From contig JALHNB010000066.1 of the NCBI GenBank assembly GCA_022843745.1, positions 1-35,389 of the forward strand: a stretch of 35,389 bases of DNA, given 5' to 3'. The notes beneath the pieces are model-generated. The model was not told where the DNA came from and made no database searches. It saw nothing but the letters and a program-made list of their open reading frames with translations. The position numbers and the translations under genes were made by a program. This DNA comes from Anaerolineae bacterium (GTDB taxonomy: Bacteria; Chloroflexota; Anaerolineae; Aggregatilineales; Phototrophicaceae). Shown piece after piece: positions 1-35,389 of this stretch; position 1 is the stretch's first letter; each line of letters begins with the position of its first letter.

Positions 1-2
1 AA

Positions 3-365
3 TTGGATCGTATCAACGATTTTCAATATCTGCTCAAGGTCGTGCTGCCGCTTTCCGGGCCGATCATCGCCGTCCTCTTCCTGTTTTACGGTGTCTGGCA
101 CTGGAATCAGTATTTCCTGGCGCTGATTTTCCTGAGCAGTAAAGAATTGTTCCCGCTACAATTGGTTATGCGCGAAATCCTGGTCTTCAACCAGCTTGAT
201 TTGTCGATGCTGTCGGACATCCGGCAGATGGCGCTCCAGCAGGGTTTGAAAGAACAGTTAAAATTCACGGTACTGGTGGTATCATCACTGCCTGTGATGC
301 TGATTTACCCACTGGTACAAAAATATTTCGTTACAGGCATCACGCTCGGCGCGGTCAAAGGCTGA
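3..365 (+). CDS. Carbohydrate ABC transporter permease (YtcP/LplC-like), C-terminal part
   Basis: The gene enters from outside the window, so only its last 120 residues are seen. The N-terminal stretch DRINDFQYLLKVVLPLSGPI is the second half of the EAA loop of binding-protein-dependent permeases, which contacts the ATPase subunit. It is followed by hydrophobic segments at about residues 17-33 and 88-108 and by a short polar tail ending GAVKG, usual for sugar permeases of the YtcP/LplC type. It should sit in the cytoplasmic membrane and import an oligosaccharide delivered by the binding protein encoded about 100 bp downstream on the same strand. The apparent TTG at position 3 is not a real start. 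The family is secure; the substrate is not, although the downstream fucosidases suggest fucosylated glycans. Confidence 0.88.
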   Translation: MDRINDFQYLLKVVLPLSGPIIAVLFLFYGVWHWNQYFLALIFLSSKELFPLQLVMREILVFNQLDLSMLSDIRQMALQQGLKEQLKFTVLVVSSLPVMLIYPLVQKYFVTGITLGAVKG

Positions 366-466
366 TGCGCGATTGTAAATTGGAGAAAGGATTGGCGTTA
401 TCGCAGAGTGTTTATGGCGTATCACAATATAGTTCGCAATATTTTTGAATTAAGGAGACTCGAATA

Positions 467-2146
467 ATGAGTAGTAAAACATTGAAAACCCTATTTCTGA
501 TCCTCTTGCTCACGCTGGTTGTGGGTGCGGTTCAGGGGCAGGGCGTGGCGGTGAACCCCGCTGGCGAACTGCCGATTGTCAACGAGCCGGTCACGATCAG
601 GATTTTGATGGTGCAGACGACAGGCGTCGAAGACTATAACAATGGCAACAAATTTACAGAATGGGTCGAGGAACAGACCGGCATCAACATGGAATTCGAA
701 GTTGTGCCGTCGGCTGATGCCCGCACCAAACTGAACATCACCCTGGCAAGCGGTGAGCTGCCGGATGTGCTCGCGGGCTTCCCGATTGACGCGGGCTTGC
801 TGGCGCAGCAGGGCGCGGAGGGTCAATTCCTCCCGCTGAACGACTATATCGAAAATTCCGGCTTCTGGACGAAGCAGGCTTTCCAGGAAGAACGCCCCTA
901 TCTGCTGCCGCTGATTACGTCACCGGATGGCAATATCTACGGCCTGCCGGACATTAACGAATGCTTCCACTGCTTCACATCGCAGAAAATGTGGATTTAT
1001 CAGCCCTGGTTGGACGCGGTTGGCATGGAAATGCCCACGACCACCGAGGAATTCTACCAGGTTCTGAAGGCCTTCAAGGAACAAGACCCGAACGGCAACG
1101 GCATCGCCGACGAAGTAGCTTTCTCTGGTCAGATTCTCGAAGGCGGCTGGCACCAACCGATTGACGAGTTTATTATGCAGTCGTTCGTGTACTATGACCG
1201 CATTTCCGAACGCAATCAACAGCGTTTGCTGCTGGATGAGGATGGCAAAGTTCAGGTCGCTTATGCCCAACCCGGCTTTGCTGAAGGCCTGAAATATCTG
1301 AATCGTTTGTACAGCGAAGGCCTGATCGACCCGAATGCCTTCACCCAGGATAATTCGCAGATTCGCACACTGGCAAACAACCCCGATGTCAACATCCTCG
1401 GCGCGACGGGCGCGGGTTGGCCTGGTATGTTCGCCCAGGTTCAGTTTAAAGCTGATGGTGGACGACTCGAAGATTGGGTTTCCGTCCCTGTGCTTGAGGG
1501 GCCGAATGGCTTCCGTGAAACCGCCTATGTACCATTTGGTTTCGCTCCTGGCCGTTGGGTCGTGACCAGCGCGGCGGAAAACCCCGAAGCTGCCTTCCGT
1601 TTGGGCGACTTCCTCTACAGCCGCGATGCCACAATCCGCAACGTGTTTGGTGAAGAAGGTGTTGATTGGGCATGGGCCAGCGAAGGCATGACGGGAATCG
1701 ACGGCAAGCCAGCGCTTTATGACAACCTGCACCAGTGGACTGAGGAAATTCAGAATCAATCCTGGCAGCAGGCCGCAGTCACCTACCGTACATCGGAATT
1801 CCGCCTCGGCCAGAACGCAGAAGGTGAATACATCGAGACGATGCTGTACGCGGCGACTGCCGATAACATGATGCCCTATGTCCGCCCAATTGATCGCCTG
1901 ATCCCGCCCCTGACTCTTTCCGAAGATCAGGCTCGCGAATTGGCTGACCTGCGGCTGGCAATCGAAACCTATGTGGACGAAATGTTCGTCAATTTCGTCG
2001 TCGGTAACGCCGATGTCGATGCCGAGTGGGAAAATTATCTTGCCACGCTGGAATCGCTCGGACTGCCGCGCCTCCAGGAAATCTTCCAGGAAGCCTATGA
2101 CGCGCAGGCTGTCGCTGGCAGCGAAATGCAGCGCGAAGGCGGCTGA
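467..2146 (+). CDS. Extracellular solute-binding protein, LipO/family 1 type
   Basis: A 559-residue periplasmic or cell-surface binding protein for an ABC sugar importer. Residues 1-25 form a signal peptide: a short basic start, the core LFLILLLTLVVGAV, and a likely signal peptidase I site near QGQG. No lipobox cysteine follows, unlike many Gram-positive-type binding proteins. The mature part resembles LipO-like proteins that partner LplB/YtcP permeases, with a VTIRIL strand near the N-terminus, a DVLAGFP region and a DPNGNGIADEVAFS loop that is common in this group. AAGGAG at 452-457 lies nine bases before the ATG and supports the start. It follows the permease fragment by about 100 bp and precedes two fucosidases, so the ligand may be a fucosylated oligosaccharide; that is inference from position only. 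Confidence 0.9.
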   Translation: MSSKTLKTLFLILLLTLVVGAVQGQGVAVNPAGELPIVNEPVTIRILMVQTTGVEDYNNGNKFTEWVEEQTGINMEFEVVPSADARTKLNITLASGELPDVLAGFPIDAGLLAQQGAEGQFLPLNDYIENSGFWTKQAFQEERPYLLPLITSPDGNIYGLPDINECFHCFTSQKMWIYQPWLDAVGMEMPTTTEEFYQVLKAFKEQDPNGNGIADEVAFSGQILEGGWHQPIDEFIMQSFVYYDRISERNQQRLLLDEDGKVQVAYAQPGFAEGLKYLNRLYSEGLIDPNAFTQDNSQIRTLANNPDVNILGATGAGWPGMFAQVQFKADGGRLEDWVSVPVLEGPNGFRETAYVPFGFAPGRWVVTSAAENPEAAFRLGDFLYSRDATIRNVFGEEGVDWAWASEGMTGIDGKPALYDNLHQWTEEIQNQSWQQAAVTYRTSEFRLGQNAEGEYIETMLYAATADNMMPYVRPIDRLIPPLTLSEDQARELADLRLAIETYVDEMFVNFVVGNADVDAEWENYLATLESLGLPRLQEIFQEAYDAQAVAGSEMQREGG

Positions 2147-2209
2147 TCGGATTTTGCGTTCATTCTGTGATGGGTGGATGTGGATTTAGTCATTCGATCT
2201 GATAATGTT

Positions 2210-2237
2210 GTAGGGGCGCAATATATTGCGCCCCTAC
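2210..2237. repeat. Palindromic repeat, family A (perfect 28-bp palindrome)
   Basis: Each arm is GTAGGGGCGCAATA, giving a perfect inverted repeat with no loop. It belongs to the dispersed family with GTAGGGGC/GCCCCTAC ends seen at least nine times in this window, always between genes. It lies between the binding protein and the first fucosidase. There is no U-tract, so it is not a standard terminator, though the RNA hairpin could affect mRNA stability. Confidence 0.9.
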
Positions 2238-2286
2238 GGACGCTGCCCGATTGTTTCGCCAAACAGCATCATCCATCATAGCCATT

Positions 2287-2313
2287 GTGGGCGATCCGTC
2301 GGGTCGCCCCTAC
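2287..2313. repeat. Palindromic repeat, family A (imperfect unit)
   Basis: GTGGGCGA, then a short GC-rich middle, then TCGCCCCTAC, about 50 bp after the perfect palindrome. The right end keeps the family terminus GCCCCTAC while the left end is GTGGGC instead of GTAGGGGC. The two units may be one compound element. A reading frame runs through it into the fucosidase, but that extension is repeat DNA and not protein. Confidence 0.75.
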
Positions 2314-2409
2314 ACAAAACTTCCCGAATTTATTGGACAAACTTATCATTCTTCAGCACACTCTTATTTTGATGTTGCAAATTTATATTCTTTTATAGGA
2401 GTTACAACG

Positions 2410-3639
2410 ATGGCTAAACCCGTATCAGCTCAAGGGCTTGAGTGGTTTCAGGACGCTCGTTTTTCGATGTTCATCCACTGGGGATTGTATTCGATCCTCG
2501 CCAAGCAGGAATGGGTGATGCACACGGATCGCATTCCTGTGCCTGAGTACGAAAAACTCGTCCCTCAGTTTAACCCGGTCAAATATAACGCCGACGAGTG
2601 GGTGAGTATCGCCGCCGACGCGGGGCAAAAATTCATGGTCATCACCAGCCGCCACCACGATGGCTTTAGCATGTATGACACGGCTCTGAGCGACTACAAA
2701 GTGACGAATACGCCCTTCAAGCGCGACCCGATCCGCGAACTGGCCGACGCAGTTGCCCGCCGGAATGACGTAAAACTTGGCTTCTATAGTTCGCTGCTGG
2801 ACTGGCATCATCCGGCGTATCGTTTCCGCGAGGAAAGTGGCCTGGCGTGGTCGGATTATCTCGAATTCTTGCACGGGCAGGTGCGCGAACTTTGCACCAA
2901 TTACGGCGAAGTGGTCGAAATCTGGTTTGATGGCGACTGGCCGCATCACCCATTCGACGAAACGAATCAGTATTTCAAGGCAGGCGGCTCGTTCGAGTAC
3001 GACAAACTTTACGACATGATCCACACGTTACAGCCGGACTGTGTTATTCACAACAACCGTCACGATAAGCCGCTGCCGGGTGAGGATGTTCAGGGTTTTG
3101 AGCAAGATTTGCCGGGGATGAACACGGCGGGCTTTAACGAGACGAAGATTTACGGCCTGCCGATTGAAGTGTGCATGACGATTAACGGGCATTGGGGATA
3201 CAGCGCGGGCGACTATAACACCAAGTCGGTGCGCAATCTCGTCCATATGCTGGTGCGGAGTGCCAGTGTCGGCGGCAATTATCTGCTCAACGTCGGCCCG
3301 ACTCCCGAAGGCGAAATCGTCCCGCAGCACGCCGAACGCCTGCGCGGGGTAGGGGAGTGGCTGAAATCAAACGGCGAGTCGGTCTATGGCACACGCGCGG
3401 GGGCGATTGCGCCGAGTGCGGTATCGGTCAGCACGCGCAAGGGCGATACCCACTATGTGCATCTTTTGGATTATGTGAGCGATAGCGTGACGTTGAAAGG
3501 CGCTCCCGCCAGCATCACACAGGCGAAGCTGTTGAAAAATGGCGAGGCGGTGCAGATGGAACGCAGCGGCGACGATCTGATATTGACCGTGCCGGATACG
3601 CAGCGCGATCCGATTGATACGGTGGTCGTGTTGTCGTAA
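2410..3639 (+). CDS. Alpha-L-fucosidase, GH29 (paralog 1)
   Basis: A 409-residue glycoside hydrolase releasing alpha-linked L-fucose from glycans. GH29 marks are clear: RFSMFIHWG near residues 17-25, [12 protein letters not shown] at 79-90, [16 protein letters not shown] at 122-137 and EIWFDGDW at 170-177, whose D174 is the expected nucleophile. ANYLLNVGP-type sequence ([15 protein letters not shown]) closes the catalytic barrel, followed by a C-terminal beta domain. There is no signal peptide, so it should act in the cytoplasm on imported oligosaccharides. The open frame extends back to 2251, but AGGAG at 2397-2401 and the match of [14 protein letters not shown] to the start of the next gene fix the ATG at 2410. 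It lies downstream of ABC importer genes and is duplicated immediately downstream. Confidence 0.93.
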
Positions 3640-3650
3640 AGGGAATACAA

Positions 3651-3690
3651 CCTCACCCCCATCCCCTCTCCAACACATTGGAGAGGGGAG
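3651..3690. repeat. C-rich hairpin repeat, family B
   Basis: CCTCACCCCCATCCCCTCTCC, a short A/T-rich loop, then GGAGAGGGG. The arms at 3663-3671 and 3680-3688 pair over nine bases. Similar units occur near 19810, 28540 and 32925. It sits in the 98-bp spacer between the two fucosidase genes. There is no run of T after it, so termination is not implied. Confidence 0.8.
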
Positions 3691-3737
3691 CAAAAGACAA
3701 GGTTATCTTGGGGCTTGGTATTGAATAGGACAAGAAA

Positions 3738-4961
3738 ATGGCGAAACAGGTATCGGCGCAGGGGCTACAGTGGTTTCAGGATGTTCGGTTTGGCATGTTC
3801 ATTCATTGGGGGCCGTCGGCTATTCCGGCGCGGCATGACTGGATTATGGCTGCTGAGTCGATTCCCGTGCCGGAGTACGAAAAATTCGCTGCACAATTTA
3901 ACCCGACGAAATTCAGCGCTGACGAGTGGGTGAGTATTGCCGCCGATGCCGGGCAAAAGTACATGGTCTTTACCAGCCGCCACCACGATGGCTTTAGCAT
4001 GTACGACACAGCATTAAGCGATTACAAGATCACCAACTCACCATTTGGGCGCGATCCGGTGCGCGAACTGGCGGATGCAATTGCCCGACGCGGCGACATC
4101 AAGCTCGGATTTTATAGCTCGGTGCTTGATTGGCATCACCCAGCCTATCGTTTTCGTGACGAAAGTGGGTTAGCGTGGTCGGATTATCTTGAATTTTTGC
4201 ATGGGCAGGTGCGCGAACTCTGCACGAATTACGGCGAACTGGCCTGCCTGTGGTTCGATGGGGACTGGCCTCGCCACCAGCTTCCCGCAGAACACGCCTA
4301 TTTCAAGGCGGGTGGGTCATTCGAGTATGACAAACTTTATGACCTGATCCACACTTTGCAGCCGGGCGCGGTAGTGCTGAATAATCGCCATGATGAGCCG
4401 CTGTCGGGTGAAGATGTTCAGGGTTTTGAGCAGGATTTGCCGGGGATGAACACGGCGGGCTTTAATCCCTCTACTGTCTACACATTTCCGCTGGAAGTGT
4501 GCATGACGATTAACGATCACTGGTTCTACGTCGACGGCAGCCGCAATCACAAATCGGCGCGACAGCTTGTACAATATCTGGCGCGGAGTGCCAGCGCCGG
4601 GGCGAATTATTTGCTCAATGTCGGTCCAACCACCGAGGGTGAAATTCTGCCGCAGCACGCCGAGCGACTGCGCAGAGTCGGCAAATGGCTAAAAGTGAAT
4701 GGCGAGTCCATTTATGGGACGCGCGCTGGAACGATTGCGCCGACAGCGGTAACGGTCAGCACGCGCAAAGGGAATACCCATTACGTCCATATTCTCGACA
4801 ATGTAAGTGATTATGTGGTTTTGAATGATGTGCCTGCCCAGAGTGCGCGATTACTCTCCAATGGCCTGCCCGTCGAAATGCAGCGAAAAGAGGGCAAGCT
4901 CATTCTGATCGTGCCGGAATCTCAGCGCGACTCGATGGATACTGTCGTCGTGTTGTCGTAA
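3738..4961 (+). CDS. Alpha-L-fucosidase, GH29 (paralog 2)
   Basis: A 407-residue GH29 enzyme, closely similar to the preceding gene along its whole length (same MAK-VSAQGL-WFQD start, same [26 protein letters not shown] and LCTNYGEL blocks). The candidate nucleophile is D174 in LWFDGDW. It has no signal peptide, so it is probably cytoplasmic. Differences cluster around the active-site rim: [10 protein letters not shown] becomes [10 protein letters not shown] at residues 26-35, and [20 protein letters not shown] becomes [20 protein letters not shown]. This suggests a change in linkage or aglycone preference after duplication. AGGA at 3727-3730 lies eight bases before the ATG. It probably shares an mRNA with the upstream genes and ends at the hairpin at 4974-5005. 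Confidence 0.93.
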
Positions 4962-4973
4962 TACGTGATAAAA

Positions 4974-5005
4974 ATGCTGCTGGCGAATTCGTTCGTCAGC
5001 AGCAT
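4974..5005. terminator. Bidirectional intrinsic terminator between convergent genes
   Basis: The 14-base arm ATGCTGCTGGCGAA pairs with TTCGTCAGCAGCAT across the tetraloop TTCG, with one G-T pair. On the minus strand the stem is followed by TTTTATC, a reasonable U-tract for ending the small membrane-protein gene. On the plus strand four A residues precede the stem and the tail is CCAAAAATCTT, so termination of the fucosidase transcript is less certain. Confidence 0.75.
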
Positions 5006-5014
5006 CCAAAAATC

Positions 5015-5224
5015 TTATCGAGGCCAGTTGCGATCCACATAGACGCGGATCGGTGTGTTGCCACGGTTGCGCTGGATCGTCCAGCCCGCCAGCAGATAGC
5101 CACCGCCGATGAACATGAAGGCCGAGGCGACCATGAGCGCCAGAAGCTCCGGGAAAACGGCGATCATAAAGCCGAAAAACAGCAGCGCCGCGCCGGGAAT
5201 CCACCACATTGTTGAAGTTCTCAT
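5015..5224 (-). CDS. Small two-helix membrane protein (DUF3096-like)
   Basis: A 69-residue protein starting MRTSTMWWIPGAALLFFGF. Two hydrophobic helices, at about residues 7-23 and 27-46, flank a short turn holding FPELLA, and a basic tail with RNRGN and DRNWPR follows. The pattern of a glycine/hydrophobic helix, FPELL, then a second helix with an IGGGYL motif recalls the DUF3096 group of tiny bacterial membrane proteins, whose role is unknown. The open frame starts eight codons earlier at 5248, but GGGAG sits upstream of the internal ATG and nothing precedes the first, so I prefer 5224. It runs against the fucosidase genes and ends at the shared terminator. It is divergent from the mannonate-dehydratase-like gene. 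Confidence 0.65.
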   Translation of the reverse strand: MRTSTMWWIPGAALLFFGFMIAVFPELLALMVASAFMFIGGGYLLAGWTIQRNRGNTPIRVYVDRNWPR

Positions 5225-5272
5225 TTTTTCCAATACTCCCTTTTTCATGACATTAATTTTACGGTGCGCAGG

Positions 5273-5301
5273 TTAACCGTATATCAATGGCGTATTAGAA
5301 T
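5273..5301 (+). promoter_or_regulatory. Candidate sigma-70-type promoter
   Basis: TTAACC at 5273-5278 and TAGAAT at 5296-5301 are separated by 17 bases, and lie about 65 bp before the ATG at 5366. It is the best match in the divergent intergenic region and would drive the three-gene run to 7980. It is a sequence match only. Confidence 0.4.
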
Positions 5302-5365
5302 GGTGTCAAAATGGGGGCATGATTAACGCTACGCTAAAATAGGCATCACCAAAGGAGAAATCATC

Positions 5366-6337
5366 ATGAAAAACAAAAAAACCGAGTCAAAAATCAAGCT
5401 GTCGATGTACATTGACCCCGCGCCGAGCGACGACCAGCTTGCGTTCGCCAGCCAGCTTGGGCTGCAATGTGTCTACACCTGGGTGTCACCGGAGCAGTGC
5501 AGCTTTGAATATCTCGACGGCCTGCGGCGGAAGGTCGAGTCATACGGGCTGAAGCTGTGGAACGTGGGCAACCTGGACGTGGCGAAATCCGACAAAATCC
5601 ACCTGGCGCTGCCGGGTCGCGACGAGACAATTGAAAAATTTAAGCAAATGATTCGCAACCTGGGGCGGGCAGGCATCTATACGACGACGTTTACATGGGA
5701 AGCCGATGGCGTGTGGTCGTCGCCGCCGGGGGAGAGCCGGGGCGCATTGGCGCGGCGAGTCGATCTGAACGAGTTGCAGCAGCGCGGCCTGACTCATGGG
5801 CGTGTCTACACCGAGGACGAAATCTGGGCGAATTTTGAGTATTTTATGCGTCAGGTGATCCCAGTGGCGGAGGAAGCAGGCGTGAGATTATCGCTGCATC
5901 CCAATGACCCGCCGACCACCTCACTCGGCGGCATTCCTTGCCTGATTAACAGTTTTGAGACGTATACACGCGCCTTCGAGATCGCCAACAGCCCGAATCT
6001 CGGCATGGAATTTTGCACCGGATGCTGGCTGGAAGGCGGCAAATTGTTCGGCAATATGCTGGAAGCGATCCGCTATTTTGTCGAGCAGAAGCGCATTTTT
6101 ATCGTGCATTTCCGCAACGTGACCGCGCCGCTGCCGGAATTTACCGAGACATTTCTGGATAACGGCTATATGGATATGTACGAGGCGATGAAAATTTTCG
6201 TCGATACGGGCTACGACGGCACGATGATCCTCGACCACACGCCGGAGTTCGCGGGTGGGTACGCGCTCGGCGGCGGGACAGGCTACGCGATTGGCTACAT
6301 GCGGGCGCTGATCGAACGGGCGGAGAGTTCAGGCTGA
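5366..6337 (+). CDS. Mannonate dehydratase-like TIM-barrel enzyme (UxuA family)
   Basis: A 323-residue cytoplasmic enzyme of the xylose-isomerase-like barrel fold. UxuA enzymes dehydrate D-mannonate to 2-keto-3-deoxygluconate in hexuronate breakdown. Family marks are RLSLHPNDPP (H178, D181), MEFCTGCW (C217), IVHFRNV (H248) and ILDHTPEF (D290, H291), the set that in UxuA binds the metal and substrate. It is somewhat shorter than typical UxuA (about 350-390 residues), and the CTGS motif reads CTGC, so the substrate may differ. AAAGGAG ends about nine bases before the ATG. It heads a tight run with the next two genes. Next to fucosidases it suggests breakdown of uronate- and fucose-containing polysaccharide. 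A related sugar epimerase activity is the main alternative. Confidence 0.8.
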   Translation: MKNKKTESKIKLSMYIDPAPSDDQLAFASQLGLQCVYTWVSPEQCSFEYLDGLRRKVESYGLKLWNVGNLDVAKSDKIHLALPGRDETIEKFKQMIRNLGRAGIYTTTFTWEADGVWSSPPGESRGALARRVDLNELQQRGLTHGRVYTEDEIWANFEYFMRQVIPVAEEAGVRLSLHPNDPPTTSLGGIPCLINSFETYTRAFEIANSPNLGMEFCTGCWLEGGKLFGNMLEAIRYFVEQKRIFIVHFRNVTAPLPEFTETFLDNGYMDMYEAMKIFVDTGYDGTMILDHTPEFAGGYALGGGTGYAIGYMRALIERAESSG

Positions 6338-6338
6338 G

Positions 6339-7031
6339 ATGTATCGGAAAGCAACTACTTCTTATCCTGCTGGCGGTTTATGTTTAATTTGCAAGCATTG
6401 GATTAGCGGTGGTAATGCAGGATATTGGATTTGTTCGGCATTCCCAGACGGGATGCCTGAAGCGATTGCCAATGCTCACGTTGACCATCGCTATCTATTT
6501 CCTGGTGATAATGGCATCCACTTTGAGTTTGACGATGAAACATACCTATCAGAGGGTGATCTGGCTGATACGATCAAAGTGGTTGATCGTATCTATCAAA
6601 AGAACAATACCAAGCTATTGCAGGGGTTTCAATATCTGCGTCGTCATCATCAAATGGCGTGGAAAGCATTCGAAGAAGGAAGAATTTCGCAAGATGAATT
6701 GCTTGACGCACTTACAGAATGGCTTTTAAGAGATTGGTTAGATACTCACTGGCTAATTGGGGGAGTCGATGCAGAGTGGTTTAAGCTCGAAAACAATCTT
6801 TGGATAGAAGCTGCTCCCCCGTTTTCAACCCAAGCGCTTGACGCCATTGATCCATCGCTAGATCAACTGAAAGAGTACGATAGCCGACTGCTTGTTCCTG
6901 CACATAGAGATATCCCTGATGATTTTAGCGATGTGACCAGAGAAATTTTTCAGCGAGTTAATGCTGATCATGTGGTCATGTGGGAAAGCCGGAGGACATT
7001 TTTGCGCGAGAGATATTTCGACAGGTCGTGA
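6339..7031 (+). CDS. Uncharacterised protein with N-terminal Cys/His cluster
   Basis: A 230-residue protein whose function I do not recognise. The N-terminus has C15-x2-C18, C32 and then H47 and H50 within the block SAFPDGMPEAIANAHVDHRY and the following LFPGDNGIHFEFDD. The Cys/His spacing suggests a metal (probably zinc) site, and the FPDG...PGDNGI block looks like a conserved motif of an uncharacterised bacterial family. Residues 80-160 are predicted helical, with a Trp-rich segment (WLLRDWLDTHWLIGGVDAEW). There is no signal peptide or membrane segment. Its ATG follows the preceding TGA by a single base and the next gene begins seven bases after its stop, so all three are probably co-transcribed and translationally coupled. 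Base composition is more A+T rich than its neighbours, which hints at acquisition. Confidence 0.75.
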   Translation: MYRKATTSYPAGGLCLICKHWISGGNAGYWICSAFPDGMPEAIANAHVDHRYLFPGDNGIHFEFDDETYLSEGDLADTIKVVDRIYQKNNTKLLQGFQYLRRHHQMAWKAFEEGRISQDELLDALTEWLLRDWLDTHWLIGGVDAEWFKLENNLWIEAAPPFSTQALDAIDPSLDQLKEYDSRLLVPAHRDIPDDFSDVTREIFQRVNADHVVMWESRRTFLRERYFDRS

Positions 7032-7038
7032 GGGCGGA

Positions 7039-7980
7039 ATGACTGTAAAAACGGAATTTTCGAAAGCCGAGTTTGTCGAAATTCTTGCCAATTACGACTT
7101 GGGTGAATTTCGCGACTCGAAGCCGATCTCCAAAGGCACGGTGCAGACCAACTTTTGGCTTCAGACCGCCAAAGGCCAATTTGTGTTTCGCTATTACGAG
7201 AATCGTTCGCGCGAAATGGTTCTGTTCGAGTGCGATGTCATCCAACTTTTGACGCAGCATCACTATCCATGTCCGGCGGCGATGGCGAACAGGGAAGGGG
7301 CGTTTGTTGGGACGCACGGCGGCAAGCCCTACGTGATTTTCGAGTTTGTTGAAGGCCACTCGATTGAAAATCTGAACGCGGATCAGCGCGAACAGTTTAT
7401 TCAAAAAATCGCGCAACTGCACACCATCACCGAGGGGTATCAGCCAATTCACATCGAGCAGCGCTGGAATTACAGTGTCGAAATCTGCCGGGAGTTGGCG
7501 AGAAAAGCCGCCGCGAACATCAACACCGAAGCGGCGCGTGAGAAGCTGAAATGGCATGAAAATCAGCTCTCACAACTGCAACTCCCCGAATCGCTGCGGA
7601 AAGGCATTTGTCACGGCGATTTTTATTTTGAGAATATGCTGTTTCAGGACGGCCAATTTAAAGCGCTGCTGGATTTCGACGACGCGAACATGACGTTTCT
7701 GACCTTTGACGTGGTGGGGTTGATCGAAAAGTTCGCGTGGCCGTATCAGGAGGCGTTCGATTTTGGCATCGCGCGGGACGTGGTGCAGGCGTATACCAAA
7801 TATCGCGCCCTGAACGTCGATGAACAGCGGCATCTTTTTGACGTGTATAAACTGAGCATTATGATTGATTGCGTCTGGTACTTTGCGCGTGGAGATGCCG
7901 ACGATTTCTACGAGAAGCACAAAATCGAGCATCTGGAAAGCTGGGGGCGCGAGGGATTTTACGCGCAGCTTTTCGGGTGA
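7039..7980 (+). CDS. APH-family phosphotransferase (homoserine kinase II-like)
   Basis: A 313-residue kinase with the aminoglycoside phosphotransferase fold. The Brenner motif CHGDFYFENMLF supplies H192, D194 (catalytic) and N199, and LLDFDDA supplies the metal-binding D212. The order and spacing fit homoserine kinase ThrB type II and related small-molecule kinases such as N-acetylhexosamine 1-kinase. The open frame begins at 6961, but that would overlap the preceding gene. The ATG at 7039 has an AGGG-type site just upstream, and the protein MTVKTEFSKAEFVEIL has the expected length. It is the last gene of a three-gene run with the mannonate-dehydratase-like enzyme, which makes a sugar or sugar-acid substrate at least as likely as homoserine. 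Confidence 0.82.
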   Translation: MTVKTEFSKAEFVEILANYDLGEFRDSKPISKGTVQTNFWLQTAKGQFVFRYYENRSREMVLFECDVIQLLTQHHYPCPAAMANREGAFVGTHGGKPYVIFEFVEGHSIENLNADQREQFIQKIAQLHTITEGYQPIHIEQRWNYSVEICRELARKAAANINTEAAREKLKWHENQLSQLQLPESLRKGICHGDFYFENMLFQDGQFKALLDFDDANMTFLTFDVVGLIEKFAWPYQEAFDFGIARDVVQAYTKYRALNVDEQRHLFDVYKLSIMIDCVWYFARGDADDFYEKHKIEHLESWGREGFYAQLFG

Positions 7981-7990
7981 GTTTTTCGGT

Positions 7991-7996
7991 TATAAT
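7991..7996 (+). promoter_or_regulatory. Candidate -10 box
   Basis: A perfect TATAAT lies 47 bases before the Uma2 ATG, just after the preceding stop codon. The expected -35 position (about 7968-7973) shows no good hexamer, so this is a weak call. Confidence 0.3.
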
Positions 7997-8042
7997 GGCA
8001 CGATAACAGAAAACGCTCATCTTAAAATATGGGAGCGCAACA

Positions 8043-8585
8043 ATGGTGATTAAGCATAATTTGCATAGCATGGAAGAATTTGAAGCATTTATCGCTGAAC
8101 CAGAAAACGATGACCGCTTGTTCGAACTGATTAACGGGGAGATTATCGAAGTGTCGCCAGGACGCACCAGCAATTCAGGCTTTCCGCACATTATCAGTTT
8201 TGAAGTTCGGCTGTTTTGCCGCGATAACGATATTGTGTGTTATATCAGCGGCAGTGATGGAGCGTATAAAGTTGGCAATAATGTCGTTGTGCCGGATTTT
8301 GCGTATAAGAGAACTCCCCTGAGCGATGAATACCCTGACACTGCGCCGCCGTTGTGGGTAGTCGAAATTATCTCCCCAACGGACAAAGCGCCAGATATTC
8401 GCGACAAGCGCCAGATTTACCGCCGTGCAGGAATTCTGTTATGGGAATTTTATGGCCCGTCAAAAAGCATTGATGTGTATGCGCCCGGTCAGCCACTTCG
8501 TGAGGCAGGGATTGATGATGTTCTGGATGTAGGCGATCTGATTCCGGGGTTCACGCTGGCGGTGAAAACGATTTTTGGAGAGTAA
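8043..8585 (+). CDS. Uma2 family endonuclease
   Basis: A 180-residue protein of the Uma2 family (PF05685), a PD-(D/E)xK nuclease fold protein abundant in Cyanobacteria and Chloroflexota. The catalytic set is visible: D85 in VVPDFAYKR, E108 in WVVEIISPTDK and K122 in RDKRQIYRRAGILLWEFY. The N-terminus DDRLFELINGEIIEVSPG and the C-terminal GDLIPGFTLAVKTIF are also typical. GGGAG at 8031-8035 lies eight bases before the ATG. These genes are usually found in many scattered copies and have no settled biological role; restriction or mobile-element links have been proposed. It stands alone here, converging on the next gene, with a probable own promoter. Confidence 0.92.
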   Translation: MVIKHNLHSMEEFEAFIAEPENDDRLFELINGEIIEVSPGRTSNSGFPHIISFEVRLFCRDNDIVCYISGSDGAYKVGNNVVVPDFAYKRTPLSDEYPDTAPPLWVVEIISPTDKAPDIRDKRQIYRRAGILLWEFYGPSKSIDVYAPGQPLREAGIDDVLDVGDLIPGFTLAVKTIFGE

Positions 8586-8633
8586 GATTAAAAGTAAATT
8601 GAAAGCCAAAGAAGGAGCAAAGCTACATCCAAT

Positions 8634-9029
8634 TCAAAGTCTTTCCAAGTCTACATCTTTGATGTGCTTTCCTCCCCCGATCACAATCCCATCTGGCTGC
8701 CCTAAATGGAACATATATATCGTGTATTGACTTGGCACTAAGTCTCGATACCAGTTGACAAATTCAACAATGCGTCTTATCGAGCCGGGTTTCACTGTAA
8801 CCATATGAAGATGGTCAAGCGTACCAGATATACTTCCATCCTCGTCTTTAAGTTCCCACTCAATATCCAGCTCACCGATATTTAGGAACACATTTGACCA
8901 TAATCGTTTTAAACCATTTGCAAATTCAACAAAATCTATTTCAAAATTGAGATCAGGTATATCATCTGTTGATTTAAACTGGGCTAAGACTCTTGCTGGA
9001 AATAAGGTCAGGTGATAGGTTGTGGACAT
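8634..9029 (-). CDS. Hypothetical protein
   Basis: A 131-residue soluble protein that I do not recognise. It begins MSTTYHLTLFPARVLAQFKS, is acidic and beta-rich in appearance, and has an aromatic segment WSNVFLNIGELDIEWELKDEDG in the middle (W44, W58). The C-terminus has VNWYRDLVPSQYTIYMFHLG and a GGGKH turn. There is no signal peptide or transmembrane segment. Codon use is more A+T rich than in surrounding genes. It converges on the Uma2 gene and lies next to a degraded acetyltransferase gene, so this small patch may be a site of gene turnover. No strong ribosome binding site precedes the ATG. A role as an immunity or partner protein would be a guess. Confidence 0.55.
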   Translation of the reverse strand: MSTTYHLTLFPARVLAQFKSTDDIPDLNFEIDFVEFANGLKRLWSNVFLNIGELDIEWELKDEDGSISGTLDHLHMVTVKPGSIRRIVEFVNWYRDLVPSQYTIYMFHLGQPDGIVIGGGKHIKDVDLERL

Positions 9030-9058
9030 CGTGGAAAATGATCTTTCTTGGCGGGTGT

Positions 9059-9312
9059 CTAATTTAGCCTCGGTTTTGTGTAATTATAAACTTGATACTC
9101 CGGCTGGAAGCCAACCGATTCGTAGAGTTTAGAAGCTGGGTCGGGAGTCTCTGCGTAGGAGACAAGTGCCGTGTACATGAGTCACAGGGCAATATCGCCA
9201 ATGTTCAAATAACCCTCAAATCCGCCTGCCGCGATCCACTCTGCTGTCGCTGTTTGAATTGTTTTGAGATCTGCTTCTGTCGTACAGGGCCTTGCAGCGT
9301 TCACTGAATTTA
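9059..9312 (-). pseudogene. GNAT-type N-acetyltransferase remnant, internally deleted
   Basis: The minus strand reads an N-terminal piece, ARPCTTEADLKTIQTATAEW then IAAGGFEGYLNIGDIAL, then an in-frame TGA at 9182-9184. In the same frame it continues with MYTALVSYAETPDPASKLYE then SVGFQPEYQVYNYTKPRLN and a TAG at 9059-9061. The second piece is the classic acetyltransferase ending (a shared-ancestor helix, then LYESVGF and a Tyr-rich strand). The first looks like the start of an acetyltransferase N-terminal domain (R-P-x-x-x-E-A-D-L). What is missing is most of the middle, including the acetyl-CoA pyrophosphate loop. I read it as a gene that lost about two-thirds of its length and is now dead. 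The exact left boundary is approximate. Confidence 0.7.
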
Positions 9313-9382
9313 TCCAGAATAGGGCAAAACTGTCAGAGCAAGGATACATGATACCCGCCCTGACAGTCGCTGCAAAATGCAC

Positions 9383-10471
9383 CTAGCGGCGGGCGCGAAT
9401 TTTTCCACTGCCCATGTTGGCAAATACATTGCCAAGATAAATTTGTCGGCTGATGCCAGCGGCAAACGCATCCTGCGAAGCCTGCGAACTTTCAACCGCC
9501 CAGGAGTGGCCGCCGTCGTTCCAGTTGAACCACACAATCGCTTTAATGCGCGGATAGCGGTTGATGATCGTGTTCGTGAGCGCGGTTCGAATCCATTCGG
9601 CTTTCTGTGCGCCGCCGTCCCCGGCTTCGATAGTCGCGAATTCGGTGATTATCAGCGGTTTGCCAGGTGCGAGCTGGGTAATTTCGTTGTAACTGTTGCG
9701 GCTGTTGGAAACCAATTGGGTATCGCCGGAGAAAACCTGCCTAAAGGACATCCAGGGCATGCTTTGATTTGAAGCAAAGTTGTAGCCATCCAGACCGATC
9801 CAATCGACATAGGAATTGCCGGGGTAGACCTGCGACATGGGCAGGGTGTTCCACGAACTGATATTGGGTGCCCAGACCCAGGTCACATTGGATGCGCCAA
9901 CACGATTAAAAATACCTCGTACATGACGCCAGGCGTTAATATAATCGCGGGCGGTGTTGCCGTTCAGTTGTGCGCTCCAGGGGAACTGCCAGTTGCCGTT
10001 CATCTCCCAATTGAAGCGCAGGAAGAATGGGTGTCCCCAGTTTTTCGCATCTCTGGCCCATTGGGTAATAAAGGCATCGAAATCGCCGCGTGTGATGTTC
10101 GTCAGCTTATATTTGGGCTGAACGGCGGAACAGCAGGCCCATGAACCCCAATCGAGCATGGGGATCGAGCCATGATTGCGAACATTATTGAAATAGGAAG
10201 TCTGGAAACGGAGCATCGTGCCTGTTGGATATTCCCAAGGCGCACCCCAGGCAATAATCGACATGCCTTTTTCGGCGATGTTGGTTTCGAAATTGTTGAT
10301 AAACCCGCCCGGCTGGAAGGCGGAACTTTCCGGCGGCCTGCCATAAAGATGGGCGCCCCAGTAAATTCGTGGCGTAGCGGCATCGGTTGTCGAAAGCTCA
10401 GTAGAGAAGGCAACCGTAAAAATCGCGATTGCAAACAGTAGAAAGAGACCAGCTTTTCGGTTGGTTTTCAC
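9383..10471 (-). CDS. Secreted GH26 beta-mannanase-like glycoside hydrolase
   Basis: A 362-residue exported enzyme. Residues 1-32 are a signal peptide (basic MKTNRK, core LFLLFAIAIFTVAF, cleavage near DAA). The catalytic domain is family GH26: RFNWEMNGNW holds the acid/base E156, and PLIITEFATIEAG holds the nucleophile E277. VTWVWAPN (about 196-203) and YVDWIGLDGYNF (221-232) are further family blocks. GH26 enzymes mostly cleave beta-1,4-mannan, with some acting on beta-1,3-xylan or mixed-linkage glucans. The start is a GTG at 10469-10471 with GGGGT upstream. It is transcribed away from the AlaX gene across a 219-bp divergent region. It extends the window's glycan theme, acting outside the cell, whereas the fucosidases are cytoplasmic. 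Confidence 0.88.
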   Translation of the reverse strand: MKTNRKAGLFLLFAIAIFTVAFSTELSTTDAATPRIYWGAHLYGRPPESSAFQPGGFINNFETNIAEKGMSIIAWGAPWEYPTGTMLRFQTSYFNNVRNHGSIPMLDWGSWACCSAVQPKYKLTNITRGDFDAFITQWARDAKNWGHPFFLRFNWEMNGNWQFPWSAQLNGNTARDYINAWRHVRGIFNRVGASNVTWVWAPNISSWNTLPMSQVYPGNSYVDWIGLDGYNFASNQSMPWMSFRQVFSGDTQLVSNSRNSYNEITQLAPGKPLIITEFATIEAGDGGAQKAEWIRTALTNTIINRYPRIKAIVWFNWNDGGHSWAVESSQASQDAFAAGISRQIYLGNVFANMGSGKIRARR

Positions 10472-10637
10472 GAGTCAATACCCCATTAAATATTAAGATT
10501 GTGTATATTGGGTGGTGAATACCAATAGTAAATCAATTATCCTGGATGTACAGCGGTACAATGGTACTGAAGTCTTCTGATCGAAGGTTATCCACGCTAC
10601 TATTAACAACGTTATAGCAATTCTGTTCTTGTGTAGG

Positions 10638-10667
10638 TTGACTCTTAACCAGTTTCATGTCTACACT
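10638..10667 (+). promoter_or_regulatory. Candidate promoter for AlaX gene
   Basis: TTGACT at 10638-10643 and TACACT at 10662-10667 with an 18-base spacer, 23 bases before the ATG at 10691. The -35 is strong and the -10 moderate. Confidence 0.4.
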
Positions 10668-10690
10668 GATGACAGAGGCAGGAGGAGTAA

Positions 10691-11332
10691 ATGGCAAAGA
10701 AAATTTTTTGGGATGATCCTTATTTAACACGGCTGGAGACGCATGTTACCAGCGTGAATGGAAAAAATGTGACTGTCGCCCAGACGATTTTCTATGCCTT
10801 CTCTGGCGGGCAGGAAAGCGATACCGGGACGATTGGTGGTTTTCCGGTGCTGGAGGCGCGGAAAGAAGGACTGGAGATTGTTTATACGCTTGGCGATAGA
10901 CATGGGCTGAATCGCGGGGATAGCGTTGCGATGACGATTGATTGGGAACGGCGCTACCGTCTGATGCGCCTGCACTTCGCCGCCGAGATAATTCTGGAAC
11001 TGGCGGTTCAAAATCTGGGGCCGATCACCAAAATCGGCGCACATATCGCCCAGGATAAGTCGCGCATTGATTTTGAGTGGGGCGAGAATATTGCCACTTC
11101 GTTCCCGATGCTTCAGGACAAAGCGCGGGCGATTATTGGTGCTGACCAGCCCATCGTGAGCGCATTCAGCGATGAAGCGCAGGAGCGGCGCTACTGGGAA
11201 GTGAGTGGATTCGGCAAAGTGGCTTGCGGCGGGACACATCTCAAAAAGACAGGCGAAGTGGGGGAGATCGAACTGAAGCGCAAGAATATCGGCAAGGGCA
11301 AAGAGCGCATCGAGATTTTTATTAACGCCTGA
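10691..11332 (+). CDS. AlaX-like alanyl-tRNA editing protein
   Basis: A 213-residue free-standing relative of the AlaRS editing domain, which removes serine or glycine wrongly attached to tRNA-Ala. The N-terminal barrel has VTVAQTIFYAFSGGQESDTG, equivalent to the AlaRS block that reads FYPxGGGQxxDxG. The metal-binding part has RLHFAAEIILEL (H95, E99) and VACGGTHLKKTGEVG (C179, H183). In most family members the first motif is HxxxH, so the second ligand is Glu here. The C-terminal IGKGKERIEI is also typical. AGGAGGAG directly before the ATG is a strong ribosome binding site. It probably acts in the cytoplasm. The altered ligand set may mark a subfamily with another substrate. Confidence 0.85.
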   Translation: MAKKIFWDDPYLTRLETHVTSVNGKNVTVAQTIFYAFSGGQESDTGTIGGFPVLEARKEGLEIVYTLGDRHGLNRGDSVAMTIDWERRYRLMRLHFAAEIILELAVQNLGPITKIGAHIAQDKSRIDFEWGENIATSFPMLQDKARAIIGADQPIVSAFSDEAQERRYWEVSGFGKVACGGTHLKKTGEVGEIELKRKNIGKGKERIEIFINA

Positions 11333-11405
11333 TGAGGTATGGAAAGAAAACACATGGCTTGTCTGTCTCAGTATCGTGTTGAGTGCGACCATAAGGAGCT
11401 AAAAG

Positions 11406-12023
11406 ATGAATATCGCGATTCTTGGGGCAGGTAATATTGGCTGGGTGCTTGGGAAAAAATGGCATGAAGCAGGACACGCCATTCGGTTTGGCGTGCGCAA
11501 TCCTGATAAGCCGGAGATACAGACGTTGGTGAAATCGCTTGGCAAAAATACTTCAGCATCCATGTTGGATGAGGCTATTCAATTTGGTGAGGTGGTCGTT
11601 TTTGCGATCCCTGGTGGAGTCATGGCTGAAACGATTACCGCCTATGCCAGCGCTCTGGATGGCAAAATCCTTGTCGATGCGGCCAATAATCTGGCGGCGG
11701 GATCGACCACCGCGAACAGTATGGCGACGTTTGCGGCCCAAACGCCGAAAGCACAGGTCTACCGAGCATTTAACTGCTACGGCTGGGAAAATTTCGAGGA
11801 CACCACTTTTGATGGCGTCCCCAGCGATCTGTTTTACTGCGGGCCGGACGGCGCACCCCGTTCGATCATGGAAAAGCTGATTGCTGATGTGGGACTCCAT
11901 CCATTGTACGTCGGCGGGACAGATCAGGTCGAAATCGTCGATAGCGTTCTGCGCCTGTGGTTTGCGCTGGTGCGCGGTCAGAAGATGGGGCGCAAGCTGG
12001 CGTTTAAGGTGCTGACAACCTGA
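11406..12023 (+). CDS. NADP/F420-dependent oxidoreductase-like protein
   Basis: A 205-residue Rossmann-fold protein of the family that includes F420H2:NADP oxidoreductase (NADP_F420_oxidored, PF03807). The N-terminus MNIAILGAGNIGWVLGKKW has the GxGxxG nucleotide-binding loop, followed by FGVRNPDK, where the R/N/K residues are placed to bind the NADP phosphate. VVVFAIPGGVMAET and ILVDAANN match the hydride-transfer face of the family. The C-terminal helix pair (VEIVDSVLRLWFALVRGQ) fits dimerisation. AAGGAGCTAAAAG precedes the ATG. It might reduce F420 with NADPH or be one of the many paralogs of unknown substrate. Its stop overlaps the probable start of the next kinase gene, so the two are likely coupled. 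Confidence 0.85.
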   Translation: MNIAILGAGNIGWVLGKKWHEAGHAIRFGVRNPDKPEIQTLVKSLGKNTSASMLDEAIQFGEVVVFAIPGGVMAETITAYASALDGKILVDAANNLAAGSTTANSMATFAAQTPKAQVYRAFNCYGWENFEDTTFDGVPSDLFYCGPDGAPRSIMEKLIADVGLHPLYVGGTDQVEIVDSVLRLWFALVRGQKMGRKLAFKVLTT

Positions 12024-12085
12024 TCCCCGCAAACTGGCCGGATGACCTGCGGGATCATTTTAAGCAAGCGACACAGATCGAAAAG

Positions 12086-12874
12086 TTGAGCGGCAAGAGT
12101 GGCGCGAGTGTTTATCGCGCCCACCTGCCGCAGCGCACACTGATCGTAAAGGAGAGCGCGAAGGAATTCCATTTTTATCAGCACATCGCGCCGATTTTAC
12201 GCGCCAATGCCATCCCGCTGCCGGAGTCCGATTCGTTTTTCGGCGATTCGTGGGTCGTGCTGGAAGATATTCCGCTGAAAGTGCAAGCGGGTGATGGACG
12301 CATGGTCGCGATTCTGGCGCGTTTGCACACGCTGGAAGCCGAGATTTCGCTTAACGACCCGTATAGACCCACCTGGTCGGATGAATTGACGGAGAAAGCG
12401 CTGGTGTGTTTTTCGCCGGAAATTGCCGCGCAGTTCCGGCCTCAATTCACGGATTTGCGCGTTAAAGCACAGCTACTTTTCCAGCCGGAAGCGTTTATTT
12501 CCGGTGATCCGAACCCGGCGAATTGGGGTGCGCGGGAAGATGGCACATTGGCGCTGTTCGATTGGGAGCGATTCACACGCGCCGCGCCCGCCATTGATCT
12601 GGCGATTATCGTGGCGGGGCTGGGGAATCAAGCGCAATTTCTGAATACCGCGCAGGCCTATCTGGATGAACGCGAAAAAATTGGGCGACCCTACGCGATT
12701 TCAGCGCAGGTACTCGCGGAGTGGATGGCGCTGGCGAAGCTGTGGACGGTGGTCGAATTTTTGAGCAATTATACGGATGGGCGACTTCAGCCGGACGCGA
12801 CATTGGATTATATTCGGCGCGAAATAGGGGCGTGGTTGAGCGCTCTACATGAGAAGCCTCTCAAAAAATTCTAA
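12086..12874 (+). CDS. APH-family phosphotransferase, variant Brenner motif
   Basis: A kinase-fold protein of about 262 residues from the TTG at 12086. The motif FISGDPNPANWG gives D141 and N146, but the usual His two residues before the Asp is Ser (S139). LALFDWERF supplies the metal Asp. An early VLED hinge precedes the helical lobe. The frame is open upstream to a stop at 12005, and the extra residues (IPANWPDDLRDHFKQATQ) look like a genuine N-terminal strand leading into the glycine loop (LSGKSGASVYRA). No ATG, GTG or TTG occurs in that stretch. A CTG at 12020 would overlap the previous stop as CTGA, so the protein may really start there. The TTG is the conservative start. Substrate unknown. 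Confidence 0.78.
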   Translation: MSGKSGASVYRAHLPQRTLIVKESAKEFHFYQHIAPILRANAIPLPESDSFFGDSWVVLEDIPLKVQAGDGRMVAILARLHTLEAEISLNDPYRPTWSDELTEKALVCFSPEIAAQFRPQFTDLRVKAQLLFQPEAFISGDPNPANWGAREDGTLALFDWERFTRAAPAIDLAIIVAGLGNQAQFLNTAQAYLDEREKIGRPYAISAQVLAEWMALAKLWTVVEFLSNYTDGRLQPDATLDYIRREIGAWLSALHEKPLKKF

Positions 12875-12939
12875 ACCCATTTTGATAGAAGCCATGTACC
12901 TTAACAATATCTGTAAGATTTATTGCTAGAGAGTTTAAC

Positions 12940-13401
12940 ATGGCTACTATTGAAGGACATATTGATGTGAATGTCCCCGTTAGCACAGCCTATAACCAAT
13001 GGACGCAGTTTGAGGAATTCCCGCGTTTTATGGATGGTGTCATCTCAATCCAGCAAGTCGATGACCGTCATCTGCATTGGAAGGCAAACATTAAAGGTAA
13101 GGTCGAAGAATGGGATGCCGAAATCACCGAGCAGCACCCCGACCACCGCGTGGCATGGCACAGCACCAATGGCGCGGAAAACTCCGGTGTTGTGACTTTT
13201 CATTATCTGGACGAGAACAAAACCCGCGTGATGTTGCAACTCGATTATGATCCTGAAGGTATTATCGAGAATATTGGCGACAAGTTGGGGCTGGTCGAAA
13301 GCCGTGTGGCGGGTGATCTGGAACGTTTTAAGGAATTTATCGAAGCGCGACAGGCTGAAACTGGCGCTTGGCGCGGCGAGATTGAAAACCCGAAGGTCTA
13401 G
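12940..13401 (+). CDS. SRPBCC/polyketide cyclase-like lipid- or ligand-binding protein
   Basis: A 153-residue START/Bet v 1-like protein. It begins MATIEGHIDVNVPVSTAYNQ WTQFEEFPRFMDGV, the standard opening of bacterial SRPBCC proteins in which the conserved W-x(2)-FE-x-FP-x-FM block starts the helix-grip fold. The following HLHWKANIKGKVEEWDAEI and VAWHSTNG strands, then VESRVAGDLERFKEFIEARQ, the long C-terminal helix, complete the fold. No catalytic residues are diagnostic. Such proteins bind hydrophobic ligands and are often stress related. It is a single gene with a weak GAGAG site before the ATG. It ends at a strong hairpin shared with the convergent SnoaL-like gene. Confidence 0.85.
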   Translation: MATIEGHIDVNVPVSTAYNQWTQFEEFPRFMDGVISIQQVDDRHLHWKANIKGKVEEWDAEITEQHPDHRVAWHSTNGAENSGVVTFHYLDENKTRVMLQLDYDPEGIIENIGDKLGLVESRVAGDLERFKEFIEARQAETGAWRGEIENPKV

Positions 13402-13410
13402 TTGACATCA

Positions 13411-13439
13411 GCCGGGGCGACTCATCGGGTCGCCCCGGC
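13411..13439. repeat. GC-rich palindrome between convergent genes (family A variant)
   Basis: GCCGGGGCGAC and GTCGCCCCGGC pair over 11 bases around a 7-base loop. It shares the GGGGCGAC/GTCGCCCC core with the dispersed family A palindromes but lacks the terminal GTA/TAC. Its place between two converging genes fits transcript-end protection. No U-tract follows. Confidence 0.75.
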
Positions 13440-13492
13440 AACTGCATACCGGTTAAAAAGTCAATGATTTCGGATCGGGATAACACGTCAGT

Positions 13493-14011
13493 TTATTGCA
13501 TTGCATTGATTTGTCGCGCCAATGAAAGAATATCGAAGATGCGGCGCAATTCCGTGATTTTGCCGTCCTCGACAAGAAACAAATCCATCCCTTCAAGTTT
13601 GACTTCATTATCTGAAGCAGGAATGTCAATGTACATTCCTGTATTTGTGCCTACAAATGTCCAGCGTACTGCGACAAGGTCGTCTTCGGCTAAGAGGTTC
13701 TCGACGGTAAAATGAGCATCTGGGAATCCCGTCCGTTTCAGATCTAGGGCCTGTTCCAGTCCATCCCAGCCTACCTCTGGATCCATGCTACCCGAATGAT
13801 AAAAATTAAACTCCGAGTCCACAATTTCAAGCATTGCTGCATTGGCTAATTCAGCGTCCGTTTCGTTAAGGATTTCATCATAATAGCGTTGGACGAGGGC
13901 TTTATTTTCATCCAAGCTTGTTGACTGTGCCGTCGTATTAGTTGGCGCAATGAAGACTCCTAGTATCAATAACAAACCGACCAGTCCAATCAGCCAAACT
14001 CGGTTGCGCAT
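13493..14011 (-). CDS. Exported SnoaL-like/ester cyclase-type protein
   Basis: A 172-residue protein with a signal peptide (MRNRVWLIGLVGLLLILGVF IAP, likely cleaved near TTAQ), then a SnoaL-like alpha+beta barrel of the NTF2 superfamily. Supporting blocks are NKALVQRYYDEILNETD, the GWDGLEQALDLKRTGFPDAHF helix with the phrase FPDAHFTVENLLAEDDLVAV RWTFVGTNTG, and DLFLVEDGKITELRRIFD at the C-terminus, a typical ending. Members are often polyketide cyclase or dehydratase homologs of unknown substrate. An exported version is less common. GAGATTT upstream is a weak ribosome binding site. It is monocistronic, and divergent from nothing clear on its left flank. Confidence 0.85.
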   Translation of the reverse strand: MRNRVWLIGLVGLLLILGVFIAPTNTTAQSTSLDENKALVQRYYDEILNETDAELANAAMLEIVDSEFNFYHSGSMDPEVGWDGLEQALDLKRTGFPDAHFTVENLLAEDDLVAVRWTFVGTNTGMYIDIPASDNEVKLEGMDLFLVEDGKITELRRIFDILSLARQINAMQ

Positions 14012-14063
14012 GATAAATCTCCTTATGTGTCAATGAGACTGAAAAGTTGTTTATATCTCTCTA

Positions 14064-14228
14064 TTATAAGATGATTTTGAGGAGAAATCGATTACGCTGT
14101 CCGGTTGAGAAGTTCAAATCATTAGACTGCAAAAGCGCTATTAAATCGTCCAAAATAACACCTATTCCAATCGTAGAGCCGAGAATTATGCGCGGTTCAT
14201 CGTTTTGGAAATCTGTACAATTGGTCAC
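14064..14228 (-). CDS. Possible small ORF, 54 residues
   Basis: A GTG-started frame with AAGGG six bases upstream, encoding MTNCTDFQNDEPRIILGSTI then GIGVILDDLIALLQSNDLNF and a basic end. The amphipathic helical pattern and the ribosome binding site make it more coding-like than chance, but there is no recognised family. It lies in a 272-bp gap and could be the tail of a lost gene. Nothing else is seen in this gap. Confidence 0.25.
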   Translation of the reverse strand: MTNCTDFQNDEPRIILGSTIGIGVILDDLIALLQSNDLNFSTGQRNRFLLKIIL

Positions 14229-14283
14229 AATAGCCCTTCATTTGAAGGATGCTAATCTGATCGAAGTTAAATAAGCAGACTGA

Positions 14284-15528
14284 TTAAGTCGAACTTTTAG
14301 GCGGTTCTTCGGGGTCGCCTTTCGGGTCGGGAATTTCCTTCGGCTGCAAATCTTCGACGGTGGCGTTGGGATCGAGCAGTGTTTCGAGAGGTTCCGGCGG
14401 TTTTTTGTCCTCGGTGCGCTCGATGCGAATATCCAGCATGGAGGATTCGGGGATGAATCCTTTGAGAATCGCGTGTTCAGCGGCGGCGACGGTATCGGGT
14501 ACGAGCAGCAGATCAACGCCCCGCGGCTTCAAAAAATCGGACGTGTTCAGAATTTTGCGTTCGCGTTCCTCATCTTCGGAGACATCGCGAATGTAGATCG
14601 CCAGAATGCGCTTGGGATACTGCTCCACCACGTAGCGATAAATATCCGCATCAGCCTGACCGCTGTCGCCGATCAGAATAAACGGCAGATTGGGATGCGT
14701 CTCCATGATGCTGCGGATCGCGGCGAATTTGTGGTGCAGGTGGTCGCCCGTGAGAAAATGGTCACGGGTGAGGCCGAGGTCTTGCAGGAAGAATGGCCCA
14801 ATGGGAATCTCGCGCACCTCAAAAAAGTCGAGCAGGAGGTCATAAAGATTCCAGGGGCTGCTGCTGACGTAATAAATGGGATTGTAGGTGTTGTTGATGC
14901 CCGTCTGGAGCGCACGATAAAAGGCGGCGACTCCTTCGAAGGGCAGGCGAGTACGCGAGTTGCGCAAAAAGGTGTTACGCGCCATTTTGAGGATGTTCAG
15001 CACGTCGGTTTTGATGACGGTATCGTCCAGATCGCTGATGATGCCGAATTGTGAGCCGGGTGGGGGAACAATGACCTGCCCGGTGGCGCTGACGGACGGA
15101 AGTTCACCAACACGGTTAGGGTAATCTATCAGTTCGCATTGAACGTCATAGGTGATCTGATCGGCGCGGTAAAGTGGGCCGGGGTTCAGAAAGACCTCGA
15201 AAAACCCTTCCTCGTCGGCGGTGACTTCGGTCTCCTGGTCGCCAAAACGGATGCGAACACGGGCGTGGGGGATTTCGTCGGAAGAAAGACGGCGGTACAT
15301 ATTAACCAGATTTTGCCAGATGGTGTCGTTATCTTTGGCGCTGGTGATGTCTTTATCCGTCAATACGCGCCCGACGAGATGAAAAGCCTCGTGTGAACCA
15401 TGTCCGAGGTAGGGCATGATGATAATGGGGTTGGAATCCAGCCGCCGGTCCAGGCGAAATTTCAGTTCGTCAAAGCGATCTTCAACGTTGGTTGCGATTT
15501 CGAGTAATGCGCGTCGCCAGTCTACCAT
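14284..15528 (-). CDS. App1-type phosphatidate phosphatase domain protein (DUF2183)
   Basis: A protein of about 414 residues with the App1 catalytic domain, a HAD-superfamily phosphatase related to yeast phosphatidate phosphatase App1. The DxDxT motif is ISDLDDTVIKTDVL (D166, D168, T170), followed by PIYYVSSSPWNLYDLLLDFF and LIGDSGQADADIY, which carry motifs II and IV. An N-terminal beta domain (residues 30-155) precedes it, and the last 60 residues are Pro/Glu-rich and probably disordered. No signal peptide is seen, so it is likely cytoplasmic. The frame opens at a GTG at 15576, but MVDWRRALLEIATNVEDRFD is a better family-like start, so I place it at 15528. Substrate is probably a phosphate ester, possibly a phospholipid; untested. 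Confidence 0.87.
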   Translation of the reverse strand: MVDWRRALLEIATNVEDRFDELKFRLDRRLDSNPIIIMPYLGHGSHEAFHLVGRVLTDKDITSAKDNDTIWQNLVNMYRRLSSDEIPHARVRIRFGDQETEVTADEEGFFEVFLNPGPLYRADQITYDVQCELIDYPNRVGELPSVSATGQVIVPPPGSQFGIISDLDDTVIKTDVLNILKMARNTFLRNSRTRLPFEGVAAFYRALQTGINNTYNPIYYVSSSPWNLYDLLLDFFEVREIPIGPFFLQDLGLTRDHFLTGDHLHHKFAAIRSIMETHPNLPFILIGDSGQADADIYRYVVEQYPKRILAIYIRDVSEDEERERKILNTSDFLKPRGVDLLLVPDTVAAAEHAILKGFIPESSMLDIRIERTEDKKPPEPLETLLDPNATVEDLQPKEIPDPKGDPEEPPKSST

Positions 15529-15658
15529 CACGCTTGCATGTCCAAATATAGGGAATAAGATTTCGGAGTTTACCACAAAAATTATTGGAATTTCGATAGT
15601 GCGATGTTGAAGTAGTCGAAGTTTAGCGACGTGCGGAATCCTGATACCAGAGTGGAGG

Positions 15659-16078
15659 CTAGTTCACTGTTAAGGGTTCAACGAGTATCTGACCTGCTCG
15701 ATCTAAGCTTCTTGCTGCATTGGCGATTAACCTGATTGATGTGTTTTCGCTTCCTTGCCCCACAAACAATTTGAAGACCCCCAATTTAGATGGGCTTAAT
15801 AATTCACGGCTTGTAAGCGCATCAAAATGAGATGTAGTGGTACGAACGAATTGAAGAAGTTCTTCGTCTTCAGTAACTCTAAATCTTATTCCTTTCCACG
15901 ATAGCCAGCCTGAAAAATAGACGATGTTACGGAATTCCAGGAAGAGAACACTACCATCGGGATGATCAGCCTGAATTTTTAGATTTGTCATCGCGTAGGG
16001 ATAACTAATGACTTTACAGTACCAGTTATCTGGATCGGGCAATTTGAATATATTTGCCTCTGAGCTGTTGGGGTTCAT
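15659..16078 (-). CDS. Hypothetical protein
   Basis: A 139-residue soluble protein without a recognised family. It starts MNPNSSEANIFKLPDPDNWY, has a strand-rich middle (LFLEFRNIVYFSGWLSWKGI then RFRVTEDEEL) and ends VEPLTVN. The middle FSGWLSWKG with two Trp and DGSVLFLEFRNI suggest a beta sandwich or barrel. No signal peptide or membrane segment. Codon use is A+T richer than the flanking genes, like the unknown at 8634-9029, and both are solitary minus-strand genes next to gene debris or long gaps, so horizontal acquisition is possible. A role cannot be given. Confidence 0.55.
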   Translation of the reverse strand: MNPNSSEANIFKLPDPDNWYCKVISYPYAMTNLKIQADHPDGSVLFLEFRNIVYFSGWLSWKGIRFRVTEDEELLQFVRTTTSHFDALTSRELLSPSKLGVFKLFVGQGSENTSIRLIANAARSLDRAGQILVEPLTVN

Positions 16079-16180
16079 GAATACCTACCGATTAGTCGAG
16101 GATGACAATTTTTACCATATCCGCCCCTGATTTTCGACAGTTACCGAGTGGTCGAGATTCGATTTTGATACGCGTTTAAA

Positions 16181-17122
16181 TCACTCAACGATGCTGCGAT
16201 AGAACCAGAGATCACTTGTGGGTGGGCCGAAGAACGGCTCCAGCAGTGCGAGTTCCAGCGGCAAGACCTCAAAAATGCCGATGCTGCGTTCGAACTGGTC
16301 GTCGGGGAGGATCGGCAAATCGGCGCAGGTGTTCGCCACCAACGGCTGCTGCACCCAGCCGAAGCCGCTGAACGCCTGGATGCGATACCACGTGCCAGAG
16401 AGATTAACGCCCATCACGCTCACGGGTGTCGCGTTGGGGATATTGCCGATCACGCCCTGCCGCAAATCCGAGCCGAAACGCACATTCACATTCAGGTTAT
16501 TGACGGTATCCATTTCGCCGGGGCAGCCATCCAATAGGCCGACCAAACGGGCGGCGTTAAGGGGCGATTCAAGAGGCGTTATATCCGGCTCACCGCCTGG
16601 TACGGCGCGAATTCCTTCCCCGGCGGTGACAGTATGTTCAACATCGTTGGTGATAATTTTAGCTTCACCCTCGGCAACCGTTACCACGTCCGGCCAGACC
16701 GCGAGCCAGGCCGCCGGGCTTGTGACGACCAGCGGCGCACTGCCCATCACTTCCAGGCGATAGGCGCGAAATCGCGGTGTTTGAGTCTGGCGCTGGACGG
16801 CATATCCATTGATACGCGCGTCGAGTTCGTTACCAAATTCAAGCAGTTCATAAGTGGATTCGGGCAAAATCAGCAGGTCAATCTGATCCAGAAAAGTGAG
16901 CAGCGCCCGCCCGGTTTCATCCGTTCGCAGCACATCACCCACGCCGAAGGGGGATTCGGAATTTTCGGGAAGGGCTACCCAGGCTTCGGTGTTGGCGCGG
17001 CGAATCTCGACACCGGAATGGGTGATCGTGAGCAGAGCGGCATAAGAGGGCGTTTGGGCGTGGACGGAAAACGCGCTCATCAGAAGAATCACGATTCCAA
17101 CTGCCGATAGTTTATAACGCAT
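16181..17122 (-). CDS. Exported FecR-like and SH3 domain protein (downstream partner)
   Basis: A protein of about 313 residues with a signal peptide (RYKLSAVGIVILLMSAFSVH, cleavage near AQT). A FecR-like region (about 25-165) has VEIRRANTEAWVALPEN, GVGDVLRTDETGRALLTFLD, and a VVTSPAAWLAV..VTVAEGEA block. A bacterial SH3 domain follows (about 205-265), with LNVNVRFGSDLRQGVIGNIP and WYRIQAFSGFGWVQQPLV. The C-terminal tail is unassigned. FecR proteins in other bacteria relay envelope signals; SH3b domains commonly bind cell-wall material. It lies right after the CHASE2 kinase and overlaps its end by 11 bases if the second ATG (17122) is used, which AAAGG favours; an earlier ATG at 17131 exists. 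It is paralogous to the gene at 19989. Confidence 0.8.
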   Translation of the reverse strand: MRYKLSAVGIVILLMSAFSVHAQTPSYAALLTITHSGVEIRRANTEAWVALPENSESPFGVGDVLRTDETGRALLTFLDQIDLLILPESTYELLEFGNELDARINGYAVQRQTQTPRFRAYRLEVMGSAPLVVTSPAAWLAVWPDVVTVAEGEAKIITNDVEHTVTAGEGIRAVPGGEPDITPLESPLNAARLVGLLDGCPGEMDTVNNLNVNVRFGSDLRQGVIGNIPNATPVSVMGVNLSGTWYRIQAFSGFGWVQQPLVANTCADLPILPDDQFERSIGIFEVLPLELALLEPFFGPPTSDLWFYRSIVE

Positions 17123-19697
17123 TACCTTCATCCTTTATCACAGGCAGTTCAACAAAAAAAGTGCTGCCTGTGCCTTCCTTGCTTTTGACCCACACCCGTC
17201 CATTATGCGAATCAATAACCGATTTCACCAGACTCAAGCCCAGGCCTGTGCCGGGAATGTCGGCGGTGATGGCGGTGCGGACACGGTAAAACTCGGTAAA
17301 CAACTGTTTCTGCGCTTCTTCGGAGATTCCGTAGCCCGTATCTTCGATTTCGAGGCGGATCAGGGCGCTGTCGGGTTGATACAAGCGCAGGTTGATATGG
17401 CCTTCGTCGGGCGTATATTTCACCGCGTTGCCCAGTAAATTGGTGACGGACTGGGTAAGCTGGCGATAATTCCCTGAAACCTGTACCGATATATCGGCGA
17501 TCTCGACGTTAAACGTCTGTTTTCGCCTCGATATATCCGCTTTATGGTGCTGGATCGCTTCCTGCACGACTTCGCGCGGGTCAAGCGGCAGGTACTTCAC
17601 CCCGCCTGTACGCGCCAGTTCCAGGTCGAGGATGCCGCCGATAATTTCGTTCATCTGCTCGGCAGCGGATTTGATGCTGTCCAGAAAGCGGACTGTCTGT
17701 TCCGGCAGGATATCGCGATTGATCTGCTGCACCAGATCGGCATAGCCCAGAATACGCGCCAACGGATTGCGCAGATCGTGCGAGGCCATGCGAATCATTT
17801 GCGTTTTGAAGCGGTTCAGCTCGCTCAGTGTGGTCACATCGTTGAGGATAACCACCCACTGCTTAAAATCGGTCAGCGGCGCGGCTTCGAGATTGAAACT
17901 GCGCTTGCCGATTTGAATCTCCTGGCGAAAGGCTTCACCCGATTCAAATTTTTCGGGCAGCACAATGGCATCGGGCATCGCTTCTTCAAAGGCAGCGTTG
18001 CGGCGCAGCGGCTGAAGTTTGTCATCTAGCAGAGCGATCCCGGCGGGGGAAGCGGCGAGAATAGCCTCCAGCGTCACTTTCTGACGTGCGACTTCGGTAT
18101 AGAGAATGGCGTTTTCCAGGCTTGGCGCGAGTTGATCGGCTAGGCTTTGGAGTAAATAGAGAGCGGCACGCGGCGGATTCCAACGAAGTGGGATTTGCGC
18201 CGTCAGGACAGCCAGCATCCGCCCCTGCCACAACACCGGCACCGCCACACAGGGGTAACTGATGATGGCATGACGCTCGGCATAGGTGCGGCGGCAGATC
18301 GCCTCCAGCATCGGCACATAGGCTGCGGATTCCGGCCACTGATGCGCCAGACGGGGTGTGCTGTTTTCATCGGCGAACAGCCAGATCGCCCCGGCGGGAC
18401 TGTTCAAAACACGGCGAATATCCGCCGCAATGCTGGGCAGAATGCGCTCCAGAACGAGACGCTGGTTCGAGATTTGGACGACGCTTTGCAGCAAAAATTC
18501 ACTGCGGCGGCGGCGGTCAATCTCGATACTCAGCTTGCGGGCTGCGTTCAGGATTAGCGGTACGATCAGTGCCAGACCCGCGTAAAACAGATCGATCATC
18601 TCCTGTCTCTGGCGGAAGATGTAGAAAGCTGCGCCTGCGAGTACCAGGATCATAATGACGCTGATGGGGAGCAGCAAATACCAGCGCACATAGACATACA
18701 GCAGGCTGGAGATGATCGACAAGCCGAGAATCCAGAGGATGGGGTTCACAGCGCGTGGGAGTTGATTTTGGATCAGCGTCTCGATGGCGTGGGCATGGAT
18801 CTCCACCCCGGCCATCAGATTACCAGATGTATCGGTTGGAACGGGATACTGGTCGATAAATCCGCTGGCGTTCATCAGACCGACGAGGACGACTTTGTCG
18901 GTAAACAGCGCCGGATCAACCGTGCCGGAAAGCACATCCTGCATGGAAACGGTGATGGGCGACGCGAAATAATTTTGCTGCCACAAGCCCACATCATCCA
19001 GAATAATTTTACGCTGCGGCGTGACATTTAGCGTACCTGCGTCCGCTTCGGCCACGACGAGCTGCGGGATAGCAGCGACGGGGATACGCAAATAGGCCAG
19101 ATAGACGGCAAGGCTGAAGGAGAGTCTTTCTTCTTCGCCGATCTGGACGAGCGCAGGCTGGCGGCGGATCACACCGTCGATGTCCTGAAAGGTGTTGACA
19201 CTTCCCAGATTGTCCACAGCAGCCGTTAAAATCGGATTTGGGCGCAGGCCATCCTGGAAGCGGGCAATTCTACCATCGCCAAAGACGCGCTGCACCCCAA
19301 CGACGGGCATAATCGTGCGGGTACGCGCCTCACCCTCGTTCGCCTGTTGGATGGCAGCAGCTAGGGCATTATCACCGCCATTAGGCACGTCAAAAAGCAG
19401 ATCAAAGGCGACGACACGCGCCGTACTGGTTCGGTTGATGAGTTCGGCGTAGAGGGTGCGCGGCCATTCGGTCAGCACACGACCATACGTTTCCATGCTG
19501 GCATCGTCAATCGCGACGATCACAATGCTGCCGGAGTTCGGTGTGGGGGCGAAATAAATATCGCTTAGGCGCAGGCGGGATTGAGCGAATAAGTCACCAC
19601 GCCATAACAAAATCAAAACTGCTGCCGAGATGCAGCCCAGCCACAGGCCAGCCCGCCAGCGGGAATCGCGCACAAACAGAGGAGATTCAGAGGTCAT
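17112..19697 (-). CDS. CHASE2-GAF-PAS sensor histidine kinase
   Basis: An 861-residue membrane sensor kinase. One helix at about 16-33 leads into an extracytoplasmic CHASE2 domain (about 35-330; SDIYFAPTPNSG, IVIVAIDDASMETYGR, DKVVLVGLMN, MAGVEIHAHAIETL). Three helices (about 330-395) return it to the cytoplasm, followed by a GAF-like domain (about 405-540), a PAS-like domain (about 550-640), then HisKA (MASHDLRNPLARILG, H640) and HATPase (N757 in NLLGNAVKYTP, DTGYGISEE, GTGLGLSLVK). The N, G1 and G2 boxes are intact, so it is probably active. AGGA eight bases before the ATG supports the start. It carries no receiver of its own. Two FecR-SH3 proteins flank it in the same direction, so an envelope or cell-wall stimulus is likely; the stimulus itself is unknown. 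Confidence 0.93.
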   Translation of the reverse strand: MTSESPLFVRDSRWRAGLWLGCISAAVLILLWRGDLFAQSRLRLSDIYFAPTPNSGSIVIVAIDDASMETYGRVLTEWPRTLYAELINRTSTARVVAFDLLFDVPNGGDNALAAAIQQANEGEARTRTIMPVVGVQRVFGDGRIARFQDGLRPNPILTAAVDNLGSVNTFQDIDGVIRRQPALVQIGEEERLSFSLAVYLAYLRIPVAAIPQLVVAEADAGTLNVTPQRKIILDDVGLWQQNYFASPITVSMQDVLSGTVDPALFTDKVVLVGLMNASGFIDQYPVPTDTSGNLMAGVEIHAHAIETLIQNQLPRAVNPILWILGLSIISSLLYVYVRWYLLLPISVIMILVLAGAAFYIFRQRQEMIDLFYAGLALIVPLILNAARKLSIEIDRRRRSEFLLQSVVQISNQRLVLERILPSIAADIRRVLNSPAGAIWLFADENSTPRLAHQWPESAAYVPMLEAICRRTYAERHAIISYPCVAVPVLWQGRMLAVLTAQIPLRWNPPRAALYLLQSLADQLAPSLENAILYTEVARQKVTLEAILAASPAGIALLDDKLQPLRRNAAFEEAMPDAIVLPEKFESGEAFRQEIQIGKRSFNLEAAPLTDFKQWVVILNDVTTLSELNRFKTQMIRMASHDLRNPLARILGYADLVQQINRDILPEQTVRFLDSIKSAAEQMNEIIGGILDLELARTGGVKYLPLDPREVVQEAIQHHKADISRRKQTFNVEIADISVQVSGNYRQLTQSVTNLLGNAVKYTPDEGHINLRLYQPDSALIRLEIEDTGYGISEEAQKQLFTEFYRVRTAITADIPGTGLGLSLVKSVIDSHNGRVWVKSKEGTGSTFFVELPVIKDEGNAL

Positions 19698-19750
19698 CAG
19701 GGTAATCCTGGCAACGAGTGATGCCTTTTAGCGTGTAACAATATGAATTT

Positions 19751-19961
19751 GTAGGGGCAGGTCTTAGAAGGTGTTGAAAAAGGGTGAATTAGTTTCCCCA
19801 TTTAACCCCCTCACCCCAACCCCTCTCCCCCGAACTCAAGGGAGAGGGGCTAAAAGCCATGCTGCGTTTTATTCCCTCCCTGAATTCGGGCGACCAACGG
19901 AAGTCCCTGTGGGAGAGGGTTTGGGAGGGTTTTTTCAACACCCTTTCAGACCAGCCCCTAC
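19751..19961. repeat. MITE-like element with 31-bp terminal inverted repeats
   Basis: The left end at 19751-19781 and the reverse complement of the right end at 19931-19961 match at 27 of 31 positions and begin GTAGGGGC, the family A terminus, and end in GTGTTGAAAAA. The 149-bp interior is C-rich, with the family B hairpin (CCCCTCTCCC.. GGGAGAGGGG) and a stretch with GGCGACCAACGGAAGTCCC whose reverse complement recurs near 32850. It holds no gene and fills the gap between the CHASE2 kinase and the upstream FecR gene. It looks non-autonomous; no matching transposase is in the window. Confidence 0.8.
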
Positions 19962-19988
19962 GAAAGCGTCTCAAAACCCCGCTGTGCA

Positions 19989-20951
19989 TCAGGGCGATTC
20001 CGTTGCTTCGGGTGTCGCTTCCGGTGCAATTTCAAGATTGTCGAGTTCGATCACCTCGCCGACAGCCGTGTAAAGCGCGGCGTTTTCCGGGCCATAATTG
20101 GTATCAAACTGCCGTAGCCCGGCGCAGCCTTCCTGAATTTGAGCGCTGGTGGACAAAATCCAGCCGAAGCCGCCCTGGAAAGTGATGCGATACCATTGCT
20201 CGGACACACCGATGATATTGGTCACATCAGCAGCATCAATCGTGCCGACGCGCGGATAATCCAGGCCAGCGCCGAGGCGCACGTTCAGACGCACATCGTC
20301 GGTTGTGATGATTATTGACGCACAACCATCCAGCGCGGAGTCAAGCTGCTCAAATGTTTTTGCGCGGACGACATCGCTTAAGCCCGCGTTTGAGGCTGCA
20401 CGAATGCCGAATTCCGGCGCGACCTCGGCGGTTGCGGCATCCTGCTCGGCGTTGACGATGCCTTCAGTCACCAGCATGGCGGCGCGTCCGTTGCTTTCGA
20501 CACGGATCGCGAACTCTGTGCCACGCGCTGCCAGCACCATGCCCGGTGTGGTGACATTGTAGGAGGAATTGGCATCCAGCAGACGGGCGAGGCGCTGTGT
20601 GGTCTGCCCGACGACAACTTCGACGGATAAATTAAACGATTCGTCTGTGCCTTCAAAACGCTCGATACGATATTCCGTATTGGGCAGCAGCTCAGTATCG
20701 GTGCCGTCTGCGAAAAAGGTCACACGCGCCCGCCCCGCTTCGTTGGTGCGGATGGTATCGCCGACGCCAACAATCGCCTCCGCCTTGACCGCGATCCAGT
20801 TGGTCGTATTCACCCGCAGCACTTCGACAGTGGGGGAGAGCACTTCGAGCGTCGCTGCCAGTTCGCTGGAATCCTGGGCGAATGCGGGAATGACCGCCAG
20901 AATCAACATGTGCAGTCCCAGCAGCGCCAGCAATACTTTTCTTGGTATCAT
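19989..20951 (-). CDS. Exported FecR-like and SH3 domain protein (upstream partner)
   Basis: A 320-residue protein with a clean signal peptide (MIPRKVLLALLGLHMLILAV, cleavage near AFAQ). The FecR-like region has VLRVNTTNWIAVKAEAIVGVG, DTIRTNEAGRARVTFFADG, and the hallmark VTTPGMVLAARGTEFAIRV. An SH3b domain (about 225-285) has VRLNVRLGAGLDYPRVGTID and WYRITFQGGFGWILSTSAQI, and then a Pro/Glu-rich tail (APEATPEATESP) without a sorting signal. It lacks the iron-sensing context of classic FecR, and no sigma factor or TonB receptor is near. AAGGA seven bases before the ATG supports the start. It is parallel to the CHASE2 kinase gene, separated by a repeat element, and has the same domain order as the gene at 16181-17122. 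Confidence 0.85.
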   Translation of the reverse strand: MIPRKVLLALLGLHMLILAVIPAFAQDSSELAATLEVLSPTVEVLRVNTTNWIAVKAEAIVGVGDTIRTNEAGRARVTFFADGTDTELLPNTEYRIERFEGTDESFNLSVEVVVGQTTQRLARLLDANSSYNVTTPGMVLAARGTEFAIRVESNGRAAMLVTEGIVNAEQDAATAEVAPEFGIRAASNAGLSDVVRAKTFEQLDSALDGCASIIITTDDVRLNVRLGAGLDYPRVGTIDAADVTNIIGVSEQWYRITFQGGFGWILSTSAQIQEGCAGLRQFDTNYGPENAALYTAVGEVIELDNLEIAPEATPEATESP

Positions 20952-21025
20952 ATTTTATTCCTTGAAAGAAAAACCAAAGGCTTTTGACTTATTTTATTAC
21001 AAATTTGGCTCTAACGGGATCACAA

Positions 21026-21787
21026 CTATTGCGTTCGCGATGCGGCGAAAATAATCCGGCGGAAACGGTAAAATACCGGGCTGCCGGGCATGTGCTGGCG
21101 CAAACGCTGCCGATAGGTTTCCATAAACGAATCCGTTTGATCGCCCAGGCGTTCCAGGTAGGGTACGAGCACCGTACCTTTGGTGAATTCCACGACGGCA
21201 TCGGAATTTTCCAACACCTGCGGATAAATCTTCTCAAAAACGTTGATATTGCTAAAGCCAGCGGTGAACAGCATCTCGGCGTAATCATCAATGGGAAGCA
21301 CAGGCGAATAGCGCACGAAGCCGTTCAGCGCCGTCCGAAATGAATCCTCAAGCGCAATATCAACGACGAGGCTTTGCGCGATATGGTTGAAATTCGAGGG
21401 CATTTGTACGGCGATTTGTCCGCCGGGTGCGACCTTCGCCAGTAATTGTGGAAACAAGCTGCGATGATCGGCTATCCAGTGCAGCGCCGCATGGCTGAAA
21501 ATCAAATCCCATTCACCAGCTAATGAATCGCCAATATCAGCCATTTCAAAATCCAGGCCGGGACACGCATATTGCTGCGCACGTTCCAGCATCTGGGCAG
21601 AATTATCGAGGCCCAATACGCGGCTGTTGGGGAGTTTATCCGCAAGTTTGGCCGTGAGTTCGCCTGTGCCACAACCGAGATCAACAACCCGCATGTTTTC
21701 ACGCACCGAAATCAGCGCCAGAACATCTTCAAAGGGCGCGGAACGTGCCGCTTGAAACAGTTGATACTGATCGGGATTCCAGGGCAT
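21026..21787 (-). CDS. tam: Trans-aconitate 2-methyltransferase-like protein
   Basis: A 253-residue SAM-dependent methyltransferase matching Tam in length (about 250 residues) and layout. Tam methylates trans-aconitate, a toxic aconitase by-product, to its monomethyl ester. Evidence: the start MPWNPDQYQLFQAARSAPFE, motif I VVDLGCGTGELTAKLADKL, motif II LGLDNSAQML, and AALHWIADHRSLFPQLLAKV as the substrate-side helix. A cytoplasmic enzyme. AAAGGA precedes the ATG. A short upstream frame ends in TAATG, one base overlapping its start, implying coupling. It sits between two signalling genes without an obvious link. A related SAM methyltransferase with another acid substrate cannot be excluded. 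Confidence 0.8.
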   Translation of the reverse strand: MPWNPDQYQLFQAARSAPFEDVLALISVRENMRVVDLGCGTGELTAKLADKLPNSRVLGLDNSAQMLERAQQYACPGLDFEMADIGDSLAGEWDLIFSHAALHWIADHRSLFPQLLAKVAPGGQIAVQMPSNFNHIAQSLVVDIALEDSFRTALNGFVRYSPVLPIDDYAEMLFTAGFSNINVFEKIYPQVLENSDAVVEFTKGTVLVPYLERLGDQTDSFMETYRQRLRQHMPGSPVFYRFRRIIFAASRTQ

Positions 21788-21891
21788 TACAAATTTCCTT
21801 TTGGCAGCGTCACGATGATACCGTCGCGCAATTGCGTGATGATACCTTCATGCAGTCGCGCTGTCACACGATCGGGATAGAGCGCGATCAT
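21787..21891 (-). CDS. Possible 34-residue ORF coupled to tam
   Basis: An ATG frame encoding MIALYPDRVTARLHEGIITQ then LRDGIIVTLPKGNL ends with TAA that overlaps the tam ATG by one base (TAATG). The peptide looks like real protein, with a helix then a strand pair. The same frame extends upstream without a stop (AYLWRSIVTFHR), so it may be a remnant of a longer gene cut off by the preceding kinase gene. Function unknown. Confidence 0.3.
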   Translation of the reverse strand: MIALYPDRVTARLHEGIITQLRDGIIVTLPKGNL

Positions 21892-21926
21892 ACGGTGAAA
21901 CGTGACGATAGAACGCCACAAGTATG

Positions 21927-23018
21927 CTAAGCGGCGCGACCTGCCTGAAGCAATGTGACATCTACTATTAGCTGCTGATTGGGAACGCTCTCTATATCGA
22001 GCGTGCCACCATACAATTCTGCCAGCCGGCGGCTGATCGTCAAGCCGAGCCCAACGCCCTTTTGCTCATACTGTTCGCGCTCGAACTGCATATAAGCGCC
22101 GATCCGCGCGATCTGGTCGGGTGTCATACCACGACCTTCGTTCGTGACGCGAATATGATAGTCATTTTCATCTGCCCATGCGCTGATCTCAACCAGTGTT
22201 CCTGGCGGCGAAAATTTGAAAGCGTTATGGACAATCTCATCAATGATGCGGCTCAGATGCTGGTCGGATATCTGAAGGCTGGCATCGCTCATGCTCAGAA
22301 CCACGTCGCGCTCGCGGTTAAAATGCTGCGCTATTTCAAACGCGACTGCATTGATGATCGCGCAGGCGCTTTCGACACGATTGTTTTTCAACGCTTCTGA
22401 TGAGACGGGAGAAGCCGCGATGATCTCCGTCTCGACATAGACCCAGAATTTTTCGGTCATCTGGTTGAGGCGGTTGGCTGAACTCAGAATGGTTTGGATC
22501 ATTTCGCCACGTTCAGGGTCGATGTCGTCGGCAAGCAGGCTGGACATGCCGATGACGATCCCCAGCGGCGTGCGGAATTCGTGGGGTAGGGCGTGGGTGA
22601 TATTGCGCCGCAGTTCGTTGAGTTTTTCTTCGGCCCCTCGTGCGACTCGTGCCTGTTTTTCCAGCCGGATATGAACAGCCGAGATCAGATCGTTGATGTA
22701 AAAGGGCTTGATAAGATAATCATCCGCGCCCAACCCCATACCCCAGCGAACATTCTTCATTTCGCCGAGAGCCGTGAGGAAAATGAACGGGATTGACTCG
22801 GTGATAGGATTCTCGCGCAGCGCGGTCAGTACAGCGAAACCATCCATATCAGGCATATTGACATCCGAGACGATCAGATCGGGCAGATGTTCGAGCGCCA
22901 GTTGGATGCCCGAAGTGCCGTCCTCTGCGGAAATAACCCGGTAATCCTGTGATTTCAGAATATCGACAATGAGTCTGCGATTATCGGACTCATCTTCGAT
23001 GACCAATATTTGCTGCAT
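21927..23018 (-). CDS. Receiver-histidine kinase (REC-HisKA-HATPase)
   Basis: A 363-residue soluble hybrid with the receiver at the N-terminus. REC: E8/D9, D52 in LIVSDVNMP, T82, K104 in DYLIKPF. HisKA: ITHALPHEFRTPLGIVIGMS with H146. HATPase: NAFKFSPPGT, VTNEGRGM, GVGLGLTISRRLAELYGG. All acceptor and catalytic residues are present, so it should take phosphate onto the receiver and may autophosphorylate under its control, as in cyanobacterial-type REC-kinases. No transmembrane segment. It follows the cyclase-like-REC gene by 11 bases and probably shares its transcript; the tam gene lies downstream with a 139-bp gap. The ribosome binding site before the ATG is weak. Confidence 0.92.
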   Translation of the reverse strand: MQQILVIEDESDNRRLIVDILKSQDYRVISAEDGTSGIQLALEHLPDLIVSDVNMPDMDGFAVLTALRENPITESIPFIFLTALGEMKNVRWGMGLGADDYLIKPFYINDLISAVHIRLEKQARVARGAEEKLNELRRNITHALPHEFRTPLGIVIGMSSLLADDIDPERGEMIQTILSSANRLNQMTEKFWVYVETEIIAASPVSSEALKNNRVESACAIINAVAFEIAQHFNRERDVVLSMSDASLQISDQHLSRIIDEIVHNAFKFSPPGTLVEISAWADENDYHIRVTNEGRGMTPDQIARIGAYMQFEREQYEQKGVGLGLTISRRLAELYGGTLDIESVPNQQLIVDVTLLQAGRAA

Positions 23019-23029
23019 GGTGTTTCTTT

Positions 23030-24025
23030 CTATACCCTGACTTTGACAAAGCGGTGCGCAAACTGTACCAGATCGGTAATGCTGACGGGTTTCAGTAGAA
23101 ATACATCGGCCATATCCGCTTCCGCGCTGCGTCCGGCCTGATAATTGGCAGTAATAACGATAACATGAAGTGGTTTTTGACTCTGGCGGACATGCCGGAT
23201 AATTTCCAGACCGGATGGCCCCGGCATATTGATGTCCAGCAGTAGCAAATCGGGCAGGGTGCGATTCAAATATTCCATCGCTTCATGACCATTTTGGGCA
23301 ACATTGACGCTAAAACCAGCACGGCGCAGCACGGTTGCAAAAATATCCCGTAGGTCGGCATGATCCTCCGCGATGAGTATCTGATACTCGCCCGCTGCCG
23401 GATATAGCATTTCCGGCACGCTGGGTTGCGCGGTTAACTGATAGGCTACTGTACCATCCTGAACGGCTGAGACCCACAATTTCGAGGCTTGAAACATTTT
23501 ACCCTCTAACAGGCTGATGTCCTGAAATATGGTTTCTGAGACCAGGATATTTCCACTCTGTTCCGACAGGCAGTGCGCGACATCGACCACGCTCCCCTTG
23601 ATAACCTCAAGCTTGTATTGACAGTTCTCCTCGTGTTCGTGCGTGACGATACCATGATGGATGCCGATGCCCATCTCCACCTCAAAACCACACTCCGCCC
23701 AGCCCGGCTTCATCAAGGCGAAAACCTGCTGCATTTTGAAGGCTGCTTCAACCGCCTTGCTGCTTTGCCTGGAAGCCTCGTCCGTATAGTCCTTGCTGGA
23801 AGTATCATCTGAAAGTTCATAGCTTGTCAACAAGTGATGGCCCGCAAGATCGATCACCGTACCCCCGGATGCGTCGATCACCGGCAGCATGGTTTGAAAA
23901 AATGCGTCGAGCAGGTCAATGGCGCGTTCAGAAACCGCCTCGTTGAGGTTGTGATATGAAAATTTGTTGAGGCTTGCGACCAGGACGGTCACGGGCCGAT
24001 GTTCACTTGAAATTTTGGATATCAT
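23030..24025 (-). CDS. Degenerate class III cyclase-like domain fused to a receiver
   Basis: A protein of 331 residues. The N-terminal 200 residues follow the class III nucleotidyl cyclase pattern (HRPVTVLVASLNKFSYHNLN, ASGGTVIDLAGHHLLTSYE, FEVEMGIGIHHGIVTHEHEE, GSVVDVAHCLSEQSGNILVS). Both metal-binding Asp positions are changed (S18 for the first, H63 for the second), and the usual N and R of the transition-state set read D148 and C152. It is therefore probably not a cyclase but a regulatory or ligand-binding fold. The C-terminal receiver (about 213-331) has D221, D264 in LLLLDINMP and K near LLKPVS and is intact. The ATG at 24025 (AAGGA upstream) is preferred over 24046. It stands between the orphan receiver and the REC-kinase, which may be its phosphate source. 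Confidence 0.82.
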   Translation of the reverse strand: MISKISSEHRPVTVLVASLNKFSYHNLNEAVSERAIDLLDAFFQTMLPVIDASGGTVIDLAGHHLLTSYELSDDTSSKDYTDEASRQSSKAVEAAFKMQQVFALMKPGWAECGFEVEMGIGIHHGIVTHEHEENCQYKLEVIKGSVVDVAHCLSEQSGNILVSETIFQDISLLEGKMFQASKLWVSAVQDGTVAYQLTAQPSVPEMLYPAAGEYQILIAEDHADLRDIFATVLRRAGFSVNVAQNGHEAMEYLNRTLPDLLLLDINMPGPSGLEIIRHVRQSQKPLHVIVITANYQAGRSAEADMADVFLLKPVSITDLVQFAHRFVKVRV

Positions 24026-24070
24026 AAATATTCTTTTCCTTAACATTACCCTGCATTGGATGCTAGAAAA

Positions 24071-24442
24071 CTAGCCCACATTGGATGCCAGAATCGCCTT
24101 TGCGATTTCATCGATGGAGGCGCTCTTGAGCAGATAGCCGATTGCCCCCGCCTGCCGCATCGCCTGAAAGGTCTCCGGGTCTCTATCGCTGGTTAAGGCG
24201 ATCACCTGGATACCGGGATACGATTGGCGAATGAGTCGTGTGGCGACAACGCCGTCCATCACGGGCATTTTTATATCCATCAGCACCACATCGGGGTGTA
24301 TCTGACCGCAGAGATTAATGGCTTCAATACCATTACCTGCCGCGCCAACAAATTGAAGCTCATCAAAGATGCGCAGGGAAAATCTCAGACCCTGTCGAAC
24401 AGCATCGTGATCGTCAACAATCATTACACGAATAGGATTCAT
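24071..24442 (-). CDS. Single-domain response regulator (orphan receiver)
   Basis: A 123-residue stand-alone receiver of the NarL-type subgroup. D10/D11, the phosphoacceptor D56 in VVLMDIKMPVMDG, T84 in IALTSDRD and K106 in GYLLKSASIDEI are all present. It ends right after the last helix (EIAKAILASNVG), so no output domain is present. Single-domain regulators often shuttle phosphate in a relay or bind a partner. The small gap (46 bp) and direction link it with the cyclase-like-REC and REC-kinase genes downstream. It begins the signalling run, and an upstream gap of 276 bp holds its probable promoter. Confidence 0.9.
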   Translation of the reverse strand: MNPIRVMIVDDHDAVRQGLRFSLRIFDELQFVGAAGNGIEAINLCGQIHPDVVLMDIKMPVMDGVVATRLIRQSYPGIQVIALTSDRDPETFQAMRQAGAIGYLLKSASIDEIAKAILASNVG

Positions 24443-24652
24443 TACATCATCTCGTAGATTCAGTCATCGATTATTAAGTTTAAGGCAAAAGTATTTCAAA
24501 TGCGCCATGCTCTTGGGGAGTTCTATCCTGGCGCAAAGACCTGGACAAGTGACCAGGTAAGGGGATGAAAGCGTGTCCGCGTGTCAGCTTATAGTCGGTC
24601 ATGAAGCGCCAAAGTAGGTGAGTGGTGGATTCGGTGGAATGGAGCATGATGT

Positions 24653-24658
24653 TATAAT
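24653..24658 (+). promoter_or_regulatory. Candidate -10 box upstream of MBL-fold gene
   Basis: A perfect TATAAT lies 61 bases before the ATG at 24719. The -35 position (24630-24635, TTCGGT) matches poorly. The rest of the 276-bp gap between the two divergent genes holds a short ACCTGG/CCAGGT hairpin near 24540 and nothing else I can name. Confidence 0.3.
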
Positions 24659-24718
24659 CTTGGGCGAAATAATTACGATCCTGAATAGCGACTTCGTAAA
24701 AATGGAAAGCGAGAAAAT

Positions 24719-25465
24719 ATGAAGCTGACGCAAACGGTGCATGTGGTTGGCGGTGGGCGATTCGGTTTTGGCATTTCCGGCTCGTTGGACTGCCACGTCT
24801 ACCTGCTGAATGCTGGATCGGAATATATTCTGGTTGATCCGGGCTTAGGGCTGGGTGACGATTTTAGCACCGTGCTGGACAATATCCGCGCCGATGGCAT
24901 CGACCCCAAGCGCATTCGCAGAATGATTTTGACTCATTATCACTGCGACCACATTGGCGCAGCGGCAGAAGCCCGTACTCGCCTGGATTGCGAAGTCTTT
25001 TCGTCGAAACTTGCCGCGCCTGTCATCCGAGCCGGGGACGAAAAAGCCGTTTCGCTGGATGTCGCGCGGGCTGTAGGCTTTTATCCGGCGGATTATCACC
25101 TGCCCCCCTGTCCCGTTGATCGCGAATTGGTCGAAAACGACACACTCCAGATCGGTGATTTGACTCTGACAGCGTTTGAAACACCCGGTCACTGCGACGG
25201 ACATCTGAGTTTTCTAGTGTCGGGTGGGGATCGCACGTATCTGCTGGGTGCGGATCTGGTTTTCTGGGGCGGGCGTATCCTGCTGCAAACTATTCACGAC
25301 TGCCGTATCCCCGAATATGCCGAGAGTGTCTTTAAAGTCGAAAAATTGGAATTTGACGCGCTGCTGCCAGGGCATCTGCAAATTTCGCTGCAAGAGGGGA
25401 AACGCCATATTTTACAGGCCGCGCAATCCTTCCGTCAGCTTGGCGTGCCGCCGAATCTGATGTGA
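24719..25465 (+). CDS. MBL-fold metallo-hydrolase
   Basis: A 248-residue cytoplasmic metallo-beta-lactamase-fold protein. The metal motif THYHCDHIGAA supplies H73, H75, D77 and H78. Later ligands are in FETPGHCDGHLSF, the Asp in LLGADLVFW, and the His in LLPGHLQ. The N-terminus MKLTQTVHVVGGGRFGFGIS is somewhat unusual, as glyoxalase II-like members more often start directly with the beta strand. Its GFGIS and LDCHVYLL parts are typical. It may hydrolyse a thioester, lactone or phosphodiester; the sequence does not tell which. It is divergent from the orphan receiver across 276 bp and monocistronic. Confidence 0.87.
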   Translation: MKLTQTVHVVGGGRFGFGISGSLDCHVYLLNAGSEYILVDPGLGLGDDFSTVLDNIRADGIDPKRIRRMILTHYHCDHIGAAAEARTRLDCEVFSSKLAAPVIRAGDEKAVSLDVARAVGFYPADYHLPPCPVDRELVENDTLQIGDLTLTAFETPGHCDGHLSFLVSGGDRTYLLGADLVFWGGRILLQTIHDCRIPEYAESVFKVEKLEFDALLPGHLQISLQEGKRHILQAAQSFRQLGVPPNLM

Positions 25466-25668
25466 GACAGTGGGATAAGGACGAGGTTTGAGGACTGAGG
25501 ACTGAGCGAAACAGTGCTGAGGTTAAAGTGCTGAGTGAAAGACAGGGCAAAAGGCGAAGTATCTTCCTGTAAACCTCTTTCAACTTCGCGTACCTTTGGA
25601 CACTGCGCATCTCGGTGGGGTTGAGTGGGCTTATGCGATTCAACAAAATAAACCGGAGCATGGCTTTC

Positions 25669-25729
25669 GTAGGGGCGCACAGCGGTGCGCCCTTAACATC
25701 CATCAGGGCACGATCCATCGTGCCCCTAC
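25669..25729. repeat. Compound palindrome, family A, two hairpins
   Basis: Outer ends GTAGGGGC and GCCCCTAC enclose two hairpins: GGGCGCAC/GTGCGCCC at the left and GGGCACGAT/ATCGTGCCC at the right, joined by TTAACATCCATCA. The layout, two stem-loops inside matching ends, resembles a small mobile palindrome and differs from a simple terminator. Confidence 0.8.
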
Positions 25730-25810
25730 AAAAACTTCGTCGCGTTATCCCGGTTAATTCTTAAACTGCATCTGTATTCTGTCTCATAATTACGCCTGAA
25801 ACTGGTTCAT

Positions 25811-25835
25811 GTGGGCGCAAGCCTTGCGCCCCTAC
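25811..25835. repeat. Palindromic repeat, family A (GTGGGCGC subtype)
   Basis: GTGGGCGCAAG and CTTGCGCCCCTAC nearly pair. It is preceded by GGTTCAT, as are the units at 32131 and, degraded, at 35256. The shared flank shows that these three copies are one subfamily longer than the palindrome. Confidence 0.75.
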
Positions 25836-25970
25836 GAAAACGGTTCGCGATGACCGATTTGTTTGCGGGACAGAGCAATCAGCCTCCTTAGCGCTGAAAC
25901 GACTAGCCTCTGGCAGCGCTATCGACAATGACTATACACTAGCGACTACAGCCACCATCTGCACAAATAA

Positions 25971-26933
25971 TCAGCCGCTTTGCTTGTCCTCCTGGCGGAA
26001 CAACGCGACAGCCGCGACGATGATCGCCCCTTGAATCAGCCCTTGAATCCACTGGTTGACTTTGAGCGCGACCAGCAGATTACCCGTCAGGCTGAGGAGG
26101 ATCACGCCACCCAAAACGCCGATGACCTTGCCGCGCCCCCCGGACAGGCTGGTTCCGCCTAAAATGACGGCTGTGATGGTATCCAGTTCCAGGCCATCCC
26201 CGATCACCGGGTCACCGATCCCCATCCGGCTTAACCAGAGCAGACCGCAGAGTGCCGCCAAGCCGCTGCACAACATATACACCCCATACCGCACCAGCGG
26301 CACGGAAATGCCTGCCAGATGCGCGACATCGGGATTGCCGCCGACAGCGTAGATATGCCGCCCGAAAACGGTGCGGTTGAGCAGGATGCTCAACAAAATC
26401 ACGATTGCCACAAACAGCACGATAATCGCAAACACAGGGCCGATGCGCTGGTCATAAAACAGCAACATTTCCTTGCTCGATTTTCCGATAGGGGAGGTGG
26501 AAATATTCAGGGCGACACCGCGCAGAATGACATAGGATGCCAGCGTGACGATAAATGGCGCGACGCGCAGGCGGTTAATCAGGAAGGCGTGGATGAAGCC
26601 GACCAACACGCCGAAAGCCAGCGTCAGGACGATTGCCGCGAAGGTATTGTTGGAATCGCCACTCATCAGGATCGCGGACACCAACACCGATACTTTGACA
26701 ACCGAACCTACCGACAGATCAATGCCGCCTGTCAGAATAACGAGCATTTGCCCAAAGGCGGCGACACCCAAAAAGGCCGCTTGCCGCAGCACGTTAAATA
26801 AATTGCGATCCGTGAAAAAGCGCTCGGAACTGGCGGTGCCAATAATAAGCAGGATCACGATCAGGCCATAGACGATCAGGATAGTCGCGTTGCGGCGCAG
26901 TATGGCGCGAGGAGAAAAGGAGGCAGTCGTCAT
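25971..26933 (-). CDS. Sugar ABC transporter permease, RbsC-like (permease 1)
   Basis: A 320-residue permease of the ribose/galactofuranose/AI-2 class (BPD_transp_2). About nine or ten hydrophobic helices are visible, with family blocks ERFFTDRNLFNVLRQAAFLG, FGQMLVILTGGIDLSVGSVV, RTVFGRHIYAVGGNPDVAHL and DTITAVILGGTSLSGGRGK. It overlaps the preceding ATPase gene by four bases (stop and start share ATGA), so the two are translationally coupled and made in fixed ratio. Together with the second permease gene it should form the heterodimeric membrane part. No strong terminator is seen after it. Confidence 0.93.
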   Translation of the reverse strand: MTTASFSPRAILRRNATILIVYGLIVILLIIGTASSERFFTDRNLFNVLRQAAFLGVAAFGQMLVILTGGIDLSVGSVVKVSVLVSAILMSGDSNNTFAAIVLTLAFGVLVGFIHAFLINRLRVAPFIVTLASYVILRGVALNISTSPIGKSSKEMLLFYDQRIGPVFAIIVLFVAIVILLSILLNRTVFGRHIYAVGGNPDVAHLAGISVPLVRYGVYMLCSGLAALCGLLWLSRMGIGDPVIGDGLELDTITAVILGGTSLSGGRGKVIGVLGGVILLSLTGNLLVALKVNQWIQGLIQGAIIVAAVALFRQEDKQSG

Positions 26934-28435
26934 GCGGACATCCCCTCGCGATGGGTCGTGGCAAGCGTAATCACCGCCTGCTCGGAAACCTGTTCCCCGG
27001 CTAATTCTCCGACAATGCGCCCGTCCTGCATCACGAGTATGCGGTCACTCATGCCGAGGACTTCCACCAGTTCCGACGAAATCATCAAAATAGCAACACC
27101 TTTTTCATTGAGTTGGCGCATAAGCTGGTAAATTTCGAATTTCGCGCCCACGTCGATCCCGCGAGTTGGCTCGTCGAGAATAATGACCGAGGGCAGGATT
27201 TGCAGCCATTTCGCCAGGACGACTTTTTGCTGGTTGCCCCCGCTGAGGAATTGGGCTTCCAGTTCCGGCGAGGCCATATTGATGCTCAGGTCGGATTTCG
27301 CCCGTGCGATAACGTCATTTTCCGCCTTCCGATCAACCATTCCCCATCGAGTCAGGCGCTTCAAAATGGGCAGCGTGATATTGTGGCGAATCGACAAGCC
27401 CGTGAATAATCCCTGCTGTTTACGGTCTTCCGGGACGAGCGTCACGCCGTTTTCAATCGCCTGCTGCGGGCCGCGCGGCGCAAACGGAACGCCTTTCAGC
27501 GTGATGTGACCTGTTTGCAGGGCATCGGCGCCGAATATTGCCCGTGCCAATTCAGTGCGCCCGGAGCCGACCATGCCCGCAACGCCGACAATTTCGCCAG
27601 CGTGGAGCGTAAAACTGGCCTGTTTCAGCGTTTGCGTCGAAAGATTTTCGGCGACTAATACGGGATCGCCAATGGCGTGTTTGGATTTGGGGAACACTTC
27701 GTCCAGCGAACGCCCGACCATCATCTCCACCAATCGTGCACGGTTTAATTGCTCAATCGGCGCAGTGCCGACCAGTTCGCCATCCTTCAGCACGGTGACG
27801 TTTTTGGCGATCTGAAACACTTCATCCAGACGATGCGAAATGTAGATGATCGTAACGCCAGCCTGCGTGAGCGTCTCGATAATCTGAAAAAGCTGCTCAA
27901 GCTCCTGTCCAGCCAGGATCGCGCTCGGCTCGTCCATGATGATGAGGTCGGCATTGCGGGACAGCGATTTGGCGATCTCGACCATTTGCTGCCGCGCGAC
28001 GGTCAATTCTCCGGCGGGTGTGCGCGGGTCAATCTGCACGCCCAGCCGTTGCAGCAGCGCGGCGGCTTCGTCCATCATCAATTTTTGCCGGGTGAATCCC
28101 AATGACGTGCGTTGTTCGCGCCCCAAAAAGATGTTCTCGGCGACAGTCATGTGGGGTATGAGCGCCAATTCCTGGTAAATGATGCTGATACCCTTGTCCA
28201 GCGCCAATCGCGTATTCAGGTGGCTGAATGTTTCGCCCTTAAACGTGATCGTCCCGCCGTTGGGCTGCACCGCACCCGCCACAATCTTCATGAGCGTGGA
28301 TTTGCCCGCGCCGTTTTCGCCCACCAGCGCATGAACCTGCCCACGTTGACACGCGAACGATACGTCCTTCAAAACGGGGACACCCGCATAGACTTTGGAG
28401 ATGTGCTGTAATTCGAGAATGGGGTCAATCGTCAT
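26930..28435 (-). CDS. Sugar ABC transporter double ATPase, RbsA/MglA-like
   Basis: A 501-residue protein with two ATPase halves, which powers import from the cytoplasmic side. Half 1: Walker A GENGAGKST (about 39-47), Walker B LIIMDEPSA, with a signature read as LTVARQQMVEIAKSL, degenerate as is usual in RbsA-type proteins. Half 2: the glycine loop is GMVGSGRTEL, also typical, signature LSGGNQQKVVLAKWL, Walker B VIILDEPTRGIDVGAK. Length and order match RbsA/MglA. It lies between the binding-protein gene (180 bp upstream, with two repeats in the spacer) and permease 1, which it overlaps. Confidence 0.94.
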   Translation of the reverse strand: MTIDPILELQHISKVYAGVPVLKDVSFACQRGQVHALVGENGAGKSTLMKIVAGAVQPNGGTITFKGETFSHLNTRLALDKGISIIYQELALIPHMTVAENIFLGREQRTSLGFTRQKLMMDEAAALLQRLGVQIDPRTPAGELTVARQQMVEIAKSLSRNADLIIMDEPSAILAGQELEQLFQIIETLTQAGVTIIYISHRLDEVFQIAKNVTVLKDGELVGTAPIEQLNRARLVEMMVGRSLDEVFPKSKHAIGDPVLVAENLSTQTLKQASFTLHAGEIVGVAGMVGSGRTELARAIFGADALQTGHITLKGVPFAPRGPQQAIENGVTLVPEDRKQQGLFTGLSIRHNITLPILKRLTRWGMVDRKAENDVIARAKSDLSINMASPELEAQFLSGGNQQKVVLAKWLQILPSVIILDEPTRGIDVGAKFEIYQLMRQLNEKGVAILMISSELVEVLGMSDRILVMQDGRIVGELAGEQVSEQAVITLATTHREGMSA

Positions 28436-28457
28436 TCAACAAGACCTGATTGGTAAT

Positions 28458-28486
28458 GTAGGGGCGGGTCTCAGACCCGCCCTTAC
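28458..28486. repeat. Palindromic repeat, family A, in importer operon
   Basis: GTAGGGGCGGGTCT and AGACCCGCCCTTAC pair with one mismatch near the outer end. It lies 22 bp upstream of the ATPase start codon, within the operon spacer, and could influence RNA processing between the binding-protein and ATPase cistrons. Confidence 0.85.
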
Positions 28487-28504
28487 GCAAACGCTATCGA
28501 ATTC

Positions 28505-28602
28505 GAACCTGTTTGAAATTACTGCAACCGCCTCTTATTCCCCCTCTCTCGCTTGCGAAGAGGGGGTAGGGAGTGAGGTTGAGCGAATACTCAAACAGAT
28601 TC
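28505..28602. repeat. C-rich family B element with 12-bp inverted ends
   Basis: The ends GAACCTGTTTGA (28505-28516) and TCAAACAGATTC (28591-28602) match as inverted repeats with one mismatch. Inside, CCCCCTCT pairs with AGAGGGGG around a loop (28540-28566), and GGGAGTGAGG follows. The element sits right after the binding-protein gene. Confidence 0.7.
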
Positions 28603-28615
28603 TAAACGCTTGATG

Positions 28616-29746
28616 CTATTCCGTGACGATAAAGCCGAGTTCTGCCAGCTTTTCTTCCGGGAACAGGATCGGGCCGGAAACGTCATCGCTCCAGGTAGAA
28701 TTGAAATATTCCTCGACCTTTGAGTCGTCGAAATTCTGAGTATTTTCAATGTAATCCTGGAAGTCGATGAAGCGCGGGACGGATTCACCTTGCAAAACCT
28801 GGATGGCGGTGTCAATGCACAACTTCACCATCGCGTTCGGGTACTGCCACGCGGCGAAGCTGATCTCATTTTCAATCGCCTGACGCAGGAAGCCATTGGC
28901 GAATTCGCCACCACCGATGGGGGGAATCTCCACACCCGCGTCCAGATAGGCGCTGACGATACCCTGAGACATCTGTGCACCACCCGACCAGATGCCGTCA
29001 ATTTCGTCGCCATATTGCGACAGCCAGGTTTCCATCAGGGTCTTGCCTTCAGCGGTTGACCATTGACCGGGCTGAGTATCCAGGACGGTGATGCCAGGAT
29101 TGGCGGCAAAAACGGCTTCCGCGCCCGACTGCATAATATCCGAGGTTGAAACGCCGGGGATGCCGGTCATCATGACGACATTGCCTTCGCCGCCGAGTTC
29201 GTCAACCAGCCATTGGGCGAGGTACGCGCCGCTGCCGTAGAGATTTGTGCCGACTTCGGTCACGAAATCATCGGTTTCGACGGTGCTGGCGCACAGGATC
29301 ACGGGTACGCCCTGCGCCATCGCGCGTTCAACGGGCGCTGATAACGCCGCCGCGCCCATCGGCACGAGGATCAGCGCGTCCGGTTCCTGCGCCAGTAAAT
29401 CTTCGACCTGGGGAACCTGCACATCCGCGCTGGCAGTCGCGTCGGCATACAGCAGTTCCGAAATCACATCCGTACCCAATTCTTCGACATACCAGTTGGC
29501 ATGGGCATCAAAAAGTGCCGACCACGCATTGCTCGTGCCTTGCGCGGCGAGGGCGATGCGGTAGGGGCCGTCTTTTTTGAACGCAGTCGTGTCATATTCT
29601 TCGTCCTGCCGAGCCAGCACACTCGTCAAATAGGGCGAAGCGTCGATTTCTTCCTGCGTGTAGGGCGATTCTTCCGCATCCTGCGCAAAGACGACTGCTC
29701 CCAACATCAGCATCGCGAGCAATCCCAACAACATGATCTTCTTCAT
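28616..29746 (-). CDS. Sugar ABC transporter substrate-binding protein, RbsB-like
   Basis: A 376-residue exported binding protein of the periplasmic-binding-protein type 1 (ribose/AI-2/rhamnose) class. Signal peptide MKKIMLLGLLAMLMLGAVVF with cleavage at FAQ; no lipobox cysteine. The mature protein has PYRIALAAQGTSNAWSALFD, then DALILVPMGAAALSAPVERA, GVPVILCAST, GIWSGGAQMSQGIVSAYLDA and the C-terminal hinge QYPNAMVKLCIDTA, all expected. GGAG seven bases before the ATG is a good ribosome binding site. It is larger than RbsB (about 290) owing to an N-terminal extension (ESPYTQEEIDASPYLTSVLA) and C-terminal tail, as in rhamnose- or AI-2-type binding proteins. The ligand is unknown. Confidence 0.92.
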   Translation of the reverse strand: MKKIMLLGLLAMLMLGAVVFAQDAEESPYTQEEIDASPYLTSVLARQDEEYDTTAFKKDGPYRIALAAQGTSNAWSALFDAHANWYVEELGTDVISELLYADATASADVQVPQVEDLLAQEPDALILVPMGAAALSAPVERAMAQGVPVILCASTVETDDFVTEVGTNLYGSGAYLAQWLVDELGGEGNVVMMTGIPGVSTSDIMQSGAEAVFAANPGITVLDTQPGQWSTAEGKTLMETWLSQYGDEIDGIWSGGAQMSQGIVSAYLDAGVEIPPIGGGEFANGFLRQAIENEISFAAWQYPNAMVKLCIDTAIQVLQGESVPRFIDFQDYIENTQNFDDSKVEEYFNSTWSDDVSGPILFPEEKLAELGFIVTE

Positions 29747-29809
29747 TGCAAGTCTCCTATCCTAAAATACCGATATGAATTGGCCCAAGTCCGGAATGGG
29801 CGATTTTCT

Positions 29810-29837
29810 GTAGGGGCGACGCATGCGTCGCCCCTAC
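29810..29837. repeat. Palindromic repeat, family A (perfect 28 bp)
   Basis: Both arms read GTAGGGGCGACGCA, a perfect palindrome without a loop, in the 125-bp spacer between permease 2 and the binding protein. Together with the unit at 28458 it flanks the binding-protein gene, whose mRNA segment would end in stable hairpins on both sides. Confidence 0.9.
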
Positions 29838-29871
29838 AACACCCAACCGTCAGACGTGAACCGGATATACA

Positions 29872-30837
29872 TTATTCGACACGGGCGGCGCTGTACAACG
29901 CTACCGCCACCAGAATAACCAAACCTTTGATGATGAGCTGCACCTGAATATCCAGACCCAGCAAAAGCGCCATCGTGCTCAAGACCTGAATCAGCAGCAC
30001 GCCCGCTATCGTTCCGAGGAGACTGCCACGTCCACCCGCGAAAGAGGTGCCGCCGATCACCGCCGCCGCTATTGAATCCAGATCGAACCCGCTGGCGATG
30101 AAGCGATCAACATAGCCGACATAGCCTGTCAAAATGATGCCGGATGTGACCGCGCACAGGCTGCACAGCACATAAGCCGAAGTCACGAGCCAGTTCACGG
30201 ACAGGCCGGACAGACGCGCCGCGATGGGGTTGCTGCCGACAGCGTAAATGCGCCGTCCATAGGGTGTCAACCGCAGAACGCCAATAAAAATGACGCTCAA
30301 AATGATCCACAGGATCAGCGGGATCGTGATAAACCCGAACGATTGGTTGACAATGCCCAGGCCGTCCGGCACGAATCCGCCCGGTACACCCAGTGTATAC
30401 GCCTGCACCGCGCCCTGAACCAGAATGAGGACACCAAGCGTGGCGACAAACGGCGGCACTTTGCGCTTTGTCACCAGAAAACCATTCGCCAGCCCGACCA
30501 GCCCGCCCAAGCCATAGGCAACGATAAAGGCCGGGATCAGCATTTGATCGTTGCCATTGCTGACCCGCGCGATGACGACAGAAGTCATAAAAATGACACC
30601 CGTCATCGAGAGATCAAGGCCGGACACCAGCAGCACCAGCGTTTGACCGATGGCGACAATGCCCAACTGCGCACCCTGCTTGAAAATGACCTCAAGCGTT
30701 TGCGAACTATAGAGGTTCGGTGTCAAAAATATCCCCGCGACCAGGACGATCCCCAGCGAGACGTAGACACCGTATTGAACGATAAAACGCCGAACCGCGA
30801 TTGTCGTAGACGGCAAGGGCCACATTTCAGCGGACAA
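29872..30837 (-). CDS. Sugar ABC transporter permease, RbsC-like (permease 2)
   Basis: A 321-residue permease of the same class as permease 1. Blocks: GAQLGIVAIGQTLVLLVSGL DLSMTGVIF, RLTPYGRRIYAVGSNPIAA, DLDSIAAAVIGGTSFAGGRG. It is the first gene of the importer operon, ahead of the binding protein, so the order is permease-SBP-ATPase-permease. It begins with TTG; GAGG five bases before supports that start, with an internal ATG 12 bases later as the alternative. Two permeases with one double ATPase and one binding protein recall rhamnose, galactofuranose (Ytf) and AI-2 (Lsr) importers. Confidence 0.92.
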   Translation of the reverse strand: MSAEMWPLPSTTIAVRRFIVQYGVYVSLGIVLVAGIFLTPNLYSSQTLEVIFKQGAQLGIVAIGQTLVLLVSGLDLSMTGVIFMTSVVIARVSNGNDQMLIPAFIVAYGLGGLVGLANGFLVTKRKVPPFVATLGVLILVQGAVQAYTLGVPGGFVPDGLGIVNQSFGFITIPLILWIILSVIFIGVLRLTPYGRRIYAVGSNPIAARLSGLSVNWLVTSAYVLCSLCAVTSGIILTGYVGYVDRFIASGFDLDSIAAAVIGGTSFAGGRGSLLGTIAGVLLIQVLSTMALLLGLDIQVQLIIKGLVILVAVALYSAARVE

Positions 30838-30872
30838 GTTGACCTCGTTGATCCCAAAAGGAGAATGGACTG

Positions 30873-30920
30873 TTGGCTAAGTGCGCAAAATATAACATAA
30901 TCAGCGGTAAATCAACAAAC
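30873..30920. promoter_or_regulatory. Candidate divergent promoters
   Basis: Plus strand: TTGGCT at 30873-30878 and CATAAT at 30896-30901, spacer 17, driving the aminotransferase gene. Minus strand: TATATT (30889-30894) with TTGTTG 18 bases upstream, driving the importer operon. The two overlap, so a single regulator could control both. Sequence matches only. Confidence 0.35.
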
Positions 30921-30940
30921 AAAACGACTATAACCATCGA

Positions 30941-32059
30941 GTGAAAATGATGCGTCCAAAATTAATGATCCCAGGCCCGGTTGAACTCGAAGCGGAAGTG
31001 TTGGCAGAAATGTCGCAGCCACCGCTCGCCCATTACGGCGATTATTGGGTAGAGGTACATAACGAAACGATCTCGTTACTTCAGCAAATATTTGAAACTT
31101 CAGGCAATGTCTATATTTTGCCCGGTTCGGGAAGTCTGGCTGTGGATACCGCTACACATTCCAGCTTTTTTCCCGGCGATACCGTCATTGTCGGGCGCAA
31201 CGGCTGGTTTGGCGAACGGCTGACCGAAGTCATGGTCGCCAACGGCCTGCGCGTGATCCCGGTAGAAAGCCCTCCTAATGAGCCGCTTGACCCGAATGCG
31301 TTCCGTGCCGCTTTGCAGGCGAATCCCAATGTCGCTGGTGTCGCGTTCGTCCAATTGGAAACCTCGACGGCAGTGCTGAATCCGATTCGTGAGATTACGG
31401 CGGTTGTCCATGAAACCCAGCCCAACGCGCTGCTGATGGTCGATGCGGTGACGGGGCTGGCGGCAAGCGAACTCAAAACGCAAGCGTGGGGAATTGACTT
31501 GTGCGTTTCGGCCTCGCAGAAGGCGTTGGGTGCGCCCGCCGGGTTAGGAATCGTCGCGGTCAGCCCACGCGCTTTGGAACGTATTCTGACACGTCCGGAC
31601 CTGCCACGCAGTTGGTATCTCGATCTGAAGCGCTGGCACTGGTTTGTGAAAAATTGGGCGGATTGGCATCCGTTCCCGGTGACGATGCCCACGTCGATTG
31701 TGATGGCGCTGCGGACAGCATTGCATTCGCTGATGCGCGAAGGTGTCGAGGCCAGAATCGCGCGTTATGATCGCATGTCACGCCAACTGCGAGACGGCTT
31801 GCAGGACATGGGGATGCGCTTGTTTGTCGATGAAAGCCTGATGGCTCCCACGATCACCGCTGCCTACTGCCCGGAAGGAACGACCTCAACAGCGATCAAA
31901 AATTATCTGCTGAGTGAACACAATATTCAGATCACAGGCGGATTTGGTGCTTACAAAGAGCAGGTCATTCGGATTGGGCATATGGGCGGCGCGGTTGGCG
32001 AGAAGGACATCGCCCAACTGCTTGTCGGCCTCAACGAGTTTATGCGCCAGCGCGTTTGA
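30941..32059 (+). CDS. Class V aminotransferase (alanine-glyoxylate/serine-pyruvate type)
   Basis: A 372-residue PLP enzyme of the AGXT/PucG branch of fold type I. The start RPKLMIPGPVELEAEVLAEM is diagnostic (the substrate loop PGP), followed by HYGDYW, where family members carry H-x-G-x-x-x and recognise the small acid. VYILPGSGSLAVDT contacts the cofactor phosphate, D168 in LLMVDAVTG binds the pyridine nitrogen, and K194 in SASQKALGAPAG is the Schiff-base lysine. The C-terminal GGFGAYKEQVIRIGHMGG carries the carboxylate-binding Arg. Possible reactions are alanine/serine-glyoxylate or ureidoglycine-glyoxylate transamination. GTG at 30941 and ATGs at 30947 and 30950 are candidate starts. It faces away from the importer operon, so its substrate may come from the imported compound. 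Confidence 0.88.
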   Translation: MKMMRPKLMIPGPVELEAEVLAEMSQPPLAHYGDYWVEVHNETISLLQQIFETSGNVYILPGSGSLAVDTATHSSFFPGDTVIVGRNGWFGERLTEVMVANGLRVIPVESPPNEPLDPNAFRAALQANPNVAGVAFVQLETSTAVLNPIREITAVVHETQPNALLMVDAVTGLAASELKTQAWGIDLCVSASQKALGAPAGLGIVAVSPRALERILTRPDLPRSWYLDLKRWHWFVKNWADWHPFPVTMPTSIVMALRTALHSLMREGVEARIARYDRMSRQLRDGLQDMGMRLFVDESLMAPTITAAYCPEGTTSTAIKNYLLSEHNIQITGGFGAYKEQVIRIGHMGGAVGEKDIAQLLVGLNEFMRQRV

Positions 32060-32130
32060 GAGGCGTAAAACGCCGTTGGCTGAGGCGTGGTGATTAGCGT
32101 GTGTCACAAATGAGTCGGAAATGGGTTCAT

Positions 32131-32156
32131 GTGGGCGCACAGCCGTGCGCCCCTAC
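32131..32156. repeat. Palindromic repeat, family A (GTGGGCGC subtype)
   Basis: GTGGGCGCACAG and CCGTGCGCCCCTAC, preceded by GGGTTCAT as at 25811. Downstream, CGTTACCCGATTAA resembles the flank after the compound palindrome at 25669 (CGTTATCCCGGTTAA), so the repeated unit extends beyond the hairpin. Confidence 0.75.
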
Positions 32157-32230
32157 AAATCCATACGAGGCGTTACCCGATTAAATAGTTGACGTGCATT
32201 TTCAAACCCAACTTTGCTAACCTGTGAATA

Positions 32231-32725
32231 TCAGGCATTCATATACTTCGAAGCCCACTCCACGCCGTCCCACGTCGTCATTTTTTCGGGCGTGATTTTT
32301 ACCAGATAGCGGGGGCGATCCGCGCTGCCTTCCAGATATTCCGGCCCGCGCGGCCCCAGATAGCGCACGGACATGCGCCGCGCGATTTCCAGCCATTCGC
32401 CTTCCATGACCGCTGGGCCAGCGAGAATTTCGGCCTTGCCGCGTATGAGGACGCGGGTGTACGTGCCGCTGTCATTGGCGCAGGAGACGGTCACATTGGC
32501 ATTTGTCGCCAGGTGTTTGACAAAAAGCGTCTTTTCACGCGGGATAATGTACATGGCTTTGCCGTCCCATTCCTCCCACACCGGGGTGATGTAGGGGAAA
32601 CCATCAGAGTCAACAGTAGCGATGCGAGCGACAACCGCGCCATCCAGAAATTCCTGGATTTCTTCGGGTGTCAGGCCGCGCATTTTGCCCATCCATTCAG
32701 GATATTTGCGTTCTTCGGACATCAT
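32231..32725 (-). CDS. Pyridoxamine 5'-phosphate oxidase-family FMN-binding protein
   Basis: A 164-residue protein of the PNPOx-like split-barrel fold. The family start is MRGLTPEEIQEFLDGAVVAR IATVDSDGFPYITPVW, where the Asp-Gly-x-Pro-x-x-x-P block lines the flavin site. MYIIPREKTLFVKHLATNAN VTVSCAND follows the usual strand-helix pattern, and the tail ends PRYLVKITPEKMTTWDGVEW. Such proteins bind FMN or F420 and often act as flavin-dependent reductases; a true vitamin B6 oxidase would have the conserved C-terminal extension, which is not seen. F420-dependent reductases of this fold are frequent in Chloroflexota. Start at 32725 or the next ATG at 32722; GAGG upstream favours the latter. Confidence 0.85.
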   Translation of the reverse strand: MMSEERKYPEWMGKMRGLTPEEIQEFLDGAVVARIATVDSDGFPYITPVWEEWDGKAMYIIPREKTLFVKHLATNANVTVSCANDSGTYTRVLIRGKAEILAGPAVMEGEWLEIARRMSVRYLGPRGPEYLEGSADRPRYLVKITPEKMTTWDGVEWASKYMNA

Positions 32726-32840
32726 GACCTCAATCCGTGTTCATATTTTTCGGTTATTGCCGATGATTATAGAGGATTGTTTCAGCGCGGCAATAAGGCC
32801 AGAAAATCTGAGATCCATTTTCGGTTTGTGCGGGAAGGTA

Positions 32841-32960
32841 TATCCCCACCCCAACCCCTCTCCCACGGGGACTTCCGTTGGTCGCCCATAGCAATAGGGA
32901 GGGGCTTTAGATCGGATTGACTCCCCTCTCCAATGCTTTGGAGAGGGGGCGGGGGTGAGG
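32841..32960. repeat. C-rich family B repeat cluster
   Basis: Two parts: CCCCACCCCAACCCCTCTCC with a stretch that is the reverse complement of the interior of the 19751 element (32845-32885), and a strong hairpin (CCCCTCTCCAA/TTGGAGAGGGG, 32923-32943) followed by GGGGGTGAGG. It lies between the two convergently placed genes' 3' and 5' regions, just downstream of the CehA-like gene's stop. Confidence 0.75.
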
Positions 32961-32974
32961 ATGGGCTAAGGCAG

Positions 32975-34303
32975 CTACTCCGCGAAAATCGGATTGGTCA
33001 GCGCACGCATGTAATCCCGCGTATCGCGTATCTCGATCACATACCAGTGCTTGCCGCTGAGTTGCCACGATTTCGCACCTGTTGGTTCAAGGGTAGTTTC
33101 TTCTTTAACATCGCCATCGACAATCAGGCGCAATCTGTCACCCTCGCGGCAGCCCGTCCACTCCAAATTCAGCGTATAATTTTCGCCCTTGAGCGTATCG
33201 CCGATCATGGTGGTTTGACCGCTGGGGGATGTGCCTGTAAAGCTCAACTGCGGGCCGGTACTCAGATAAAGATGGCCGCGACGAATGCCCTCTAAAATGG
33301 CCTGCTCCGTGAGCGCTTCGGCGTAGACCACGTTGAAGCCAAATTCGAATCCGGGTCTTGGGCCGTGAATATCCGTCCCGACAGTCGCCGCCAGCCGATG
33401 ACCCTGATTGAGCCACTGATACCAGAGTTGAACGGCATCGTTATTATTGCTCATGCTTTCCCACTCTTCGTTCCAGACTTCGACCACTCGCGCGGGCGCG
33501 GGCATGACATCTTCATAATCCCACTGGCATCCAGTACATACGGGATCACCGGGAGCCATCGGATGCGCGATCACAAACAGTCCATTGGCGGCGTTCACCT
33601 CATTGAAGGCGTCGATCATGCTTCGTTTGCCAGGGCGTACCCGCCAGTCGATCAGATCGCGGATTCCCAGTGCCAGTGCATGTCCGTAAAAAGTCGTCAG
33701 TTCAAACCCGCCCATTGTTAAGAGGTCGTCTGCCGAAAAACTTTCCATCTGCTTCAGCGCAGAAACCGTGTTATGGTCAGTCAGCGTGATGAAATCCAGC
33801 TTGTGTTCACGGGCGAAACCGACCAGACCATCGACATCCCAACTGCCATCGGAATGAACGGTGTGAGCGTGCAGATCGCCGCGATACCAGCCGGGGCTGC
33901 GCGGATTGGTCGTCCCTCGCTGGTACGAGGGTGGGGCGGTGGTAGGCAGTTTATCAAAACCAATGGTGATCTTGAAATCGTAAGTGACATTTGCGCCTGG
34001 GTTAATCAGATTGGCGTTGACCATGATATCCCACTCGCCCGGTTGCAGCGGGCCGGGGATATAGCCGGGGGTCGCATCACTGGTGCTGAGTGTAATGTGT
34101 TGAGTGGGCTGACCGCGATGGCCTGTGCCGCGTTCGCCCTGAGGATCGAACAAACTGAGCGTCAACAGGTTGCCATAATTTCCAGTCCGTTTCGGCTCAT
34201 ACTGGAAATCAATGTCGATTCGCGTCGCCCCTTCTGGGACGGTGAAAGCATGGGAAATATGTTCATGATTGTGCTGCTCGGTCAACGTGCCTTGAATTTG
34301 CAT
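32975..34303 (-). CDS. CehA/McbA-type PHP-domain metallohydrolase
   Basis: A 442-residue hydrolase. An N-terminal beta-sandwich (about 1-115) has FTVPEGATRIDIDFQYEPKR and FDPQGERG, like the PPC-type accessory domain. The PHP catalytic domain begins WYRGDLHAHTVHSDG (H145, H147, D152), continues with FITLTDHNTVS (D176, H177) and has later ligands in FVIAHP and TVGTDIHG. CehA-like enzymes hydrolyse phosphoesters and carbamates. The C-terminal part (about 370-442) is a further beta domain. The frame opens at 34360, but GGAGG six bases before the ATG at 34301-34303 fixes the start. It is divergent from the DeoR-type regulator gene over 69 bp, which suggests it is the regulator's target. Cytoplasmic; no signal peptide. 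Confidence 0.87.
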   Translation of the reverse strand: MQIQGTLTEQHNHEHISHAFTVPEGATRIDIDFQYEPKRTGNYGNLLTLSLFDPQGERGTGHRGQPTQHITLSTSDATPGYIPGPLQPGEWDIMVNANLINPGANVTYDFKITIGFDKLPTTAPPSYQRGTTNPRSPGWYRGDLHAHTVHSDGSWDVDGLVGFAREHKLDFITLTDHNTVSALKQMESFSADDLLTMGGFELTTFYGHALALGIRDLIDWRVRPGKRSMIDAFNEVNAANGLFVIAHPMAPGDPVCTGCQWDYEDVMPAPARVVEVWNEEWESMSNNNDAVQLWYQWLNQGHRLAATVGTDIHGPRPGFEFGFNVVYAEALTEQAILEGIRRGHLYLSTGPQLSFTGTSPSGQTTMIGDTLKGENYTLNLEWTGCREGDRLRLIVDGDVKEETTLEPTGAKSWQLSGKHWYVIEIRDTRDYMRALTNPIFAE

Positions 34304-34372
34304 CGGTTTCCTCCAATAATGAATGAGACTCAGACTCAATTTAATCTTCTGATTTATCAAACGAAGCGTGAT

Positions 34373-35152
34373 ATGAAACGAGAGCAGAGATTTCAGGCAA
34401 TCCTGTCATTACTGGACGAAAAAGGGCATGTCGAGGTCGATGAATTAGCCGAACATTTTGATGTTTCCGCCGAAACGGTTCGACGCGATCTCTCCACATT
34501 ATCGGAACAGGCATTGCTGCGTAAAGTACATGGCGGCGCGGTCAAGTTCCAGACGGCGCAGGAAACATCCTTTACGATGCGGTCTCAGTACATGCTCGCC
34601 GAAAAAGTCTCGATTGCGGAATATGCCGCGCAGTTCGTCAAATCCGGCGACAGCCTGCTCATTAACGGCGGAACCACGACAGCCGTATTCGCCCGAAAAG
34701 TCGCCCAACTGGTCAATGGCCTGGTCGTGATTACCAACTCACCTCCCATCGCCAATGAATTCTGGAACAAGGGCGAGAGTAACCACCGCATCTATCTGCT
34801 CGGCGGGAACTATGACGGCGCTGAAATGGATACATTGGGCGTGATGGTCGTCGAGCAAATTCAGCAATTTCACACCGATCACGCTTTCCTGACCGTAGGT
34901 ACGGTGAGCGCCAAACAGGGATTTATGGATTACCGTATGGAAGCGGCGCAGATCATGCGTGCCATGATGCGACAGGCGCGGCACACCACCGTACTGGCGG
35001 ACAGCGGCAAACTGGGACGCGCGGCGCTGGTGACTTCGTGCGGTCTGGCGGACATCGACAAAATCGTGACCGACAGCCTGCCGCCGGATGACCTGGCACA
35101 CGCATTGGAAAAAGCGGGTACGCATATTCATATTACGCAGCCTGTAGGGTAA
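34373..35152 (+). CDS. DeoR-family transcriptional regulator
   Basis: A 259-residue DeoR/GlpR-type repressor. N-terminal winged helix: MKREQRFQAILSLLDEKGHV EVDELAEHF DVSAETVRRDLSTLSEQALL RKVHGGAV, the canonical DeoR signature. The C-terminal domain (about 75-240) has the sugar-phosphate sensing fold, with INGGTTTAVFARKVAQLVNG, VITNSPPIANEF, LLGGNYDG and the TVGTVS and DSGKLGR blocks. The 459-codon open frame extends to 33773, but it runs antisense through the CehA gene, and the usual start is 34373. An intermediate ATG at 34319 is possible. It is likely to control the divergent CehA-like gene and perhaps the importer and aminotransferase genes through an effector sugar phosphate. No clear operator was found in the 69-bp spacer. 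Confidence 0.92.
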   Translation: MKREQRFQAILSLLDEKGHVEVDELAEHFDVSAETVRRDLSTLSEQALLRKVHGGAVKFQTAQETSFTMRSQYMLAEKVSIAEYAAQFVKSGDSLLINGGTTTAVFARKVAQLVNGLVVITNSPPIANEFWNKGESNHRIYLLGGNYDGAEMDTLGVMVVEQIQQFHTDHAFLTVGTVSAKQGFMDYRMEAAQIMRAMMRQARHTTVLADSGKLGRAALVTSCGLADIDKIVTDSLPPDDLAHALEKAGTHIHITQPVG

Positions 35153-35389
35153 GTTTGTAGTTCATGTCACGCAGCCTGTAGGTTCATTCCCCTCGTGTAA
35201 CGTTATCACTTGTCAGATAAATTGCCTGCCCCATAAACACGATGGAAATGGTTCATATGGGCGCATAGCTGTGCATACGCATTAAGCTAAGACATTTTGA
35301 GGGTAAAACAGGCTGGAAAAGGTACTTTTTGAACCTATCATCCACTGCTTTACGCCGTTTTTATGGTCGCTTTTGGGCTTTTGCAGCGA
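35153..35389. other. Right end, no gene seen
   Basis: The first part holds two copies of ACGCAGCCTGTAGG (35135-35148 and 35169-35182), 34 bp apart. A degraded family A unit (GGTTCATATGGGCGCA, 35251-35266) follows. The remaining 100 bp are more A+T rich and could be the edge of a gene or insertion element outside the window, which I cannot identify. Confidence 0.5.

Follow-up and report, generated by a model that had tools for sequence, protein, structure and literature searches.

The kinases and the c-di-GMP enzymes have well-known pseudoenzymes among them, and our impression is that bacterial class III pseudo-cyclases have received less study. CyaC, CyaB and Cya2 are catalytic class III enzymes with a metal-binding Asp pair and a transition-state Asn and Arg. 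Two kinds of related protein are already known, namely inactive class III cyclases, such as Rv1359, and receiver proteins with a degenerate GGDEF domain, such as PopA. In the part of the source drawn on here, the mycobacterial class III cyclase homologues Rv1359 and MSMEG_0545 are thought to be inactive; both have lost the first metal Asp, Rv1359 also lacks an Arg, and the authors hypothesised a role as transcriptional regulators (PMC3961136). PopA of Caulobacter, as portrayed in the excerpt used here, has the build REC-REC-degenerate GGDEF, acts in CtrA degradation and keeps its c-di-GMP binding I-site (PMC10333796).

We analyzed the window, i.e., the whole stretch of 35,389 nucleotides from an Anaerolineae bacterium, which encodes a class III cyclase-like domain joined to a receiver. 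On balance, this protein is probably a response regulator whose output is not catalytic, namely a phosphorylation-switched adaptor.

Gene layout, fold and catalytic positions

Three tightly packed genes lie on the minus strand. The first encodes a stand-alone NarL-type receiver of 123 aa without any other Pfam domain (24071..24442). The second is the gene of the pseudo-cyclase-REC protein (23030..24025), which gives 331 aa from the ATG at 24025 or 338 aa from an in-frame alternative ATG at 24046. The third, 11 nt downstream, encodes a REC-HisKA-HATPase kinase of 363 aa (21927..23018). This gene order agrees with the preliminary description, which had placed the protein between an orphan receiver and a REC-kinase.

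The C-terminal receiver (residues 215-328, 23042..23383, minus strand) was delimited from Pfam, the translation and the tree. As had been claimed, it is intact: Response_reg scores 83.8 bits, and the acid pair E220/D221, the phospho-acceptor D264, T292 and K312 are all present, which by sequence makes the protein a response regulator. The cyclase-like domain (residues 12-200, 23426..23992, minus strand) was assigned from Pfam PF00211, AlphaFold2 models, Foldseek and VIA-align. Profile annotation largely misses this part. Guanylate_cyc (PF00211) scores 19.0 bits on the window protein, under the cut-off of 21.9; only one of the five members scanned reaches the cut-off (L012, 22.0 bits), the other four being below it or unmatched. 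The best 25 NCBIfam families include no named cyclase, either for the window protein or for four of its orthologs, and no GGDEF family is among the five Pfam matches of the window scan.

AlphaFold2, run on six family sequences of which one is shortened by a contig end, gave a mean pLDDT of 78.6 for the whole protein, and the domain alone reached a pLDDT of 78.7 and a pTM of 0.81. The best Foldseek matches of the predicted model were CyaC, Cya2 and CyaB. Superposition with VIA-align on CyaB (3r5g) gave Z 22.5 and an rmsd of 2.7 over 188 residues, and Z was about 20-22 for CyaC, 21 for Cya2 and about 19-21 for mammalian cyclases. The predicted structure of the N-terminal part is thus a class III cyclase fold, as the preliminary description had it. 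The beta1-alpha1 segment is full-length in the window domain and shortened in the other five family members, so the surface may differ among the six.

Aligned with catalytic relatives of the same order, the window domain has Ser18 (23972..23974) and His63 (23837..23839) in place of the two metal Asp residues, Asp148 (23582..23584) in place of the transition-state Asn and Cys152 (23570..23572) in place of the Arg, all on the minus strand. The alignment confirmed the loss of all four catalytic positions, the same four replacements that had been noted at the outset. The domain has neither the metal Asp pair nor the transition-state Asn/Arg, and it stays below the PF00211 gathering score. A C2-like half enzyme was considered and dropped, since neither half of the active site remains in the manner of a C1/C2-type half cyclase. 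Strand beta-1 (residues 12-24) is without any acidic residue, and in the beta2-beta3 hairpin just one acid, Asp59, comes close to the metal position; it precedes that position by four residues, and the catalytic proteins L042 and L061 also have Asp at its place. For these reasons no acidic stand-in is visible in the sequence, and the case of metal sites filled by other acids, which the preliminary description had named as counting against it, did not appear at the level of sequence.

Loss on this scale is exceptional among the domains compared. We used as a control 74 other cyclase domains (what remained of 108 rows without 24 duplicates, 4 fragments and the 6 rows of the family), a non-random set drawn from the same genome or class by resemblance to the pseudo-cyclase family or to PF00211: 61 have all four residues, five have three, seven have two, one has one and none has zero. 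In an alignment with 72 non-family domains (non-family rows below 150 residues left out), 20 columns hold a single residue in at least 85% of the domains. The window domain lost 10 of these, each of the other five members lost 11 or 12, and each non-family domain lost 0 to 8.

None of the five orthologs keeps more than one of the four catalytic residues. Given in the order window, L062, L069, L070, L067 and L012, the residues are S, Q, R, R, S, R at the first metal position (for the five orthologs read from the alignment with the 72 non-family rows, another alignment having a gap there), H, S, Q, E, D, G at the second, D, G, D, D, H, S at the Asn position and C, T, F, Y, E, R at the Arg position. 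No catalytic position has an identical residue across all six members. The loop ahead of the Asn/Arg motif is changed or shorter in the family, and G54, G121, G125 and G144, which are common to catalytic domains too, are invariant in all six.

Several other unusual cyclases were seen during the survey. At L223 (G000:C5 139500-146500), two adjacent cyclase genes on the plus strand lie in overlapping stop-to-stop frames (1547-3379 and 3298-5154); one is without the second metal Asp and keeps Asn/Arg, and the other has both Asp residues and is without Asn/Arg. Such a complementary pair is present in all four genomes checked (G000, G054, G038 and G105; L223, L224, L225 and L226), which were picked because the first half had already been seen there. 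From its residues, the pair likely encodes a two-gene heterodimeric class III cyclase. Two complementary domains are found within one protein at L044 (G051:C119), L058 (G112:C201) and L088 (G151:C1), where the first domain keeps D,D and the second keeps Asn and Arg; animal C1/C2 cyclases have a layout of this kind. L074 (G047:C44, ORF 412-3369) has a protein kinase-like N-terminus, a cyclase-like middle and a further large part. In its middle, other residues replace the second metal Asp as well as the Asn and the first metal position is unaligned; L074 is possibly another pseudo-cyclase of a different build.

The ortholog family and its neighbourhood

The family comprises six members, the window and five orthologs, among 154 genomes of the order, all within the same bacterial family. 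Five members fall in genus code g13 (17 genomes listed) and one in the window's own genus. The preliminary description had proposed looking for orthologs with the same replaced residues; five orthologs turned up, their replacements differing from one to another. Since the five orthologs occur in the same bacterial family, this is not a single decayed gene. A pseudogene was considered and dropped, as no internal stop is present in the six genomes. The public records of the five named copies are four Anaerolineae or Chloroflexi MAGs and one Bacteroidetes. The latter is the G106 contig (L104), labelled 'Bacteroidetes bacterium'; its neighbourhood is like that of G104 and the grouping places this genome in the family of the window, and the contig is probably mislabelled.

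A two-row profile (window and L012) searched against the 154 genomes yielded four further candidates that share this build. With this profile, L061 and L042, both catalytic, score 81.2 and 78.6 bits, and the other four members 59.6, 45.8, 38.9 and 37.8, so it is the tree, the order of the domains and the neighbours that define membership, and not the score. A six-member profile, partly matching itself, gave 225.8-283 bits for those six in the same genomes; the next matches were catalytic REC-cyclases at 120.1 and 99.1 bits. With the window protein as query, no relatives of the cyclase part were found in genome contigs or viral contigs. The family alignment found no relatives in viral contigs; in genome contigs the five orthologs were within the best 80 of 111 relatives and the other 75 matched mainly the receiver, in a search whose sole pattern lay in the receiver and which would miss members without that pattern. 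No further member scored above the best non-member, catalytic L061 (99.1 bits), in a class sample of 396 genomes with up to 8 candidates scored per genome. In a phylum sample of 400 genomes, with 5 candidates scored per listed genome, the window's own genome alone appeared at E 1e-30.

In a tree of 80 cyclase domains (rows below 110 residues left out), the six members form one side of a branch with SH-aLRT 88. Together with L042 and L061, which are catalytic, they make up an 8-row set (97). End branches are 1.09-2.88 changes per column in four of the six, and given these long branches the unity of the six is likely, not certain. Because they group together beside catalytic REC-cyclases, a single old loss of catalysis followed by fast divergence is the likeliest history.

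We compared nonsynonymous and synonymous change in the only close pair, G104/G106. The cyclase part has changed mainly at silent sites, with pN 0.124 vs pS 0.750 over 160 codons; the fused receiver gives 0.037 vs 0.682 over 76 codons, and the upstream receiver gene 0.120 vs 0.585 over 128 codons. For the cyclase part dS was not computable, and no more than 215 of 500 bootstraps yielded a ratio. With pS saturated and the G106 gene truncated at the edge of its contig, only the direction of these values is safe; in that direction the dead domain is under constraint, looser than its own receiver and about like the upstream receiver gene.

A NarL-type stand-alone receiver lies directly upstream in all six loci. 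The REC-kinase follows directly downstream in three (window, G059 and G105), is not adjacent in G103 and G104, and in G106 the contig ends before that place; the window kinase is 44% identical to that of G059 and 41% to that of G105. Among seven aligned kinase orthologs, the H-box is intact in all, and in three, the window's included, Asn stands at the position of the first G1-box Asp in the ATP lid. In the receiver tree with a midpoint root, the fused receivers belong to a 27-row set (support 91) of 6 family, 18 stand-alone and 3 REC-REC receivers. They need three changes there, partly because the shortened G106 copy was not labelled as a family member. A REC-kinase of this type is directly downstream of 4 of the 21 non-family receivers (L017, L019, L031 and L094), which means that the receiver-plus-kinase unit is wider than the cyclase fusion. 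In G005 a REC-REC protein occupies the place of the pseudo-cyclase-REC protein, so what varies is the N-terminal part, with receiver and kinase retained. In G059, the catalytic REC-cyclase L042 lies in a NarL-REC / REC / REC-cyclase cluster, behind a NarL-type receiver, which suggests the origin of the cyclase-like domain. The NarL-type receivers of the six loci are not one group in their tree (two changes), and the tree leaves unsettled whether the L042 operon is their sister.

Possible roles of the cyclase-like domain

According to the favoured reading, a class III cyclase domain, kin to the REC-cyclases of the same order, would have been fused ahead of the receiver and have lost catalysis. 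The receiver would be phosphorylated within the local set, through the stand-alone receiver, the REC-kinase or another kinase. Phosphorylation would alter a contact surface on the cyclase-shaped domain, which would then bind or release a partner protein; the co-encoded NarL-type receiver and the REC-kinase are candidate partners. Catalytic positions that vary beside four invariant glycines are what is expected of a domain whose shape matters and whose pocket does not, and this pattern favours a phospho-switched protein-contact module. Retention of the protein in a few related bacteria suggests that the former enzyme fold has become a contact surface that can be switched. Counted for the adaptor are the predicted fold, the residue loss against the control, the six-member family and its tree, the mostly silent change, the NarL-type receiver in all six loci and the shared receiver-kinase unit. 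Counted against it are the score overlap with L061 and L042, the long branches, the five members of one genus code, the possibly unshared surface, the REC-kinase absent beside the genes of G103 and G104, the contig end in G106, the three changes on the receiver tree, and the saturated pS. A more specific form is offered tentatively: the dead domain might be a lineage-specific output that receiver phosphorylation exposes or hides, its contact being, for example, the capping of a catalytic REC-cyclase or of the NarL-type receiver. In that case a cAMP-type enzyme would have become an adaptor that can be switched.

The dead domain could instead pair with a catalytic class III cyclase and poison or tune it, gated by phosphorylation. 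Class III cyclase domains act as dimers, the nearest catalytic relatives are REC-cyclases, one of them in the G059 cluster, and seven cyclase matches over the Pfam cut-off exist in the window's genome; none of these seven, however, is in the set with L042 and L061. Moreover, the half domains surveyed keep one half of the composite site and the window domain keeps neither; having no metal Asp and no Asn/Arg, it cannot complement an active site, and the altered loop ahead of the Asn/Arg motif speaks in the same direction. We regard this pairing as unlikely. Fast evolution, seen in the long end branches, and the existence of the receiver without a cyclase-like part in other lineages would suit a relic, i.e., decaying baggage beside a receiver that alone matters, but open frames in all six members, a predicted class III fold, mostly silent change in the close pair and retention in two genus codes make this rather improbable.

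The preliminary description had read the domain as a repurposed fold, either a scaffold or a nucleotide sensor. The scaffold fits, but the sensor is unsupported, as the catalytic positions differ between orthologs. Degenerate GGDEF domains did become ligand receptors, according to the portion of the source considered here (PMC10333796), which would favour a sensor of a nucleotide or another small ligand. Varied catalytic positions and an altered loop mean that a conserved ligand pocket at the old site is not expected, and we hold a sensor in the old cleft to be quite improbable; a ligand site elsewhere could still exist. That the domain is still a cyclase with an unusual mechanism is most improbable: the fold is kept and nothing else speaks for it, against none of the four catalytic residues in the window and the loss of three or more of them in every ortholog. 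Set beside these rivals, the phosphorylation-switched adaptor is the best reading.

Comparison with described systems

In titles and abstract openings we found no class III pseudo-cyclase response regulator, in a search too limited to show absence, and the combination of a class III domain, loss of all four residues and a receiver C-terminal to the domain did not turn up in the literature searched. Because the small ortholog family, its live relatives and the adjacent operon genes can each be identified, this case allows the path from enzyme to presumed adaptor to be traced.

CyaC, CyaB and Cya2 (1wc1, 3r5g and 2w01) share the fold with the window domain over about 180-188 residues, at Z about 20-22.5. 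In a PDB sequence search, CyaB and Cya2 have the metal Asp pair and Asn/Arg, whereas the window domain has none of the four; three of the five rows in the search profile are catalytic, so the search says little about the window's domain itself. Compared with the catalytic relatives L042 and L061, in which the receiver comes before the cyclase, the window protein has its receiver after the cyclase-like part. In the same order, the stand-alone receivers beside REC-kinases (L017, L019 and L031) and the REC-REC protein L014 have a homologous receiver and kinase and are without the cyclase-like part. For Rv1359 and MSMEG_0545, the part of the source drawn on describes a partial loss and mentions no receiver, whereas the window protein has lost all four residues and carries a receiver. 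PopA, as far as the excerpt describes it, resembles the window protein in combining a cyclase-type domain without catalytic residues with a receiver, a likeness of build only: its domain is a GGDEF with an I-site, while that of the window is class III, with no conserved ligand site seen.
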